Shown: one piece after another, positions 1 through 64,000 of the stretch | How positions within the stretch are numbered: the stretch's first letter is position 1 | Layout: each line of letters begins with the position of its first letter | From: Phycisphaerae bacterium | GTDB lineage: Bacteria; Planctomycetota; Phycisphaerae; Sedimentisphaerales; Anaerobacaceae | NCBI GenBank assembly: GCA_017993835.1 | Contig: JAGOLX010000011.1 | Span: 62,001 to 126,000, forward strand | DNA length: 64,000 nt | Direction: 5' to 3' | Notes under the pieces: model-generated | Seen by the model: only the letters and a program-made list of their open reading frames with translations | The model's database searches: none | What the model was told of the DNA's origin: nothing | Program-made: the position numbers and the translations under genes

Positions 1-714
1 ACCGAGTTCACGCGATTCGCTCACCTGGCGTACTATCCACTGGCAGGGGGCGACAAGGCCAGCAAGGAGGCGGTTCGACCTCTCCTGGGGCTCTTGAAAC
101 AGGCGTATGGAGCCGATTTCCATCTCCCCGACTTTGCGTGGCTGCTGGATCGGATCGAGCCGGACGCCGCCAAGCTCAGATTGGTCGACGAGCAGATCGA
201 CAAGCGACTGAATACCGTGAACACATCGAGCCTGGGCAGGGTCTTCGACGCGGTCGCCGCGATGCTCGGCTTGGGCAGCTACAACCACTTCGACGCCCAA
301 CTCCCAATGGCCCTTGAATCGCTGGCCCAGCCGGGGATCGACGACCGCTACGAGTTCGATCTGCGTTCCAACGCCGGCGAGCCGCGCCAACTGGACCTGC
401 GCAGGATGATGATGGGAGTGCTGGAGGATGTCAGAAGCGGGAAGACCCCATCGATTGTCTCTGCCAAGTTCCACAACACGCTCACGGAGGCCCTATTGGC
501 AATGGCGAAGGCAGCGAGGGAGAGCACCGGCCTGGAGGTGGCAGCGCTGAGCGGCGGGGCGTTCTGCAATCGTATCCTGACGGCCCAGCTCGCCACGCGC
601 CTAAACCGGGAAGGGTTCAAGGTGCTGCTCAATCGCGAAGTCCCCACCAACGACGGCGGCCTGGCGCTCGGCCAGGCCGCGATTGCAGCCGACCGGCTGC
701 GCCGCGAAGTGTGA
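1..714 (+). CDS. hypF: Carbamoyltransferase HypF, C-terminal part (5' end outside window)
   Basis: This is the last 237 codons of HypF, which makes the thiocarbamoyl group on the HypE C-terminal cysteine, the source of the cyanide ligands of [NiFe]-hydrogenase. The frame is open from base 1, so the acylphosphatase, zinc-finger and YrdC-like domains lie outside. The visible part is the Kae1-like carbamoyltransferase domain: a PLAGGDKA segment near the edge, SGGAFCNRIL around residue 180, and the terminal DGGLALGQ motif typical of HypF. It heads a series of maturation genes on the same strand, with hypC about 970 bp downstream. Identification rests on these motifs and on the hypCDEAB context. 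Confidence 0.9.
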   Translation, partial: TEFTRFAHLAYYPLAGGDKASKEAVRPLLGLLKQAYGADFHLPDFAWLLDRIEPDAAKLRLVDEQIDKRLNTVNTSSLGRVFDAVAAMLGLGSYNHFDAQLPMALESLAQPGIDDRYEFDLRSNAGEPRQLDLRRMMMGVLEDVRSGKTPSIVSAKFHNTLTEALLAMAKAARESTGLEVAALSGGAFCNRILTAQLATRLNREGFKVLLNREVPTNDGGLALGQAAIAADRLRREV

Positions 715-1107
715 CACGCACGTTGCGTGTATTCCGCCTTCTGCCAGATTTCCATGACAGCTTGTCCTCTTTCTCTTGGGGGCTCGGCCCCCAAACCCCC
801 GGCATTTGACGCTTTGGGCCAATAGCATGATGATGAGAGAGTCAGGTTCACCCTTTGTCGATGCCCAGTGTTGTGGGTAGTCTGGAAGGTGCTGCTGTGG
901 AGGATAGGGTTCTGCTGGCAAGCACCCCGAGCGCCACAGCAGTCCAGTGGCACGGGCGATGCCGTCAGCATGGCGGCATCGCCTCGCTGACATGGCGTGC
1001 TGCTGGCGTAAAGCGTGAAATGCCAGGGGTCCGGGGACGGCGTCCCCGGTTATGGGGTGCGCACGCTCCCCAGAGTACATAAGAAACCGGATAGACCCGG
1101 TTATCCT
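715..1107. repeat. Intergenic region with two copies of a dispersed GC-rich palindromic repeat
   Basis: There is no convincing gene here. About 766-830 (inverted) and 1000-1050 (direct) belong to one repeat family built from an AAAGCG-type block, then AAATGCC, then a G-run/C-run hairpin. Two more copies lie at about 10147-10202 (inverted) and 10248-10303 (direct). The 766-830 and 10248-10303 copies match almost base for base when one is reverse-complemented. Function is unknown; it behaves as a non-coding dispersed repeat. Confidence 0.6.
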
Positions 1108-1356
1108 TCATAGGGGAATGGCTTCCTGAAGGACGCGTTGTTTGATCAGGGGATTGAGTCCCTTTTCCGTCACGATCTCCACAGGCCTGCCGAGGATCTG
1201 CTCCAGGTCCAGGATGAGCCCCGCGGGAAACCAGGAGCTTGTTGTCGGTCCCGCATCGACCAAGAGATCCACATCGCTGTCCGGCCCATCCTCGCCTCGC
1301 ACAACGGAACCAAACAGGCGAACGTTCCTCGCGCTGTGCATAGCCGCAATACTCAC
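1108..1356 (-). CDS. MNT-type nucleotidyltransferase domain protein, probably N-terminally truncated
   Basis: The product is 82 residues of a minimal nucleotidyltransferase fold. GSVVRGE followed by DSDVDLLVD is the glycine-serine plus double-aspartate active-site signature. Such proteins usually act as antitoxins for HEPN toxins by modifying the toxin; no HEPN partner is adjacent. The chosen start is a GTG. The frame stays open upstream and reads QAEKRDDI, which looks like the usual first helix of the family, but it then runs into a GTAG palindrome at 1384-1404. The native start was therefore probably lost to a repeat insertion. It lies opposite to and between hypF and hypC, splitting the hyp operon. 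Confidence 0.7.
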   Translation of the reverse strand: MSIAAMHSARNVRLFGSVVRGEDGPDSDVDLLVDAGPTTSSWFPAGLILDLEQILGRPVEIVTEKGLNPLIKQRVLQEAIPL

Positions 1357-1681
1357 GATGTCGTCACGTTTCTCCGCCTGAACGGTGCGTGGTACGCACC
1401 CTACAAGGAATCACGCATGGCCCGCAGCACGTAGGGTGCGTATCACGCACCATGTTCATCTACGCTGCGCTTCGTTCAGGATGACAGAAGTCTCGCAAGT
1501 ATCGATCCGAATCCGTATCATAGAGACGCTTCACAAGGGAACGTGCGGTTGCCTTGGTCGGGCGAGCTTGACCTGGGTCCCTCGCCCCCGTAGAATGACT
1601 CGCGTCTTGGTCGTCCGCTCCTATTTCGCGGGGTGGTGAACAGAAACCGCAGTCTTGACGGCAACGTGAGAGCGAAGAACG
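1357..1681. repeat. Intergenic region with two GTAGGGTGCGT palindromes
   Basis: Two copies of a short palindrome with a GTAG foot (arms GGTGCGT/ACGCACC) lie at 1384-1404 (inverted) and 1431-1451 (direct). A variant with arms GGTGGGT/ACCCAC is at 26591-26613. The rest, up to the hypC start, shows no gene. I see no clear promoter for hypC. Confidence 0.6.
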
Positions 1682-1924
1682 ATGTGCTTAGCCATACCGG
1701 CGCGGATCATTGAACTGGACCAGGACCGGGCGGTCGTGGATGCGATGGGCAATCGGTGGAAGGCCAAGACCACGCTGCTGCCTGGGGTCAAGCTCGGAGA
1801 CGTCGTGTTGGTGCACGCGGGTTTTGCCATCTCGCTCGTGGATGAGGAGGAAGCGAAGAAGACCTGGGAGCTGTTCGCCGAGATTGACGCCTTCGAGAGC
1901 ACGCAGAACAGGGTTTCCGGATAG
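1682..1924 (+). CDS. hypC: Hydrogenase assembly chaperone HypC
   Basis: At 80 residues it has normal family length. It begins MCLAIP; Cys2, exposed after methionine removal, is the residue through which HypC/HybG chaperones bind the iron precursor and the hydrogenase large subunit. HypC shuttles the Fe(CN)2CO group between HypD and the large-subunit precursor in the cytoplasm. It ends 5 bp before hypD, so the two are surely co-transcribed. No hydrogenase structural gene lies in the window, so the client enzyme is encoded elsewhere. Confidence 0.95.
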   Translation: MCLAIPARIIELDQDRAVVDAMGNRWKAKTTLLPGVKLGDVVLVHAGFAISLVDEEEAKKTWELFAEIDAFESTQNRVSG

Positions 1925-1929
1925 CGAGC

Positions 1930-3012
1930 ATGTTGGACAGGATCGCCCACGCACAACAAATCATCGAGGATTCCTGCCGGAGGCTGGAGCGGCCCATCAC
2001 GATCATGGAGGTCTGCGGGACGCACACCGTCTCGATCTTTCGCAGCGGGATTCGGTCGATCCTGCCCCAGAAGGTCAAGCTGCTCTCGGGGCCGGGGTGT
2101 CCCGTCTGCGTGACCGATCAGGGCTACATCGACGCGGTGATGCACCTGGCAGATCGCGATGACTGCCTGATTGCCACCTACGGCGACATGATCCGCGTGC
2201 CCTGCAGCGACGGTTCCCTGGAGACCCGCGGATCGACGGGCAACATCCGCGTCGTTCTCAGCAGTGAAGACGCGCTGCAATTGGCGAGAGAGAGACCCGA
2301 CAAGACGGTCGTGTTCATCGCGGTCGGCTTCGAGACCACGTCGCCTGCGACCGCGGTGGTTGTCAAAGAAGCTGCGGCCGAGGGAATCGAGAACTTCTGT
2401 GTCCTCTGCGGGCACAAGCTGGTCCTTCCCGCCATGCGGGTGCTGCTGGGCGGGATGAACGACCGGATCGACGCGTTCCTCTGTCCCGGCCACGTCAGCG
2501 TTATCATCGGTTCGGGGGCCTTCGCCCAGATCGTGGCGGACTACCATCGTCCCTGCGTGGTGGCAGGCTTCGAGCCTGTGCAGATCGTCGAGGCCCTCGC
2601 GGAAATCTGCCGCCAGCTCGCGGTCGGCACGGCGGAGCTGAAATCGCTCTACGGCGCGGTCGTGACCGAGACGGGAAACGTCGCGGCCCAGCGGATCATC
2701 GACGAGTGCTTCGAGCCCGCGGACGGCTATTGGAGAGGTCTCGGAAGAATCGCGAAGAGCACGCTGGCTCTGCGGGAGCCATACAGGCGATTCGACGCCC
2801 TCGAGCGATTCGGTCTGGAGGACGGGCCGGGCAGGGAGAATCCCGGCTGCCGGTGCGGCGAGGTCCTGTGCGGCCTGATCGAGCCGGCCGAGTGCTCTCT
2901 GTTCGGGACGCACTGCACGCCGCAGAAGCCCGTGGGGCCGTGCATGGTCAGCTCGGAAGGGACCTGTGCGGCGTGGTTCAAGTATGGGCGGCCGAGAGGA
3001 CGCGACAGATGA
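1930..3012 (+). CDS. hypD: Hydrogenase formation protein HypD
   Basis: HypD is the iron-sulfur scaffold on which Fe(CN)2CO is assembled together with HypC. The 360-residue product shows the expected blocks: CGTHT near residue 35, GPGCPVC near residue 57, a central Rossmann-like region with GFETT around residue 135, and a cysteine-rich C-terminus (CRCGEVLCG, then GTHC, PVGPC and SSEGTC) that binds the [4Fe-4S] cluster. Its TGA overlaps the hypE ATG (ATGA), indicating translational coupling. Confidence 0.96.
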   Translation: MLDRIAHAQQIIEDSCRRLERPITIMEVCGTHTVSIFRSGIRSILPQKVKLLSGPGCPVCVTDQGYIDAVMHLADRDDCLIATYGDMIRVPCSDGSLETRGSTGNIRVVLSSEDALQLARERPDKTVVFIAVGFETTSPATAVVVKEAAAEGIENFCVLCGHKLVLPAMRVLLGGMNDRIDAFLCPGHVSVIIGSGAFAQIVADYHRPCVVAGFEPVQIVEALAEICRQLAVGTAELKSLYGAVVTETGNVAAQRIIDECFEPADGYWRGLGRIAKSTLALREPYRRFDALERFGLEDGPGRENPGCRCGEVLCGLIEPAECSLFGTHCTPQKPVGPCMVSSEGTCAAWFKYGRPRGRDR

Positions 3013-4028
3013 CAGTAGAACCCGAGAGAATCCTGCTCGCCCACGGCGGAGGAGGCCAGCTCACCAGCCGGCTTATCCGCGAGCACATCGTGCCGAGATT
3101 CTCCAACGATGCGCTCTCGGAACTGGGCGACTCCGCGGCTCTGACGCTGCCCTCCAGTGCGATCTGTTTCACGACAGACAGTTACGTGGTCAAGCCGCTG
3201 TTCTTTCCAGGGGGCGACATCGGCAAGCTCGCGGTCTGCGGAACGGTGAACGATCTGGCGGTGTCCGGATCGAGACCGCTGGTGCTCTCTCTGGCGCTGA
3301 TCGTGGAAGAGGGGTTCGAGCTGGCGACGCTGGATCGCATCCTCCAGAGCGTCAGCGATGCCGCCCGCGGCAACCACGTGAGCGTCGTGACGGGCGATAC
3401 GAAGACGGTCGAGCGGGGCTCGGCCGATGGGATCTTCATCAACACGGCGGGCATCGGCGTCAAGCTGGCGAACGTGGAGCCTGGTTTGGGCAAGATCCGG
3501 GCGGGAGACAAGATCCTCGTCAGCGGCACGATCGGCGATCACGGCATGACCATCATCTCGCAGCGGGAGGGCATCCGCTTCGAATCGCAGTTGGAAAGCG
3601 ACTGCGCGGGGCTCGCGGAACTGACGTGCGGCCTGTTCGAGGAAGTGCCGGGCATCCGGTTCATGCGGGACCCGACCCGCGGCGGTCTGGCGGCGACCCT
3701 CAACGAGATCGTCGAGGCCAGTCGCCTGAGCGTGGAGATCAACGAGCAGGAAATCCCCGTGCGGCCGGAGGTGCAGGCGGCCGCGGATATGCTTGGATTC
3801 GACGTGCTGAACTCCGCGAACGAGGGCAAGTTCGTCGCGGTCGTGTCGCCCGATGCGGCTCACGAGTGCCTGCGCATGTGCAAGAGCCATGGGCTGGGAC
3901 GGAACGCGAGGATCATCGGCGAGGTCGTCGAGACGCGGGATGCCCCTTTGGTCGAGCTGCAAACGAAGATCGGAGGGCGTCGGATCGTGCAGATGCCCTA
4001 TGGACGAGAGCTGCCGAGGATTTGCTGA
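3009..4028 (+). CDS. hypE: Carbamoyl dehydratase HypE
   Basis: HypE dehydrates the HypF-made S-thiocarbamoyl group to a thiocyanate in an ATP-dependent reaction and donates the cyanide to the iron on HypC-HypD. The start at 3009 gives 339 residues beginning MTVEPERILLAHGGGG, the family N-terminus; longer upstream readings only shadow hypD. It is a PurM/AIR-synthase fold protein with GGDIGKLAVCGTVNDLAV as the nucleotide-binding region and a DPTRGG motif later. It ends PRIC, with the C-terminal cysteine that carries the CN group, so the protein is intact. Start and stop overlap its neighbours by 4 and 1 bases. Confidence 0.96.
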   Translation: MTVEPERILLAHGGGGQLTSRLIREHIVPRFSNDALSELGDSAALTLPSSAICFTTDSYVVKPLFFPGGDIGKLAVCGTVNDLAVSGSRPLVLSLALIVEEGFELATLDRILQSVSDAARGNHVSVVTGDTKTVERGSADGIFINTAGIGVKLANVEPGLGKIRAGDKILVSGTIGDHGMTIISQREGIRFESQLESDCAGLAELTCGLFEEVPGIRFMRDPTRGGLAATLNEIVEASRLSVEINEQEIPVRPEVQAAADMLGFDVLNSANEGKFVAVVSPDAAHECLRMCKSHGLGRNARIIGEVVETRDAPLVELQTKIGGRRIVQMPYGRELPRIC

Positions 4029-4387
4029 TGCACGAGGCCACCGTAGCGCAGAGCCTGATCGAAGCGATCTTGCGGGAGGCCGAGACACGCGGCGGCAGGC
4101 CTGTCCGCGCGAGGATGAGTTGCGGCGAGCTGAACAAGATCAATGATGAAGTGTTCACGTTCGCCTTCGAGGCCGTTGCGAAAGGCACGTTGTGCGATGG
4201 GATGACGCTGCGAATCGAGCACAAGCCCTTGCAGGCTCGATGCAAGACGTGCGGCAATGTGTTTGCCCTCGACGTATCCAACACTCGGTGCCCGAGCTGT
4301 GAAGGCGGCAACTTCGAATTGCTGCCCGATGCGCCGCTGGTCCTGGAAGAAATCGAGTTCGAAGGAGCAGAAGATGGAGAAGGTTGA
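4028..4387 (+). CDS. hypA: Hydrogenase nickel insertion protein HypA
   Basis: The 119-residue protein starts MHE, where His2 is the conserved nickel ligand. It carries two CxxC pairs, CKTC and CPSC, about 15 residues apart, forming the structural zinc site. HypA works with HypB to deliver nickel to the hydrogenase large subunit after the iron centre is installed. The start overlaps the hypE stop by one base (TGATG), and the 3' end overlaps hypB by 14 bases, so the genes form one coupled unit. Confidence 0.95.
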   Translation: MHEATVAQSLIEAILREAETRGGRPVRARMSCGELNKINDEVFTFAFEAVAKGTLCDGMTLRIEHKPLQARCKTCGNVFALDVSNTRCPSCEGGNFELLPDAPLVLEEIEFEGAEDGEG

Positions 4388-5036
4388 CGTCGGCAGGAAG
4401 ATCCTGAGCGCCAATGAGACGTATGCGTTGAAGAACCGCCAGCTTCTGGACCGGTATGGCAAACCGTGCTTCAACCTGATCTCTTCGCCCGGCTCGGGCA
4501 AGACGACCCTGCTGGTGCGCACGATCACCGACTTGATACAGACGCTTCACATCGGCGTGATCGAGGGCGACTTGCAGACGGACATCGACGCCGAGAGGAT
4601 TCGCGCCACGAAGGCGCCAGCCATCCAGATCAACACGGATGGAGCGTGTCATCTCTCCGCGTCACAGGTGAATCGGGCGCTGGAGAAGCTGCCCGTCGAG
4701 AGTCTCGATATCGTCTTCATTGAGAATGTCGGCAATCTCGTGTGCCCCTCGGCCTTTGAACTCGGCGAAGATGGGAAGATTGTTGTGCTGTCGGTTGCGG
4801 AGGGCGATGATAAACCGGTGAAGTATCCCGGGATTTTCGCGAAGTCGAAGGTCCTGCTGGTGAACAAGATCGACATGCTGAAGGGGGGATTCGTCGATTT
4901 CGATCTCGACCGCGTCCGCCGCGATGCGAGGAAGCTCAATCAGGCCATCGAGATCTTCCCGGTCTCGGCCAGGACGGGCGAAGGCATGCAGAACTGGTAT
5001 GACTGGCTGACCCGCCAGGTTCGCAGGAGGTCGTGA
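4374..5036 (+). CDS. hypB: Hydrogenase nickel incorporation GTPase HypB
   Basis: HypB is the GTPase that powers nickel transfer with HypA. Starting at the ATG at 4374 inside the end of hypA gives 220 residues. The P-loop SSPGSGKTT lies near residue 37, a VIEGDLQTD switch region follows, and the guanine-specificity motif NKID is near residue 163. No histidine-rich nickel-storage stretch or N-terminal CxxC-type metal site is present, so this is the short form without nickel storage. It ends flush against the convergent nadD gene without an intervening terminator. Confidence 0.95.
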   Translation: MEKVDVGRKILSANETYALKNRQLLDRYGKPCFNLISSPGSGKTTLLVRTITDLIQTLHIGVIEGDLQTDIDAERIRATKAPAIQINTDGACHLSASQVNRALEKLPVESLDIVFIENVGNLVCPSAFELGEDGKIVVLSVAEGDDKPVKYPGIFAKSKVLLVNKIDMLKGGFVDFDLDRVRRDARKLNQAIEIFPVSARTGEGMQNWYDWLTRQVRRRS

Positions 5037-5654
5037 CTACCGGTAGAGGTTGTGCTCGCGGATGTACTCGATCACATCCGGATGTAGCATTCCGCTCACG
5101 TCCTCGCCTGCCGCCAGTCTCTTTCGCACGTGCGTGCTGCTGATCTCGATCAACGGGGTCTGCACCACGTTCTGTTTGAGTTGGGCGATGCGTTGCTCGC
5201 CCCATTGAGACTCGAACTGGTCGAAGTCCGGCGGCTCGCAGCCCGCTCGCAGCATCGTCGTGAGATTGCACTCGTCCAGCAGCTCGATGATCCGGTACCA
5301 GTGGACGAGGTCTTTCACGCTGTCGGCGCCGAGCAGCCAGTGAATCGCGACATCAGGACCATATTCACGGCGGAACAGCCGCACTGTGTCCAGTGTGAAG
5401 CTCGGAGACACGCGGGCCAGCTCGCAGTCGCTGACCTCGAAGGAATCATTGTCCGCGATGGCCAGCGCCACCATGGTCAACCGATCTTCGTCTCTCGCGT
5501 GCGGAGCGAAGCTCTTCAGGGGAGAGCATTTGGCCGGGATGAAGATCGTTCTTTCGGCCCGAATCCGGCCGGCGGCAACCTCGACGACTCTCGTATGACC
5601 GAGATGGATCGGATCGAACGAGCCTCCAAAGAGTGCGATGGTTCTCTGTGTCAT
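5037..5654 (-). CDS. nadD: Nicotinate-nucleotide adenylyltransferase
   Basis: NadD adenylates nicotinate mononucleotide to deamido-NAD in NAD biosynthesis. The 205-residue product begins with FGGSFDPIHLGH, the nucleotidyl-transferase GxFDPxHxGH signature, and has ISSTHVRKRL, the C-terminal ISSTxIR motif, near residue 165. I chose the ATG at 5654; a TTG six codons upstream is possible. It is transcribed towards hypB, with stops directly abutting. Intact and of family-typical length. Confidence 0.92.
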   Translation of the reverse strand: MTQRTIALFGGSFDPIHLGHTRVVEVAAGRIRAERTIFIPAKCSPLKSFAPHARDEDRLTMVALAIADNDSFEVSDCELARVSPSFTLDTVRLFRREYGPDVAIHWLLGADSVKDLVHWYRIIELLDECNLTTMLRAGCEPPDFDQFESQWGEQRIAQLKQNVVQTPLIEISSTHVRKRLAAGEDVSGMLHPDVIEYIREHNLYR

Positions 5655-6175
5655 GCAGTTGTTAACAGCCAACCTGTGTGTTTTGTCGCCGAGACCCGGC
5701 CGAATTCACTGAGATTCGACGGGCTCGACCGTGACTATAAGAACACTCTTCGAAGGCGAAAGTCAAGCCGCCGCTGCATTTTCCGGGGCACGTCGCTGAT
5801 GTGTCACGAGACGGCGCGAAGACCGAGCGTCACGTCGTGTACCGTCGCGGCGAATGGTGAAGAAAAACGCTGTATCTGTGCATTCGTTGACGGTCGGATG
5901 TGCGCCGTCGATGTCGTGACGCGAGGAGCAAAGACATGCGTTGGAACCCTCAGGACACGATGATCCTGGCACGTCGAATGGAGGTTCTCTTCATGGTCCA
6001 AGAAAATTTTATGAAGGATTCGGAAATCCTTGGACGATAAAGAACATAACAATTGTCAACATCGCCAGGACAACCGTGTTGACAAGCGCGTGGCATGAAT
6101 TTTAGTGTTAGTCAGTAGAGTACATACACAAACCAATTATTCGTTGGTCCACTGAATCGAAAAGGAGAAAACGGA
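5655..6175. other. Intergenic region upstream of nadD and of the lysine-rich peptide gene
   Basis: About 520 bases hold no larger gene. A small perfect hairpin, AAGGATT-cgga-AATCCTT, lies at 6014-6031, and the promoter of the following small gene at 6079-6108. The segment 6000-6120 is clearly more AT-rich than its surroundings, as expected for a regulatory region. Confidence 0.5.
6079..6108 (+). promoter_or_regulatory. Housekeeping-type promoter for the lysine-rich peptide gene
   Basis: A perfect -35 box TTGACA at 6079-6084 and a -10-like TAGTGT at 6103-6108 are separated by 18 bases. They lie about 70 bases upstream of the ATG at 6176, which has the strong ribosome site AAGGAG at 6161-6166. 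Assigned by eye to a sigma-70-type consensus. Confidence 0.5.
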
Positions 6176-6274
6176 ATGGCCAAGAAGAAAGTAGCCAAGA
6201 AGAAGGTCGCGAAGAAGAAGGTTGCCAAGAAGGCGAAGAAGACGGCGAAGAAGAAGACCGCGAAGAAGAAGTAG
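6176..6274 (+). CDS. Lysine-rich histone-tail-like peptide, 32 residues
   Basis: This short frame encodes 32 residues, of which 19 are lysine, 7 alanine, 3 valine and 2 threonine, as repeats of VAKKK, AKK and TAKKK. It resembles the C-terminal tails of histone H1 and of the Hc1/AlgP-like bacterial DNA-compaction proteins, here without any globular domain. An AAGGAG ribosome site sits 9 bases before the ATG, a TTGACA promoter lies upstream, and a terminator hairpin follows at 6401-6445. This makes a real monocistronic gene likely. A role in binding DNA, RNA or polyphosphate is inferred from composition only. Confidence 0.75.
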   Translation: MAKKKVAKKKVAKKKVAKKAKKTAKKKTAKKK

Positions 6275-6400
6275 TCTCGCGACGTCAGTCCAGAGCCTGC
6301 CCTCTTAGCGCCGCGGCGGCAATCCCATGGCGGTTCGTTCGGGGATGCTCCCCGACGAACGCAGTCCGAGAGATCGAGCGTCCGGCGGCAGGCTTTCGAA

Positions 6401-6446
6401 AAATGGAAGGTTCTCCGATACGCAGGAGTGCCTTCCATTTCTTTTT
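6401..6446 (+). terminator. Rho-independent terminator downstream of the lysine-rich peptide gene
   Basis: A perfect 10-bp stem, AAATGGAAGG (6401-6410) with CCTTCCATTT (6431-6440), has a shorter CTCC/GGAG pairing inside the loop and is followed by CTTTTT. It lies about 125 bases after the peptide stop and just before the lysA promoter, insulating the two. Confidence 0.7.
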
Positions 6447-6508
6447 GGGCGGGGGATCGGAGGGGGGGAGGGGCCTCTCCCGCCATCACGGCCCAGGCGA
6501 CCTGCTCC

Positions 6509-6536
6509 TTGTAATCGTGCGGGATTCGTCTATACT
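6509..6536 (+). promoter_or_regulatory. Promoter of lysA
   Basis: TTGTAA (6509-6514) and TATACT (6531-6536) are separated by 16 bases, about 60 bases before the lysA start. Good sigma-70-type match, assigned by eye. Confidence 0.5.
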
Positions 6537-6598
6537 GTCCTGCAATGCCGGTGGGCAGAGTGGAATCGTGGAGTGTGATCTTAGGAGAGAGTCCGTTC

Positions 6599-7885
6599 AT
6601 GGATCTGTTTCATTACCGCGACGGTGCGCTCCTCGCCGAGGGCGTGGACGTGCAGCGCGTTGCAGCCCAGGTGGGGACGCCCGCCTATGTCTACAGCAGG
6701 GGCACCTTCGAGAATCATCTGGCGAAGATACGACAGGCGTATCGCGAGCTGGATCCGATGATCTGTTTCGCGGTCAAGGCCTGCGGCAATCTGCACATTC
6801 TGAAGCTGATGGCCGAACGAGGCAGCGGATTCGATATCGTCAGCGGCGGCGAGCTCTATCGCGTCCTTCAGGCGGGGGGCGATCCCGCCAAGGTCGTCTA
6901 TGCGGGCGTCGGCAAGACCGACGACGAGATCGTCCAGGCGATCCGGGCCGGCATCGGGTACTTCAATATCGAGTCGGAGGAGGAGCTGGAGAATCTCATC
7001 CGCCTCGCAGAACGGCACGGGGACCCCAAGACCCGGATCAAGGCGGCGCTGCGCGTCAACCCCGACGTGGACTATCGCAGCCATGCGTACCTGGAGACGG
7101 GCAAGAAGCAGACCAAGTTCGGCGTGGACATCGAGCGAGCGGTCTCCGTCTTCGACCGGTACGCCGGCAACTCTGCGGTTCATCTGTGCGCGGTCCATGT
7201 CCATCTGGGCACGGGCGGCAAGACCATCGATCCATTCGTCGATGCGGTCCAGAAGATCCTCCCGCTCATCGACCGTCTCCGCGAGAAAGGACATACGGTC
7301 GAGGCGCTCGACCTGGGCGGCGGATACGGCGCCGACTACGAGACGGAGACCGTCCCCTCTGCGGAGCAATACGCCGCGGGACTCGTGCCCCTGCTGCGAG
7401 GCAAGGGGCTCAAGCTCATCCTCGAACCCGGCAAGAGCATCAGCGCCAACGCGGCCATTCTGCTGACGCGGGTCCTCTACACCAAGGAGGGCGGCGGCAA
7501 GAAGTTCGTCATCGTCGACGCGGGCATGAACGATTTGATCCGGCCCTCGCTGTACGGCGCGTTCCATTTCATCTGGCCGGCCCAGGTTGATGCTCGCTTC
7601 GTGCCGACTCAGCGAAGCAAGGACATGCACGTGGACGGGGCCGAGGTCGTCGATATCGTCGGGCCGATCTGCGAAGGAGCGGACTTCCTGGCCAAGGACC
7701 GGTCCATTCCGCCCGTGAAACGAGGCGATCTGCTGGCGGTCTTCACGGCGGGCGCTTACGCCTCCACCATGAGCAGCAACTACAACGCTCGCGGCAGGGC
7801 CCCCGAGGTTCTCGTCGAAGGCGACCACTTCCGTGTGATCCGCCGACGGGAAACCTACGAGGACCAGGTTGCACTGGAGAAGTAG
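6599..7885 (+). CDS. lysA: Diaminopimelate decarboxylase
   Basis: LysA decarboxylates meso-diaminopimelate to lysine, the last step of lysine synthesis. The 428-residue protein is a fold-type III PLP enzyme. CFAVKAC near residue 58 contains the PLP-binding lysine, LGGGYG near residue 240 is the glycine loop holding the phosphate, EPGKSI is near residue 275, and GPICEGADF near residue 353 supplies the substrate-binding cysteine and glutamate. The start at 6599 is preferred because AGGAGA lies about 10 bases upstream; an in-frame ATG at 6545 has no such site. It appears monocistronic. Confidence 0.94.
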   Translation: MDLFHYRDGALLAEGVDVQRVAAQVGTPAYVYSRGTFENHLAKIRQAYRELDPMICFAVKACGNLHILKLMAERGSGFDIVSGGELYRVLQAGGDPAKVVYAGVGKTDDEIVQAIRAGIGYFNIESEEELENLIRLAERHGDPKTRIKAALRVNPDVDYRSHAYLETGKKQTKFGVDIERAVSVFDRYAGNSAVHLCAVHVHLGTGGKTIDPFVDAVQKILPLIDRLREKGHTVEALDLGGGYGADYETETVPSAEQYAAGLVPLLRGKGLKLILEPGKSISANAAILLTRVLYTKEGGGKKFVIVDAGMNDLIRPSLYGAFHFIWPAQVDARFVPTQRSKDMHVDGAEVVDIVGPICEGADFLAKDRSIPPVKRGDLLAVFTAGAYASTMSSNYNARGRAPEVLVEGDHFRVIRRRETYEDQVALEK

Positions 7886-7944
7886 CTCTTCTCCGGCGGT
7901 GTTGGAGCGACTCCGCAACGGACCTTCAATCCCTCTCGGCTGAC

Positions 7945-9282
7945 TCAGAGGTTCCGTTCGACGAAGCCCGTGTCGATCTTGCCCTTGACGAACAGGTTGT
8001 GCGAGAGGATCTCTAGACAGGCGGGGATCGTCGTCTTGATCGGACGGATGATGAACTCCTGCAGGGCCCGGCGCATCGTGGCGATCGCTTCCGCCCGCGT
8101 CTTCTGGTGGACGATCAGCTTGGCGATCAGCGAGTCATAGTTCGGCGAGACCGTCCAGCCCTGATGGGTGTGCGTATCCACGCGGACTCCGAAGCCGCCC
8201 GGCGCGACGAACTGCGTGATCGTACCTGGGCATGGCGAGAAGTTGTTCGACGGATCCTCCGCGTTGATGCGGCACTCGATCGCCACCCCCTGGTGCTTGA
8301 TGCTCTTCTGACGCAGCTTGATCGGCTGGCCGCTGGCGATTCGAATCTGCCATTTGATCAGATCGTGTCCGGTGACCATCTCGGTCACCGGGTGCTCCAC
8401 CTGGATGCGGGTATTGACCTCGATGAAGTAGAACTTGTTGTCCTTGTCCAGGAGGAACTCGACCGTCGCGGCGTTGACGTACTTCGCCTCCTTGATCAGG
8501 CGAATGGCGGAATCCGCCAGCCGCTGGCGATCGCGGTCCTCGAGCACCGGGCAGGGCGACTCCTCGATCATCTTCTGGTGACGTCTCTGAATGGAGCAGT
8601 CCCGCTCGAAGAAGTGGACGGCGTTGCCTTCCTGATCGGCCATGACCTGGACCTCGACATGTCGCGGCTCGACGATGTACTTCTCGATGTACAGGGCGCC
8701 TTCGCCGAAGGCGGCTTCCGCCTCCGTGCGTGCGGCGTTGTACGCGGCCCGCAGGCTGATGTCATTGTGTACGACGCGCATGCCGCGACCGCCGCCGCCG
8801 GCGACCGCCTTGATGATGACCGGGTACCCGATCTGGTTGGCAATCTTCATCGCCTCCGCTTCGTTCGGGACGACGCCCTCGGAGCCTGGAACGATGGGGA
8901 CCTTCGCCTTCTTGGCGACCTTGCGAGCCTCGACCTTGTCCCCGAGCAGACGCATGGCCTCGACCGGAGGTCCGATAAAGCCGATGCCGCAGTCATTGCA
9001 GATCTGGGCGAAGTTGATGTTCTCCGCCAGGAACCCGTAGCCCGGGTGAATGGCGTCGACGTTGGTGATCTCGGCGGCGCTGATGATCCGCGGGATGTTC
9101 AGATAGCTTTGGTTGCAGTCGGCCGGCCCGATGCAGATCGATTCATCGGCCAATTGAAGGTAGGGGGCATTCTTATCGGCCTCGGAGTAGATGGCCACGG
9201 AGGCGATGCCCATCTCCCGGCAGGCGCGAATGACTCGCAGGGCGATCTCGCCGCGGTTAGCGACCAGGATTCTCGATACCAT
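7945..9282 (-). CDS. accC: Acetyl-CoA carboxylase, biotin carboxylase subunit
   Basis: AccC carboxylates biotin on AccB with ATP and bicarbonate, the first half-reaction of fatty-acid synthesis. The 445-residue product starts [16 protein letters not shown], the classical biotin carboxylase N-terminus. The ATP-grasp glycine loop AGGGGRGM lies near residue 165 and [14 protein letters not shown], with the catalytic arginine, near residue 290. CAGGAG about 8 bases before the ATG fixes the start. It lies 76 bases downstream of accB on the same strand, the common accBC arrangement. Confidence 0.96.
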
Positions 9283-9358
9283 ACGTGGACTCCTGCCCGT
9301 GGTACGGCCTGGGGGACGCGCCTTGGGCCCGCCCGCCGCAGGACTCCGCACGAGCGGT

Positions 9359-9847
9359 TCAGTCGGGCCTGACTCGGAAGAGCACCTGGCCATATTCGAT
9401 CGCCTGGCCGTTCTTGACGGCCCGCTCGACGATCGTGCCGCTGACTTCGGCCTTGATCTCGTTCATCACCTTCATGGCTTCAATGATGCAGACCACGGTT
9501 TGCGGGTCCACACGGGTGCCGGACTCGACGTAGGGCTCGGAATCCGGACTGGGGGCCTCGTAGAACGTTCCGACGATGGGGGACTTGATCATCAGCAGGT
9601 CCGTCTGTTTGGCGGCCCCGGCGGGCGGCTGCTCCGCCGTCGGCACCGGGCCTTGCGGTAGGAGGATCGGACCCGCGGTTCCCGGCAGCGAGGTCATGAT
9701 CGGATGGATAGTTGCCTGCTGCGGCTGGGCACGCCGCAGCGTAACACGGTCTTCGCCGTGCTGAATATCGACCTCCACGAGATCATTGGCCTTCATGATC
9801 TCGATCAGCTCTTTGATCTTTTGGACATCGGCGTCTTTCTCTGGCAT
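9359..9847 (-). CDS. accB: Acetyl-CoA carboxylase biotin carboxyl carrier protein
   Basis: AccB carries the biotin shuttled between AccC and the carboxyltransferase. The 162-residue protein has the usual layout: an N-terminal helical region ([21 protein letters not shown]), a proline/alanine-rich linker around residues 60-85, and the C-terminal biotinyl domain with EAMKVMNEI, whose lysine is biotinylated. The ATG at 9847 has an AAAGGATG ribosome site. Directly upstream of accC and probably co-transcribed. Confidence 0.95.
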
Positions 9848-10370
9848 CGTCGCATCCTTTCCGGAGATCCGGACGGGTTGCTCAAGGTTGGTGCACCTCG
9901 TGCCCCAACAAGGTTCAGGTGACTCTCGGGTCAGGCTGACAGTATAGCGATGGGAATAGGCATTGCAACAGAATTGTTCACTCCCCGTGGAGGGGGCATG
10001 ACCGTTGTTGCCGCCTTTCGCAGGATGACGAAACGTTGTCCCGACTCTGTCGTTCCTGCAGTGCAATGGCGCGACATCTTGTTTTCTTAGCAAGCATTTT
10101 GGCCTGATCCGGTCGTCGCCTGCCTGGCATCGGGACCGCACCGTATGACGGGGGGCGCTGTCCCCGGGCCCCCGGGCATTCTTCGCTTTCCGCCAGCAGC
10201 ATGATGGGCAGGCGTGTCGAGGGGCAAGTCCGCCGCTGTGATTTCCCATGCTATTGGCCCAAGGCGTCAAATGCCGGGGGTATGGGGGCGGCGCCCCCAA
10301 GAGACACGAACGGACCCAAGACCCGATGAACCTACGCTTTGGTTGCGGCCGAAGGCCGCGCCAAGCCAAG
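9848..10370. repeat. Repeat-bearing intergenic region upstream of accB
   Basis: There is no gene. Two copies of the GC-rich dispersed repeat also seen at 766-830 and 1000-1050 lie at about 10147-10202 (inverted) and 10248-10303 (direct), forming a facing pair. The segment between accB and 10100 shows no clear promoter by eye. Confidence 0.5.
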
Positions 10371-10790
10371 CAGGAATCCAGGAATCGCGGGACTAGGCGC
10401 GACCGAGAGAATGGATTCCCGCTTCCGCGGGAATGACAACCGCGAGGCGGAACAGCGCCTCGGGAGTCCGGCGAAGACCCTCGACGCGACTCTGTCATTC
10501 CTGGGGACGCAGGAATCCAGGGACCGCGGGACTGGGCGTGACCGAGTGAGTGGATTCCCGCTTCCGCGGGAATGACACGACGGGTGGTGGAACAGCGCCT
10601 CGGGAGTCCGGCGAAGACCCTCGACACGACTCTGTCATTCCTGCGCACGCAGGAATCCAGGAACCACGGGACTGGACGCGACCGAGTGAGTGGATTCCCG
10701 CTTGCGTGGGAATGACAATCCGCGGTTTCTGTGAACCTTGGCACGCGACGTGTCCCAGGAAGTGGATTCCCGCTTGTACGGGAATGACAA
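10371..10790. repeat. 140-bp tandem repeat with ATTCCC-N8-GGGAAT palindromes
   Basis: Nearly three tandem copies of a unit of about 140 bp begin at 10371, 10510 and 10650 (marker CAGGAATCCA). Each unit has an ATTCCC-N8-GGGAAT palindrome (10415-10434, 10554-10573, 10694-10713) and a GTCATTCCTG/CAGGAATC partner motif. A fourth palindrome stands alone at 10766-10785. The form ATTCCC-N8-GGGAAT is the same as the neisserial dRS3 element. Apparent open frames across this block are repeat translations and were not called. Confidence 0.8.
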
Positions 10791-10914
10791 CCCGGGGTCT
10801 CTGCGAACCCCTGTGCCACGCGTGCAAATACGCCCATGCCCCCTGGGGGGGGCGATTTCTCGGACGTCGGAGCCCCTCCGATCTGGATTTGTCCTGCTCG
10901 CAGGCAGTCCGTTC

Positions 10915-10998
10915 GTAGTGATGCCGTGAGGCGTTATTTTCACATGACCCGTGCCTCGTGGCGCGTGACCAGAAGATATGCCCTTACGGGCACACTAC
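10915..10998. repeat. Pair of GTAG-footed palindromes (GCC-GTAAG-GGC type)
   Basis: At 10915-10936 GTAGTGA is followed by a GCC/GGC hairpin; at about 10977-10998 an inverted relative ends in CTAC. The same family occurs at 15296-15317 (foot degenerate) and 21031-21052 (inverted). Each is a short hairpin with GTAG at its foot. Confidence 0.6.
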
Positions 10999-11024
10999 AA
11001 GCAAGCTGGCGGCGAGTGCGCATG

Positions 11025-11053
11025 AAAACGCCGCGGCCGGTGGGCCGCGGCGT
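11025..11053 (-). terminator. Terminator of the DUF11 lipoprotein gene
   Basis: On the minus strand an 11-bp perfect GC stem, ACGCCGCGGCC with its complement (11043-11053 and 11028-11038, loop of 4), is followed by TTTT. It begins 12 bases after the stop codon. Confidence 0.85.
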
Positions 11054-11065
11054 GAGTTCTCTCAA

Positions 11066-12874
11066 TCAATCCCCATTGCCCATCTGTCGGTAGATCCGCG
11101 TGGCGATGGTCTGCTCTTCCGGCAGCGCGAGCTGGTCGGTGTGCATCGTGACCTTGAACCGGGCATCGCCTGCGACGGCGCCGCGGACCACGACGCGCCA
11201 CGTGGCCTTGTTCTTGGGCTCCAGGCCGCGAAGCGGCGTGAAGGTGACCGTCTTGCCCATGATCGAGCCGGCGGTCGCGCCCGCGGACGTGACGTACTGG
11301 AGCTTGTCGTCCAGCACGACGGTGATTCGCACGTTCGTGTCGGCCGCGGTTCCCTCGTTCGTCACCGTGATGATATACGTGTTGTTCGTGTTGACCTCCA
11401 CCGGGTCGAGTTGGTCGATGACCTCAAGCCGGCTGGCGGCAATCCCCGTGATGATCGTCCTGCTCGAATCCGTGACGGGCTCGGCACAGTAGGCCGTCGC
11501 CGTCGCGGTGGCCATCAGCTCTCCTTCCCGCGTCGGGGTGTACGAGACCTGCACGGTCTTGGAGGCGTTCGGCGCGAGCGTGCCGATCTCCCAGACCAGC
11601 TTCGATCCGGAGAACTGGGCGCCTGCGGTCGCCTCGATGGCAGTCACGCCCGGCGGGATGATGTCCTCGATTACCGTGTTCTGCGCGGGGCCATCGCCCT
11701 TGTTTGTGACCGTCAACTCGTAGCTCATCGAGCGACCCAGGTACTGACGCTTCGGACCGGCCTTGACGAGAGTCAGGACCGGCTGGCGGACGTTGGTCAG
11801 CGTGGGCTCGGACTCGGCCTTCAGGCCGGATGCCGACGTGGCCACCGCCTTGTTGACATAGGTGCCGGTCTTCGTCGCTCGGAGCTTGATCGAGAACCGC
11901 CTGGATTCCCCTGCGGCCAGCGTCCCGGCGTCCAGAGTGACCTTGCCCTTGCCGTCCGTCGTCTGCAAGCCCGCAGGCAGCGTATCGACGATCTGGACGT
12001 TCTGGGCGACGCCGGTGCCGGTGTTCGTGACCACGAACTCGACCTCGATCGGCTCGCACAGCAGGGCCTCGGCCGGCGCGTTCTTCGCCAGTTCCAGCGT
12101 GGGCTCGACCACCTTCATCACGCCGCTGCCTTCCACAGTGTGCGTGATGGCCGTGCTGTGCTCCAGCGGTCTGGCCACGGTGGCGATGCCAGAGATCTTG
12201 ATGCTCTTGCTGGCCCGCGGGCCCAGCGAGTCGATTTCCCACACGAGACTGTCGCCTTCCGCCCGGGCGGTCGGCTCAGCTCCTTTGAATTCGAAGTCCT
12301 TGGAGATGGTCTCGGTGATCGTGATCTTGGTGAGCATCATCTCGGTGAGGTTGGTGACCTGGATCTTGTAGGCAAACGGAGTGTTCAGTCGAACCTCCTG
12401 CGGCAGGGTTTTATCGATCTGGATGATGCCGTAGTCGGGTCGGGGATAGGTGATGGACAGGCTGCTGCCCGCTGGCTCGTCGACCGACACGAGGTCCCGT
12501 CCGACCGGGACCCTCTGGCCGTACGTCGATACGAGGGGGCCCGAGAAGCTCGGCTGGACCGCTTCCACGGAGGCGGTCACGACCTGCGGCTGCATCGCGG
12601 CGGGTGCGGCGCCGGTCATCTCGATGGGGGCCGTTGCGACCTGACTCGCCTCGTTCATCTGCTCCTGCCCTGCCGGTCGCAGCGGCGGTTGCTTGGCTCG
12701 CGGCTGCGACACAACCGTGGGAGTGGGTCGGAGGTTGCTGTCCCAGAACTGGGCGCGTCCGCTGGCCGGCGCCGCGGGCTTGGCTTCGCCGAAACTCTGC
12801 AGATTGTCCGGGCCCTGGCATCCCGCAAACAGCACGCCGGACACGAGTAACAGGACTACGCAAACCTTCTTCAT
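11066..12874 (-). CDS. Lipoprotein with four DUF11-type repeats
   Basis: The 602-residue product starts MKKVCVVLLLVSGVLFAGC, a signal peptide with lipobox LFAGC, so the mature protein is lipid-anchored at Cys19. A proline-rich, low-complexity stretch (to about residue 150) is followed by four immunoglobulin-like DUF11 repeats of about 110 residues. Each has a Y-x-I/L-x-V-x-N strand (YKIQVTN, VEFVVTN, YELTVTN, YIITVTN) and a later V-x-D-x-L/I-P turn. DUF11 repeats occur in bacterial surface and cell-wall proteins and are thought structural or adhesive. AAGGAG lies 7 bases before the ATG. It is monocistronic, with its own promoter and terminator. Confidence 0.85.
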   Translation of the reverse strand: MKKVCVVLLLVSGVLFAGCQGPDNLQSFGEAKPAAPASGRAQFWDSNLRPTPTVVSQPRAKQPPLRPAGQEQMNEASQVATAPIEMTGAAPAAMQPQVVTASVEAVQPSFSGPLVSTYGQRVPVGRDLVSVDEPAGSSLSITYPRPDYGIIQIDKTLPQEVRLNTPFAYKIQVTNLTEMMLTKITITETISKDFEFKGAEPTARAEGDSLVWEIDSLGPRASKSIKISGIATVARPLEHSTAITHTVEGSGVMKVVEPTLELAKNAPAEALLCEPIEVEFVVTNTGTGVAQNVQIVDTLPAGLQTTDGKGKVTLDAGTLAAGESRRFSIKLRATKTGTYVNKAVATSASGLKAESEPTLTNVRQPVLTLVKAGPKRQYLGRSMSYELTVTNKGDGPAQNTVIEDIIPPGVTAIEATAGAQFSGSKLVWEIGTLAPNASKTVQVSYTPTREGELMATATATAYCAEPVTDSSRTIITGIAASRLEVIDQLDPVEVNTNNTYIITVTNEGTAADTNVRITVVLDDKLQYVTSAGATAGSIMGKTVTFTPLRGLEPKNKATWRVVVRGAVAGDARFKVTMHTDQLALPEEQTIATRIYRQMGNGD

Positions 12875-13036
12875 CACACCGCTCCTTAAACAACCGAACA
12901 CTCGCCCCCGAGTCCACCCCACACCGCTGTGAAACACTTCATCCAGTGGCTGGACAGCGAGAGGGACAAGCTCCGAGACAAGTCTAACGATGCCGCCGCC
13001 GGGGCATACAACAAGACTCGGACCCTTGCCAGTATT

Positions 13037-13080
13037 GCCTAAGTATACCATATTAACCTTTATCGAGTCAATACTTAGGC
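13037..13080 (-). promoter_or_regulatory. Promoter of the DUF11 lipoprotein gene embedded in a perfect inverted repeat
   Basis: On the minus strand TTGACT (13066-13071) and TATACT (13042-13047) are 18 bases apart, a strong promoter. The 10-bp arms GCCTAAGTAT (13037-13046) and ATACTTAGGC (13071-13080) form a perfect inverted repeat with a 24-base spacer, covering the -10 box and touching the -35 box. This is the geometry of an operator; the regulator is unknown. Confidence 0.6.
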
Positions 13081-13397
13081 TGCATTAAATGGAGGCGAAA
13101 CCCGCCTGGGATCGGCATGGGGACCGGCCCTTGTCGACGCCTCGGCGCCGGCCGGGAAGGGCGGGACCTTCCCCCGGGTCTCGTCTGATAAAACAGAGGA
13201 ATCGGTCGCAGCGATTGTGCCGACCCGCGGTGTTTGGTCCCCCTGGTCCGATAGGATTCGCGTGAGAAGCCCGGCCTCTTCGAGCCGGAAGGGGGGAACG
13301 CAGGGTTCCACCGAGCCGAAATTGTTTGCATCGGGGTCTGACTGCCGCTATTTTTCGGGTGTTTCGGTATGGATACCTTGCTCAGGGGATAGAGTGC
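13081..13397. other. Leader region upstream of the methionine/folate fusion gene
   Basis: About 300 bases without a gene. A GC-rich, hairpin-prone stretch lies at about 13090-13180. I did not recognise SAM, SAH or cobalamin riboswitch cores. A promoter-like pair is annotated at 13326-13354. Confidence 0.4.
13326..13354 (+). promoter_or_regulatory. Promoter-like pair before the homocysteine methyltransferase/MTHFR gene
   Basis: TTGCAT (13326-13331) and TATTTT (13349-13354) are 17 bases apart and about 45 bases before the GTG start. Confidence 0.4.
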
Positions 13398-15263
13398 GTG
13401 AAACGATCTGCGTTTGAAGAACGAGTCGCCCAACGGGTCCTCGTCGGCGACGGGGCCATGGGAACGATGCTGTATCAGCACGGCGTCTTCCTCAATCGGT
13501 GCTTCGACGAGCTGAATCTGACGGACGCCAAGCTCGTCCGGGGCGTCCACGAGGGCTACGTCGAAGCCGGCGCCGATTTCATCGAGACCAACACCTTCGG
13601 AGCCAACCGCCTGAAGCTGTCCAAGTTTGGCCTGGCGGGCGAAGTCGGAGCGATCAACCGGGCCGGGGTTCGCATCGCCAGGGAGGCCGCCAAGGGCGAC
13701 ACCCTGGTGGCCGGGGCGATCGGGCCGCTGGGCTGCGAGCTGACGGAGCATGGGCCCATCACCCCCGAGACGGCCGAACAGGTGTTCCTGGAGCAGGGCA
13801 GGGCCCTCGTGGAAGGGGGCGCGGACCTGTTGATCCTCGAGACCTTCTCGAACACCGAGGAGCTTCTGACTGCGATTCGGGCGGTCGCCGGGCTGGGGGA
13901 GGTCCCGATCCTGGCGCAGATGACGGTCAACGAGAACAGCGAGACGATCTACGGCGAGCGGATCGATCTGGCCATCGCGAAGATCGAGAGGGAGGAGGCG
14001 GTCACCGCGGTGGGTCTGAACTGCTCGGTCGGCCCTTCCGGCATGTTGGCCAGCCTGGAGCTGATCCGCCATGTGACCCACAAGCCGATCGTCGTGCAGC
14101 CGAACGCTGGGATGCCCCGGAGTATCGAGGGACGTCAGCTCTACATGTGCACCCCCGAGTACATGGCTGAGTATGCCAAGCGATTCTTCGAGAAGGGCGC
14201 CCGGATCATCGGCGGCTGCTGCGGCACGACGCCCGACCACATCCGCGAGATCGTGCGTGCGGTCCGCTCGATCAGCAGGGCAGCAACCGGCGTCGTGGTC
14301 TCGGTCGGGTCGGGACCCCGCGTGACGGCGGGGCCTGCTCTCAAGGAGCCGACGCCCCTGGTCAAGAGATCGGGGTTCGGCGCGAAGTTGGCGGCGGGCG
14401 AAGCGGTCACGACGATCGAGATCACGCCGCCCCGCGGGGTCGATGTGACGGCTATCCTCGACAAGGCCCGCCGGTGCGCCGAAGCGGGCGTCGACGCGAT
14501 CAATATCCCGGACGGTCCGCGGGCGAGCTCTCGCCTGTCGCCCCTGGTGACCGCGGTGAGGATTCAGCAGGACGCCGGCATCGAGGCCATCCTGCACTTC
14601 TGCTGTCGGGACCGGAACCTGATCGGCATGCAGTCGGACCTGCTCGGGGCCTCCGCGATCGGCGTGCACAACCTGCTGATCATCACGGGCGACCCGCCGA
14701 AGCTGGGCGAGTATCCCAGCGCCACCGGCGTCTTCGACATGGACTCCGTCGCCTTGACGGGCGTTGCTCGCAACCTCAATCGCGGCGTCGATATCGGCGG
14801 CAACGGGATCGATCCGCCGACCTCGCTGGTCATCGGCGTCGGCGCCAATCCGGTCGCCGCCGACCTGGACCGGGAGATCGACCGCTTCAAGCAGAAAGTC
14901 CTGGCCGGCGCGGAATTCGCGATCACGCAGCCGGTCTTCGATCCGGATTGCCTGTCGCGTTTCCTGGAGGCGACGCAGGAGTGCCATATCCCGATCATCG
15001 CGGGGATCTGGCCGTTCACGAGCTTCAAGAACGCGGAGTTCATGGCCAACGAGGTTCCGGGCGTCGTCGTCCCTCCGCGTCTGCTGGATCGCATGAGCCG
15101 GGCGACGACGAAAGAGCAGGGGCGCGTCCTGGGCATCGAGATCGCGCAGGAACTGGTCGAGCAGATCCGTCCGCACGTCGCAGGCTTCGCGGTCAGTGCC
15201 CCGTTCGGCAATGTCGCGACCGCGCTGGCGGTCCTGGGGAAGGTGGACATTGGTGTTGTCTGA
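13398..15263 (+). CDS. Bifunctional homocysteine S-methyltransferase / methylenetetrahydrofolate reductase
   Basis: The 621-residue fusion resembles the YitJ-type bifunctional enzymes. The N-terminal half (about 1-290) is a zinc-dependent homocysteine S-methyltransferase barrel, with GDGAMGT at the start, GLNCSVGP near residue 213 and the zinc-binding GGCCGTTPDHI near residue 272. The C-terminal half (about 325-621) is a MetF-like flavin barrel with EITPPRG at its start. Together they would reduce methylene-THF to methyl-THF and support methylation of homocysteine. The start is a GTG with AGGGGAT upstream. No cobalamin-binding domain is present. Confidence 0.88.
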   Translation: MKRSAFEERVAQRVLVGDGAMGTMLYQHGVFLNRCFDELNLTDAKLVRGVHEGYVEAGADFIETNTFGANRLKLSKFGLAGEVGAINRAGVRIAREAAKGDTLVAGAIGPLGCELTEHGPITPETAEQVFLEQGRALVEGGADLLILETFSNTEELLTAIRAVAGLGEVPILAQMTVNENSETIYGERIDLAIAKIEREEAVTAVGLNCSVGPSGMLASLELIRHVTHKPIVVQPNAGMPRSIEGRQLYMCTPEYMAEYAKRFFEKGARIIGGCCGTTPDHIREIVRAVRSISRAATGVVVSVGSGPRVTAGPALKEPTPLVKRSGFGAKLAAGEAVTTIEITPPRGVDVTAILDKARRCAEAGVDAINIPDGPRASSRLSPLVTAVRIQQDAGIEAILHFCCRDRNLIGMQSDLLGASAIGVHNLLIITGDPPKLGEYPSATGVFDMDSVALTGVARNLNRGVDIGGNGIDPPTSLVIGVGANPVAADLDREIDRFKQKVLAGAEFAITQPVFDPDCLSRFLEATQECHIPIIAGIWPFTSFKNAEFMANEVPGVVVPPRLLDRMSRATTKEQGRVLGIEIAQELVEQIRPHVAGFAVSAPFGNVATALAVLGKVDIGVV

Positions 15264-15295
15264 CCTTGTCCGGGTGGCAGCGGCAGGCGCGTTTG

Positions 15296-15417
15296 TGGTG
15301 ACGCCGTAAGGCGTTTCGTAGCACGGCCGTCCCGGCCGTGAGTACCACGGGCATCCTGCCCGTGGCAATACAGGGGCAAGATGCCCCTGATACTCATGGG
15401 CGAGACGCCCATGCTAC
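15296..15417. repeat. Composite GTAG...CTAC repeat between two genes
   Basis: A GTAAGGC-type palindrome (15296-15317) is followed by a 100-bp composite running from GTAG (15318) to CTAC (15414-15417). The composite contains three or four hairpins with arms such as CACGGCC/GGCCGTG, CACGGGCA/TGCCCGTG and CATGGGC/GCCCATG. Ends of opposite polarity make it look like a BIME, i.e. paired REP units. Confidence 0.75.
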
Positions 15418-15437
15418 AGAAGTTCATGGAGTAGGAT

Positions 15438-16043
15438 GTGTCTGACGTTCAATTGGAAGTGGAACTGGTCGCGATCACGCCCGATCCCGAGAAGGTGATC
15501 GAGCAGGCTGGAAGGACGTGCTATCTGAGCTTCGACCGGATGGAGGAGAACTCCGAGGCCGCCTTCATCCGCCGTCTGATCAAGGTGGGCCACGAGTCGC
15601 CCCTGGAGCACGCCTACGCGACGTTCCGCATTCGCAACTGCTCGCGTGCGATGACGCACCAGCTCGTCCGACACCGGCTCATGGCGGTCTCGCAGCAGTC
15701 GCAGCGGTACGTCAACGAGGACCAGTTCGCCTATGTCCTGCCCGAGACGATGCCGCCTGAGTACGTCGAGGACTTTCACCAGGACATGAAGACTATCCAG
15801 CAGATGTACCGCAAATGGCGCGACCGCGGCCTGAAAAAGGAGGATGCTCGGTTCGTCCTGCCCAACGCCTGCGTCAGCGAGATCGTGGTCTCCGCGGACT
15901 TCCGCGAGTGGCGTCACATCTTCAAGCTCCGCCTGTCGGCCAAGGCCCAGTGGGAGATCCGCAAGGCCTGCACGAAGATGCTGGCGATCCTGAAGGAACG
16001 CGCCCCGGCCTGCTTCGAGGACATCGCCGCCGCCCCGGCGTAA
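15438..16043 (+). CDS. thyX: Flavin-dependent thymidylate synthase
   Basis: ThyX methylates dUMP to dTMP with methylene-THF and reduced FAD. The 201-residue product has the diagnostic RHRxxxxxS motif as RHRLMAVSQQS near residue 78, an HESPLEHA block near residue 54, and a late RHIFKLRLSAKAQWEIR segment. It begins with GTG preceded by GGAGTAGGAT. No thyA is seen in the window. The upstream repeat block separates it from the folate fusion gene. Confidence 0.94.
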   Translation: MSDVQLEVELVAITPDPEKVIEQAGRTCYLSFDRMEENSEAAFIRRLIKVGHESPLEHAYATFRIRNCSRAMTHQLVRHRLMAVSQQSQRYVNEDQFAYVLPETMPPEYVEDFHQDMKTIQQMYRKWRDRGLKKEDARFVLPNACVSEIVVSADFREWRHIFKLRLSAKAQWEIRKACTKMLAILKERAPACFEDIAAAPA

Positions 16044-16079
16044 CAAGCGCGCGGAAGTCCCAGGCCGCCGGGCGCGGAA

Positions 16080-16345
16080 ATCCGAAATTCGAATATCGAA
16101 ATCCGAAACAAATCCAAAGCACGAAGCTCAAATGACCGAAACGCTGTCGCCCGCCGGGGGATCGGTTCAGGATTCTGAGTTGTTCGGAGTTCCGCCTTCA
16201 GGCGGTTCGAGAAGACCGCGTAAACGCGGAACTCCAAACGCTGCCGCCCGCCGGGGGCGCGTTTGGGGACATTGAGATTTCGGCCATTCGTGCTTGTTTC
16301 GGATTGACGTTCCCGCTCTGGCGGGGTCGATATTCGGATTTCGGA
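16080..16345. repeat. Left inverted-repeat cluster flanking the GLUG gene
   Basis: AT-rich ATCCGAAATTCGAA-type repeats and a block from about 16116 to 16157 recur in inverted orientation at about 18620-18661, with one or two mismatches over about 40 bases. A second GCGTTTGG-containing piece near 16240-16260 also has a partner near 18608. The cluster lies immediately downstream of the GLUG gene. Confidence 0.75.
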
Positions 16346-16349
16346 TTTA

Positions 16350-18416
16350 CTACTGTTCCCACCACAGTCTTGGATAGTCCTTGCCTTCGTCGATCCACCA
16401 GATGTCCTGCGTCCCGTTGGCAGTCTCGCCCATGAAGTCCCAGCCGGCCTGAAGATACCTGCCGGCCGTCTGCATCTGGCCAGTGGTCAGGCCCTTGCCT
16501 CCTGCACTTCTAGCGTTTCCTGAGGTGGTCACATCCCAAAAGCACTGCGACACAGTACCCCAGTCCGCCCATCCCACCAGACCGCCCACGTGGTCACCCG
16601 TGCCGCTCACCGGGCCCGTGCTGTAGCAATCCCAGACGTCCAGCGGTTCGCTGTATCCGATCAGACCGCCGACATGGTCTCCGCCGCTCACAGGGCCGGT
16701 CGCATAGCTGTTTGAGATGGAGCCCAGGTTCGCCCCTACCAAGCCGCCGACGCAACCGTCCTCGCCGGCGACGTGGGCGTTGCTGAAGCTCTCGGAGACA
16801 TACCCCCAGTTATCCCCAACCAGACCTCCCACCAAGCCTGTGCCTCTGATCGAGCCTGTGCTGTAGCTCTGTGATATGTGACCTCGAAGGGCACCGACGA
16901 GAGAGCCAACACTCCGTCCCGTGCCCACGATGTCCACATCCTCAAGCCCAAGTCCGGATATGTCCGCGCCGCCGACCACAAGGCCAAAGAGACCCAGATA
17001 TCTGCCGCCGGAGAGGGTCATGTTCCGGATCTTGTGACCTTCTCCATCGAAGGCTCCTCCGAATCCAGGCACAATAGCCGTGGACCAGACTACGCCGGAC
17101 AGATCCAGATCTGATGTCAATCGGTAACAGGCCGTAGGACGATATCCTACGGAAGTCAGGCCCTCCGCTGTCTCTACCATGTAGGGGTCATCGGGTGTCC
17201 CGGCGCCGGCAAGCAAGGGAGGGAGATATCCCATGAAAATGCTCAGTTCCGGATACCCTTTCTCCGCGGGCATCTGCCAGGTCTCGCACAGGCCATTTCC
17301 CCGTTCACCCAGGAAATCCCAACCTGCGGCCCCAAACGTATTGGGATCCTGCATCTGGGCGGTGGTCAGACCGGTGCCGCCGGCACTTGTCGCGCAGCCC
17401 GATGAGGTCATGTCCCAGAAGCTCTTGGAGACAGAACCCTCGTTCTCCCCCACGAGGCCACCGATAAACTCGCCGCTGCCAGCCACCGACCCTGTGCTAT
17501 AACAGTTGGAGACTGAGCCAACGTTGCCGCCGGCGAGGCCGCCGACAGAATCATCGCCGCCAGCCACCGACCCGGTATTGCAGCTGTTGGACACAGCACA
17601 ACTGTTGTACCCAATGAGACCACCGACATAACAGCCTTTGCCGCTGATCGATCCGGTGTTCCGACAGTTCGAGATCAAACCTCTACTGGCTCCCGCCAGG
17701 CCGCCGATGCAATCGCCTCTACCCGTGTGATCGCCTCTGCTGATGACCGAACCCCTATTGAAGCTGCCTGAAATGATGCCTGAGTTGTCCCCCGCCAGGC
17801 CTCCAACGTAATGGCCGAATCCGTTGACAGAGCTCATGTTCCGGCTATTGGAAATGGAACCCCAGTTCTCTCCCGCCAGGCCGCCCACCCGGCCATGCCT
17901 GCCGTTAACCGAACCCCTACAGTAACAGCCTGAAACAGAGCCGGCATTTCGCCCAGCCAGGCCACCTGCATAATCCTCCAAATCGGTCATGTTGACGTCC
18001 ACGACACCGAGGTCCTTGACCTCGGCCGTGGGGCCCAGCAAGCCAAACAGTCCCGAATACCAGCCCGATTTGATCGTCAGATGCGAGATCGTATGCCCAT
18101 TGCCGTTCAGAACGCCGGTGAAGGGAATCCCCTGGAAGTCCGACCTGGAGGAATCCGTATCCGGAGCGATCACCGCCTGGTGGAAGATCCTGCTGCCGGG
18201 CAGGGTCGGGTCCAGGTCGATGTCGGCGGTCAGGATGAAATGCTTGTTGTAGTCCTCGGGCGTCTCGCCAAGGGCGATCAGATCGGCGGCCGTCGCGATC
18301 TGGTACGGGTCGTTCGGCTCGCCCGTCCCACCGCTGTATTTGGCCCCAGAGGTCGAGACGATGCTGAGAAGAAGACCCGCCGCAACAATCCCGCAGAACC
18401 TGCATCCGGCTCGCAT
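16350..18416 (-). CDS. Secreted GLUG-motif repeat protein
   Basis: The 688-residue exported protein has a signal peptide (MRAGCRFCGIVAAGLLLS...). It has two similar modules, each opening with DPY-x-I/V-x-TA-x-xL, the start of the beta-helix entry segment of GLUG proteins. Modules are filled with about 20-residue repeats of the form VGGLAG-N-x-G-x-I/V-S-N-S/C-x-x-T/R-G-S-V (for example YVGGLIGYNS, VGGLVGDNWG). Each module ends with a SFWD/CFWD block, GLTTxQMQ and WDF-G. Such repeats build beta-helical surface adhesins or peptidase-associated proteins. AGGAGG just before the ATG fixes the start. The function is not known. Confidence 0.85.
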   Translation of the reverse strand: MRAGCRFCGIVAAGLLLSIVSTSGAKYSGGTGEPNDPYQIATAADLIALGETPEDYNKHFILTADIDLDPTLPGSRIFHQAVIAPDTDSSRSDFQGIPFTGVLNGNGHTISHLTIKSGWYSGLFGLLGPTAEVKDLGVVDVNMTDLEDYAGGLAGRNAGSVSGCYCRGSVNGRHGRVGGLAGENWGSISNSRNMSSVNGFGHYVGGLAGDNSGIISGSFNRGSVISRGDHTGRGDCIGGLAGASRGLISNCRNTGSISGKGCYVGGLIGYNSCAVSNSCNTGSVAGGDDSVGGLAGGNVGSVSNCYSTGSVAGSGEFIGGLVGENEGSVSKSFWDMTSSGCATSAGGTGLTTAQMQDPNTFGAAGWDFLGERGNGLCETWQMPAEKGYPELSIFMGYLPPLLAGAGTPDDPYMVETAEGLTSVGYRPTACYRLTSDLDLSGVVWSTAIVPGFGGAFDGEGHKIRNMTLSGGRYLGLFGLVVGGADISGLGLEDVDIVGTGRSVGSLVGALRGHISQSYSTGSIRGTGLVGGLVGDNWGYVSESFSNAHVAGEDGCVGGLVGANLGSISNSYATGPVSGGDHVGGLIGYSEPLDVWDCYSTGPVSGTGDHVGGLVGWADWGTVSQCFWDVTTSGNARSAGGKGLTTGQMQTAGRYLQAGWDFMGETANGTQDIWWIDEGKDYPRLWWEQ

Positions 18417-18566
18417 ATCACAGCCTCCTGACACGAGAGCGTGGTGTGAACAGCAACTCGGCGCCAAGACACCGGGCGATAGGGAGGGACAGGAAGACAC
18501 GCTCCCAACCGCCCACGACGGATCGATTATACCCATTTCGGCCACGCAGTTCCATCCGCACAACCG

Positions 18567-18695
18567 CATAATCCGAAACAAGTACGAATAGTCAGAAGCT
18601 CAAAACCCCAAACGCGCCCCTGGCGGGCGACAGCGTTTCGGTCACTTGAGCTTCGTGCTTTGAACTTGTCTCGAATTTCGAACTTCGGATTTCAA
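18567..18695. repeat. Right inverted-repeat cluster flanking the GLUG gene
   Basis: This is the inverted counterpart of 16080-16345: CGACAGCGTTTCGGTCA and GAGCTTCGTGCTTT are shared with 16116-16157, followed by the TCGAATTTCGAA-type AT-rich repeat. With its partner it brackets a single gene. Confidence 0.75.
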
Positions 18696-19090
18696 AGCCG
18701 GTTTTCCGGCTTTTCTCTTGCTTGGCTCGACCCATTGCGTGATACTCGATGCAGTTGCGACGAAGTGGTTGGCGGTTCCGGCCTGTCGGATGAATCCGCT
18801 GAGGCCGCGATGAGGCGGATAGTTGTAACGGCCCGAGCGTCGAGCGAAACAGGATAGCGGAGGACAGAAATAGGTGACTGTCCCCGGTATCTCCGGTATC
18901 TCCATATGGATACCGGGACAGTTACGAATGGCGGTCCGTTAGTGGATTTGTGCAGAGAACAACCCTCTGGCGGTGGTCGCGTCCGTTCATACCACCGGTT
19001 CTTCCGCTCGGCGCGAAAACCGCAGAAAGGTTGTGCTTATGAACAACTTCGGCTATTCGGGCAATCGAGCCTTTACTCTGGGCAGGAGCT
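18696..19090. other. Intergenic region with an imperfect 17-bp inverted repeat
   Basis: No gene called. At 18874-18891 and 18908-18925 the arms GTGACTGTCCCCGGTATC and GATACCGGGACAGTTAC pair with one bulge and one mismatch around a CATATG-containing loop. It is a transposon-end or repeat type of palindrome, function unknown. Confidence 0.5.
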
Positions 19091-19489
19091 ATGATCCGTT
19101 TTCTGAGAAATATCCGTCGTGCACTCAAGTACAACCGAGCGAAGCACATCCCGGTAGCCGAATTCATCGGTGGCGTCGAGGATCGTTGGCGTCGGCCCAT
19201 TGACTCCAGTTCTCGCTATTGGTTGCTGCACAATCCAATGCTCGTGGATCTGCTGAATCAGATGCTATCTGGACAACTCCGATCTGGAGATGACGCGTTG
19301 AATCACCGCATCTGTTTCCTATTCCTTGTGCAAATGTTCCTGCGATCGGATGTAGATCCAGCTACCCTCAAAGGCGAAGAAGCTTTTGCTGATATCGTGG
19401 ACAAGTTTCACGAATCTCACCCTGACGCTGCAACCCTCGTCTTGTACGCGTTCAAGGCGTTCTGGGCAAACGTGGAGAAGCCTGCGTAA
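19091..19489 (+). CDS. Conserved-looking hypothetical protein, 132 residues
   Basis: I do not recognise the family. The protein starts MIRFLRNIRRALKYNR, a basic amphipathic helix, is then largely helical and soluble, and contains several aromatic residues (RYWLLHNPM, AFKAFWANVEKPA). GCAGGAG directly precedes the ATG. Base composition is markedly lower in GC than the surrounding metabolic genes, and repeats lie on both sides, which suggests acquisition by transfer. No neighbour suggests a pathway. Confidence 0.55.
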   Translation: MIRFLRNIRRALKYNRAKHIPVAEFIGGVEDRWRRPIDSSSRYWLLHNPMLVDLLNQMLSGQLRSGDDALNHRICFLFLVQMFLRSDVDPATLKGEEAFADIVDKFHESHPDAATLVLYAFKAFWANVEKPA

Positions 19490-20279
19490 CCCCCCAGACT
19501 GCGAATCAGGGTGGATACTGGGAGAACTAAAGGTGTCAGGTACGAATGGCATGAAGACAAGCCTGAGTGTCTTAGCGTAACAGGATTCGTCGCATCTCAT
19601 TTCGGGGGGGATACTGGGGTCAACTACCGTTTTCCGGAGACGAGAGGATGACTCTCCCTGGGATCTTGGCCGTTCTGGCGAGTCTCAGCGTTGGCGGGAG
19701 GGCTTTCGGTTCTTGGAGCCCAGTTCGGTCAGTTGGAGGACCAGGCGGAGGGCCTCGTTGACAGTAGAGATCGGACTGAATATGCCGCCTGAAGGCGGTA
19801 CTCCGAACGTCAACCCCCTCCCCGGCGGCATCAGCAGAGCGATAAACGCACGCAGCGGTTCAACGAGGCCAAAGCCTGCCCCCGCGAAGGCGGCAGATGG
19901 CTTTGCGACGCAAGGGCGCTCGTGCCCTCGCCATGGTGGGCTTATGGTCGGAATCGGCGTCAATCGGCGTAATCGGCGGACATAGACCTCTTATTGATCC
20001 GCAGATTTCGCAGATTTCACAGATTCGGGCAAGAGACGCATTGCACAGACACAGAGAACCCGGAGGTATATCCCTCTGAAAGGGACCATTTGCTCTCTCT
20101 TCTCCGTGACCTCTGAGCCTCTGTGATGAAGATTTTCTTTGCGTGTTGGTTGTATTGTTGTGGAAATCTGCTGGAGACCATGGTATAATATCCATACATA
20201 TCGCCCCGTTTGGGGCGACACGCCGTGAAGCGTGAATTGTGAAGCGTGAAGCGTAAAACGTCGATTCGGAGGGCTCGGT
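19490..20279. other. Intergenic region of about 790 bases with dispersed repeats
   Basis: No credible gene. It contains a GCCGCCTGAAGGCGG palindrome near 19790 (related to 16190-16210), and CACAGAGAACC- and CCTCTGTGATGAAG-type fragments like those near 24220. Just before the next gene there is a run of CGTGAAGCGTGAA-type repeats at 20223-20250. Confidence 0.45.
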
Positions 20280-21434
20280 ATGGCGACGACAGCACAAATC
20301 CAGGCGAATCGTTCGAATGCGCAGAAGTCCACGGGTCCGCGTACGGCGGAAGGCAAGGAGAGAGCGTCTCGGAATGCTCTCAAGCATGGGCTCTTGGCGC
20401 GGGAGGCGGTCATTCAAGGGGAAGACCCGGAGGAATTTGAGGTCTACCGGGAGGGGATGTTCCAGGAACTGGCGCCGGCCGGAGTGGTGGAGGAAATGCT
20501 GGCCGAGCGGGTCGTCGGGCTCTCCTGGCGGCTGCGCCGGGCCGAGCGGCTCCAGACAGCGGCTTTTGCGGCGCTGGACGATGGCGAGCCGGAACCGCTG
20601 CTGGAGGCCCGACACGAGGAGTGGAAGCAGATCAAGGGCAGCGACTGGGATCGGAGCGTCGCCGGCCTACTCGACGAGGATGCCGCTTTGGGCAAGGTGG
20701 TCGTGGAGGACTTCGGCGGGGCGCGGGTCCTGGACCGGCTGCTGATGTACGAGCGGCGGATCGAGAGCAGCCTGTACCGCACGATGGCCCAACTGCGCAG
20801 GGAGCGGGAGGTGCGCATGGTGGCGCGGCCGAGGGAGGCTTCCCTTTTGGAAGACGGCCTTCCGGCGGGTCAGGAGGCCGCAGCAGGGGTGGAATTGGGT
20901 TCGTTTGGCGCAAGACCTGTGCCGGGGGGAGCGTCCGACGCGACGCGCCGAGTGGCAGGTGCGGAGGGGCGAGTTTCGGGCGATGGCTCTGACTTCCCAC
21001 TTCAAACATCACACTTCAAACTTCCAGAGATAACGCCTTACGGCGTCACTACGAACGAAGAGAAGATGCCGCCTTGCGGCGCCGCGGCGAATGCGGCGGA
21101 CGGAAATCATGGGCGGGACGCCCATGCTACTGGGGCCCCCCAACGCGAAAAGAGCGCGTTTGGGGAACCCCCTCACGGGCAGGATGCCCGTGCTACGAAG
21201 ATGACTTGCGGCGTCGCTGCGAACGACGGGAGACGAGAGACGAGAGACGAGCGACGCGGCCTCCAGCCGAGACGCTTCACCCTTCACGTTCCACGATCCA
21301 TCGTGCGAAACGAACCCAATCTCGGGAGGAGTCTCCAGTTGGGCGCGTCATTCTGCGAAAACCGTGCCCTCGACCCGATCGGAGGCGGAGATCCGCGGGG
21401 AAAGGGGGGCGGTCTGAGTGCTTCACGAAGCTGA
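20280..21434 (+). CDS. AQKSTGPRT-motif orphan protein with repeat-derived C-terminal extension
   Basis: The first 40 residues contain QANRSNAQKSTGPRT and a SRNALKHGLLA segment, the hallmark of an uncharacterised multi-copy protein type I associate with planctomycetes and some other bacteria. Residues about 45-200 are helical and charged. From about residue 250 to the end (384) the frame simply translates dispersed repeats (PYGVTTN, GRDAHAT, GQDARAT), so the native C-terminus has been replaced or extended by repeat insertion. GGAGG lies about 8 bases upstream of the ATG. Function unknown; short repeats upstream (CGTGAAGCGTGAA) are also typical of such loci. Confidence 0.65.
   Translation: MATTAQIQANRSNAQKSTGPRTAEGKERASRNALKHGLLAREAVIQGEDPEEFEVYREGMFQELAPAGVVEEMLAERVVGLSWRLRRAERLQTAAFAALDDGEPEPLLEARHEEWKQIKGSDWDRSVAGLLDEDAALGKVVVEDFGGARVLDRLLMYERRIESSLYRTMAQLRREREVRMVARPREASLLEDGLPAGQEAAAGVELGSFGARPVPGGASDATRRVAGAEGRVSGDGSDFPLQTSHFKLPEITPYGVTTNEEKMPPCGAAANAADGNHGRDAHATGAPQREKSAFGEPPHGQDARATKMTCGVAANDGRRETRDERRGLQPRRFTLHVPRSIVRNEPNLGRSLQLGASFCENRALDPIGGGDPRGKGGGLSASRS
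21031..21196. repeat. Cluster of GTAG-type palindromes inside the 3' part of the preceding gene
   Basis: Inverted copies ending in CTAC lie at 21031-21052 (GCC-TTACG-GGC type), 21108-21130 (arms CATGGGC/GCCCATG) and 21174-21196 (arms CACGGGCA/TGCCCGTG). They are translated in frame as the C-terminal tail of the 20280 gene. Confidence 0.75.
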
Positions 21435-21489
21435 AGGAAGCGTCGATTGGCGCGTCGTGCGGCCTGAAGGCGCGCCTGCGGAGTCCCGG

Positions 21490-22767
21490 TCAGTGGATTT
21501 CGAGACCGACGAGGGTCAGGTCGTCCACTTCCGCCGGGTCGATGTCCCGGCTGCGGGCCTGCTCCGTCAGGCGGTCCACGATCTCGCCGATCGGGAGATC
21601 CTGCATCGTCAGGAACTCGTCGGCGAACTGGAAGCCCGCTTTGTCGTGCAGGCGCCCGACGAGCAGTTCGGCGCCGTCGGAGTACAGCAGCAGCCTGTCG
21701 CCGGCCTGCAACTGGACGCTCTCCTGGACGAATTCGGCGCTCTCGAAGATGCCGAGGAGCGACCCGCGGGCCTCGAGCTGTCGTGGCGGCTCGCCCTTTC
21801 GCAGCAGGATCGGATAGGGATGACCCGCGCGGGCGAAGGTGAGCTGTCGCGTCTTGACGTTGAGCAGGCAGTAGCAGCAGGTGGCGAACTGGTAGCCGGA
21901 GAGCTTCTGACCGGCCATCTTCGCGTTGAGGTTCTTGATGACCTCCGCGGGCGAGAAGATCCGATAATTCTTCTCCGTGGTCTGACGCATGACCAGCGCC
22001 TGCTTGATGAACATGGTCAGCAGAGCGGCGGGCATCGAGTGCCCGACCGCGTCGGCGACGTAGAACCCGATGTGCTGCTCGTCGATCCGGGCGACGTCGT
22101 AGATGTCGCCGGACACCCACTCCGCCGGCAGGAAGGTGACCGCCCACTGGAGGTCGTCGCTGTTGGGCAATTGGGCGGGCAGGAAGTCCCGCTGGAGCAG
22201 GCCCGCCAGGCGGAGCTGCTCCTTCACGCTGTCCACGAACGACGCGTGCGCCTCGGCCGGGTCCGCGGGCTTCTTGTCCCAGAGCCTCTCGGACAGGCTG
22301 GTCGGCCCGGGGGCCTTGGTCGTGATCCCGGAGTGCTGGCGCTTGCGGTGGGCCAGATTCACGTTGATGCTCGCCCACAGATCGTCCAGGGAGATGGAAT
22401 CGACGCTGTTGGCCATGGAGAAGCTGGTCTCGGAGGATACGAGCGAGAAGCTCCGGACGGGTCGTTTGATCCGCTGGGTCAGCAGGACGATCCCGATGTT
22501 GTCCCGTTCGAGGGCTTCGAGGACGCGTCCGAGCCGCTGATCCTGGGAGATGTCGATCCCCTCGGCGTCCACGAGAACGGTGCCGATCCGGTCGGTTCGG
22601 GCGCGAATCTGACTGTACTGATCGAGAGGCTGGAGCTGGCAGGTCAACTTTTTCTGGCGAAAGAGCCGTCGGATCTCGGACGGCATCTGCGGTTTATCGG
22701 ACAGATAGACCACATCGATGAAGTCTTCCGGTGTGGTCATGTCGTCGACGGTTTTTCTGAGCCCCAT
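21490..22767 (-). CDS. SpoIIE/RsbU-type PP2C serine phosphatase
   Basis: The 425-residue protein has an N-terminal region of about 130 residues resembling a receiver or degenerate receiver domain (DVVYLSDKP, TVLVDAEGID). A coiled linker follows (SVKEQLRLAGLLQRDFLPAQLP, the typical entry helix of RsbU phosphatases), then a PP2C-SpoIIE domain with VSGDIYDV, FYVADAVGHSMPAAL, ARAGHPYP, LLLYSDGAELL and DDLTLVGL. These aspartates bind the manganese ions. Such enzymes dephosphorylate anti-anti-sigma factors in partner-switching stress pathways; no partner is adjacent. The ATG at 22767 has AGAAGG upstream; a GTG at 22833 is an alternative. Confidence 0.85.
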   Translation of the reverse strand: MGLRKTVDDMTTPEDFIDVVYLSDKPQMPSEIRRLFRQKKLTCQLQPLDQYSQIRARTDRIGTVLVDAEGIDISQDQRLGRVLEALERDNIGIVLLTQRIKRPVRSFSLVSSETSFSMANSVDSISLDDLWASINVNLAHRKRQHSGITTKAPGPTSLSERLWDKKPADPAEAHASFVDSVKEQLRLAGLLQRDFLPAQLPNSDDLQWAVTFLPAEWVSGDIYDVARIDEQHIGFYVADAVGHSMPAALLTMFIKQALVMRQTTEKNYRIFSPAEVIKNLNAKMAGQKLSGYQFATCCYCLLNVKTRQLTFARAGHPYPILLRKGEPPRQLEARGSLLGIFESAEFVQESVQLQAGDRLLLYSDGAELLVGRLHDKAGFQFADEFLTMQDLPIGEIVDRLTEQARSRDIDPAEVDDLTLVGLEIH

Positions 22768-22875
22768 AATGATCGCCTTCTGTTCTCTGGCGTCGGGGAG
22801 GTGCGGCGCACGTCCCTGCACGCGGTTTGGCACCCTTTATGTCGTCTCAAACCGCGAGTCACTTTGAGGGTTTTT

Positions 22876-23598
22876 CTACCCGGCGAAGATGGCCGAGCCG
22901 ATGCGGAGGATGGTCGCCCCTTCCTCGATGGCGAGTTCGTAGTCCGAACTCATGCCCATGCTCAGCTCGGTGAACTGATCGCCGACGATCTTCTCGCCTC
23001 GCATCTCGCAGTGCAGGTCGCGGGCTCGCTGGAAACAGGCCCGAATGATGTCCTTGTTGCGAGTCAGGGGGGCCATGGTCATCAGGCCGATCAGCTTGAG
23101 GTGGGGGAGCGTCTCGATCTGCTCGGCCAGGTGGGTGGCCGCGCCCACGGGCACGCCGTACTTCTGCGGCTCGTTCGACGTGTTCACCTGCAGGAGCACG
23201 CGCGGGTGCAGGCCCATCCGCGCTGCCGAGCTGTTGATCTCCTCTGCCAGACGCAGGGTGTCCACAGAGTGGATGAGCGAGATGGCCGACAGGATCGGAC
23301 GCACCTTGTTGCGCTGGAGGTGCCCGATCATGTGCCAGTGAACCTCCTTGGGGAGGGTCGGGTCGCCGGCGGATTGCTGAATGAACTCCGCGGTCTGGGA
23401 GGCGACCTTCTTCAACTGCTGTACGCGGTTCTCCCCGAGGTGGTTGTGTCCGAGGCGGATGACCTCCAGGATCTGCTCGATCTCGGCCGATTTGGTTACG
23501 ACGACCAGGCGGACATCCTCCCGTTCCCGCCCGGCGCGGGCACAGGCTTCCGCGATGGTCCCTTCCACGCGTTCGATTCTCTGTGCTATATTCGTCAT
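22876..23598 (-). CDS. YggS-family pyridoxal-phosphate homeostasis protein
   Basis: The 240-residue product is a single-domain fold-type III PLP protein. LVVVTKS near residue 33 carries the PLP lysine, then HLGENRVQ and HWHMIGHLQRNK follow. VNTSNEPQKYG and LSMGMSSDYELAIEEGAT...RIGSAIFAG form the phosphate-binding end. The family buffers free PLP and affects amino-acid homeostasis. I start at the ATG of MTNIAQRI; a TTG two codons earlier is possible. It lies about 110 bases upstream of the phosphatase gene on the same strand and could share its transcript. Confidence 0.92.
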   Translation of the reverse strand: MTNIAQRIERVEGTIAEACARAGREREDVRLVVVTKSAEIEQILEVIRLGHNHLGENRVQQLKKVASQTAEFIQQSAGDPTLPKEVHWHMIGHLQRNKVRPILSAISLIHSVDTLRLAEEINSSAARMGLHPRVLLQVNTSNEPQKYGVPVGAATHLAEQIETLPHLKLIGLMTMAPLTRNKDIIRACFQRARDLHCEMRGEKIVGDQFTELSMGMSSDYELAIEEGATILRIGSAIFAG

Positions 23599-23939
23599 GT
23601 CCAAGCTGTGAGCGAACGTAGTGCATCAATCCGTTTTGCGACCGGACGCTCAGTCTTCGTCCTCAGTGTATGGGACTTCGGCGTTTCGCACAAGGGGTTA
23701 TTGCCCGCGGCGCGCCGAATCCCGGGGAATCCGCGGCCCAGGCGGAGTCGCACCCGTTGCCTTGGGTGCCGGCCGATGACCGTGGGCCGGGCAAGGCGTC
23801 GTTGGCACAGCCGAGAAAAATGTCACTTGATGGCCCTCCGCGGCGGTGTTCGCTGCAAAGGCTTGCTCGCAATGGACTTATCAGGGAGTCGCGATCTTGG
23901 ATGATGTCAAAAAAAACAGGAGAGACCCCCGTTTTTGTC
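23599..23939. other. Intergenic region before the orphan promoter
   Basis: About 340 bases with no credible gene; open frames here have no ribosome site or recognisable motif. A CAAAAAAAACAGG...GTTTTTG weak hairpin lies at 23909-23937. Confidence 0.4.
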
Positions 23940-23968
23940 TTGCATTCTCGCGACGGCTGGGGTATAAT
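23940..23968 (+). promoter_or_regulatory. Strong orphan promoter driving the candidate small RNA
   Basis: TTGCAT (23940-23945) and a perfect TATAAT (23963-23968) are separated by exactly 17 bases. It is among the best sigma-70 matches in the window, yet no protein gene follows on this strand before the converging yjbQ gene. Confidence 0.6.
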
Positions 23969-23974
23969 TCACAG

Positions 23975-24180
23975 ACCAATGGAGTGGAATGGGGTGGGAG
24001 ATTCACCCTGACGGATGTTCTCTTTCATGTTGTTGGGCAGGCACCGACCAATCGATTCATTGCTCTCTTGAATTCCGGTATTGATTTCCCGTATTGCTTC
24101 AAGCGGCATAATAAACCTCGGCGAGGCAGCGTGGTTCACCGGTCTCCCCCCCAGCCGGTCCCACCACCTCGCCATTTTTC
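23975..24180 (+). ncRNA. Candidate orphan small RNA of about 205 nt
   Basis: A consensus promoter with predicted start near 23975 and a strong intrinsic terminator ending at about 24180 define a short transcription unit without a convincing reading frame; the only early ATG encodes about ten codons. The two ends are partly complementary (AATGG...GGTGG near 23990 with CCACC...CCATT at 24164-24176), so the transcript could fold on itself. I saw no SRP, tmRNA or RNase P signature; 6S RNA or a regulatory RNA remain possible. The unit is predicted purely from its signals. Confidence 0.4.
24120..24179 (+). terminator. Rho-independent terminator of the candidate small RNA
   Basis: Nested stems GGCGAGG/CCTCGCC (24120-24126 with 24167-24173), GTGG/CCAC (24131-24134 with 24161-24164) and ACCGG/CCGGT (24138-24142 with 24155-24159) are followed by ATTTTT. 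Confidence 0.6.
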
Positions 24181-24336
24181 TGCGCTGCTCCGCATGCTGC
24201 GGCGGGACTCACCACGAAGGCACAGAGGACACGGACAGGAGACAGGGCAAGACCGGACGGCGGAACGCCCGCAAAGGATGCGAAGGCCTCCATCCGACGT
24301 CCCCGGCCTGGGTCGTGACATGACCGCTGGCGCGGC

Positions 24337-24747
24337 TCACTCGCCGCGGACTTGAACGATCACCGTTCGGCTGCGCGGGCCGTCGAACTCGCAGAAGTAG
24401 ATTCCCTGCCATGTCCCCAGGGTCAGGGACCCGTCCTTGACGAGGACCTGCTCGCTGCATCCGACGAGCGAACTCTTGCAGTGGGCGTCGGAGTTGCCCT
24501 CGTCGTGACGGTAGCCCGGATGCGACCGGGGGAAGACCTCGTCGAAGAGCAGGAGCAGGTCGTGGACCACAGCGGGATCGGCGTTCTCGTTGATCGTGAT
24601 GGCCGCGGTGGTGTGCGGACAGAAGACGATGACGTCGCCTTCGCGGACGCCTGCGTCCCGGACGGCCGCCTGGACCCGGCTCGTGACATCGACCATCTCG
24701 GTGCGGCTCTGGGTGCGAACGCCGAATTCCTTCTGGACGATCTTCAT
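24337..24747 (-). CDS. YjbQ family protein (UPF0047)
   Basis: The 136-residue single-domain protein has VFCPHTTAAITINENADP around residue 40, HPGYRHDEGNSDAHCKSSLVG in the middle (metal- and phosphate-binding residues) and LGTWQGIYFCEFDGPR near the end. These are the conserved blocks of the YjbQ/UPF0047 family, some of which show weak thiamine-phosphate synthase activity. The physiological role is unsettled. AAAGGAAG precedes the ATG. It starts 11 bases after argS and must share its transcript. Confidence 0.9.
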   Translation of the reverse strand: MKIVQKEFGVRTQSRTEMVDVTSRVQAAVRDAGVREGDVIVFCPHTTAAITINENADPAVVHDLLLLFDEVFPRSHPGYRHDEGNSDAHCKSSLVGCSEQVLVKDGSLTLGTWQGIYFCEFDGPRSRTVIVQVRGE

Positions 24748-24758
24748 GGTCGCTTCCT

Positions 24759-26552
24759 TTACATCTGTTCGACAACCGCGATGCCGAGCAACTGGGCCAG
24801 GCCGTGCCCGATGGTTCGGGCCGTCTGATCGCACAGGAGCAGTCGTGTGGGCCGGCTCGCCGGCGGGGCGTCGAGGACCGGGCAGTTCGTGTAGAATGTG
24901 CTGAATCGCTGGGCCAGTTCGTAGAGATAGGCGGTCAGGTAGTTCGGCCGGTAGTCGGCGATGGCGGACTCGACCGCCTCCGCGTACCGGACAAGGTGCT
25001 TGGCCAGATCCAACTCGCTCGGCTCGCTCAGATTCAGGGTCTTGACGCTCGCCAATTCGCCCGCGACGTCCACGCCCTTGGTCTGGGCCTTTCGCTCGAT
25101 GGACCGGACCCGTGCATAGGCGTATTGCATGTAGGGAGCGGTGTTGCCCTCCATCGCGAGCATCTTGTCGAAGCTGAAGACGTAGTCGCTGGTCCGGCTG
25201 TTGCAGTAGTCCGCGTACTTGACGGCGCCGATGCCGACCGCTTGGGCGATCTGCGATTTGGCCTTGGCGGATAGCTCGGGGTTCTTCTCTTCGACGACAG
25301 TCGTGGCTCGTTCGACGGCCTCGTCGAGCAGATCTCTGAGTTTGACGTTCTCGCCGGAACGGGTCTTGAGCGGCTTGCCGTCCTCGCCGAGGACGCTGCC
25401 GAAGGTGACGTGGACGAGTTCGACCTTCTGGCCGTCCCGCTGGTCCCAGCCGGCCATCTCGGCCACTTTGAAGAGCATCTGGAAGTGCTGGATCTGCCGG
25501 GCGTCGGTCACGTAAACGATTCGGTCCGCCTTGAGCACGTTGATTCGGTACCGCAGTGCCGCCAGGTCCGTCGTCGCATAGAGGAACGCGCCGTCGGACT
25601 TCTGGATGATGAAGGGCAGCGGCTCGCCCTCCTTGGTCTGGAACCCCGGCGGAAACACGCAGACCGCGCCCTCTGATTCGACTGCCAGGCCGTTGGCCTT
25701 CAAGTCCCTGATGACGGTCGGCAAATCGTCGTTATATGAGCTCTCTCCCCTCGCGTCCTTTGCCGCCAGAGTGACGCCCAGTGTCTCATACAGTTGCTGG
25801 CATTCCGCCAGGGAAGCGGCAACGATGTCTCTCCAAAAGCTCGTCGCGATGGGATCATGGTTCTGCAGCTTGACGACCCAGGAGCGTGACTTTCCTGCGA
25901 ACTCTGCATCTTCGTCATATCGCTTCTTTGCCTGCCTGTAGAACTCCTCGAAGATTACGATCTGAACGTGAGAATCTGTCTCTTCTCCCATGCGAGGCAT
26001 TCCGGCCCTGTGCATCTCGTCCAGGTGGGCGATGAGCATACCGAACTGGGTGCCCCAGTCGCCGATATGGTTCTGGCGGGTGACGCGATGTCCCTCGAAC
26101 TCCAGCAGCCGGCACAGGCAGTCGCCGATGATCGTGCTGCGGAGGTGGCCGACGTGCATCTGCTTGGCGACGTTGGGACTGGAGAAGTCGACGACGATGG
26201 TCTGCGGGGAAACCGCCGGTCGAATGCCGAGCCGGTCGGTATTCTCCGCCGCGATGCGAAGCAGCTCGGTTGCGACGTACTGGGGCTTGAGTCGCAGGTT
26301 GATGAAGCCCGGCCCGGCCACTTCCGGCGGCTCGCACAGGTCGCTCAGATCGAGCTGTGCGACCACGGTCTCCGCAAGTTTGCGGGGATTGGTCTTGATC
26401 TGCTTGGCCAGCGACATCACGCCGTTGGCCTGGTAGTCGCCGAATCGCGGATCGGTTGCCGGTCGGATGACCGCAGCGCAGTCGGTCTGTCCGGTCGCCT
26501 TCGTCATCGCAGCAGATATGCGCTCTTCAAGGATGTCTACGGTGGATTTCAT
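24759..26552 (-). CDS. argS: Arginyl-tRNA synthetase
   Basis: This class I synthetase has 597 residues, close to the usual length. SSPNVAKQMHVGHLRSTIIGD near residue 120 contains the HxGH signature. The KMSKS loop is replaced by LKTRSG near residue 380, as is usual for ArgRS. The C-terminal helical anticodon-binding domain ends LARFS-like ELAQRFSTFYTNCPVL followed by LLCDQTARTIGHGLAQLLGI, the canonical ArgS tail. Leads the argS-yjbQ unit. Confidence 0.97.
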   Translation of the reverse strand: MKSTVDILEERISAAMTKATGQTDCAAVIRPATDPRFGDYQANGVMSLAKQIKTNPRKLAETVVAQLDLSDLCEPPEVAGPGFINLRLKPQYVATELLRIAAENTDRLGIRPAVSPQTIVVDFSSPNVAKQMHVGHLRSTIIGDCLCRLLEFEGHRVTRQNHIGDWGTQFGMLIAHLDEMHRAGMPRMGEETDSHVQIVIFEEFYRQAKKRYDEDAEFAGKSRSWVVKLQNHDPIATSFWRDIVAASLAECQQLYETLGVTLAAKDARGESSYNDDLPTVIRDLKANGLAVESEGAVCVFPPGFQTKEGEPLPFIIQKSDGAFLYATTDLAALRYRINVLKADRIVYVTDARQIQHFQMLFKVAEMAGWDQRDGQKVELVHVTFGSVLGEDGKPLKTRSGENVKLRDLLDEAVERATTVVEEKNPELSAKAKSQIAQAVGIGAVKYADYCNSRTSDYVFSFDKMLAMEGNTAPYMQYAYARVRSIERKAQTKGVDVAGELASVKTLNLSEPSELDLAKHLVRYAEAVESAIADYRPNYLTAYLYELAQRFSTFYTNCPVLDAPPASRPTRLLLCDQTARTIGHGLAQLLGIAVVEQM

Positions 26553-26590
26553 GCTCTCGATTGCCTTGGTTTGGCTTGGGGGGTCTCACG

Positions 26591-26613
26591 CGTGGGTTAG
26601 GAACCCACCCTAC
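26591..26613. repeat. GTAGGGTGGGT-type palindrome between argS and rsfS
   Basis: Inverted copy ending in CTAC (arms CGTGGGTT/AACCCACC). Same family as 1384-1404 and 1431-1451. Confidence 0.6.
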
Positions 26614-26658
26614 ATGTCTGTGGTCTGCGCCGGGCTGCAAATCATCCATTATCAACCA

Positions 26659-27018
26659 TCAATAGTCAACTCTCTCCGCGTCGCCCCAGAGGTGGTCGAG
26701 GTCGTAGAAGTCGCGGTACTCGGCGTCGAAGAGATGGACGACGACGTCGACGAAATCGACGAGGATCCATCGGCCCTGTTCGTAGCCTGCCCGTCCGAAC
26801 CGGCTGATCCCGCGCTCTCGTCCCGCTTGGGAGACCTCGTCCGCGACGGTTCGCATCTGTCGCTCGCTGGTGCCTGTCGCAATCACAAAGTAGTCGGTCG
26901 CGGGCGACAGGCCCCTGAGGTCCAGCACCACGATGTCGCTGCAATGCCGTTCCCGGGCGATCCCGGCCGCTGCGAGGGCGAATTCCTTCGCCTGCTTATT
27001 CGGTTTTCTTCTCGCCAA
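26659..27018 (-). CDS. rsfS: Ribosomal silencing factor RsfS
   Basis: RsfS binds L14 of the large ribosomal subunit and blocks subunit joining in starved cells. The 119-residue protein shows DIVVLDLRGLSPATDYFVIATGTSERQ at residues 28-54 and the late WILVDFVDVVVHLFDAEYRDFYDLDHLW block, both family hallmarks. No ATG fits the family N-terminus; the frame starts with TTG at 27018, preceded by AAGGTG. It sits between the hppA terminator and argS on the same strand. Confidence 0.93.
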   Translation of the reverse strand: MARRKPNKQAKEFALAAAGIARERHCSDIVVLDLRGLSPATDYFVIATGTSERQMRTVADEVSQAGRERGISRFGRAGYEQGRWILVDFVDVVVHLFDAEYRDFYDLDHLWGDAERVDY

Positions 27019-27057
27019 TCGTTTTTCACCTTATTCCAGAGGTTCACCATAAAAGAG

Positions 27058-27084
27058 AAGGGTGGCCCAACGCGGACCACCCTT
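27058..27084 (-). terminator. Terminator of hppA
   Basis: On the minus strand AAGGGTGGTCC pairs with GGGCCACCCTT (11 bp with one G-T pair, loop of 5), followed by CTCTTTTAT. It lies about 55 bases after the hppA stop. Confidence 0.75.
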
Positions 27085-27138
27085 ATTAGAGTACAGTCAC
27101 CAGCGGGCAGCGTCAACTGTTGCCTGCCGGAGTCTCGA

Positions 27139-29583
27139 TCACTGGCTGCCGAGATGGAGCCAGGCGCTGACCTGCGGCGCGAATTTCACGATCACGCCGG
27201 AGAAGACCACGCTGACCATCGACATCAACTTGATGAGGATGTTCAAGCTCGGGCCGGAGGTGTCCTTGAACGGATCGCCGACCGTGTCGCCGATGACCGC
27301 GGCGCCGTGGACGGGGTTCTTGGAGCCGTCGGGCAGCTTCTTGCCGCCGTGGGCGCCCTTCTCGATGTACTTCTTGGCGTTGTCCCACGCGCCGCCGGCG
27401 TTGTTGAGCGTGATGGCCAGGACGAATCCGGTGGTCAGACCGCCCACGAGAAGGCCCATGACGCCGGAGACGCCCATGAGCAGGCCGGTTACGACCGGCA
27501 CGATGATCGCTAGCAGTGAAGGCAGAACCATCTCTCTCTGAGCGCCCTTCGTGGAGATCGAGACGCACCGGGCGTAGTCCGGCTTGCCTTTGCCTTCCAT
27601 GATGCCCGGGATGCTCTTGAACTGCCGGCGCACTTCCTCGACCATCGCGCCTGCAGCCCGACCGACGGCTTTCATAGTCATGGCGCAGAAGACGAACGCC
27701 ATCATGCCGCCGATGAACAGGCCGCCGATCAGTTTCGGATTCATGATCGTCAGATCGTAGGCATTAACGAAGTCGGCCATCGTGGCGGTCCTGGCGTTGA
27801 TCGCGCCGGCAACCCCGTCGGTAGCTGCGAAGGCGACCTGGCCCACGTGGTAAATGCCGTCGGCGCTCTCCTGGGCGAGGCGTCCGATCCAGATCCGAAT
27901 TTCCTCGATGTATGCGGCCAGAAGGGCCATGGCGGTCAGAGCCGCCGAGCCGATGGCGAAGCCCTTGCCGGTGGCGGCGGTGGTGTTGCCCAGGGCGTCC
28001 AGCGCGTCGGTTCGCTTGCGGACTTCCGGATCCAGACCGGCCATTTCCGCATTGCCGCCGGCGTTGTCGGCGATGGGACCGTAGGCGTCCGTCGCCAGCG
28101 TGATTCCGAGCGTCGAGAGCATGCCGACCGCGGCGAAACCGATCCCGTACAGGCCCATCGCCACGTCGGAGAACCCGCCGGCGAAGCCGTAGGCGCAGAG
28201 GATGCCGATCACGATGGTGATGACCGGCAGGCCCGCGGAGTACATGCCGTTGGCGAAACCATCGATGATGGCCGTCGCCGGACCCATTCTGGCCTGATTC
28301 GCGATGCCCTTGGTCGGCTTGTATTCGTCCGAGGTGTAGTATTCCGTGAACTGTCCGATCATGACGCCGGCGACCAGACCGGAGACCACCGAGCCGAAGA
28401 TGCCCCAACTGATCCAGTCCGTCATCGCCAGGCCGGCGAGCACAATCAGGATCAGGACGGAGCTGCCCAGCGTTCCGAGCAGGAGGGCACGAAGCAGATT
28501 CTTCTGGCTGGCGTCTTCCTTGCAGCGGACCATGAACACGCCGGCGATCGACAGGAAGATGCCGATGCCTGCCACGATCATGGGGGCGAGCACGGCCTTG
28601 AGCGGGTCCATGCCGCTCCTGGTGACTGCCGACAGCGGCAGAGCGGCGCCGAGGGCCGCGGTTGCGAGAATCGAGCCGCAATAGCTCTCGTACAGGTCGG
28701 CGCCCATGCCGGCCACGTCGCCGACGTTGTCGCCCACGTTGTCCGCGATGGTCGCGGGGTTGCGCGGGTCGTCCTCGGGGATGCCGGCTTCCACCTTGCC
28801 GACGAGGTCTGCGCCGACGTCCGCGGACTTGGTGTAGATGCCGCCGCCGACACGGGCGAAGAGGGCCTGCGTCGAGGCGCCCATGCCGAAGGTGATCATC
28901 GTCGTCGTGATCTCGACGAGCATTCGCTGCGGGTCCATGCCGGGGTGAACGAGCGTCAGGCCGAACAGCGTCAGGCCGTTCTTCATATGCTCGGGGGTGT
29001 AGACCAGCTTGTCGAGAATCAGATACCAGATGGAGATGTCCAGCAGGCCAAAGCCCACCACGACCAGGCCCATGACGGCGCCGGACCGGAAGGCAACCTG
29101 CAGACCGCTGTTGAGGCTCTTGGTGGCGCCTTGGGCGGTTCGGGAGGAGGCGGCGGTCGCTGTCTTCATCCCGAGGAACCCGCACAGGCCGCTGAAGAAG
29201 CCGCCGGTGAGGAACGCCACAGGGACAAATGGGTTCTGGATGCCCTTATACGCCAGGAAGGCGAAGAGGGCGACGAGCACTGCGAACACGATCACAACCA
29301 CACCGTATTGGCGCCTCAGGTAGGCATAGGCGCCTTCCCGTACGTACTGGGCGATCTCGACCATCTTCTCTGTGCCTGCCGGGGCCTCGATCATCTTCTT
29401 GTAGAAGTAGAAGGCAAATCCCAGGGCACACATCGCCGAAATCGGCGCGACCCACCAGAACAGCGTTGTACCCGACGCCGTCTCGGCATCGATAGGGCCT
29501 CCGGCGGCCTCGGCAGCGCCCGCCACGGCACTGAGGGCCAGAACCGGCACCGATATTCCCAGAATCCTTTTCAACGCACTCAC
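27139..29583 (-). CDS. hppA: Membrane-bound ion-translocating pyrophosphatase
   Basis: The enzyme couples hydrolysis of pyrophosphate to export of H+ or Na+ across the inner membrane. At 814 residues with about 16 membrane segments it has normal length. The catalytic loop contains DVGADLVGKVE (DX7KXE motif) and IADNVGDNVGDVAGMGADLYESY. The later GNTTAATGKGFAIGSAAL has Ala at the position that is Lys in K+-independent enzymes, so it should be K+-dependent; the pumped ion cannot be read reliably. The GTG start at 29583 is supported by AGGAG and by MSALKRI followed by the first membrane helix. Confidence 0.95.
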   Translation of the reverse strand: MSALKRILGISVPVLALSAVAGAAEAAGGPIDAETASGTTLFWWVAPISAMCALGFAFYFYKKMIEAPAGTEKMVEIAQYVREGAYAYLRRQYGVVVIVFAVLVALFAFLAYKGIQNPFVPVAFLTGGFFSGLCGFLGMKTATAASSRTAQGATKSLNSGLQVAFRSGAVMGLVVVGFGLLDISIWYLILDKLVYTPEHMKNGLTLFGLTLVHPGMDPQRMLVEITTTMITFGMGASTQALFARVGGGIYTKSADVGADLVGKVEAGIPEDDPRNPATIADNVGDNVGDVAGMGADLYESYCGSILATAALGAALPLSAVTRSGMDPLKAVLAPMIVAGIGIFLSIAGVFMVRCKEDASQKNLLRALLLGTLGSSVLILIVLAGLAMTDWISWGIFGSVVSGLVAGVMIGQFTEYYTSDEYKPTKGIANQARMGPATAIIDGFANGMYSAGLPVITIVIGILCAYGFAGGFSDVAMGLYGIGFAAVGMLSTLGITLATDAYGPIADNAGGNAEMAGLDPEVRKRTDALDALGNTTAATGKGFAIGSAALTAMALLAAYIEEIRIWIGRLAQESADGIYHVGQVAFAATDGVAGAINARTATMADFVNAYDLTIMNPKLIGGLFIGGMMAFVFCAMTMKAVGRAAGAMVEEVRRQFKSIPGIMEGKGKPDYARCVSISTKGAQREMVLPSLLAIIVPVVTGLLMGVSGVMGLLVGGLTTGFVLAITLNNAGGAWDNAKKYIEKGAHGGKKLPDGSKNPVHGAAVIGDTVGDPFKDTSGPSLNILIKLMSMVSVVFSGVIVKFAPQVSAWLHLGSQ

Positions 29584-29642
29584 TTGCAGGCTCCTTTCGA
29601 ATAGACCTAGTTCGGGTGATGCATCCAGTACAGAATCCAAGC

Positions 29643-29670
29643 AGTGTACAGAAAGAGCACGGGTTTTCAA
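29643..29670 (-). promoter_or_regulatory. Promoter of hppA
   Basis: On the minus strand TTGAAA (29665-29670) and TACACT (29643-29648) are 16 bases apart, about 60 bases before the GTG start. Confidence 0.5.
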
Positions 29671-29758
29671 CTGATTTCCGTCGAAACTGCGAGGAATTCA
29701 CCGGCGGCTCCCTGTGGGTCTGGGAGCGTGCCGGCTCATCCTGCCAATGACCTTCCTG

Positions 29759-30961
29759 TCATGTGTGGTAATCCGCGTTGATGTGGACGTACTCGGTGCT
29801 CAGGTCGCAGCCGTAGTAGAAGTCGCTGCCTCGACCGATGCCCAGATCGACGGTGATGACGAACTGGCGCTGGGAGATGATCTGGGATGCCTCCTTCGGG
29901 TCGAAATCGGTCGGCGCCCCTTTGCGGAAGACGTACAGGTCGTCGAGCTTGCACGAGAGCTTGTCGGGCTTGAGTTTCACGCCGGAAGAGCCCACTGCGC
30001 AGATGATCCGACCCCAGTTCGGGTCGCCGCCGTTGACGGCGCACTTGAAGAGCGGGTAATCCGCCACGGCGCGGGCCGCCTTCGTCGCTTCCGCCGTGCT
30101 CGCGGCCCCTTTGACCACCACCTGGAACATCCGCGTGGCCCCCTCCGCGTCCAGTGCCATCTGGCGGACCAGGTCGGTGCATAGGTCCGTCAAGGCCGAC
30201 GCGAACTTCTGGTAGCCCGCGCCGGGTCCGGTAATCCGTTCGTTCCCGGCCAAGCCGGAGGCCAGGAGAATCCCGGTGTCGTTCGTGCTCTGGTGGCCGT
30301 CCACGGTCAGACGGTTGAGCGAGCCGCCGATGGCCTGGGTGAGGGCCTTGCCCAGCATCGCCTTGCTGATGGCGACGTCGGTCGTGATGAACAGCAGGGT
30401 GGTCGCCATGTTGGGCCCGATCATGCCGGCCCCTTTGACGGTGCCCGCGATCTTCGCGGTCGCCCGGGAGAGCTTGACCTCCCGATATGCCTGCTTGCAG
30501 CGGGTGTCGGTCGTCATGATGGCGTGTGCGAAGGCCAGTCCGGCCTCGGTCGAGCCCGACAGCAGGGGAGCCGCCTGGTCGATCCCGGCGGTCACCTTCT
30601 CCATGGGCAACTGGTGTCCGATGATCCCGGTCGAAGCGACGAGGACTTCCTCCGGCTGGACACCCAGATGCTTGGCGGTCAGGGCGCACATCCTGCGAGC
30701 GTTGGTCAGGCCGAGCTTGCCGGTGCAGGCGTTGGCGTTGCCCGAGTTGACCACGACGGCGCAGGTCTTGCGGCTGGCAACATGTTCCCGGCTGACCTGC
30801 ACGGCCGCCGAGGTGATCTTATTCGTCGTGAACACGGCCGCCGCGACCGCCCCCGTCGGGCATACGAGCAGACCCAGGTCGGGCTTGCCCGACACCTTCA
30901 CACCCGAAGCCAGACCCGCCGCCAGAAACCCCTGCGGCCCCGTCACCGTTCCGTTCGTCAT
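29759..30961 (-). CDS. argJ: Bifunctional glutamate N-acetyltransferase / amino-acid acetyltransferase
   Basis: ArgJ transfers the acetyl group from N-acetylornithine to glutamate, closing the acetyl cycle of arginine synthesis. The 400-residue precursor contains LNRLTVDGHQSTND near residue 185; the threonine before VDG is the autocleavage nucleophile that separates alpha and beta chains. GPNMATTLLFITTD precedes it, and RIICAVGSSGV and the terminal RGSDFYYGCDLSTEYVHINADYHT are also typical. The ATG at 30961 has GGAG 7 bases upstream. It belongs with argC 2 kb upstream on the same strand. A monofunctional OAT cannot be excluded. Confidence 0.95.
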   Translation of the reverse strand: MTNGTVTGPQGFLAAGLASGVKVSGKPDLGLLVCPTGAVAAAVFTTNKITSAAVQVSREHVASRKTCAVVVNSGNANACTGKLGLTNARRMCALTAKHLGVQPEEVLVASTGIIGHQLPMEKVTAGIDQAAPLLSGSTEAGLAFAHAIMTTDTRCKQAYREVKLSRATAKIAGTVKGAGMIGPNMATTLLFITTDVAISKAMLGKALTQAIGGSLNRLTVDGHQSTNDTGILLASGLAGNERITGPGAGYQKFASALTDLCTDLVRQMALDAEGATRMFQVVVKGAASTAEATKAARAVADYPLFKCAVNGGDPNWGRIICAVGSSGVKLKPDKLSCKLDDLYVFRKGAPTDFDPKEASQIISQRQFVITVDLGIGRGSDFYYGCDLSTEYVHINADYHT

Positions 30962-30994
30962 ATCGTTCTCCAATGATCCTGGGGGTGAGCCTTC

Positions 30995-31073
30995 TCACAC
31001 CCCCATATCGAGTTTCAGATGTCGCGCCATAGCCTCGAAGTCCCTGTCGCTGTGCAGCAGGGGGTAGCCGGCA
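30995..31073 (-). pseudogene. Remnant of a VapC-type PIN-domain toxin gene (C-terminal end only)
   Basis: The minus strand reads YPLLHSDRDFEAMARHLKL and then a stop; LLHSDRDFEAMA is the conserved C-terminal block of PIN-domain VapC RNases with the last acidic active-site residue. Nothing resembling the first 110 residues lies upstream, where the nucleotidyltransferase gene is found instead. It is therefore a degraded toxin fragment. Confidence 0.55.
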
Positions 31074-31100
31074 TGAGTATTCCTCCGTTGACAATCTTGC

Positions 31101-31412
31101 CTACAGAGGAACACCTTCTCTGACGGCCTCGCCGACGATGCCGATCTGCTGTTTCTTGGCTTCGAACTCCTCGGGAGTGTAACAGAGCGGCTCGATCTCC
31201 AGCGGCCAGTGCGTCCAGAAGTCATACATCAGCGCCGAACGCTGGCTGAAGAATACGCCCTGGAAATCGGGAGACACCAGGACGATATCGTAATCGCTGT
31301 CGGCAAGGTGGTCTCCCCTCGCCCGGCTGCCAAAGAGAATCGCCTGGGTGATTCTGTACTTCTCTCGTACTCGTCCCACAAAATCTTCTATTCGCGAATC
31401 TGTTTCTCTCAT
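31101..31412 (-). CDS. MNT-type nucleotidyltransferase domain protein
   Basis: The 103-residue minimal nucleotidyltransferase has FGSRARGDHLADSDYDIVLV around residue 25, the GS...DxD active site. The protein appears complete, unlike the relative at 1108. Such proteins are usually paired with HEPN toxins; no HEPN gene is adjacent, only the PIN-domain remnant downstream. It lies within the arginine cluster on the same strand. The start MRETDSRIEDFV is preferred over an upstream extension with an implausible cysteine-rich N-terminus. Confidence 0.75.
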   Translation of the reverse strand: MRETDSRIEDFVGRVREKYRITQAILFGSRARGDHLADSDYDIVLVSPDFQGVFFSQRSALMYDFWTHWPLEIEPLCYTPEEFEAKKQQIGIVGEAVREGVPL

Positions 31413-31476
31413 GCCGCAATGATAGCCCTGAGAGCAACTGCCGCACAAGCGTTTTATGGCAGGACGCGATCAAGGG

Positions 31477-32331
31477 CTAAAGGGCTGTCGTATCCCTCGA
31501 TCTTGGATCGTCGAGGGCGCCGGGGCCGTTGGTAAGCCGGCCGGCCAGGGCCATTTCGCGGAAGCCCGCCATCGGGTCGTAGAAGTCCCGGTTCAGGTCC
31601 ACGGCGTTGACCATCATGCCCGGCCGGTTGAGCCGCAGTTGTTCGGCGATCACGCCGTCGGGCTGGATGAAGCACGACGGGTACGGCGAGTAGCGCCCGC
31701 AGGAGTTGGTCATGCTCACCCAGAAGTGGTTCGTCGCCGCGTGGCATTGCATCGTCTGACGCATGATGTGCGTGTGTACGCTCGTGCCGCGCTGCCGGGC
31801 GTTGTAGAACGACTGGAAGACGCACTGCACTCGGTGCTTGCACAACTCGCGGTACAACTCGGGGAAGCGCAGGTCGAAGCAGATCAGCAGGCCGCACTTG
31901 ACCTCGTTGAGCGTGAACGTGACGAACCGGTCTCCTGGCGTGAAGTGCTCCAGGTCGCCCGGCGTGCAGAATCGCTTGTCGTAGCGATCCGCGATCTTGC
32001 CTTCGGGACTGATGAGGTACAGGCTGTTGTGCGGCCAGTTGGGCTCGGTCAACGGGTGCGTGCTGCCCAGGACGACCCACAGGCCCAGCTCGCGCGCGAG
32101 GGCCATGATCCCGAGCGTCTCGTCTTTCAGCAGGTCCCAGTCGTACCCTTTGAACGAGCTGAAGTCGGCGCCGACGTATCCGCTCAGGGCGCACTCCGAG
32201 AAGTGGACGATCTCGGCCTTCGCCTGGCCGGCCTTCGCCATGAACTGGCGGATGGCCGCAGCGTTTCGACGCACCGACTCGCTGACCGCAAACTGGCAGG
32301 ACGCCACTTGGATGGTGCCGCTTCGGATCAT
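31477..32331 (-). CDS. Nitrilase-superfamily carbon-nitrogen hydrolase
   Basis: The 284-residue protein has the Glu-Lys-Cys catalytic triad of C-N hydrolases: HFSECALSGY (Glu, about residue 46), DRYDKRFCTPGD (Lys, about 119) and GLLICFDLRFPELYR (Cys, about 151). It would hydrolyse an amide or nitrile in the cytoplasm; the substrate cannot be read from sequence. It starts 4 bases after the CMD-family gene and lies in a same-strand run with argC and argJ, so an amide linked to amino-acid metabolism is possible. Confidence 0.85.
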   Translation of the reverse strand: MIRSGTIQVASCQFAVSESVRRNAAAIRQFMAKAGQAKAEIVHFSECALSGYVGADFSSFKGYDWDLLKDETLGIMALARELGLWVVLGSTHPLTEPNWPHNSLYLISPEGKIADRYDKRFCTPGDLEHFTPGDRFVTFTLNEVKCGLLICFDLRFPELYRELCKHRVQCVFQSFYNARQRGTSVHTHIMRQTMQCHAATNHFWVSMTNSCGRYSPYPSCFIQPDGVIAEQLRLNRPGMMVNAVDLNRDFYDPMAGFREMALAGRLTNGPGALDDPRSRDTTAL

Positions 32332-32335
32332 AGCA

Positions 32336-32677
32336 TCAGTCTTTGAAGACGCTCTCCATTACTTCCAGGGCGAACCGGGCGGAGACAGTGGCCCGCCCGC
32401 CGCCCATTTCGATCCCCACTTCGACGGCCTCCAGGACCTCCCGACGGGTGGCGCCCGCCTTGGCGGCCTGCTCGATATGCCACTGCATGCACGACTCGCA
32501 GTCCATCACGACCGAGATCCCCACGGCGATCAGCTCCTTGGCCTTCTTGGGCAGCGCGCCGTCGGCATAGGCGGCGGCCTCCATGTCCAGAAAGGCCCGG
32601 TAGACCTTCGAGTCCAGGGCCAGCAGCTCCTGGTGGGCACGCTTTCTCTTGCGGCAGATGTCCTCGATCTTGCCCAT
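32336..32677 (-). CDS. Carboxymuconolactone decarboxylase (AhpD-like) family protein
   Basis: The 113-residue helical protein contains CESCMQWHIEQAAKAGATRREVLEA, i.e. the CxxC...H motif of AhpD-like CMD proteins, which often serve as small thiol-disulfide or peroxide-handling enzymes. VGISVVMDCESC is the typical helix leading into it. The chosen ATG at 32677 follows an AGAGGA site; a TTG start overlapping the argC stop is also possible. Tightly linked to argC and the nitrilase. Confidence 0.85.
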   Translation of the reverse strand: MGKIEDICRKRKRAHQELLALDSKVYRAFLDMEAAAYADGALPKKAKELIAVGISVVMDCESCMQWHIEQAAKAGATRREVLEAVEVGIEMGGGRATVSARFALEVMESVFKD

Positions 32678-32697
32678 GGCAGTCCTCTGGTGCCCGG

Positions 32698-33708
32698 TCA
32701 ATCCAGTCCCATCGTCTCCCGCAGGCCGAAGAGGATGTTCATGTTCTGGATGGCCTGGCCGCTAGCGCCCTTCGTCAGGTTGTCGATCACGGAGAAGACC
32801 ACGATCCGACCCTTGACCAGGGTCGGGAAGATGTGGCAGTAGTTCGTCGCACAGACGTCCTTGACCGCCGGAGCGGTCTTGCGGACCTGCACGAACGGCT
32901 CGCTCTTGTAGAATTCGTTATAGAGGGGCAGAAGCTGCTCGGCCTTCACGCCCTTCTTCGGCTGGCAGTAGACCGTCGAGAGGATGCCTCGGTCGAAGGG
33001 CCCGACGTGCGGCTGGAAGAGGATCTGTACCGGCGAGCCCGCGATCTCGGAGGCGATCTGCTCCATCTCCGGCATGTGACGATGCGTCCCGATCCCGTAC
33101 GCGAAGATGTTCTCGTTCATGTTCGGGAAGTGGAACTTGACCGAGGGGGTCTTGCCCGCGCCGGAGGCGCCCGTCACGGAGTTGACGATGATGGAGTCGA
33201 GGTCGATGATCCCCTTCTTCAGCAGGGGCGCCAGGGCCAGCGTCGCGCCGGTGGGGAAGCAGCCGGGATTGGCGACCAGGCGAGTCTTCTTGATCTTCTT
33301 GCGGAACAGCTCGGGCAGTCCGTAGACCGCCTCGTCCAGGTGCGTCGCATCGGTATGCACGACGCTGTAGTACTTCTCGTAGACCGTGACGTCCTTGATC
33401 CGATAGTCGGCGCTGAAATCGACCACCTTGACGCCAGCGCTGAGCAGCTCGGGCACGAACTGCATCGAGACCTTGTGCGGCAGGCAGCACAGAGCCACGT
33501 CCGCCTGCTCCGAGAGCTTCTCCAGGCTCAACGGCTCGATGGGCAGTGTGCACCGCCCGCGAAATTCGGGAAAGACCTCTTCCGCCGGTCCGCACTCTTC
33601 CGGCAGGGCGGTCAGGTAGGTCAGTTTGGCCTCGCTGTGCCGCAGGAGGATTCGAATCGACTCTGCGCCGGTGTATCCACTGGCTCCGATGATCGCAACG
33701 CGTACCAT
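32698..33708 (-). CDS. argC: N-acetyl-gamma-glutamyl-phosphate reductase
   Basis: ArgC reduces N-acetylglutamyl phosphate to the semialdehyde with NADPH, the third step of arginine synthesis. The 336-residue protein begins VRVAIIGASGYTGAE (Rossmann fold). NPGCFPTGATLALAPL, with the catalytic cysteine, is near residue 145, TGASGAGK near 180, and the terminal NLTKGASGQAIQNMNI closes the NADP domain. AGGAG precedes the ATG. First of the argC-CMD-nitrilase-MNT-argJ run. Confidence 0.96.
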   Translation of the reverse strand: MVRVAIIGASGYTGAESIRILLRHSEAKLTYLTALPEECGPAEEVFPEFRGRCTLPIEPLSLEKLSEQADVALCCLPHKVSMQFVPELLSAGVKVVDFSADYRIKDVTVYEKYYSVVHTDATHLDEAVYGLPELFRKKIKKTRLVANPGCFPTGATLALAPLLKKGIIDLDSIIVNSVTGASGAGKTPSVKFHFPNMNENIFAYGIGTHRHMPEMEQIASEIAGSPVQILFQPHVGPFDRGILSTVYCQPKKGVKAEQLLPLYNEFYKSEPFVQVRKTAPAVKDVCATNYCHIFPTLVKGRIVVFSVIDNLTKGASGQAIQNMNILFGLRETMGLD

Positions 33709-33784
33709 GTATGCTCCTGTGAAAAGACCCTATGCTTCTGGAAAACAGGAGAGCATGCCTGATCTCCCATTTCCCAGAAGTGAT

Positions 33785-33823
33785 AAAAAAAAACAGCCGC
33801 AAAGATCGTCTCTCGGCGGCTGT
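33785..33823 (-). terminator. Terminator of the rplM-rpsI operon
   Basis: On the minus strand ACAGCCGC pairs with GCGGCTGT (33816-33823 with 33793-33800), followed by a run of eight T. It lies about 25 bases after the rpsI stop. Confidence 0.85.
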
Positions 33824-33849
33824 CGTTGTCCAGTTGGCTTTCTTTCGGA

Positions 33850-34341
33850 TTAACGTTTCGAGAACTGGAATCTCCGCCTTGCACCTGCCTGGCCGGGCTT
33901 CTTCCTCTCGACCATTCTCGGGTCGCGAGTCAGCAGTCCGTTGTCCCTCAGGGCGCCGGTGTAGTTCTCATCGTAGGCCTTCAGAGCCCTGGCGACGCCG
34001 AGCAGGGCGGCGCCCGCCTGGCCCGTCATGCCGCCGCCGCGGACGTTGACGAAAACGTCGAACGACTTCTCCGCGTGCAACAGCTTCAACGGGGCGACCA
34101 CGGCCTTGCGGTCCTGATCTCTCTTGAAGTAGTCGTCCACCTCTCGCTTGTTGACCATGAGCTTGCCGTTGCCCGGTCGAATGCGGACGCGAGCGACGGA
34201 GGTCTTCCGTCGGCCGGTTCCCCACCAGTACCCGTACTTGGCTTTGCTCGAGTTCCCGGGCCCAATGACGACCTTGGGCTCGGCGGCCGGGGGCTGCGGG
34301 GCGGGTTCGACAGTCGTGTTTTCCGGTTTATTCTCTGTCAT
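33850..34341 (-). CDS. rpsI: 30S ribosomal protein S9
   Basis: The 163-residue S9 has GTGRRKTSVARVRIRPG at about residues 40-57, GGGMTGQAGA near 100 and the C-terminal ARRRFQFSKR tail that reaches the P-site tRNA. An N-terminal extension of about 35 residues, rich in proline and alanine, precedes the conserved core. It lies 21 bases downstream of rplM. Confidence 0.97.
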   Translation of the reverse strand: MTENKPENTTVEPAPQPPAAEPKVVIGPGNSSKAKYGYWWGTGRRKTSVARVRIRPGNGKLMVNKREVDDYFKRDQDRKAVVAPLKLLHAEKSFDVFVNVRGGGMTGQAGAALLGVARALKAYDENYTGALRDNGLLTRDPRMVERKKPGQAGARRRFQFSKR

Positions 34342-34362
34342 GGCTTTCTGATTCCACTTCGA

Positions 34363-34794
34363 TTAGAACAGTTGCACTTTCTGGGGTTGCTGCGCCTGAT
34401 GCTCGTGCTCGGGACCGCAGAAGACCTTCAGCCGGCTCAGGGCCTTGCGACCCATCTGGGTCTTGGGCAGCATCTTGCGAACCGCGGTCTCGATGATCCT
34501 CTCGGGCTTGCGCGCCATCACCTTGGCATAACTGGTGTAGCGATGCCCGCCCGGATACCCGCTGTAGGACTCGTAAGTCTTGGTCTCGGCTTTAGTTCCG
34601 GTGAGCTGCACCTTCTCGGCGTTGACCACCACGACGTAGTCCCCCATGTCCACGTGGGGCGTGTACGTCGGCTTGTTCTTGCCCATCAGAATCATGGCCA
34701 GCTTCGTGGCGATGCGACCGAGGACGGCCCCGTCCGCATCCACCAACAGCCACTTCTGCTCCACCTGACCCGGCTTAGCCATAAAGCTCTTCAT
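34363..34794 (-). CDS. rplM: 50S ribosomal protein L13
   Basis: The 143-residue L13 shows KWLLVDADGAVLGRIATKLA, GDYVVVVNAEKVQLTG and MLPKTQMGRKALSRLKVFCG, the standard family blocks. The ATG at 34794 agrees with the family N-terminus; the frame is open further upstream but without family similarity. Forms the conserved rplM-rpsI pair. Confidence 0.97.
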   Translation of the reverse strand: MKSFMAKPGQVEQKWLLVDADGAVLGRIATKLAMILMGKNKPTYTPHVDMGDYVVVVNAEKVQLTGTKAETKTYESYSGYPGGHRYTSYAKVMARKPERIIETAVRKMLPKTQMGRKALSRLKVFCGPEHEHQAQQPQKVQLF

Positions 34795-34834
34795 AAGCGT
34801 ACTCTCTTCTTTCTCTATGGTATAGAAACCCTGC

Positions 34835-34862
34835 ATTCTAGCATCAGAAAACGCGATGTCAA
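34835..34862 (-). promoter_or_regulatory. Promoter of rplM-rpsI
   Basis: On the minus strand a perfect TTGACA (34857-34862) and TAGAAT (34835-34840) are 16 bases apart, about 40 bases before the rplM ATG. One of the strongest promoters seen in the window. Confidence 0.65.
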
Positions 34863-34998
34863 ACCATTTTGCCACGAATTTTCCGGATTTCGTTTGGGCC
34901 AACTGACGAAATTCCCCCCCCGGTCGGCCCGCCGGCGTGGTATGCTGGCTTGAGGTTTCAGACGAGTCCTGAGAAGTGATACAGGCGAGGTCGGGCAT

Positions 34999-35361
34999 AT
35001 GGGAATGACGCCCGTCACCGTTACGGTCCGGAATCCGGCCCAGCCGGACAAGACGTGGGAAAGGCTCTTCCTGGTGGATACCGGAGCAGTCGATTGCTTG
35101 GTGCCCGGCAAGCACCTCCGTGCGATCGGACTGGAGCCGCGAGCGAAGCGGACCTACGAGTTGGCCGACGGGACGGAGATCCGGATGGACATAGGTGGTG
35201 CGGAGGTGGAGTTTATGGGCGATATCGCATGGGCCACAGTGATCTTCGGGCCGGACGACGCCGAGCCTATCCTGGGTGTAACGGCCCTGGAGTCCGTCGG
35301 CATCGAAGTGGACCCGCAGAGCCAGCAACCGAAACGCCTGCCCGCCGTCCGTCTGAAGTAA
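34999..35361 (+). CDS. Retropepsin-like (clan AA) aspartic protease domain protein
   Basis: The 120-residue single-domain protein contains FLVDTGAVDCLVP around residue 25, the DTGA active-site triplet of retropepsin-type proteases, and ILGVTALESVGIEVDPQ near residue 93, the hydrophobic-hydrophobic-Gly flap partner typical of small bacterial clan AA members. It would act as a homodimer. No signal peptide. Divergent from rplM, with the promoter region between. The substrate is unknown. Confidence 0.75.
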   Translation: MGMTPVTVTVRNPAQPDKTWERLFLVDTGAVDCLVPGKHLRAIGLEPRAKRTYELADGTEIRMDIGGAEVEFMGDIAWATVIFGPDDAEPILGVTALESVGIEVDPQSQQPKRLPAVRLK

Positions 35362-35430
35362 CGCAATGGAGTCTCAGTACTCTCCCAGGTTCACGCGACT
35401 TCTTGGCGTCAGGCCCGGATGAGTCGATAC

Positions 35431-35883
35431 TCACGGTGTGCCTCTGTAATTCGGAATGCCAGGCACCTGATCGGTCGCGTACTTCACGAAGAACTGCATT
35501 TCATCTGCTTCGCCGACGAAGGTGTAGTCGAGGACTACCCGCTTGTCGTCTGGGAACAGCGCTTCCTTACGCGAGACAAGGGACTCGATCTTCTGCTCTA
35601 CCTCAGGAGCCGATTGTCCGGGTTTAGCCGCCTTGTCCAACAGATCCTTGATCAGAGCAGGACGCTCACCCTTTGGCATCAGAGAGAGGTTCCAACAAGT
35701 CGTCGCAATCACAAGCGCCAAGCGACGATCGGCATCGTCCCGTGCAGAATCAAGCAGCGGCTGAGCTACATGCTCGATCGCCTCGGACAACTTGCTTTCG
35801 ACTGAGAGAGCCCGCTTGACCGACAAAGGAACTACGTCGTACCTCTCCGCTTGTCTCTTGAGTTTTCTCAGTGCGTTGCTCAA
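35431..35883 (-). CDS. Hypothetical protein, 150 residues, unknown family
   Basis: I do not recognise the family. The predicted start is a TTG at 35883 with an excellent CAGGAGG site 7 bases before it; upstream readings lack a ribosome site. The protein has a basic start (LSNALRKLKRQAERYDVVPLS), a helical middle with SEAIEHVAQPLLDSARDDADRRLAL, and a late FPDDKRVVLDYTFVGEADEMQFFV segment. It is lower in GC than its neighbours. No neighbour suggests a role. Confidence 0.5.
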   Translation of the reverse strand: MSNALRKLKRQAERYDVVPLSVKRALSVESKLSEAIEHVAQPLLDSARDDADRRLALVIATTCWNLSLMPKGERPALIKDLLDKAAKPGQSAPEVEQKIESLVSRKEALFPDDKRVVLDYTFVGEADEMQFFVKYATDQVPGIPNYRGTP

Positions 35884-36290
35884 ATCAGCCTCCTGAGAGG
35901 TTGGCCTGGCACGGGTATGCGGGCCAGGTCGAAAGGTAGAGATGAGAAGAAGGGAGGCGCGCCGGATGATTGTCTTGCCTCTGCCTGCAGACATGGGTGG
36001 CAAGGTCCCGGAACTTCAACTCCCAGGTGCGTCTCGGTTCACAGGTCGCCCAAAGCTGCAGCTCTCAGAGGGTAGATCGTCTGATCCCCGCGCACCAAGG
36101 ACGCGCTTCCCCGCATGACCTTACCTACGATAGATAAGAATCTGCCTATCGTAGTCATAAATACCTCCGTTCTCGTGCTAAGCACGCGAGAGGTTGGTCA
36201 TGATTAGGAAGGCACGTCGCCTCCCATGTTCTCATCTTCACTTTTCAACTTGACCCACTGCACCCACGGCGCGCGACCAAACCGTCAGTC
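35884..36290. other. Intergenic region upstream of the unknown gene, with two hairpins
   Basis: No gene. A perfect 8-bp inverted repeat TACGATAG/CTATCGTA with a 12-base spacer lies at about 36125-36152, and a CGTGCT-AA-GCACG hairpin at about 36174-36186. They could serve as a regulatory site for the downstream minus-strand gene or as a terminator for nrdJ; neither has a clear T-run. Confidence 0.45.
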
Positions 36291-39200
36291 CTAGGAACAG
36301 CCCATGGAGTTGCCGCAGTTGAAGCACTTGTAGCAGGTGCCGTTTCGGACGGTGATCGAGCCGCAGATGTCACAGGCCGGGGCGTCGTCGCCGAAGTGCT
36401 CGAACTGCTCGTTGAACTTCTGGATGAGCGTGGCCTCTGCCTGGGTCCCGTCATCGGCGACGTTGGCAACGACCGGGGCGAAGCTCCCGATCCGGCTCGG
36501 TCGGCCGCCGATGCGGTCCAGCGGGGAGGCGGGCGTCTGTCTGGCGGGGGCGTCGCTCTCCTTCGACTTGGCTTCGGCGCCCTTGGCGGCCTTCTTGCCG
36601 TTGCCGGGAGTGCCGGCGGCCTTGGCCTCTGCGATCTTGTGTGCGAGGTCCTGGGTCTTTTCCACCAGCTCGCGGGCGGTGGTCACGGTCTTGTTGCCGT
36701 TGCCGGCGGCCGCGGCGGTCCGGTTGGGCAGGTTCTTGTCCGCGTAGCCCGGGATGAACTGGCAGCCGAGCCAGCAGAAGATGTAGTCGATCAGGCTCTT
36801 GGCGAACGGGATGTCCCGGTTGCTGGTCATGCCGGAAGGCTCGAACCGGGCGTGTCGGAACTTGTCCACCAGCGTGATGAGCGGTACGCCGTACTGCAGC
36901 GCCATCGACGTACACGTGCCGATGACATCCATGAGGCCCCCGACGGTGCTGCCTTCCTTGGCCATAGTGATGAACAACTCACCAGGCTGACCATCCTCGT
37001 ATAGCCCCACCGTCAGGTAGCCTTCATGTCCAGCTACGGAGAATTTGTGCGTGATGCTGTGTCGCGTGTCGGGCAGCCTCCTGCGGAACGGCCTGCCCGC
37101 CGGGACCGCCTCGGCGCCCTTCTTGCCCTTGGCGTCCTTGTGCTTGTCCGTCGAGACGGGCTGGAGACGCTTGGAGCCGTCCCGATAGATCGCGACGGCC
37201 TTGAGACCGAGCTTCCAGCCTTCCATATAGGCCGCCAGGATCTCCTCGGTCGTGCTCTCCTTGGGCATGTTGATCGTCTTGCTGATGGCCCCGGAGATGA
37301 AGGGCTGGACCGCCGCCATCATCTTGAGGTGCGCCATGTAGTGGATAAACCGCTTGCCGTTCCTGGGCTTGAAGGCGCAGTCGAAGATGGGCAGGTGCTC
37401 CGCGGAGAGCTTGGGTGATCCCTCGATGGTCTCTTGCGCGTCGACGTAGTCGCAGATGGCCTTGATATCCTCCGGGGAGTACCCGAGTCGCTCCAGGGCC
37501 ATGGGCAGCGTCTTGTTGACGAGCTTGAGCATGCCGCCGCCGGCGAGGAGCTTGTACTTGATCAGGGCGATGTCCGGCTCGACCCCGGTCGTGTCGCAGT
37601 CCATCATGAAGCCGATCGTGCCGGTCGGCGCCAGGACCGTGACTTGGGCATTTCGAAAACCGATCTTTGCTCCGGCGTCCACCGCTTCGTCCCAGGCGTC
37701 CTTGGCGGCGTTTCGCAGGTAGTCCGGACAATGCGTTTCCGGCAGGTCGTTCGCGTGCTGGCGGTGCATGTTGACGACCTTGAGCATGGGCTCCTTGTTC
37801 TTCTCGAACTCCTCGAACGCGCCCTTGAGGTGTGCCATCTCGGCGCTGGCGGCATAGGCGGCGCCGGTCATGATCGCGCTGACCGCGGAGGCCAGCGACC
37901 GGGCCTGGTCGGAGTCGTAGGGCAGCGCCAGACTCATGATGAGCGACCCGAGATTGGCGAACCCCAGCCCGAGCGGGCGGAACCGGTGGCTGTTGACCGT
38001 GATGGCCTTGTCCGGATAGCTCCCGTTGTCCACCAGGATCTCCTGGGCGATGACGAACAGGCGGACCGCCTTCTTGAAGGCGGCCACGTCGAACGACCCG
38101 TCCTCCCGACGGAATTTCATCAGGTTCAGGGAGGCCAGGTTGCAGGCGGAGTCGTCGACGAACATGTATTCGCTGCACGGGTTCGACGCGTTGATCGGCC
38201 CGGAGTTTGGGCAGGTGTGCCAGCGGTTGATCGTGCTGTGGTACTGGACGCCCGGGTCGCCGCAGATCCGCGTCCCTTCTGCGATCAACTGCATCAGCTC
38301 GCGGGCGGGGTACTGGCCCATCTTCTTGCCCGTTGTGACCGCGTGCGTGGTCCAGGTGTCGTCCTTCTCGACCGCCTGGAGGAACTCGTCGGTGATTCGC
38401 ACCGAGAGGTTGGAGTTCTGGAACATGACGCTGTCGTAGGCTTCGCTGTTGTGCTCGCCGCTATAGCCGGCTTCGATGAGGGCCCAGGCCTTCTTCTCCT
38501 CGACGGTCTTGCAGGTGATGAACTCCTTGATGTCAGGGTGGTCGATCTTGAGCGACTGCATCTTGGCGGCCCGTCGGGTCTTGCCGCCGGACTTGATGAC
38601 CGCCGCGATCTGGTCATAGACCCGCATGAAGCTCAGCGGGCCGGAGGGCTTGCCGCCGCCGGCGAGCTTCTCCCGGCTGCTCCGCAGGGTCGAGAGGTCG
38701 GTCCCGGTCCCCGAGCCGTGCTTGAACAGCATGGCCTCCGAGGTCGCCAGACGCATGATGTCCTCCATCGAGTCCTTCACCGACTGGATGAAGCAGGCGG
38801 AGGCCTGGGGGTGCTCGTAGCTGTTCTCGCAGGGGACCGCGTCCTTCGCCTTCGGGTCCCAGTAGAAATTGTGCTTGCCGCCGGCGATGTCGTAGACGTC
38901 GTAGAGGCCCACATTGAACCAGACCGGGGAATTGAACGAACCCGCCTGGTTCACGCACAGCCAGGCCAGCTCGTTGTAGAAGGTCTCCGCGTGCTCCTGG
39001 GTCGCGAAATACCCGTCCTTCAGGCCGCGATCCGCGATCGTCTTGCACACGCGATGCACGAGCTGCTTGACCGAGCGCTCCCGCTGGCCGCCCTCGATGT
39101 CGCCGTAGAAGTACTTGCTTGCGACCACCTTGGTGGCCAGTTGGCTCCAGTTGACCGGGACCTCGATGTCGTCCTGCTCGAAGACCGCTTCGCCCGTGTC

Positions 39201-39374
39201 GCTGGAGATTTTGGCGGAGCGCGTCTCCCACTCAAGCTGTTCGAACGGATGCACCCCCGGCGTCGAGAAGAAAGGCTCGATGGGCAAGCCTTTGGCATTC
39301 TCCGTCTGGGCGGCCTTCCTGGCCCGCACACGCTCGCTCTTGAATGGGTTCTCAGGGTCAAACTTGTAAGCCAT
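36291..39374 (-). CDS. nrdJ: Vitamin B12-dependent (class II) ribonucleotide reductase
   Basis: NrdJ makes deoxyribonucleotides with adenosylcobalamin and needs no oxygen. The 1027-residue protein has SFNSPVWFNVG, then SACFIQSV and NASNPCSEYMF (active-site Asn-Cys-Glu), HRFRPLGLGFANLGS, and LAPTGTIGFMMDCDTTGVEP. A TSCPD-like region follows (LYEDGQPGELFI, GTCTSMALQYGVPL) and the C-terminus is a zinc-finger-like CDICG...CYKCFNCG...C, which supplies the re-reducing cysteines. GGAGG before the ATG at 39374 fixes the start; a 16-bp NrdR-type box lies about 30 bases upstream. Confidence 0.96.
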   Translation of the reverse strand: MAYKFDPENPFKSERVRARKAAQTENAKGLPIEPFFSTPGVHPFEQLEWETRSAKISSDTGEAVFEQDDIEVPVNWSQLATKVVASKYFYGDIEGGQRERSVKQLVHRVCKTIADRGLKDGYFATQEHAETFYNELAWLCVNQAGSFNSPVWFNVGLYDVYDIAGGKHNFYWDPKAKDAVPCENSYEHPQASACFIQSVKDSMEDIMRLATSEAMLFKHGSGTGTDLSTLRSSREKLAGGGKPSGPLSFMRVYDQIAAVIKSGGKTRRAAKMQSLKIDHPDIKEFITCKTVEEKKAWALIEAGYSGEHNSEAYDSVMFQNSNLSVRITDEFLQAVEKDDTWTTHAVTTGKKMGQYPARELMQLIAEGTRICGDPGVQYHSTINRWHTCPNSGPINASNPCSEYMFVDDSACNLASLNLMKFRREDGSFDVAAFKKAVRLFVIAQEILVDNGSYPDKAITVNSHRFRPLGLGFANLGSLIMSLALPYDSDQARSLASAVSAIMTGAAYAASAEMAHLKGAFEEFEKNKEPMLKVVNMHRQHANDLPETHCPDYLRNAAKDAWDEAVDAGAKIGFRNAQVTVLAPTGTIGFMMDCDTTGVEPDIALIKYKLLAGGGMLKLVNKTLPMALERLGYSPEDIKAICDYVDAQETIEGSPKLSAEHLPIFDCAFKPRNGKRFIHYMAHLKMMAAVQPFISGAISKTINMPKESTTEEILAAYMEGWKLGLKAVAIYRDGSKRLQPVSTDKHKDAKGKKGAEAVPAGRPFRRRLPDTRHSITHKFSVAGHEGYLTVGLYEDGQPGELFITMAKEGSTVGGLMDVIGTCTSMALQYGVPLITLVDKFRHARFEPSGMTSNRDIPFAKSLIDYIFCWLGCQFIPGYADKNLPNRTAAAAGNGNKTVTTARELVEKTQDLAHKIAEAKAAGTPGNGKKAAKGAEAKSKESDAPARQTPASPLDRIGGRPSRIGSFAPVVANVADDGTQAEATLIQKFNEQFEHFGDDAPACDICGSITVRNGTCYKCFNCGNSMGCS

Positions 39375-39402
39375 TACGCGCCTCCATGCCGGCAAACCGA
39401 AA

Positions 39403-39418
39403 CCACTATATATAGTAA
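39403..39418. promoter_or_regulatory. Putative NrdR box upstream of nrdJ
   Basis: The perfect palindrome ACTATATATAGT (39405-39416) matches the central 12 positions of the NrdR-box consensus ACAC-w-ATATAT-w-GTGT. NrdR is the ATP/dATP-sensing repressor of ribonucleotide reductase genes. It sits about 30-45 bases before the nrdJ start. Only one convincing box is visible, whereas NrdR often uses two. Another palindrome, CTGGGCT-c-AGCCCAG, lies at 39426-39440. Confidence 0.65.
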
Positions 39419-39985
39419 GGGAGAACTGGGCTCAGCCCAGATGTTGTTGCTTGTTTCCAACACGAGTATTCGCAGACTACTGGCAATCTCCGCTCGTGTA
39501 AAGGTCTAAAAGAGAGAAATTTCGCGCTTGGACAATAGGCATTCTTCTTAACCCTTGAGATTGCTGAATCTACGTGCGAAAAAAAAACTGTGGTGGGTGA
39601 CGTCGGCCTGGGGAACAGTCGTTCGCCTGGGCCTTCTGGGCAGTTGAATCCGCGAATGCACGACCTCGCGTGGCACGCCGCAAACCGTTTGCGCCGGCCA
39701 TCCAGAGGCTGTTCCCCGGCGTGTGCAGATGCATGCGGACCCCTCATTTTCGGTGGCCGGGCAAGTAACTGGCCGTGTGTTAGTTCACGAAGAGCCGGCG
39801 CCAAATCAAGTGGGCCCGCCGGGTGTCCGGCCGCGCCCATCTTGTGCGAGAAACCGTCCTTGGCAGTTGCACGATGCTCTCCTCAGTTCTACAATGAGAG
39901 CGGATCTGTCGGAGTACGATTGGCCTGAGCGGTCTATCTTAATAGCGATGTGCTGGTGGCACTCTTCTTAAGGAGGACCTTGGCT
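39419..39985. other. Long structured intergenic region between nrdJ and the prepilin-like gene
   Basis: About 565 bases without a supported gene. GGGGAACAG (39611-39619) is perfectly complementary to CTGTTCCCC (39709-39717), and between them CGCAAAC-c-GTTTGCG forms another perfect hairpin near 39681-39695, so the region can fold extensively. On the minus strand a run of nine T follows at about 39580-39588. A structured leader of nrdJ or a separate RNA is possible. I could not match the adenosylcobalamin riboswitch core, tmRNA, RNase P or SRP RNA. Confidence 0.3.
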
Positions 39986-40807
39986 ATGCGTGGCAGACAT
40001 GCATTCACCCTCATCGAGCTGCTTGTTGTCATCGCTGTGATAGCAATCCTGATGGCGATCCTGATGCCGGCCCTTCAGCGGGCCCGCGGTCAGGGACAGC
40101 GGGCGGCCTGTCTGAGCAACTGCAAGCAACTGGGTCTGGCGTGGACCATGTACGCGGACGAGAACGACGACAAGATCGTCAACGGTGCGGCGGGCTTCAG
40201 CAATCTGGTCAATACGACCTGGGCCAGCCACGCCAACGAGAAGGCCTGGGTGGAGCAGTGCTGGGCCAGCGATTACGGATCCGGCGGGCAAATGCCGGCA
40301 GATAACCAGAAGAGGGCGATTCAAGCAGGGGCGCTCTGGCCCTATGTGAATCAGGTGAACCTCTATGCGTGTCCCGCCGGTACGCGAGGTGAAATGCTCA
40401 CGTACGCCATCATGTTCTCCATGAACGCTGTCTGCTACGATTGGATTCGGAACGTCAAGGGGGCTCACGTCAAGAAACGAGTCGAGATCCGTCCCAATCC
40501 GGTCGAGAGGGTGGTCTTCATCGATGAGGGATGGGTGACCCCCGACGCGTACGCGGTCTACTACCTCCAGGAGGTCTGGTGGGATGACCCGCCGGTTCGC
40601 CATGGGGACGGCACCAACGTCAGTTTCGCCGACGGTCACGCGGAATTCAAGAAATGGGTCGGCGTCGACACGATCAAGTTAGGCCGTGCAAGGGTGCGAG
40701 GGCACGGAGGCTCCGGCGCGGTGCCCACCAGTGACGACGGGTTTGCCGATTTACACTGGCTCCAGAGGGGTTGCTGGGGCAAGCTCGGGTATACCCCTTC
40801 CCGCTGA
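39986..40807 (+). CDS. Prepilin-type N-terminal methylation domain protein (H-x-DG family), copy 1
   Basis: The 273-residue pseudopilin begins [20 protein letters not shown], a type III prepilin signal with Ala rather than Gly at the cleavage position before FTLIE, followed by a long hydrophobic helix. The globular part has [13 protein letters not shown] and a CPAG cysteine, and ends with [17 protein letters not shown], the H-x9-DGH block of the large planctomycete pseudopilin group. It is exported and assembled, or released, by a type II/IV-like machinery not present here. AAGGAGG lies before the ATG. A close paralogue follows 230 bases downstream. Confidence 0.88.
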
Positions 40808-40914
40808 CGCGGCCCTGCGGGTCTTGGATCGCAGGAGAAGCCTCTCGATTGCCGGCATCCCGGGGGACCTGCGTCCTCGTGGCGCTTTTTCGACCGATAA
40901 ATCGGCTCTGCCGG

Positions 40915-40943
40915 TTGCAAAGGGTCTTCTGGGCGTGTAGAAT
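40915..40943 (+). promoter_or_regulatory. Promoter of the second prepilin-like gene
   Basis: TTGCAA (40915-40920) and TAGAAT (40938-40943) are 17 bases apart and TG directly precedes the -10 box. The start codon is about 100 bases further, so copy 2 has its own promoter. Confidence 0.6.
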
Positions 40944-41040
40944 AGACTAGCATGCCGGGGAACACCTGGCCGTGGCGACTCATCCTTGTCTTGGATGTGT
41001 AAGAACGCCGACGGGGTTTCGTATTAGGAGGATCTGAGCT

Positions 41041-41841
41041 ATGGGTAGAAGGCACGCCTTCACTCTGATTGAGTTGCTGGTTGTCATCGCGGTGATCGCG
41101 ATCCTGATGTCGATCCTGATGCCAGCCCTTCACCGGGCCCGCGAGGGGGGCAAGCGGGCCGCCTGTTTGAGCAACCTCAAGCAACTGACCCTCGCCTGGA
41201 ACATGTACGCCGATGAGAACGACGACCGGCTCGTCAACGGCGCCACAGGCTACAGCAACAGCAACCAGGCCTGGGGCGATCACAGGAACGAACTTGCCTG
41301 GATCGACGGCTACCACCCGGAGCCTACCCAGTATGACTTGCAGGTAGGGGACATCGAGAGAGGCGCCTTATACCCTTATCTGAAGAACCCGAAGATCTAC
41401 CGGTGTCCCACCGGGCGGCGAGGCCAGGCGCTGACCTACTCGATCATGTTCTCCATGAACGCGGTCTGCCACACGTGGGTCCAGGGGGTCAAGGGCGCCC
41501 ACGTCAAGAAGAGGACGGAGATCAGGCCGAACCTCGCCCAGAGAGTCGTCTTCATCGACGAAGGCTACATGACGTCCGACGCCTACGCGGCCTACTATCA
41601 GCAGGAAGTCTGGTTCGACAATGCACCGGTCCGACACGGGGATGGAGTGACCGTTTCCTTCTCCGATGGGCACGTCGAGCACTGGAAGTGGAGAGGCACG
41701 GAGACCATCCAATACGCCAGGGATCACGAGAACATGGGTCCCACGGGTTGGACGCCCACCACGGACGAAGGATACGCGGACCTCTACCAAGTTCAGAAAG
41801 GCTGTTGGGGCAAGCTGGGGTATACGCCCACCCACCAATAG
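41041..41841 (+). CDS. Prepilin-type N-terminal methylation domain protein (H-x-DG family), copy 2
   Basis: The 266-residue paralogue of copy 1 begins [20 protein letters not shown] and shares most of its blocks ([17 protein letters not shown] for [54 protein letters not shown]). The two therefore arose by tandem duplication but each kept a promoter and ribosome site. It converges with the CotH exoprotein gene with only five bases between the stops. Confidence 0.88.
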
Positions 41842-41846
41842 ACTTG

Positions 41847-44800
41847 CTAGGGGTTCGGCCGGCCGGGCGTTGGGGTGGCTGGCTGCCAGTTGGCCGGGTC
41901 GTTGCCGTAAGTCTGCGGATCGATCCGGCTCAATGACTTGCCCTGGCCGTCTGCTGCGACCGGCCAGGGGTCCACGCCGTCGGCGAAATCCTCGGGGTGC
42001 GAGCCGTCGCTGTAGGCGACGCGGTCTACCCGAATCCACTGCCGGGTGCCGTCGTCCTCCCTCTCGCCGGGCCTGCTGAGCTGGACCTTCTCGCCGCCGT
42101 TGGTCAGCCTGCCGAAAGTCCACGCCAGCACCTGCACGCCCGCCGGGACCGTGTACGTCGCCTTGAACGCGGTCAGGTCCTTCGTTAGGACGAGATACTC
42201 ACCCGGCGCCAGCGTCACGGGCGAATCGCTCGGGAACAACAGCTCGATCGCGGGATCGTCAGGATCGTCCGTGAACCGCCAGGGAGCCTGCTGCGTCGCG
42301 TCGTACAGGGTCGCCGTGGAATCGCTGATATTGAGCAGCTCCACGTACTCCGTCTCCTCACTGCCCGACGGGTGGTACATGATCTCGTTGATGACGATGG
42401 GCCCGACGACCGGATCGGCGTTGGCCATCCCCGGCGTAGGCTCGCTCAGGGCCACGAAATTGTACGAGCCGGTGCTCTTCTGCCAGCGGCCGAACGACAC
42501 GCCCGGCTCGGAGGCGTCGAACTTCTCCTGCTCGCTGTACCCGGTCAGGACCCCGCCTGAGCCCGAGTGCAGGTAGACTGTCTCGCCGTTCTTGCTCAGG
42601 CCGAAGGACGTGCTGCAGCCCGGATCGGCATCGTTGCCGAAGTGCTGGTCCTGGTAGAAGACGACGTATCCGCCCGCCGGGATGCTGGTCCCTGCGCCGA
42701 TCTCGTACTTGGTCAGGTCGTCGGCGTCGTCGCTGAGGTACCAGCCTGCGAGGTCAATCGCCTCGGCGGTCGTGTTGTGCAGCTCGATCCAGTCGGAACC
42801 GCCGCCGGCGGGATTCGAGAGCAACTCGTTGATAACGACCGAGCCGGGCTCGGGGACCTGGCCGGTGTCGTCTGAGCCAGGCGAGCCGTTCGCAGAGGCG
42901 CTGGGTCGCCAGGCGCTCTTGCTGCCCAGATCATAGTCGCTGGACGGGTCGCGGACCGTCAGCGAGAAGCCCGAGCCGTCGGTCAGATCGAACCAGTCGT
43001 CCTCGTATTCGAAGCTCTGGATGACTTCGCCGACCGCATCGAGAAGCTCGATCTGTTCGCCTGCGTTGTCCAGATTGCCTTCATACTGGCCGACGACCGC
43101 CAGTTGATTCCCGTAGCGGGCCTCGAAGGAGGCGATATCTCGCACCAGCAGACAATAGCTGCCTGCGGCCAGCTCGAAGCTCGGGAATGTGTACTGAATT
43201 CCCCTGGTGAACCGGACCAGGTTCAGGTGGATCGTCTCGTCGCCGACGTTGGTCAGCTCGATGAACTCCGCGTTCGGATCGCCTTCGGGGTGGTACAGGA
43301 TCTCGCTGACCCGCAGGTTCTCAGCTACCCGGCCGACGCTGTAGACTGCCTCATTCAGGGCACTCCAGGTCGAGCCGCTGAGGGACCGGGCCTTGACGCA
43401 GACGCTGTGCGACAGGGTGATCGGCCCGGCGTACCGCAGGGCGGCGGTGGAGACCTCCGTGGGAACCTCCTCCGTCACGGCCTTGCTTGCGGCCAGTTCC
43501 ACCGACAATAGGAAGTCCGAGCTCTGCGCCGAGGAATTCATCGCCTGAATCGCCAGGATGTTCGTGCCCGGCAACAACCTGGAGATAGGGGCCGTGACGT
43601 TGAAGGATTCAAAGAGCACGGCCGAATCGTCGGGATTCGATGCGTTGCCCGTGGTGTTCGAGTTCCAGACGGGCGTGCCGGCGAAGTTCTTCCTGGCGAT
43701 CTCGGTCCCGTTCAGGTAGGCGACGAACCCATCGTCACAGCGGACGCTCAGCGTAAGACCCATGAGCGAGACGATGTCCTCGACCGTGACGCTGAACGGG
43801 ATGCGAATGTAACAACTGGAGGTCCGTTGGTACATCCGGCTCCCGACATCGATGCTGAAGTAGGTCTCGAACCCGGTGGCGTACTCGTATCCGACGCCGC
43901 CAGCGCCGGCGATCCAGGCGGAGTCGTCAAAGGCGGCGCCGCCTTTCCATGCGTCGGAGATCGCGGCGGTGGGGACCAGGACCTTCTTCGACGCGCTCTC
44001 CTTGACAATCGCGACCTGGCCATCGGTTCCGCCGGTCGATTCCGGGGCCCTCGGGTCGGTGCCGTCGAGGGTGTAGTGGATGGTCGTGTCGGCCTGCATG
44101 AAGAGACTGTCGGTGGACAGGATCGGGCCGCCATGCCGGTAGCTGCCGTTGACGTAGAAGACCGGGGCCTCGACGCTCGGGTACAGCCCGGCGTTGCGGA
44201 ACTGGCCCAGTACGATGGCGCTCCGCTGCGGCAGGTAGGACTGGAGAATCTTGTTTCGCATCGCGGTCCAGTGCGCCGGCGTGGCGCCGCTGCCGTTCTG
44301 GTCGGCCCAGCGAGCCGCCTCCGGGATAATCGCCAGCTCGATGAAGTTCGCCATCGCGGTATACCGCGAGATCAGCGAATCGGACGTGAGAATGCCCTCG
44401 TTGAAGAACAGGCGGTGCAGGCGATCCGCAAAGAGCAATCGGTACTCCGCGTTGTTTCGCAGCGACCCGTGCGGCTGGCCCACCTGGCCGGAATCGGGAC
44501 TGGTGATCTTGTCCATGTTCAGCGGGGATCGCGAGCTGAGCATGACATCCTCCCCGTCCCAACAGTAGAACTTGAACCCGGTGCTGGCGGCGGTGCGGTC
44601 CCTCGCCAGCCAGTAGTTGTTCCAGGGCCAGTCCCAGTTGCCCGCCCACATATTGACGATCATGTAGTCGATGTAGTTGGGCACGTCCAGCAGGCAGGGG
44701 TAGTCGCTCCGAGGCGTCCCATCGGCGTCCCTGCCCTGGAGTCTCTGAAACGCGACATCGGACGAGGCCGCCTGCTGGCACAGAGACAACATCTGGTTCA

Positions 44801-46337
44801 GCGCCGTCTTGTTGCCCTGGTCCACGGTGAAGCTCGTGTGTTTGAGCACGTCCCAGTCGTCCTTCTCGCCGCCGTAGTAGGTGCTGGAGAAGGTCCCGTC
44901 CGGGCGCTCGCAGGGATTGTACAGTCCCCAGTACAGGCCGTTGACGTAGAGGTGCACGAACGTGCCGTGCGAGGCAGCGTTGCCCGTATCGAGCTGGAGG
45001 TTTCGCACGAACTCGTCCCGCGTGAACTGAGCGTTCGTTTCATTGCCGGCCCAGGTGTACCCGTCGTTGGCGCCGGCCCGAAGGACGAGGGTGTCGAACT
45101 CCCGGGCGGCGTCCGGGCCGAAGAGGGGGTATCGCAGCTTCGTCGGGCCGTACTCGCCTTTGAAACCCAGACGGAACGAGTGCTTCCTGCAGTTGCCGGG
45201 TTGGCGGAACCATGCGCCCTGAATCTGAATGCCGCAGTTGATCTGGAAGCCCTCCGTGCCGTCGGGGTAGATCAGTTCGACCGAGCCCGGCCTTTCCCAG
45301 GAGGGATCGTTGTTGCCGGCATTGGAGTTCGAGTAGATGCCCGTCTTGGAGTCGAACAGGTCGTCGACGTCCATCACGAGGGACATCGAGGGCAGCGACT
45401 TCAGGGCCGCGTTCAGTTGCCCGCTGTACTGGGAATTCGAGAGGATGTCCGAGTCCATCTCGTAGTCGGCGGGCACGCTGCCCCACGTGGTGGGGAAGCC
45501 GGTGGGCTTGGTCGATTGCAGGGCGACGTTGGCGAGGAACAGGTACGTGTGAGCCGCCGCCGGGCTCGAGATCCAGTCGGTCTTGACCGCTGCCGCCCGC
45601 AGGCAGGTTGTCTTGGCGACGTGAATGGGCTGGGTGTAGGCGGTCCCGTCCACTGCTCCTATTCGGTCGCTAGGTTGGCCGGGGTCGCTGCCGTCGGTGG
45701 TGTAGTAGATCGTGGCACCCGGCGTGTCGCACGACAGGGCGACGTCGAACGATGTCTCGTAGAAGCCTCGCTCGCGGCTGAATCGCACGTCGGACACGAC
45801 GCCCATCGCCGCCTGGGCGTTCGATGTCCCCGGCGTGGCCGCGGTCAGGAAGCCCCAGTCGCCTGTGGCATCGGGAGAGCGGCCGTAGGAGACGTCGGGA
45901 AGCTGTTCGCCATACACGACATAGTCGAGGAGGGTGACCCCGTCGGCGTCGAAGAGGTAGAGGCCGCCGCCGTCGGCGCCCAGTTTGAAGTTGGCGTGCA
46001 GGCCGGGGTCGGTCGTTTCGCCGTCCGCCCAGATGAGCAGGAACCCGCCGGGTGTGATCGTCGTGAGGGCGGCTTTGTCGAATGGGATCTGCCAGCGGGT
46101 GGGGACCTCGGGATCGTCGGTCAGGTACAGACCCGCGGCGTTGACCGGCGCGAGGGAGGCGTTGCGCATCTCGATCCAGTCGTCGTAGTCACCCTGCGGG
46201 TCTGCCGTCGTGCTGGCGTTGGAGGCCATCAGTTCGTTGAGGACCAGCGGGACAGCGGCGCAGGCGGGGGGGACGCAAAGGAACGCAACCAGGACGGCCA
46301 ACGAGGCGACCAGCGCCAGTCTGACAGACTCGACCAT
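41847..46337 (-). CDS. Giant secreted CotH-kinase-fold protein with lamin-tail and chitobiase-like domains
   Basis: The 1496-residue protein has a signal peptide (about 1-27, ending ACA-A). In order: a lamin-tail domain (VLNELMASN to about residue 170), a chitobiase-C-like domain with YYTTDGSDPG near 215, and a CotH domain (about 300-690) with RKHSFRLGFKGEYG, LVLRAGANDGYT, RDEFVRNL, YVNGLYWGLYNPCERPD and CWDGED, which keep the kinase-like core. A second HYTLDGTDPRAP domain (about 745) and a galactose-binding-like beta-sandwich (about 800-960) follow. Three more lamin-tail domains are marked by VSEILYHPEGD, VINELLSNP and VINEIMYHPSG. Likely a cell-surface or secreted protein; the phosphorylation target is unknown. 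GGAAGGAT precedes the ATG. Confidence 0.88.
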   Translation of the reverse strand: MVESVRLALVASLAVLVAFLCVPPACAAVPLVLNELMASNASTTADPQGDYDDWIEMRNASLAPVNAAGLYLTDDPEVPTRWQIPFDKAALTTITPGGFLLIWADGETTDPGLHANFKLGADGGGLYLFDADGVTLLDYVVYGEQLPDVSYGRSPDATGDWGFLTAATPGTSNAQAAMGVVSDVRFSRERGFYETSFDVALSCDTPGATIYYTTDGSDPGQPSDRIGAVDGTAYTQPIHVAKTTCLRAAAVKTDWISSPAAAHTYLFLANVALQSTKPTGFPTTWGSVPADYEMDSDILSNSQYSGQLNAALKSLPSMSLVMDVDDLFDSKTGIYSNSNAGNNDPSWERPGSVELIYPDGTEGFQINCGIQIQGAWFRQPGNCRKHSFRLGFKGEYGPTKLRYPLFGPDAAREFDTLVLRAGANDGYTWAGNETNAQFTRDEFVRNLQLDTGNAASHGTFVHLYVNGLYWGLYNPCERPDGTFSSTYYGGEKDDWDVLKHTSFTVDQGNKTALNQMLSLCQQAASSDVAFQRLQGRDADGTPRSDYPCLLDVPNYIDYMIVNMWAGNWDWPWNNYWLARDRTAASTGFKFYCWDGEDVMLSSRSPLNMDKITSPDSGQVGQPHGSLRNNAEYRLLFADRLHRLFFNEGILTSDSLISRYTAMANFIELAIIPEAARWADQNGSGATPAHWTAMRNKILQSYLPQRSAIVLGQFRNAGLYPSVEAPVFYVNGSYRHGGPILSTDSLFMQADTTIHYTLDGTDPRAPESTGGTDGQVAIVKESASKKVLVPTAAISDAWKGGAAFDDSAWIAGAGGVGYEYATGFETYFSIDVGSRMYQRTSSCYIRIPFSVTVEDIVSLMGLTLSVRCDDGFVAYLNGTEIARKNFAGTPVWNSNTTGNASNPDDSAVLFESFNVTAPISRLLPGTNILAIQAMNSSAQSSDFLLSVELAASKAVTEEVPTEVSTAALRYAGPITLSHSVCVKARSLSGSTWSALNEAVYSVGRVAENLRVSEILYHPEGDPNAEFIELTNVGDETIHLNLVRFTRGIQYTFPSFELAAGSYCLLVRDIASFEARYGNQLAVVGQYEGNLDNAGEQIELLDAVGEVIQSFEYEDDWFDLTDGSGFSLTVRDPSSDYDLGSKSAWRPSASANGSPGSDDTGQVPEPGSVVINELLSNPAGGGSDWIELHNTTAEAIDLAGWYLSDDADDLTKYEIGAGTSIPAGGYVVFYQDQHFGNDADPGCSTSFGLSKNGETVYLHSGSGGVLTGYSEQEKFDASEPGVSFGRWQKSTGSYNFVALSEPTPGMANADPVVGPIVINEIMYHPSGSEETEYVELLNISDSTATLYDATQQAPWRFTDDPDDPAIELLFPSDSPVTLAPGEYLVLTKDLTAFKATYTVPAGVQVLAWTFGRLTNGGEKVQLSRPGEREDDGTRQWIRVDRVAYSDGSHPEDFADGVDPWPVAADGQGKSLSRIDPQTYGNDPANWQPATPTPGRPNP

Positions 46338-46559
46338 TCTTCATCCTTCCTCACAAGAACCCTCGCTGACCGCTCGCGGTCCCTCCTGCGGGCATGTCCG
46401 GCGTCGAAAACGACCTTAATTTCTGTCCCATTGTAGTCTATTCGGCCCCTCCAGGTCAATGGATTAGCGCGGGGGACGCAGATGAGGCCGAGACGACATG
46501 GCTCTTCGCCAAGGCATGCCGTGGGGTGGTCTCGCGGACTGCTTGCTGTTCCAGCCAAT
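46338..46559. other. Upstream region of the CotH gene with promoter
   Basis: The minus-strand promoter is at 46430-46459; otherwise there is no gene. The left inverted repeat of the DUF262 island begins at 46560. Confidence 0.4.
46430..46459 (-). promoter_or_regulatory. Promoter of the CotH/lamin-tail gene
   Basis: On the minus strand TTGACC (46454-46459) and TACAAT (46430-46435) are 18 bases apart, about 95 bases before the ATG. Confidence 0.55.
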
Positions 46560-46593
46560 GGTTGCGTTTAACGCTTTGCGGATACCAGCGGGG
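46560..46593 (+). repeat. Left 34-bp inverted repeat of the DUF262-HNH island
   Basis: The 34 bases from GGTTGCGTTT to CCAGCGGGG recur as the reverse complement at 48309-48342 with only two mismatches. The pair encloses a single gene. Part of it (TTTAACGCTTT...CCAGC) recalls the dispersed repeat near 806-820. Confidence 0.8.
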
Positions 46594-46661
46594 GCGGAAT
46601 GGCAAAGAGGTCCCATATGCCTGTTCACCGCAGGATGTGCCACGAAGCCGATCCTTCCGGC

Positions 46662-47966
46662 TCACCTCTTGCCTTTTCTCGAATTGCACGACCGACACAT
46701 CAGAGACGCATTTGAGAGGGTCGATCTTCCTCCGAGGGCATGGGGCTTAATGTGGTCAATGGTGAAGTTCGACCAAGACAGAGGCTTGTGGCATCTGGGG
46801 CACCGCTTGCGGTCATCCGAGTGCCACAGCAGCCTGCGTTGTTCAATGGTGAACCCGCGATGCTCGTCCTTCTTCTGGAACAGCCCGCCGAAGATCCTCT
46901 TGAGGATCTCTGCTCGTCGTTGTCTGGTGGCGAGGCTGTCTGTATCGCCTTGGATTGTGAGCAGGTAATCGGCGAAGAGTCGTTGATCCTCGGTTGCTCC
47001 TTCAACCGTGCGCTGCTGCTGGCGGACTATCCCCACCCCGTTGGACAGCCAAACCAGGAGTCTCTGCGCTTGTCTGTTTCTCTTGGTGTCCGAGAGGATG
47101 CACCCTTCCTGGTCCATCTCCGAAACAAGGACAAACAGGGAATAGAAGTCGGCAGAGTTCGCGAACCGTGTTGTCCGGATGTCGGGGAACATCCTCTTCA
47201 CGAGGTTCAGTACGCGGATTGTCTCTTGAACAGCCTTTCGCAGCCTCCGAGGATCCACAGACTGACCGCCAATGATGCCGTCGAGGGCTTTCTTCTTGTT
47301 GATCAGCCCTCTGGCTTGAATCGATGCCATGAGTTCACAAACCAGTTCGACATGTTTCATACGACTGATCTGTCCAGCGGAGAGGATGTGGTTCTCTCTG
47401 AAGAAGCTGCATTTCTTCTCCGCGAGCTTTCCTGCATGTCTCAGAAACTCACTGTGGAAGAATCTCGCGTGGCGCTTCTCGGCACCTGTGAGACGCTTCC
47501 CGGTTGAATTGATCCGGACGAAGAGGTTGACGATATCTGCAAGTTCCCCGGTAATCTCGACCGTCTGGAACTTGTAACCCATGAGTCGGTGCCCGTAGCC
47601 GCGTTTTTGGAGACGCTGCCAATCCCAGTCTTCAGTTGCTTCATTGGGTCCCAGACGCAACTTTGCCCCAAAACGCTGCCTACGAAAACGGCCCGCTCCC
47701 TGAAACATGAGTACCGTTTCCAGACGCTGTTTGCCATCAATCACATCGTATCGCAGGTTCCCGTTGTCGTCCCGCCGATACAGGAAGACCGAAGGGACAG
47801 GATAATTCTGCAAGAGGGATTCGATCAGTTTCTTTCGATCTGATAGTGTCCAGACCGAATCACGCTGGAACCCGGGTTCGAGGTTTAGTTGGCCATTGTT
47901 GTACAGAAGGACAAATTCCTGGATAGTCTTGTCGCCGTAGTCAAAGTCAAGCGAATGTGCAGGCAT
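46662..47966 (-). CDS. DUF262 / HNH endonuclease protein (GmrSD-like defence nuclease)
   Basis: The 434-residue protein has a DUF262 (ParB/Srx-fold) N-terminus with PGFQRDSVW at 31-39 and VIDGKQRL at 75-82. The latter is the DGQQR motif with Lys replacing the first Gln. A helical middle follows, then an HNH nuclease domain from about residue 389: CPRC, TIDHIKPHALGG, then LMCRSCNSRKG. DUF262-HNH proteins include type IV restriction enzymes that cut modified phage DNA using NTP energy. The ATG at 47966 follows a GGAAGGA site. GC is visibly lower than in flanking genes and the gene stands alone between inverted repeats, both signs of transfer. Confidence 0.85.
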   Translation of the reverse strand: MPAHSLDFDYGDKTIQEFVLLYNNGQLNLEPGFQRDSVWTLSDRKKLIESLLQNYPVPSVFLYRRDDNGNLRYDVIDGKQRLETVLMFQGAGRFRRQRFGAKLRLGPNEATEDWDWQRLQKRGYGHRLMGYKFQTVEITGELADIVNLFVRINSTGKRLTGAEKRHARFFHSEFLRHAGKLAEKKCSFFRENHILSAGQISRMKHVELVCELMASIQARGLINKKKALDGIIGGQSVDPRRLRKAVQETIRVLNLVKRMFPDIRTTRFANSADFYSLFVLVSEMDQEGCILSDTKRNRQAQRLLVWLSNGVGIVRQQQRTVEGATEDQRLFADYLLTIQGDTDSLATRQRRAEILKRIFGGLFQKKDEHRGFTIEQRRLLWHSDDRKRCPRCHKPLSWSNFTIDHIKPHALGGRSTLSNASLMCRSCNSRKGKR

Positions 47967-48308
47967 GTCTTGTCCTTCCCTTCTTGTCGAGTTCTCTCCA
48001 TGATGTCGTCGCAGACCGCTCTTGGGCTTCGTGTCCGGATGCCACTCCGAGTCACGCGAATGATCATACCGGCTTGTGCGGCATGGGTCAATTGCATGGG
48101 GAGCGGAAGGTGGGACAGTGTGCGGACTATCGGATCGGTGTATCCGTTGCTTCAGCGAGGTCGGTTGGGCACTTGATGCGCGCTGTTGCGTATGGTAGAT
48201 TATTCCTGCCGGCTCGGAGGATAGGGCAACGCTGGCGAGCGACCCGAGCGCCGCAGCCGGTGATATACGGCGGGGAGGGCCCGATGGTTTGTCGGGCCTC
48301 CCTCGTTT
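47967..48308. other. Upstream region of the DUF262-HNH gene
   Basis: About 340 bases between the gene and the right inverted repeat. I see no second gene and no clear consensus promoter. Upstream frame extension is open but rich in rare-type residues and not protein-like. Confidence 0.4.
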
Positions 48309-48342
48309 CCCCGCTGGTATCCGCAATGCGGTAAACGCAACC
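48309..48342 (-). repeat. Right 34-bp inverted repeat of the DUF262-HNH island
   Basis: Reverse complement of 46560-46593 with two mismatches in 34 positions. No target-site duplication is apparent outside the pair. Confidence 0.8.
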
Positions 48343-48734
48343 TTCGATCCAGTCCGATCTCGCGGTGATTTGCGGAACGCCGAGAATAGCCCTCGCGGCC
48401 TCCAATTCCTGAGACGTTGCGGTACTCGTGTCTCAGAACGTGCAGGAGAAGGCAAGTTGTCGTAGCATGGGCATCTTGCCCATGAGTCGCAGGGCCATCC
48501 TGGGCCTGCCAAGACTGTTTTGTCCTACGGGCGGGACACCCGTGCCACTTCTGACATACGTTGTCAGGAACCGGGGCATCGTCAGCGTGCATCATCCGAA
48601 TCCGATGAGGAGCACGCGATTGTGGACTGGCCTGCCTGTGTGCTATAATGACCCGTTCTTGATGATTCAAGTGTTGGACAGAGGCCCATGGCAACATGCA
48701 TATCAGTCAACTCGATCCTGAAGGAGGACCCGCA
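48343..48734. repeat. Intergenic region with GTAG palindromes upstream of the oxidoreductase gene
   Basis: GTAG at 48462-48465 starts a copy of the family with arms CATGGGCA/TGCCCATG, followed by a degenerate partner ending near 48545 (ACGGGCGGGACACCCGTG). The promoter of the following gene is at 48620-48649. Confidence 0.6.
48620..48649 (+). promoter_or_regulatory. Extended -10 promoter of the Gfo/Idh/MocA - TIM-barrel unit
   Basis: A perfect TATAAT (48644-48649) is preceded by TGC (extended -10), with TTGTGG (48620-48625) 18 bases upstream. The start codon is 86 bases further. Confidence 0.55.
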
Positions 48735-49985
48735 ATGAATCGTTCCGTATCCCGTCGAGCATTCCTGAAGACCGCAGCAGGGACAAGTGCCGCGTTGGCG
48801 TTTTCCGCGGCCAGCTATGCGAAGATCCCCGGGGCCAACGACCGGATTTCCATCGCGCAGATCGGGTGCGGCGGCCGGGGGATCGGCGCCCATATGACCG
48901 GCATCCACCCGTTCGACAAGGAACAGAACGTCGAGGTCACCGCGGTCTGCGATCCCTGGCGGGTGCGTCGGGAGATGGCCTCCGCCAAGGCCAACGAATG
49001 GTACGGCCGACCGGCCAGGCAATTCGTCTCCTATCGCGACGTGGTGGCCCTCGCCGACGTGGACGCGGTGATGATTGCGTCGCCCGACCACATGCACACC
49101 GCGCACCTGAAGGCGGCCGCCGAAGCGGGTAAGGACGCCTACTGCGAGAAGCCCCTGGCGATGGACATGGCGGGACTGAAGGCGGCCTGCGACGCGGTCA
49201 AGAAGGCCAACGCGGTCGTCCAGATCGGCACGCAGCTCCGCAGTCTGCCGAGCTTCACCGGCTGTCGCGAGCTGTACAAGACCGGCATCCTGGGCACGGT
49301 CGGGCGGATCGAGCAGTGCCGCAACGACGAGAGACCGTATTGGTACTCGTACATCAAGGACGTCAAGCCGGAAGACGTGGATTGGAAGGAGTTCGTGGGG
49401 GATCGCACCACGCGGCCGTTCGACCCGGTGTTCTACTCCGGCTGGTACGGCTACCGCGAGTTCTCCGATGGGCCCGTCTGCGGCTACGGCAGTCACTTCA
49501 TCGACCTGGTGCACTACATCACCGGCGCGAAGTTCCCCAGCAGTTGCGTCTGCCTGGGCGGGACATTCACCTACAAGGACGAGCACCATTTCACCTGTCC
49601 CGACCACTCGCAGGCTTTGTGGATCTATCCCGAGGGGTTCATGGTGAGCTACTCGACCAACTGCGGCAACGGCAGCGGCAACAGCTTCAAAATCTTCGGC
49701 GACGAGGGCACCCTGGACATGGTTTCGTGGACGTCGCCCGTCCTGAGCGCCGAGGGCGGCGCGAAGCGGTCGGGCAAGATTCGCGGCAAGGTCCCGGTTC
49801 AGGACGTGCCGACGCCGGACCACTTCCTCAACTGGCTCCAGTGCCTGCGATCCCGCAAGGCGCCCAACGCGTCGATTGACGCAGGCTATCAGCACGCGGT
49901 TGCCTGCCTGATGGCCGTGCAGTCGCTCGACAGCGGAAAGCGGACGATCTACGACGTCGAGAAACGCGAGATCCGAGAAGGGTAA
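48735..49985 (+). CDS. Tat-exported Gfo/Idh/MocA family oxidoreductase
   Basis: The 416-residue protein starts MNRSVSRRAFLKTAAGTSAALAFSAASYA, a twin-arginine signal (SRRAFLK), so it folds with its nicotinamide cofactor before export. The Rossmann core has IGCGGRGIGAHM, DVDAVMIASPDHMHTAHLKAAAEAGKDAYCEKPLAM (the family EKP motif) and a C-terminal alpha/beta domain with YGSHFIDLVHYITGA. It would act on a sugar or derivative in the periplasm, as the exported planctomycete members are thought to do. AAGGAGG precedes the ATG. The next gene, 97 bases downstream, is likely co-transcribed. Confidence 0.9.
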   Translation: MNRSVSRRAFLKTAAGTSAALAFSAASYAKIPGANDRISIAQIGCGGRGIGAHMTGIHPFDKEQNVEVTAVCDPWRVRREMASAKANEWYGRPARQFVSYRDVVALADVDAVMIASPDHMHTAHLKAAAEAGKDAYCEKPLAMDMAGLKAACDAVKKANAVVQIGTQLRSLPSFTGCRELYKTGILGTVGRIEQCRNDERPYWYSYIKDVKPEDVDWKEFVGDRTTRPFDPVFYSGWYGYREFSDGPVCGYGSHFIDLVHYITGAKFPSSCVCLGGTFTYKDEHHFTCPDHSQALWIYPEGFMVSYSTNCGNGSGNSFKIFGDEGTLDMVSWTSPVLSAEGGAKRSGKIRGKVPVQDVPTPDHFLNWLQCLRSRKAPNASIDAGYQHAVACLMAVQSLDSGKRTIYDVEKREIREG

Positions 49986-50082
49986 TCGCATTTGCCATTT
50001 ACGATTTACGATTTGTGCTGACGCTAATTCTGGGAACCGCAAATCACCAACAATGGACTGTGCGTTCCGATGGGAGATGACA

Positions 50083-52359
50083 ATGGCAACGCAACGACGT
50101 GTCACACGGCGTGAGTTTCTGGATCGGTCGGTGAAGGCAGGGGCGGCGGGGTTCTTTGCGACCTGGGCTGCGAACGGCGCGATACGCACGACGCAGGCCG
50201 CAGAACGCTTGGCGTACCAGATCGGCTGCTACACGCGGCCCTGGGATCAGTACGAGTATCGCGTCGCACTCGATGCGATTGCCGAAGCGGGTTATGAGTA
50301 TTGCGGTCTGATGACGACCAAATCGGAGAGTCATCTCGTGATCTCGGTCGCGACGACGCTTGAGGAGGCCGCCCGCGTCGGCGAGGAGGTCCGCAAGCGA
50401 AAGCTCAAGGTGGCTTCCGTCTACGGCGGGGACATCCCGGTGGCCCAGTCGCTCGAAGCGGGCATCGCGGGTCTGCGGAAGCTCATCGACAACTGCGCCG
50501 CGTGCGGCGCGACGAACCTGCTGATGGGCGGGATCGGCGATCCGAAGCTCTACGAGCCGTACTACAAGGCGATTGCCGAGTGCTGTGACTACGCCGCCGA
50601 GAAGGGCATGGGGATCAGCGTCAAGCCGCACGGCGGGCTCAACGCCACCGGGCCGCAATGCCGAAAGACCGTCGAGTTCGTCGGACACAAGAACTTCCGC
50701 ATCTGGTACGATCCGGGCAATATCTTCTATTACTCCGATGCCAAGCTCAACCCGGTCGACGATGCGCCGAGCGTGGATGGACTCGTGATCGGCATGAGCG
50801 TCAAGGACTACAAGCATCCGAAGGATGTCGCGGTGACGCCCGGGACGGGCATGGTCGATTTCCCGACGGTCCTTGCGAAGCTGAAGGGGGGCGGTTTCAC
50901 TGGCGGGCCGCTCATCGTCGAATGCCTTGCGCCGGGCGATCTGGCCCACACGCTGGAGGAAGCGAAGAAGGCGCGTCGCTTCCTCGAAGATCTGACCGGG
51001 CAGAAGCCGCGAGATGCGGCGGACGGCGCCCCTGCGACCGGGCCGTTGCAGGCGGGAGTCGCGGTTGCGGACATCACGCCGCCGGTTGGCTATCGTATGT
51101 GCGGCTACTTCAACGAGCGTCTGAGCACGGGCGTCCTGAACCCGCTGCACGCGAAGGCCCTGGTCCTCCGCCAGGGCGACACGCGGGCCGCGATGGTGTT
51201 CTGCGATTTGATCGGGCTGTCCGTCGAGGTCTCCAAGCAGGCCCGCGAACAGATCGAGCGGGAGGTCGGCATCCCGGCGGGCAATATTCTGCTGGCCGCG
51301 ACGCACAGCCACACGGGACCGCTGTACTGCGACGCTCTGAGGGACCATCTCCACACAAAGGCGGTCGTCCACCACGGGAAGGACCCCTGCGAAGAGGTGG
51401 ACTACCCGTCGCAACTCGTCGCGAAGATTGTCGACGCGGTCAAGGAGGCCGATGCCAAGGTTCGCCCGGTTCGTGCGGAGGTGGCGACGTCGCAGCAGCA
51501 GGGCTTGTCCTTCAATCGTCGGTTCCACATGAAGGACGGGACCGTCCGCTTCAATCCCGGCGTCCTGAATCCGGACATCGTCCGAGCGGCCGGCCCGATC
51601 GATCCGGGGGTCGGCGTGGTTCTCTTTCGCGACGGCCAGGCGGCCCTCGCAGGCCTGATGAATTTCGCCCTCCACCTGGACACCCTGGGCGGCACGCTCT
51701 ACGCCGCGGACTATCCGTACTACGTCGAGCAGACCCTGCGTCAGACGCTGGGCGACGACTTCGTCCTGCTCTTCGGCAATGGAACCTGCGGCGACATCAA
51801 TCACATCGACGTCACGACGAAGGATCGTCTCAAGACGGACACCATCGGCACGACGCTCGGCCGGACCGTGGCGGCCGCTCTGCCGCAATCGAAAGTCCTC
51901 GCGAAGCCGCGTCTTGCGGTTCGCCGGGCAGTGGTCGAGGTCCCGGCGCAGCAGTTCACGCCGGCCGAGATCGAGCAGGCGAAGAAGGACATGGACAAGA
52001 TCGGCACCGCGGAACTCTCGTTCCTCGATCAGGTCCGCGCGTACAAGATCGTGGATATCCAGTCTCGCGGCGCGATGATCCCCATCGAGGTCCAGGTCTT
52101 CCGCCTGGGTGACGAGGTCGCGGCGGTCGGTCTGCCGGGCGAGGTCTTCGCCGACATTGGTCTGGCGATCAAGAAGGCCAGTCCCTTCCCGACCACACTG
52201 GTGATCGAGCTGTGCCAGGACAGCGTCGCCTATATCCCGACTTGCAAGGCCTTCGCGGAGGGCAGCTACGAGACGGTGAACTCCCGCATCGCCCCTGGCG
52301 GCGGCGAGCAAATGGCCGACGCCGCGATCCGCCTGTTGAAAGAGCTTCGCGTCCTGTAG
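50083..52359 (+). CDS. Tat-exported fusion of a xylose-isomerase-like TIM barrel with a neutral/alkaline ceramidase-like domain
   Basis: The 758-residue protein has a twin-arginine signal (RRVTRREFLDRS, then a hydrophobic stretch). Residues about 45-315 form a sugar-phosphate isomerase/epimerase-type TIM barrel (YQIGCYTRPWDQYEY, GISVKPHGG, RIWYDPGNIFYY, PLIVECLAPGD). After a short alanine/proline linker, residues about 322-758 match the N-terminal domain of neutral/alkaline non-lysosomal ceramidases: GVAVADITPPVGYRMCGY, FCDLIGLS, LLAATHSHTGP (zinc-binding histidines) and GNGTCGDINH. It may hydrolyse an exported lipid or glycoconjugate amide. The two activities are usually separate genes. Its stop codon lies inside a GTAG repeat. 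Confidence 0.85.
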   Translation: MATQRRVTRREFLDRSVKAGAAGFFATWAANGAIRTTQAAERLAYQIGCYTRPWDQYEYRVALDAIAEAGYEYCGLMTTKSESHLVISVATTLEEAARVGEEVRKRKLKVASVYGGDIPVAQSLEAGIAGLRKLIDNCAACGATNLLMGGIGDPKLYEPYYKAIAECCDYAAEKGMGISVKPHGGLNATGPQCRKTVEFVGHKNFRIWYDPGNIFYYSDAKLNPVDDAPSVDGLVIGMSVKDYKHPKDVAVTPGTGMVDFPTVLAKLKGGGFTGGPLIVECLAPGDLAHTLEEAKKARRFLEDLTGQKPRDAADGAPATGPLQAGVAVADITPPVGYRMCGYFNERLSTGVLNPLHAKALVLRQGDTRAAMVFCDLIGLSVEVSKQAREQIEREVGIPAGNILLAATHSHTGPLYCDALRDHLHTKAVVHHGKDPCEEVDYPSQLVAKIVDAVKEADAKVRPVRAEVATSQQQGLSFNRRFHMKDGTVRFNPGVLNPDIVRAAGPIDPGVGVVLFRDGQAALAGLMNFALHLDTLGGTLYAADYPYYVEQTLRQTLGDDFVLLFGNGTCGDINHIDVTTKDRLKTDTIGTTLGRTVAAALPQSKVLAKPRLAVRRAVVEVPAQQFTPAEIEQAKKDMDKIGTAELSFLDQVRAYKIVDIQSRGAMIPIEVQVFRLGDEVAAVGLPGEVFADIGLAIKKASPFPTTLVIELCQDSVAYIPTCKAFAEGSYETVNSRIAPGGGEQMADAAIRLLKELRVL

Positions 52360-52616
52360 CCCAGCCGCCCCCGGCTGGGGAATCTCGGGAGTCACCCCCG
52401 AGGGCGGGGGTGCCACATGATGCAGACTCGGATCGCGGGATTGGCAAAGGACAGTGACGTATGCCTTGCGAAAGACGAGAACCTGTAGCCCAGCCGCCCT
52501 CGGCTGGGGAATCTCGGGAGCCGCCCTCGGCTGGGTAGTCTCAAGAATCACCCCCGGGGGCGGGGGTGCCACATGATGCAGACTCGGATCGCGGGATTGG
52601 CAAAGGACAGTGACGT
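52356..52616 (+). repeat. REP array upstream of the RAYT gene
   Basis: GTAG-footed hairpins (arms CCCAGCCG/CGGCTGGG) start at 52356 and 52485, the next at 52641 (period 156). Each unit is followed by a second hairpin with arms CACCCCCG/CGGGGGTG ending GCCAC, and by a constant spacer (TGCAGACTCGGATCGCGGGA...). These are BIME-like tandem units. Confidence 0.8.
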
Positions 52617-53273
52617 ATGCCTTGCGAAAGACGAGAACCTGTAGCCCAGCCGCCCTCGGCTGGGGAATCTCTGGAGTCAGGCTTGGCTGGGGAATGTTGG
52701 GAATCACCCCCGGGGGCGGGGGTGCCACATCGCGATGCAGCCCAGTCGCCCCCGGCTGGGGCTCCTCTGGCCAAACCAGGCAAGGCCGCGTACCGGCGCA
52801 ACCTTCCCCATCTGCAGGTTGAGGGCAAGACGATCTTCTTGACTTTCTGCACGGCGAATCATTTCGTCTTGCCCGAGTCCGTTCGCACACAGGTACTACA
52901 TCATTGTCTGCACGATCACGGGAGCAAGATGCACGTTCATGGGGCCGTCGTGATGCCCGACCACGTGCACATGTTGTTCACGGCTTTGTGGGACGAGCAA
53001 GGCTATCCGTACACACTGGCCGAGATCACCAACGGGATCAAGGGTGCCTCCGCGCACTCGGTCAATCGTTTGCTCAAGCGAAAGGGATCGGTTTGGCAGG
53101 AGGAGTCCTTCGACCGCGTACTGCGATCCGACGAAGCGGTGAGAGCCAAAGTCGAGTATATTTGTGCCAACCCGGTCCGAAAGGGCCTGTGCCGGAACGC
53201 GGATGAGTACCCGTGGCTGTGGCGGGAGTGGATCGAAGGTGTAGCCCAGCCGCCCCCGGCTGGGGAATCCTGA
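52617..53273 (+). CDS. REP-associated tyrosine transposase (RAYT, Y1_Tnp family)
   Basis: The catalytic part (about residues 60-200) is a single-stranded-DNA HUH transposase: GAVVMPDHVHMLF near residue 112 carries the His-x-His metal site, ITNGIKGASAHSVNRLL follows, and VEYICANPVRKGLC is the typical RAYT C-terminus. RAYTs recognise REP hairpins with a GTAG foot, and such hairpins surround the gene on both sides. The first 60 residues (VAQPPSAGES, GAGVPH) and the last ten (VAQPPPAGES) are translated REP sequence, so the true start is uncertain, perhaps a GTG near 52720 just before YRRNLPHLQ. Its promoter is not evident. Confidence 0.85.
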   Translation: MPCERREPVAQPPSAGESLESGLAGECWESPPGAGVPHRDAAQSPPAGAPLAKPGKAAYRRNLPHLQVEGKTIFLTFCTANHFVLPESVRTQVLHHCLHDHGSKMHVHGAVVMPDHVHMLFTALWDEQGYPYTLAEITNGIKGASAHSVNRLLKRKGSVWQEESFDRVLRSDEAVRAKVEYICANPVRKGLCRNADEYPWLWREWIEGVAQPPPAGES

Positions 53274-53745
53274 GCGGGGGAATCTCGGGAGTCGCCCTCC
53301 ACTGGGGAGTCTTAGGAATCACCCCCGAGGGCGGGGGTGCCACACGACACGGCCCCGGATCGCGGGATTGGCAAAGGACAGTGACGTATGCCCTGCGAGG
53401 AATCAGAACCTGTAGCCCAGCCGCCCTCGGCTGGGGAATCTTGAGCAGGGGAATCTCGGGAGTCGCCCTCCACTGGGGAGTCCTAAGAATCACCCCCGAG
53501 GGCGGGGGTGCCACATGATACAGACTCGGATCGCGGGATTGGCAGAGGACAGTGACGTGTGCCTTGCGAGGAACCAGAACCTGTAGCCCAGCCGCCCCGG
53601 GCTGGGGAATCTTGAGCAGGGGAATCTTGGGAATCGCCCTCCACTGGGGAATCTCGGGAATCGCCTCCCACTGGGGAGTCCTAAGAATCACCCCCGGGGG
53701 CGGGGGTGCCACACGACACGGCCCCATCTCAAGTCCCGTAACGAT
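53241..53745 (+). repeat. REP array downstream of the RAYT gene
   Basis: GTAG-footed hairpins start at 53241 (inside the transposase 3' end), 53412 and 53583, a period of 171 bp. Each is followed by CTCCACTGGGGA-type spacer, a CACCCCCG/CGGGGGTG hairpin and the TCGGATCGCGGGATTGGCA spacer. The last unit ends near 53720. The rest up to 53879 holds no gene. Confidence 0.85.
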
Positions 53746-53879
53746 TCTGCCGATGAGACATCCGAAAGCGTCTCTGCCGGCGGAAGGTCTTGTCTCGAAT
53801 CGGGCGAGCATCGACGCCACAGAGCTGCTCGAGTCACCGTGGTGAGATTCCATGTGTACGCGCATGAAAGGATGAGACC

Positions 53880-54485
53880 ATGAGGGAACCGTTGTACAGG
53901 AGATACGGGTGGGTCGCCGCAGTACTTATGATTTGCGCGACCTCTGTGGCGTCCGAGGACAAGCCGTGGAGCCGGGCCTATCGAAGCGAGGTGTACGGCG
54001 TCGTTCAGGTCCTGGGAAGCGACGAAGTCTCAGGTCTTGACGGGATGGCCCGAGCGAATTTCGATACGACGCCGGTCTACGGTGTCGGCATGGGCGTGAA
54101 CCTCTCCTCGCACCTGAATGTGAACACGGAGATCATGCTGGGCTGGGCGGACATCGAAGACTACTCGATCTATGCGCCGGAGGAGGCTGACCAGGACGAA
54201 AACCAGCAGATCTACCTCTGGAACGTCAACCTCGACTACAACATCCTGAAGGGGCGCCTGACTCCCGTGGTCGGCGGCGGGGTCGGCATTCTCGGACTCA
54301 ACGGCGACGACTGGCTTCACGAAGTGCACTTCGCGGGCAACGTGGGCGCCGGCGTCCGATGGGACATGACCGACCATCTCGCCTTGCGGGTCCTCTACCG
54401 ATGCACCTGGTGGGAGATCGAGGACGCCGACGATCCGTTCCAGTTCGACGGCGTGACGGCCAGTCTCATCTGGACGTTCAAGTAG
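53880..54485 (+). CDS. Small outer-membrane beta-barrel protein
   Basis: The 201-residue product has a signal peptide of about 25 residues (ending SVAS-E) and an alternating-residue pattern of transmembrane strands: VYGVGMGVNLSSHLNVNTEIMLGW, LWNVNLDYNIL, LTPVVGGGVGI, VGAGVRWDMTDHLALRVLYRCTWW and a final ASLIWTFK. This is an eight-stranded OmpA/OmpW-like barrel ending in aromatic-Lys. Function beyond barrel formation cannot be said. AAGGATG precedes the ATG. Its stop is 6 bases from the converging radical SAM gene. Confidence 0.75.
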   Translation: MREPLYRRYGWVAAVLMICATSVASEDKPWSRAYRSEVYGVVQVLGSDEVSGLDGMARANFDTTPVYGVGMGVNLSSHLNVNTEIMLGWADIEDYSIYAPEEADQDENQQIYLWNVNLDYNILKGRLTPVVGGGVGILGLNGDDWLHEVHFAGNVGAGVRWDMTDHLALRVLYRCTWWEIEDADDPFQFDGVTASLIWTFK

Positions 54486-54491
54486 TCGGTC

Positions 54492-56198
54492 TCACGTCAC
54501 TCGCTCGCCGACGAGACTGCGGCGCATGTAGCCCGTGACGCGGACGTTGCAGAACTCGTTCAGGGGCAGCCGCTCGTGGACCCCGACGACGATCGGATAG
54601 CTGCCGATCTGACGCAGGAAGGTCATGTGCCCGTTGTGGACCTCGCTGCACAGGTCCTTGAGCACGGTCCCGAGGGGAAAGAGCCGCTGGAGCATCGGGA
54701 TGTCGATCTCCTGGCGGACCTTCTCGATCCAGTCCACGTAATATCGCATGTTCTTGCGGAGGAATCTGCGTCCGACCTGCTGGTAGAGCGGGGTGCCGGG
54801 GAAGGGCACGACCCGCCGGATGTTGATCCGCCGGATCAGCAGGCCCTCGTCGAAGATCCGTTTCAATGCCGCGAAGTTTCTGTCCAGCGTCTCGGGTGTT
54901 TCCGCAGCCAGGCCCAGCAGGATGTTCACTCCCGGCAGCAGCGCGTGACATCCGTTCTCGCCTCGAAAGCCGCCGATCCGATTGACAGTCCGAATCGCCT
55001 CGAAGGCCAGGTCGTAGGGGCAGTTGAGGTTGTTCGCCTTGGTGACCGCCGGATCGAACGACTCGATTCCCATCGCGGCGGTGCTGCCCGGCGTGAGGTA
55101 CTTGACGAATAGCTCCGTCCGCTGCTCGTCGATCATCTGCGGATTGGCGTTGTCGATGTGCAACACGGTCGGGCGCATCGCCGCCAGGCCGGACAGCATC
55201 GCTTCGAGCTTGTGCGGATCGCCCCCTTCGTAGCTGTAGATGCACGACTGCTTGCCCAGGCGGAAGGCCTTGGCGCCCAGGTCCATCAGGGCCGTCACTT
55301 CCTCGACGACCAATTCCGGCCTGCGCCACAGAACCTTGTTCTTGATCGGCTCGGTGCAGAACGAGCAACCCCGCTCGCGGGGACAGCCTCTCCCGGTCTC
55401 GATCTCGACGATTCGGTTCGCCAGGTGCGGCATCTGTCGGATGAACGCGGCGCCGCGGAGTGCCAGCGGCTGCAATTCGTCGTAGGTGTCGAACGAAAGC
55501 GGGCGAAGCTCGTCGAAGTACTCCGCATCGGCCACTTGGGGTCGGGCTCCGCCGCGAGCCTGCGTGCCCCCGACCAGGACGGGCCCGGTCAGGACTTTGC
55601 GGAAGGAGCGCCTGGCTGAAGGTGTAGCCTTGCCGGGTTTGGCCAGAGGAGCCACAGCCGGGGGCAGTTCCAAAGATCCCCCAGCCGGGGGCGGCTGGGC
55701 TACATTGTCATGTGGCACCCCCGCCCCCGGGGGTGAATCCCAAGACTCCCCACCCAAGGGCGGCTGGGCTACTGCAGAGTCCTCGAACGACCGCAGCAGC
55801 TTCTCGACCTCGTGCAGCGTCCCCGGCCTGGCGCTGAGGTACTTGCCCGGCGTCTGGACACCCACGATGATGACCAGCTCGTCCGTGTTCTCCAGGACCT
55901 GTCGGATTTCCTCATAGCTCCGTGTGTGATTGAGCACCTCGAGATGGGTCCGGCCCCTGGGCGGGTCGATCACCACCTCGGGGACGCACTCCACGTAGCG
56001 GACCAGGCGGAGGTCGTCGATGGTCAGGTACGTCGGCTCGTCGTAGCACGGGCATCTTGCCCGTGATTCAGAACTCATGGGGGCGACGTCCGTGCTGCGG
56101 CACCAGCCCGCGACATAGCGGGGCCAGACCCCGATGAACGGCGGCACGCCCAGCCCGGCCGGCTCGTCGGTGTAGCAGTCGAGTATCGTTCTTCTCAT
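54492..56198 (-). CDS. Radical SAM protein carrying two in-frame REP insertions
   Basis: The 568-residue protein opens with MRRTILDCYTDEPAGLGVPP and an N-terminal Rossmann-like part (LTIDDLRL, ELVIIVGVQTPGKYLSARPG). The radical SAM core follows with GCPRERGCSFC near residue 270: the iron-sulfur cysteines are spaced CX5CX2C rather than CX3CX2C. LNCPYDLAFEAI and ILLGLAAETPETL lie further along the barrel. Residues about 34-52 and about 142-192 (VAQPP...PLAKPGKA) are translations of GTAG repeats yet leave the frame intact. It resembles uncharacterised archaeal and planctomycete radical SAM proteins; I cannot name the reaction. Confidence 0.8.
   Translation of the reverse strand: MRRTILDCYTDEPAGLGVPPFIGVWPRYVAGWCRSTDVAPMSSESRARCPCYDEPTYLTIDDLRLVRYVECVPEVVIDPPRGRTHLEVLNHTRSYEEIRQVLENTDELVIIVGVQTPGKYLSARPGTLHEVEKLLRSFEDSAVAQPPLGGESWDSPPGAGVPHDNVAQPPPAGGSLELPPAVAPLAKPGKATPSARRSFRKVLTGPVLVGGTQARGGARPQVADAEYFDELRPLSFDTYDELQPLALRGAAFIRQMPHLANRIVEIETGRGCPRERGCSFCTEPIKNKVLWRRPELVVEEVTALMDLGAKAFRLGKQSCIYSYEGGDPHKLEAMLSGLAAMRPTVLHIDNANPQMIDEQRTELFVKYLTPGSTAAMGIESFDPAVTKANNLNCPYDLAFEAIRTVNRIGGFRGENGCHALLPGVNILLGLAAETPETLDRNFAALKRIFDEGLLIRRINIRRVVPFPGTPLYQQVGRRFLRKNMRYYVDWIEKVRQEIDIPMLQRLFPLGTVLKDLCSEVHNGHMTFLRQIGSYPIVVGVHERLPLNEFCNVRVTGYMRRSLVGERVT
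55624..55772 (-). repeat. 149-bp REP element inserted in frame in the radical SAM gene
   Basis: On the minus strand it runs from GTAG (55772) to CTAC (55624) and contains CCCAGCCG/CGGCTGGG and CACCCCCG/CGGGGGTG hairpins plus CTCCTCTGGCCAAACC. The last segment also lies at the 5' edge of the RAYT coding region (about 52762-52785). The element thus corresponds to the left end of the RAYT locus. Confidence 0.8.
56043..56098 (-). repeat. Second GTAG repeat inserted in frame in the radical SAM gene
   Basis: GTAG foot at 56043-56046 (plus strand) with arms CACGGGCA/TGCCCGTG, followed by a degenerate partner ending GTGCTGC. It is translated as part of RSTDVAPMSSESRARCPCY. Confidence 0.7.
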
Positions 56199-56285
56199 TT
56201 ACTATTGGCCATTTGCGATTTACTATTTGGACATCGTGATTGTAGCCGGTTCGCGGTGGCCTGTAAATCCGTCGAGGAGTTCGTC

Positions 56286-59200
56286 ATGATGTCGAGATCT
56301 TCTGTCGCAATGCTTGCCATGGTGCTGCTGTCCCTGTCGATCCATGTTGCCCCCTGTCCGGCAGGGGGGCCAGTGACCATTGTCGAACCTGCACAGGCGG
56401 AACAGGCCGAGCATCTGGCCGCAAAGGAGATCCGGCGCTACCTCTACCTGCGGACCGGGCAACTTGTCGAGGTCGTTCCCGGCGGCAATCGGAGCCCCGC
56501 CGGTGCGAGCATCGTGGTCGGGCGGTGGGATCGACCCGAGGTTGCCGCCGTTGTCAAAGGATCGCCTCAGCTTGCGGAGTCGGTCATGTCCCTGCGACCC
56601 CAGCAATACCTGTTGAAGACGCTCTCGCCGAGCGGCGGCAAGACGGTTCTCCTGGTCGCGGGCGGCGATCCGATTGGCACGCTCTATGGGGCATACCGAT
56701 TCGCCGAGCATCTGGGGATTCGGTTCTACCTGCATGGGGACGTCGTGCCCGATGAGAAGATCGAGTTGAAGTTGCCCGATCTGGACGAGTGGGGCCAAGC
56801 ACTGTTCAAGACGCGGGGCATCCAGCCGTTCCACGATTTCCCGGAGGGACCGGACTGGTGGAACACCGACGACTACAAGGCGATCATCGGCCAGCTTCCC
56901 AAGCTGCGGATGAACTTCTTCGGCCTGCACACCTATCCGGAAGGCGGGGTCGGGCCCGAGCCCACCGTCTGGATCGGGCTCAAGGACGACGTGAATCCCG
57001 ACGGAACCGTGCGGTTCAGCTCCCAATCGAGCTATGAGAACACGCTGCGGGCCGCCTGGGGAAACGTCGCCAAGAAGACGAGCGACTTCTCGTTCGGAAC
57101 AGCCCAGCTCTTCGAGCGGGACGACTACGGGCCGGAGGTGACGGAGGGTGCGACGCCGTGGCCCGACACGCCCGAAGAGCGGAATGCGGTTTTCAACAAG
57201 ACAGGCGAGATGCTCCGCGAGGCATTCGAGTTCGCACATACGCTTGGCGTGCAGACCTGTGTCGGCACGGAAACGCCCCTGACGATTCCAAGACTCGTGA
57301 AGGAGCATATCAAGAGCCTTGGCAAAGACCCGAACGACCCGGCCGTGGTTCGCGAGCTTTATGAGGGGATGTTCCATCGCATCGCGAAGGCCTATCCGCT
57401 GGACTACTACTGGTTCTGGACGCCCGAGGGCTGGACGTGGGGCAATCCCAAGGACGAGGAGGTTGCGGCGACCGTCGCGGATCTCCAGGCGGCCATTGCG
57501 GCGTCGAAGAACGTCAAATCGCCGTTCATCCTGGCGACGTGCGGCTGGGTGCTCGGGCCGCCAAAGGACCGCGCGATGTTCGACAATCTCCTCCCGAAAG
57601 AGATGCCGATGAGCTGCATCAATCGCAACGTCGGCTTCTCGCCGGTCGAAGCGGGGTTCACGCGTGTCGAGGGCCGGCCCGAGTGGGCGATCCCCTGGCT
57701 GGAGGACGATCCGGGTCTGACCATCCCGCAGCTTTGGGTGGGCCGGATGCGGCGCGATGCGGCCGATGCCCTCGCCTACGGTTGTTCCGGCCTGCTCGGC
57801 ATCCACTGGCGAACGCGGGTCCTGGGCCCGAACGTCTCGGCCCTCGCGAAGGCCGCCTGGGACCAGAAGCCCTGGAATCCGTACTTCGGCAAAGAGATGC
57901 CCATCCCCGACCCGAAGCACACGGAGGGACGCGAGGGGGGCAACGTCGCGGCCTTCCCCGGCAACCCGATGGCGGACACCGAGCACGATGCCCTGTACCA
58001 GACGGTCACCTACGGCATGAAAGCCTATCGGCTCAAGGTCCCCAATGGCACGTACGCCGTGCGGTTGCAGTTCTGCGAACCTCACTACGGCGAGGCGGGC
58101 AAACGCGTCTTCGGCGTGACCTTGCAGGGCAGGAAGGTCATCGACGAGCTGGACGTCTTCGCAAAGGTCGGCAAGAATCGGGCACTCGACTACGCCTTCC
58201 CTGACGTTGAAGTTACTGACGGGATGCTCGAAATCCAGTTCGACAGCATCGTCGAGTATCCCTGCATCGCGGCGTTCGCGGTCGAGGGCGCCGGCGGCAC
58301 TCGTCGGATCAACTGCGGCGGTCCCGCCATCGAGGGTTATGAAGCGGACCTGGCCCAATCGGACACGGATCCTCGCCCGCGGGACCTGCCGGCGGGGGAC
58401 TTCTACCTCGATTGGGCGAAGGCCGAGTTCGGCGAGGCGGTGGCTGAGCCTGCCGCAAGGATCTTCACCACGCTCGACGGCGGGCCCGACCTGGGAATCG
58501 GCAACAAGCGGGGATCATACCTGCCGAGACCTGCAACCTGGGTGAACGGTCCCGGCGGCATCGCGCCCGACAACAGGCCGTGGAGCGAGGTCGAGAAGGA
58601 ATACGCATTCGTGGACGAGCTGGCCGCTCTGCGCCCCAAGGTGGCAGGCGCGGGCAATCTGGAACGCTTCGACTACTGGCTCAATACGATGCGATACCTC
58701 AAGGCGATGGGGCAGGTCAACTGCACTTGGGCCCGGTTCAACGCCGCGATGGAGGACGCGAAAAAGCAGCAGGGCAGGGACGCACAGAGACAACTTGCCC
58801 GCGAGAGGGCCCTGCCCATCCGCGAGGAACTCGTCGGCCAGGTTGGGCGAGTACACAGGCTCCTGCTGGAGACCATCACGACAACCGGCGGCATGGGGAC
58901 TGTCGCCAACTGGCAGCAGCATCTGCTGCCCGGCCTGTTGACGCAACCCGGCAAGGAACTAACCGACATCCTGGGTGAGCCGCTGCCTGCGGATGCGGAG
59001 GCGTCGGATTCCTATGGCGGCCCGGCGCGCCTGATCGTGCCGACCGTGCGAACGAGCCTTGTCGCAGGAGAGGACCTGCGATTGAAGGTGATCCTCGTGG
59101 GACGAGCGTCCCCGCCTGTGCTCTCCTGGCGCCCGCTCGACAAGGGCGAGTTCTCGCCGATCCCGCTGGAACATCTCGCCAGGGGCGTCTACGCCGCGAG

Positions 59201-59333
59201 AATTCCAGCCGACCGGATCGCCGGCAACGATTTCGAGTACTATGTGCAGGCGACCGTCAGTGCGGAGACGATTCGCTTCCCCGCGACGGCTCCGGCAATG
59301 AGTCAGACGGTTGTTGTGGTGCGCGAGAATTGA
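56286..59333 (+). CDS. Large exported glycoside-hydrolase-like protein with inserted malectin domain
   Basis: The 1015-residue protein has a signal peptide (MMSRSSVAMLAMVLLSLSIHVAP...). Residues about 30-150 resemble the alpha-glucuronidase/GH20 N-terminal domain (AEHLAAKEIRRYLYLRTG, GTLYGAYRFAEHLGIRFYLHGD). A TIM-barrel-like part follows (KTRGIQPFHDFPEGPDWWN, LRMNFFGLHTYPEGG, WFWTPEGWTWG, GCSGLLGIHWRTR), of the type seen in DUF4838-like proteins. At about 573-665 a malectin-type carbohydrate-binding domain (YRLKVPNGTYAVRLQFCEPHYGEAG, GRKVIDELDVF) is inserted. Likely a periplasmic or secreted glycan-degrading enzyme. GAGGAG before the ATG supports the start; the ATG one codon later is equally possible. 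Confidence 0.75.
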   Translation: MMSRSSVAMLAMVLLSLSIHVAPCPAGGPVTIVEPAQAEQAEHLAAKEIRRYLYLRTGQLVEVVPGGNRSPAGASIVVGRWDRPEVAAVVKGSPQLAESVMSLRPQQYLLKTLSPSGGKTVLLVAGGDPIGTLYGAYRFAEHLGIRFYLHGDVVPDEKIELKLPDLDEWGQALFKTRGIQPFHDFPEGPDWWNTDDYKAIIGQLPKLRMNFFGLHTYPEGGVGPEPTVWIGLKDDVNPDGTVRFSSQSSYENTLRAAWGNVAKKTSDFSFGTAQLFERDDYGPEVTEGATPWPDTPEERNAVFNKTGEMLREAFEFAHTLGVQTCVGTETPLTIPRLVKEHIKSLGKDPNDPAVVRELYEGMFHRIAKAYPLDYYWFWTPEGWTWGNPKDEEVAATVADLQAAIAASKNVKSPFILATCGWVLGPPKDRAMFDNLLPKEMPMSCINRNVGFSPVEAGFTRVEGRPEWAIPWLEDDPGLTIPQLWVGRMRRDAADALAYGCSGLLGIHWRTRVLGPNVSALAKAAWDQKPWNPYFGKEMPIPDPKHTEGREGGNVAAFPGNPMADTEHDALYQTVTYGMKAYRLKVPNGTYAVRLQFCEPHYGEAGKRVFGVTLQGRKVIDELDVFAKVGKNRALDYAFPDVEVTDGMLEIQFDSIVEYPCIAAFAVEGAGGTRRINCGGPAIEGYEADLAQSDTDPRPRDLPAGDFYLDWAKAEFGEAVAEPAARIFTTLDGGPDLGIGNKRGSYLPRPATWVNGPGGIAPDNRPWSEVEKEYAFVDELAALRPKVAGAGNLERFDYWLNTMRYLKAMGQVNCTWARFNAAMEDAKKQQGRDAQRQLARERALPIREELVGQVGRVHRLLLETITTTGGMGTVANWQQHLLPGLLTQPGKELTDILGEPLPADAEASDSYGGPARLIVPTVRTSLVAGEDLRLKVILVGRASPPVLSWRPLDKGEFSPIPLEHLARGVYAARIPADRIAGNDFEYYVQATVSAETIRFPATAPAMSQTVVVVREN

Positions 59334-59553
59334 GGAGTGCCGACACTTGTTAATGACACCGAATGGCTGAGGGGTGATCCGGTCGTGCGTCACATCGTCG
59401 GAGGGTGTGGCGTAGATCGAGGCGCTGTCTCCGCCGGCCAGGTAGCCCGCTTTGAGACCGACGTGCTGTGCCACCCTGCTTGCAGGAACGATCGCAGGCA
59501 GATTCCGGCCGGAGTCGGGAATTGTGTCACTTCTTCAGCCTGTGCGTAGTCTG

Positions 59554-59595
59554 TTGTTTCAGTCTGAGTTGATTCGATATGCTCGGAGACTGAAA
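59554..59595 (+). promoter_or_regulatory. Promoter and perfect inverted repeat immediately upstream of the ECF sigma gene
   Basis: TTGTTT (59554-59559) and TATGCT (59578-59583) are 18 bases apart. TTTCAGTCT (59557-59565) and AGACTGAAA (59587-59595) form a perfect 9-bp inverted repeat with a 21-base spacer, overlapping the -35 box and ending one base before the ATG. A start near 59590 would give an almost leaderless mRNA. The repeat may be an operator or a translation-controlling hairpin. Confidence 0.45.
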
Positions 59596-59596
59596 A

Positions 59597-60835
59597 ATGG
59601 ATAACACGAGAGGCGAAATTGAGTTGTTGCAGGGGAGTGTAGCAGGCAACAAGGAAGCGTTCGGCGCCGTGGTCCAGCGGTACCAATCGCTGGTTTGTGC
59701 GGTTACCTACAGCGCCACCGGCGACGTCGGCACCAGTGAAGAGCTGGCGCAAGAGACCTTCATCCGGGCCTGGCGGAACCTCAGCCAATTGGACGATCTT
59801 TGCAAGTTCCGCGTCTGGCTGTGCCAGATTGCGCGGAATCTCGCTCGGACATGGCTCCGAGGCAGACGTAAGGGTCCGGTCCAGCCGCTCGAAGGTGCAG
59901 GCGAACCGGCCGCGGTCGAACCAAGGCCCGACGAAGCGGCGGTGGCCAAGGAACGGCAGGAAATCGTCTGGGCCGCCGTGGAACGCATTCCCTCGCAATA
60001 CCGTGAACCGCTGGTGCTCTTCTATCGCAGCCAGCGGTCCGTCAGCGAGGTCGCCGCCGAACTCGACCTGTCGGAAGACATCGTTCGCCAGCGGCTCCAT
60101 CGAGGCCGCCGGCTCATCAGAGGCGAGGTCTCTTCCCTGGTCGAAGACACGCTCGCCCGCTCTGGGCCGGGCAAGGCTTTCACCGTCGCAGTCATTGCTG
60201 CTCTGCCTGCGGCGATCACTGCGCCCGCCAGCGCCGCCGTCGCCGGCATCGCGGCCAAAGCCGCCCCAGCCGGAAAGGTGCTCCTCGGGACAAGCCCGAC
60301 CGTCATTGTTCTCGGCCCGATCCTGGGACTACTCGGAGGCATCTTCGGTGCGTGGGCCAGCTTCAAGAGACCCGACTCGCCTCGCCAGCGACGGTTCAGG
60401 ATTCGACTGTTCATTACTTGGGGGTTGCTATTCTTTGCCGGGCTCGGTCTGCCACTGATGTTGTTCTACGGCGGATTGATTTCGGCGCGGGCTCTCGGTC
60501 TTTGCCTGGCTGTGTATGCCGTCCTCTTACTGAGCCTGATCGTCTGGATGAAGGTCGGTCAGCGGCGGATACTGATTGAGGATGAACACCTGCCCGCGGG
60601 CATCAACCGCCAGTCGCTCCATGGCGGCATCGGAGGCGGCGTTCTCGGCAGCATCCTGGGCGCGACCGGAGGGTTGCTGTACCAGAATGTCCTTGCGAGG
60701 GATTGGCTGTCCTTTGTCCTGACCCTCGCCTTCGACATTCTCGTGTTCTGCGTTATCACCCGCGCGATCATCCGAATCTGGACGCTCAAGCTTCAGCACG
60801 GGCGGACCGTCGAGCCGAAGCAGTCAGTCGGCTAA
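59597..60835 (+). CDS. ECF sigma factor with C-terminal multi-pass membrane domain
   Basis: The 412-residue protein has an ECF sigma core: region 2 (about 10-85) with EELAQETFIRAWRNLSQL and KFRVWLCQIARNLARTWLR, and region 4 (about 118-172) with IPSQYREPLVLFYRSQRSVSEVAAELDLSEDIVRQRLHRGRR, the helix-turn-helix. A C-terminal extension of about 230 residues follows, with about six hydrophobic helices (TVAVIAALPAAITAPA, VIVLGPILGLLGGIFGAW, LFITWGLLFFAGLGLPLMLFYG and others). Membrane-tailed ECF factors occur in planctomycetes and are thought to be controlled at the membrane without a separate anti-sigma. No anti-sigma gene is adjacent. The stop overlaps the converging MCE gene by four bases. Confidence 0.85.
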   Translation: MDNTRGEIELLQGSVAGNKEAFGAVVQRYQSLVCAVTYSATGDVGTSEELAQETFIRAWRNLSQLDDLCKFRVWLCQIARNLARTWLRGRRKGPVQPLEGAGEPAAVEPRPDEAAVAKERQEIVWAAVERIPSQYREPLVLFYRSQRSVSEVAAELDLSEDIVRQRLHRGRRLIRGEVSSLVEDTLARSGPGKAFTVAVIAALPAAITAPASAAVAGIAAKAAPAGKVLLGTSPTVIVLGPILGLLGGIFGAWASFKRPDSPRQRRFRIRLFITWGLLFFAGLGLPLMLFYGGLISARALGLCLAVYAVLLLSLIVWMKVGQRRILIEDEHLPAGINRQSLHGGIGGGVLGSILGATGGLLYQNVLARDWLSFVLTLAFDILVFCVITRAIIRIWTLKLQHGRTVEPKQSVG

Positions 60836-61833
60836 TAGACCGACCGCAGGCCCTTCTCGCTGATCTTGTCGATGAGGTCCTTGAAATCCTTCAGGAGCAC
60901 GTTCAACTGGGTAGTGCTTTCGAGGAGGCTTTCATAGAGTCGGCCGTCGTTGATGAGCCGTCCGGCGGTCCCGTCTCCGGTGTTGACCTTCTCCAGAGCC
61001 AGGCGGATCTGCGTGACCGCCTTGGTCAGCTCGTCGCTCGTAGTGACCATCGAAGCGACCAGTCTCTCCGCCTTGGCATCGACGCTCGTGAGGGTGGCGG
61101 TCCCGGTGCTGGCGAGCGAACGGAAGTCCTCGATGGCCTTCCGGGTGTCCTGCATGGTTGCGACCGCCTCCTCCAACGCTGTGGTGACATTGTGCGAGGC
61201 CTCCGTCAGGTTGGCCATCGTCGCCTTGAAATTGTTTTGGTTGTTCGGATCGCCCACGACGGCGTTGAGATTGTGCAGGAAGGCGCGGATGTCCTGGACG
61301 AGGTTGTCGAGCATCTTCTGGCTCTCTTCCGGGAAGAACTCGCTGGTCATGCCGGTGGAGCCCTGCAGTTCCATGCCGTTGCGGAGGAAGCAGGAGTTTG
61401 GATCGTTCGGGTCCATCGGGGGGGCGGGCAGCTTGCTGGGGTCCAGCTTCAACTCGAGATAGCTGCTCCCCAGGCCGCGGGTCATCAGTTTGACTTCCAC
61501 GTTGCAGGGGATGTCCACGTACTTGTTGTTGATGCTCACGACGCACAGCGTCTGGTGGTATCGGGCGCCGGTTCTGCGGTCTTCGCGGACCTCAGGGGCC
61601 ATGACGTGGGTGACCCGCCCGATCTGATAGCCGCAGAAGCGGACCGGGGTGTCCTTCTCCACGCCGGGGGCCGTCGGGAACTGCACGTAGATCTGGAAGG
61701 ACCTCATTTGTGTGATGGCGGCGGGAAGGTCGTTGAATCGGAAGATCATCCAGCCCAGGGCAGCCAGTCCCGCGATCACGAAGATGCCCACGATCACGTC
61801 CCGCCGTCGCTGGGTGGCTTCATAGTCACTCAC
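60832..61833 (-). CDS. MlaD/MCE family lipid-transport substrate-binding protein
   Basis: The 333-residue protein has a single N-terminal membrane anchor (VIVGIFVIAGLAALGWMIF, residues 13-31), then an MCE domain (about 40-125) with VQFPTAPGVEKDTPVRFCGYQIGRV, and a long C-terminal helical region (about 165-330) that probably forms a coiled tube. MCE proteins bind phospholipids in the periplasm and work with an MlaE/MlaF-type ABC permease, which is not in the window. The start is a GTG with AAAGGAG. The MerR gene ends 50 bases upstream on the same strand. Confidence 0.87.
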   Translation of the reverse strand: MSDYEATQRRRDVIVGIFVIAGLAALGWMIFRFNDLPAAITQMRSFQIYVQFPTAPGVEKDTPVRFCGYQIGRVTHVMAPEVREDRRTGARYHQTLCVVSINNKYVDIPCNVEVKLMTRGLGSSYLELKLDPSKLPAPPMDPNDPNSCFLRNGMELQGSTGMTSEFFPEESQKMLDNLVQDIRAFLHNLNAVVGDPNNQNNFKATMANLTEASHNVTTALEEAVATMQDTRKAIEDFRSLASTGTATLTSVDAKAERLVASMVTTSDELTKAVTQIRLALEKVNTGDGTAGRLINDGRLYESLLESTTQLNVLLKDFKDLIDKISEKGLRSVY

Positions 61834-61883
61834 ACAAGACTCCTTTCAATTGCCGTCTGCGATCTGCCGTCGCGAATCGCAAA

Positions 61884-62123
61884 TCATCCCCGGTCTTCCA
61901 TGAACAGGTCCCGGATGGCCCGCAGCGGGTAGCCGCTGTCGTTCAGCTTTCGGATCAGACGGATCTGTTCGATGGCCTTGGGGCCGAACAGTCGCCGTCC
62001 GGTCGGCGTGACCTCGGTAGGTTCCAGCAGTCCGACCATGAGGTAATATTGCAGAGACTGACGCGAAACGCCAGCTTTTTCCGCTGCCTGCCCGATGGAA
62101 ACCAGTTTGCTCTCTTCACTCAT
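61884..62123 (-). CDS. MerR family transcriptional regulator, DNA-binding domain only
   Basis: The 79-residue protein consists of the MerR winged helix: LVSIGQAAEKAGVSRQSLQYYLMVGLL at the start and TGRRLFGPKAIEQIRLIRKLNDSGYPLRAIRDLF to the end. There is no dimerisation coiled coil or effector domain, so it resembles the short MerR-like regulators that need a partner or act as excisionase-like proteins. Its start overlaps the end of rnpA by eight bases and it precedes the MCE gene, which suggests one transcript. Confidence 0.85.
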   Translation of the reverse strand: MSEESKLVSIGQAAEKAGVSRQSLQYYLMVGLLEPTEVTPTGRRLFGPKAIEQIRLIRKLNDSGYPLRAIRDLFMEDRG

Positions 62124-62565
62124 GGCTGCCAGGGTCTCGGGTGTCGGTTCGATCCTTGTTCTGCGGGCGTTCCCGGGTGGCCGGCCCGACCAGCGACAGG
62201 AAGGACTCCTGCATCCGTCGGGACGTCAGGGTCCGCAGCGAGGCGGGGGCCCGCGTCGAGGGGGAACGTCCTCGCTCGCCCTTGAGCTTCCGCGACAGGG
62301 CCGGCGAGATCATCAGCACGTAGTCGAATCCCTGCGGGATGTCCTCCTGGCTCTGTCGGAAGGCTTCTCGAAGGACCCGCTTGAGCCGGTTCCGAACGAC
62401 CGCCACGCCGGAGGACTTGCCCACCGAGATGCCGACGCGCGGGTGCCCGCACCGGTTGGCGGCGGCGTACAGCGTGAGCAGGCCGTTCCCCGCCCGGCGA
62501 CCCCGGTCCAGGACGTCCTGGAACTGCTGATTGCTCGTCAGCCTTCTTGCCTTTGGAAACACCAT
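62116..62565 (-). CDS. rnpA: Ribonuclease P protein component
   Basis: RnpA assists the RNase P RNA in 5' processing of tRNA. Residues 1-100 show the family fold: RLTSNQQFQDVLDRGRR, HPRVGISVGKS and VVRNRLKRVLREAFRQ, the RNR motif near residue 58, then FDYVLMISP. A basic C-terminal extension of about 45 residues is beyond the usual 115-120 length. It is not next to rpmH, its common neighbour. The ATG lies 3 bases after the stop of the antiporter gene, pointing to an operon. Confidence 0.93.
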   Translation of the reverse strand: MVFPKARRLTSNQQFQDVLDRGRRAGNGLLTLYAAANRCGHPRVGISVGKSSGVAVVRNRLKRVLREAFRQSQEDIPQGFDYVLMISPALSRKLKGERGRSPSTRAPASLRTLTSRRMQESFLSLVGPATRERPQNKDRTDTRDPGSHE

Positions 62566-62568
62566 ACG

Positions 62569-64000
62569 TCAAGACTCCGCAGAGCACTGCGCGCCATGCA
62601 TAGTATCGGCTTTCTGCTGGCGTGACAACACCTCCGCGGCGAGCGAACGGCGGACGGCGGGGCAGTCCAGGACGCCCGCCAACGTGTCTGACTGGTCGGA
62701 AACGACCACGGGAAGGCAGTCGAGGTTGTATCGCCGAGCCAGGTGGAACGCCTCCGACAGCGGCATGTCCGGCCGGATCCTCGCGACCACCGGCTCCTGG
62801 ATGTCCAGGGCCACCAGCCAGTCGTTCAATTCCTGAGTCGCGAACGTGTTGCGGATGCCGTGCAGCGTGATGGCCCCGGACAGGCGGTTCTCGCGATCCA
62901 CCACCGGGTAGTAGGATGACTCCGTCTCGCTGACGATGCGAATCACCTCCTTCAGGAGGGTTCCGGCCGGGATGATCGGCGGCGTCTTGTCCATGACGTC
63001 GACGACGCGGTGGGCCTCGATCAGGTCCTGTTCTCGGACGTTCAGGCCGATCTCTCCGGCTCGCTGAACGCCCAGCTTGACGAACAGCGGGCCCAGCAGT
63101 TGGACGATGAACGTGGTCGTCGCGACGACGAGAATGACGACTGAGCTGATCTCGGGAGTGAAGCGGTGACTGGCGAGGATGCTCAGGCCGATGGCGACGC
63201 CGCCCTGGGCGAACAGGCACAGGCCCAGGTACTTCCTCACCACGTCTGGGGCGGCGGACCATCGGGCGCCGAGGTGCGCGCCGCCGATCTTGCCGAAGCT
63301 GCGTCCGAGGACGTAGGCGACGACCAGCAGCAGGGCCAGCGATGACATGCTCTCGACTTTGAGCCGGGCGCCGACGAGCACGAAGAACAGCACGTAGATC
63401 GGCGGTGCGAATCGCTTGACGATCTCGAACGTCTTCGGGCTGCGGTAGGGGGCGCTGTTCGCCAGCGTCAGTCCGAGGGCCATGGACGACAGGATCACAT
63501 CGAGTTCCATCGCGATGGACAGGCCGATGGCCAGGAGCACCGCTCCGACTGCGAAGGTCAGTTCCGCGTCCTCGTCCTGGATGCGGATCAGGATGGCTCG
63601 CAGGGCCAGTCCGCCGACACAGCCGACGACCATCGCGACCGCCAGCTCGTACGCCGTGGTCGCCAGGCCGGAAACGATTCCTCCGCCGACGTTGCCGGTG
63701 AGGATGCCTGCGACACTGGTGCCCACCGCGTACAGGGTCAGCGCCAGCGCGTCGTCGAGAGCGACGATCGCGATCACCGCAGTCGTCAACGTCCCTCGTG
63801 TCTTGTACTCCCAGAGGACCTGGATCGTCGAGGCCGGGTCCGTGGCCGAGGAGATCGCCCCGAGGACCACGCCCAGCGCGACGGACATCTTCAGGTCCTG
63901 GGTGAAGGCGTACGTCAGCAGGATCGTCGCGCCCGCGACGAGGAGGAACGCCGCGACGCCTTCGGCCAGCAGGATGGCGGTGAACTGTTTGCCGTATTTT
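62569..64000 (-). CDS. Cation/proton antiporter with CBS-domain pair (5' end outside window)
   Basis: The last 476 residues are seen; the frame runs open through the window edge. The membrane part has about ten helices with SSATDPASTIQVL and VALDDALAL, the TDP and DD motifs of the Na+/H+ exchangers (CPA1/NhaP-like). From about residue 320 a soluble tail begins, with two CBS motifs (VMDKTPPIIPAGTLLKEVIRI, YYPVVDRENRLSGAITLHGIR; then RIRPDMPLSEAFHLARRYNLDCLPVV), probably sensing nucleotides. It precedes rnpA by 3 bases on the same strand. Confidence 0.88.
   Translation of the reverse strand, partial: KYGKQFTAILLAEGVAAFLLVAGATILLTYAFTQDLKMSVALGVVLGAISSATDPASTIQVLWEYKTRGTLTTAVIAIVALDDALALTLYAVGTSVAGILTGNVGGGIVSGLATTAYELAVAMVVGCVGGLALRAILIRIQDEDAELTFAVGAVLLAIGLSIAMELDVILSSMALGLTLANSAPYRSPKTFEIVKRFAPPIYVLFFVLVGARLKVESMSSLALLLVVAYVLGRSFGKIGGAHLGARWSAAPDVVRKYLGLCLFAQGGVAIGLSILASHRFTPEISSVVILVVATTTFIVQLLGPLFVKLGVQRAGEIGLNVREQDLIEAHRVVDVMDKTPPIIPAGTLLKEVIRIVSETESSYYPVVDRENRLSGAITLHGIRNTFATQELNDWLVALDIQEPVVARIRPDMPLSEAFHLARRYNLDCLPVVVSDQSDTLAGVLDCPAVRRSLAAEVLSRQQKADTMHGAQCSAES

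What the first reader, a model, noticed from the sequence alone, without database searches (positions are those of the whole stretch)
54492..56198. Two different REP elements inserted in frame in one radical SAM gene
The radical SAM frame stays open over 568 codons although residues about 34-52 and about 142-192 are translations of two distinct GTAG repeats (56043-56098 and 55624-55772). The larger one also carries the CTCCTCTGGCCAAACC segment found at the 5' edge of the RAYT gene. This looks like protein evolution by REP insertion, with surface loops gained.
Basis: seen in the sequence. Interest (0 to 1): 0.62.

Follow-up and report, generated by a model that had tools for sequence, protein, structure and literature searches.

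The report
Mobile DNA repeats inside enzyme genes
In a planctomycete, two different families of short mobile DNA repeats have inserted in frame into a working enzyme gene, and relatives in the same genus carry other repeats at the same two loops and in essential genes; this is a known kind of event, but it recurs here unusually often.

Summary
The 568-codon radical SAM frame holds two unrelated GTAG-tagged REP insertions: a 56-nt inverted pair (residues 34-52) and a 149-nt composite (residues 143-192). The composite ends in the leader of the neighbouring RAYT gene. Both repeats are multicopy. Orthologues show clean empty sites: the second linker is 3 residues in 51 of 59 relatives, against 62 here. 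The gene is not decaying (dN/dS 0.09 outside the inserts). AlphaFold gives the large insert as a disordered loop.

Two corrections. The large insert is not private: congener G005 (UBA2218) has it at the same nucleotide. And the case is not unique: at the same two sites other congeners carry other REPs, and similar loop insertions occur in AlaRS, KsgA and MnmE, with single cases in GcvT, HolB and others.

Most likely RAYT-type transposition seeds REPs, and only in-frame insertions in permissive loops survive, as near-neutral linkers. In-frame intragenic REPs are prior art (Rickettsia RPEs; Di Nocera 2013, which also noted a shared recB site). New here is genus-wide recurrence of unrelated families in the same loops, a transposase-leader composite, and inserts shared between species that have diverged far less than the host gene's synonymous sites.

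The parts
54492..56198 (-). radical SAM gene, 568 aa; MiaB/RimO-like fold; invariant C272, C278, C281 (CX5CX2C)
   Evidence: (PF04055)
56043..56098 (-). Insert 1: family B REP inverted pair (degenerate in its first half on the coding strand), residues 34-52, net +18 codons, read with CTAC at its 3' end
55624..55772 (-). Insert 2: GTAG...CTAC composite of family A REPs plus RAYT leader, residues 143-192
55706..55772 (-). Insert 2, left unit: full family A REP (67 nt; 90-91% identical to REPs near the RAYT of G005)
55627..55704 (-). Insert 2, right unit: REP head plus RAYT 5' leader (78 nt, 90% identical to the region upstream of the RAYT of G005; 26/27 nt to the leader in G000)
52617..53273 (+). 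RAYT (REP-associated tyrosine transposase) ORF; core about 52800-53240, HVH motif; both ends of the ORF run into REPs
   Evidence: (PF01797)
52354..52744 (+). family A REP array upstream of the RAYT
53240..53713 (+). family A REP array downstream of the RAYT

Best explanation
Family A REPs are spread by the RAYT encoded 1.2 kb away; family B and other REPs by transposases acting in trans. Copies land throughout the genome, and those inside genes survive only if they keep the frame, lack stops in that frame and fall in a loop that tolerates extra residues. In this gene that happened at two loops: after residue 33 (family B) and in the linker after residue 142 (family A plus RAYT leader). The transcript is translated straight through, giving an enzyme with two non-conserved extra loops, the larger one disordered, that are neutral or nearly so. 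The same permissive loops have been hit repeatedly by different REP families in related species. Shown: repeats, empty sites, kept frame, selection on the core, recurrence, predicted disorder of the larger insert. Inferred: RAYT-driven insertion, translation of the inserts, neutrality.
For: Multicopy repeats. Empty sites: at site 1 all orthologues but two have 5-12 residues, and one of the two is G003 with its own REPs; at site 2 51 of 59 have 3 residues. In four of six empty congeners the site-1 place is a TAC codon, matching the REP's terminal CTAC. Core dN/dS 0.09 against G005 and 0.08 against G004 and G006. Insert 2 has pLDDT about 30 between helix 128-143 and strand 200-204 of a model with mean pLDDT 84.5. 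Recurrence in the same gene: family B in G004 site 2; a third family in G003/G007 site 2 (64 and 41 genomic matches); two tandem family B units in G003 site 1. Other genes: AlaRS, KsgA and MnmE, GcvT, HolB, kinase, Bax1-like.
Against: No transposition or expression was observed. No RAYT flanked by family B REPs was found, so its transposase is unknown. Insert 2 differs at only 7 of 165 nt between G000 and G005, against pS 0.44 in the rest of the gene; a plain ancestral neutral insert would be expected to differ more. A short non-REP intergenic control also differs by only 14%, which softens this but does not remove it.
Confidence: 0.82

Rival explanations
1. The inserts are maintained for a function: a DNA or RNA hairpin in the gene (mRNA stability, translation pausing, nucleoid binding) or a selected flexible linker. 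That would explain why they diverge slowly and why the same loops are occupied again and again.
For: Insert 2: 2 of 47 synonymous sites changed, against 158 of 358 outside. KsgA array shared by G000 and G005: 11 differences in 147 nt, in the spacers between the palindromes and apparently none in the stems, while flanking codons have pS about 0.48. Inserts fold stably (-84 kcal/mol for insert 2).
Against: N:S inside insert 2 is 5:2, the neutral ratio, so no protein-level selection is visible. Three of the insert 2 differences lie in the first REP. Many congeners lack any insert. Gene conversion from other REP copies or later arrival would give the same slow divergence.
Confidence: 0.12
2. Insert 2 moved between the two species, or inserted twice in parallel, after they split, rather than being inherited from their common ancestor. 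(This concerns history and is compatible with the best explanation.)
For: Low divergence of insert 2 (4.2%), RAYT synonymous sites (17%) and shared intergenic REPs (12.5%) against host synonymous sites (about 44-50%). The gene tree without inserts places G000 with G004/G006/G001 rather than with G005, at 88% bootstrap support.
Against: Diverged flanks begin within a few codons on both sides, so no recombination tract is visible. No second full copy of the composite was found in either genome. Synonymous distances of neighbouring genes make G005 the nearest relative. The non-REP intergenic control is 14%.
Confidence: 0.25
3. The frame is fortuitous: the gene is a decaying pseudogene or the inserts are assembly artefacts in this MAG.
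For: All genomes are MAGs; insert 1 rests on one assembly.
Against: dN/dS 0.09, all invariant cysteines kept, no stop. Insert 2 is found independently in G005. Site 1 is filled with the same REP family in G003.
Confidence: 0.03
4. The REP segments are removed from the RNA or bypassed by the ribosome, so the mature enzyme lacks them.
For: Strong hairpins; not excluded by sequence.
Against: Every case aligned here keeps the reading frame, which removal or bypass would not require. No splicing or bypass signature was sought.
Confidence: 0.03

Closest known systems
Intragenic GTAG and CGTC REPs (Di Nocera et al. 2013, PMC3733652)
   Same: GTAG-tagged palindromes, single or dimeric, in frame inside ORFs of housekeeping enzymes, including tRNA synthetases; some genes hit twice; different REPs at about the same site of recB in two Xanthomonas species
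   Different: Here the same loop is occupied by three unrelated REP families across one genus, and filled loops recur in several genes; one insert carries the leader of the transposase gene; whole inserts are shared between species
Rickettsia palindromic elements (RPE; Ogata et al. 2000, 2002, as summarised in PMC10969869)
   Same: short palindromic elements inserted in frame into many unrelated protein genes, thought to be structurally tolerated
   Different: different repeat families and lineage (sequences not compared here); family A here flanks a RAYT transposase gene
REPIN/RAYT systems (REPtrons; PMC3116915, PMC8266576)
   Same: inverted REP pairs and a RAYT flanked by its REPs; GTAG end motif
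   Different: described as mainly extragenic; here a composite of REP and RAYT leader is embedded in a coding gene

Membership tests
GTAG REP superfamily | GTAG tetranucleotide at one end | tested here: met
   Both inserts start with GTAG on one strand; insert 2 has GTAG...CTAC ends
GTAG REP superfamily | palindromic stem-loop | tested here: met
   Family B element from G004 folds as one long hairpin at -41 kcal/mol; insert 2 -84; the degenerate insert 1 only -25
GTAG REP superfamily | high copy number dispersed in the genome | tested here: met
   84 family A and 48-53 family B matches in G000
RAYT / REPtron | Y1 (IS200-like) transposase with HUH motif | tested here: met
   PF01797, E 4.9e-5; MPDHVHM
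RAYT / REPtron | single-copy gene flanked by cognate REPs | tested here: met
   One close copy in the genome, family A REPs on both sides
RAYT / REPtron | cognate RAYT for family B | tested here: inconclusive
   Two distant RAYT-like genes found; neither is flanked by family B REPs
RAYT / REPtron | transposase acts on the REP (cleavage, mobility) | not testable with these tools
   needs biochemistry
In-frame intragenic REP (Di Nocera 2013) | REP wholly within an ORF, frame kept, homologous protein on both sides | tested here: met
   alignment with orthologues
Rickettsia RPE | RPE sequence similarity | not tested
   resemblance in behaviour only
MiaB/RimO methylthiotransferases | fold: N-terminal domain, radical SAM barrel, C-terminal beta domain | tested here: met
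   best Foldseek hits are MiaB and RimO, target-normalised TM about 0.55-0.66, 12-17% identity
MiaB/RimO methylthiotransferases | match to the curated family models | tested here: not met
   No MiaB or RimO model among the NCBIfam hits; only weak TIGR04013/TIGR04014/HpnJ matches far below cut-off; CX5CX2C instead of the usual CX3CX2C

The most novel reading that the evidence does not exclude
In this planctomycete genus particular loops of conserved enzymes are standing landing sites: unrelated REP families, and possibly other short repeats, enter the same loop again and again, and the resident REP sequence is then kept by DNA-level selection or by conversion from other copies, so that enzyme loops become a reservoir for REP populations.
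Probability: 0.2. Interest if true: 0.75.

Novelty: new variant of a known kind. Interest (0 to 1): 0.52.

Why it matters
It gives a natural insertion experiment. One genus offers filled and empty versions of the same loop in AlaRS, KsgA, MnmE and a radical SAM enzyme, with several unrelated REP families. That makes three questions testable: whether REPs target loops or merely survive there, whether the RAYT elements still move, and whether REP peptides change enzyme function. It also warns annotators that segments such as VAQPPPAG, RSMGVPPM or HGRDAHAT in proteins of these planctomycetes can be REP-derived.

Tried and rejected
Rejected: pseudogene (dN/dS 0.09); insert unique to this genome (shared with G005); simple vertical inheritance as a settled fact for insert 2 (divergence and gene tree disagree). 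A first estimate of 37/213 differences for the shared intergenic REPs (used) was replaced by an exact alignment, 27/216. The G008 site-2 segment looks repeat-like but has only one further weak match in its genome, so it is not counted as a REP. In one search the AlaRS row of G000 was a wrong-strand ORF; one search is the corrected alignment. In one search one codon-usage training sequence was out of frame, so that survey only nominates candidates; those named here were checked by family models or orthologue alignments. The AlaRS structure was too poor to use (mean pLDDT 51.9). Outside the genus, one archaeal orthologue (L060) has 22 residues at site 1, unlike any REP peptide here.

Full report
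OBSERVATION. The frame 54492-56198 on the minus strand is open for 568 codons and encodes a radical SAM protein (PF04055). Two segments are multicopy repeats. Window 55624-55772, read on the coding strand, runs from GTAGCCCAGCC to GGCTAC and encodes residues 143-192. Window 56043-56098 starts GTAGCACGGGC on the plus strand and encodes residues 34-52. The first has 84 matches in its genome of 6.4 Mb, the second 48, or 53 with an intact relative as query. The two families are unrelated in sequence. Both are GTAG-tagged palindromes; the intact family B element is a 58-nt long hairpin (-41 kcal/mol), while the copy in this gene is degenerate in one half (-25 kcal/mol). The relatives' record titles (Phycisphaerales, Sedimentisphaerales) show that the window comes from a planctomycete MAG.

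ANATOMY OF INSERT 2. It is a composite: a full 67-nt family A REP, a short joint, then a 78-nt unit that matches the region directly upstream of the RAYT core (90% to that of the congener G005; 26/27 nt to the leader in this genome), ending GGCAAGG-CTAC. The RAYT itself lies at 52617-53273, 1.2 kb away on the other strand, with family A REP arrays on both sides. It has an HVH motif and a Y1_Tnp match. The 12 nt at the right end of the insert (GGCTACACCTTC) are the reverse complement of the RAYT 3' flank (GAAGGTGTAGCC), seen by eye and not tested statistically.

EMPTY SITES. 59 relatives were aligned, from congeners to Woesearchaeota. At site 2, 51 of 59 have exactly 3 residues between the flanking positions; only members of this genus have 9 to 62. 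At site 1, 57 of 59 have 5-12 residues; the exceptions are G003 (29, REP-derived) and one archaeal sequence (22, not REP-like). The flanks join cleanly. At site 1 four of six empty congeners carry a TAC codon where the REP's terminal CTAC now sits, which fits insertion next to a GTA(G) on the other strand but is not proof.

SELECTION. Against G005 the rest of the gene has dN/dS 0.09; against G004 and G006 0.08. Invariant residues, including C272, C278 and C281, are present. The gene is not a pseudogene.

STRUCTURE. The AlphaFold model (60 sequences, mean pLDDT 84.5, pTM 0.85) gives residues 143-196 as coil with pLDDT about 30, between helix 128-143 and strand 200-204. Insert 1 follows helix 25-36 and is a lower-confidence segment with a short helix. 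The fold resembles MiaB and RimO, but no MiaB or RimO model matched, so the enzyme's function is unknown. Surface exposure was inferred from disorder and variable length; solvent accessibility was not computed.

THE INSERTS IN RELATIVES. G005 (UBA2218, Phycisphaerales) has insert 2 at the same nucleotide. Other congeners have other repeats there: G004 a perfect family B element, G003 and G007 a third family with 64 and 41 matches in their genomes. G003 also has two tandem family B units at site 1, replacing a few residues. Under a crude uniform model, five events falling 3+2 into two 10-residue windows have a probability of about 0.0005; tolerance is uneven along a protein, so this shows clustering, not targeting.

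OTHER GENES. The same pattern occurs in AlaRS, where the loop between GQVGDxGVI and FVVEET is filled in G000, G003, G007 and G002 with different sequences and empty in G001, G004, G006, G008 and G032. The G003 insert there matches the family found in the G007 radical SAM gene (G003:C35:9967-10017). In KsgA the loop before NLPYDV carries a family B array in G000 and G005 and short unrelated segments in some others; in MnmE the loop between the switch regions is filled in six of ten genomes, though only the G000 segment was matched to a REP family. In G000 the survey also nominated GcvT, HolB, a PknB-like kinase, a Bax1-like nuclease, an RND adaptor and a MetF-like protein.

DIVERGENCE PUZZLE. 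Between G000 and G005 insert 2 differs at 7 of 165 nt, nonsynonymous to synonymous 5:2, the neutral ratio, while synonymous sites outside differ at 44%. RAYT synonymous sites differ at 17%, shared intergenic REPs at 12.5%, and the KsgA array at 7.5% with the differences in its spacers, while its flanks have pS about 0.48. A short non-REP intergenic stretch differs by 14%, so part of the gap may reflect fast synonymous sites or conserved intergenic DNA. Insert 2 is still lower than the intergenic REPs (Fisher p 0.006). Possible causes are late arrival or transfer, conversion among REP copies, or constraint at the DNA level; the data do not decide. G005 is a mixed bin with several rpoB copies, but the contig in question carries the syntenic genes.

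MECHANISM AND KNOWN KINDS. The best reading is RAYT-type seeding followed by survival of in-frame insertions in permissive loops. In-frame intragenic REPs were described by Di Nocera et al. 2013 (PMC3733652), including tRNA synthetases, doubly hit genes and a shared recB site in two Xanthomonas species, and Rickettsia RPEs are the classic parallel (review PMC10969869). What is added here is the recurrence of unrelated families in the same loops across one genus, the transposase-leader composite, and inserts shared between species with little divergence. Literature searches in the held library found no report of this in planctomycete proteins, which is limited evidence, as subscription papers are missing.

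Noticed in passing
L135 (G000:C110:1863-5918): A MetF-like ORF contains two in-frame copies of a further repeat of about 40 residues (KVRRxEGxKVGEMVARD...SDLLxFxPS), besides a family A REP; the same long frame later reads HHRGTEVTE, which looks like yet another repeat.
   Followed up: no
window 56200-56240 and about 49988-50010: A short AT-rich repeat (TTTGCCATTTACGATTTAC...) sits upstream of the radical SAM gene and between two other genes, and also occurs in G005.
   Followed up: no
window 53880-54485: An outer-membrane beta-barrel gene lies between the RAYT array and the radical SAM gene; the corresponding interval in G005 is only about 250 bp.
   Followed up: partly
window 52617-53273; L031: REPs on both sides are open in the RAYT frame, so the RAYT ORF is artificially extended (about 300 aa in G005).
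   Followed up: partly
KsgA loop in G003, G004, G007, G008 (L219, L220, L221, L223): Instead of REPs these carry short G/P-rich segments (e.g. MGRIGPMRPIGPV) at the same loop, which look like another simple repeat.
   Followed up: no
L013, radical SAM site 2 in G008: An inverted-repeat-like segment (CCGGAGGCTGGAGGCC...CTACAGCCTCC) fills the loop but has only one further weak match in its genome.
   Followed up: partly
window 54492-56198; orthologues L044-L109: The radical SAM family, with CX5CX2C and no assigned function, is shared by planctomycetes, Woesearchaeota and other archaea.
   Followed up: no
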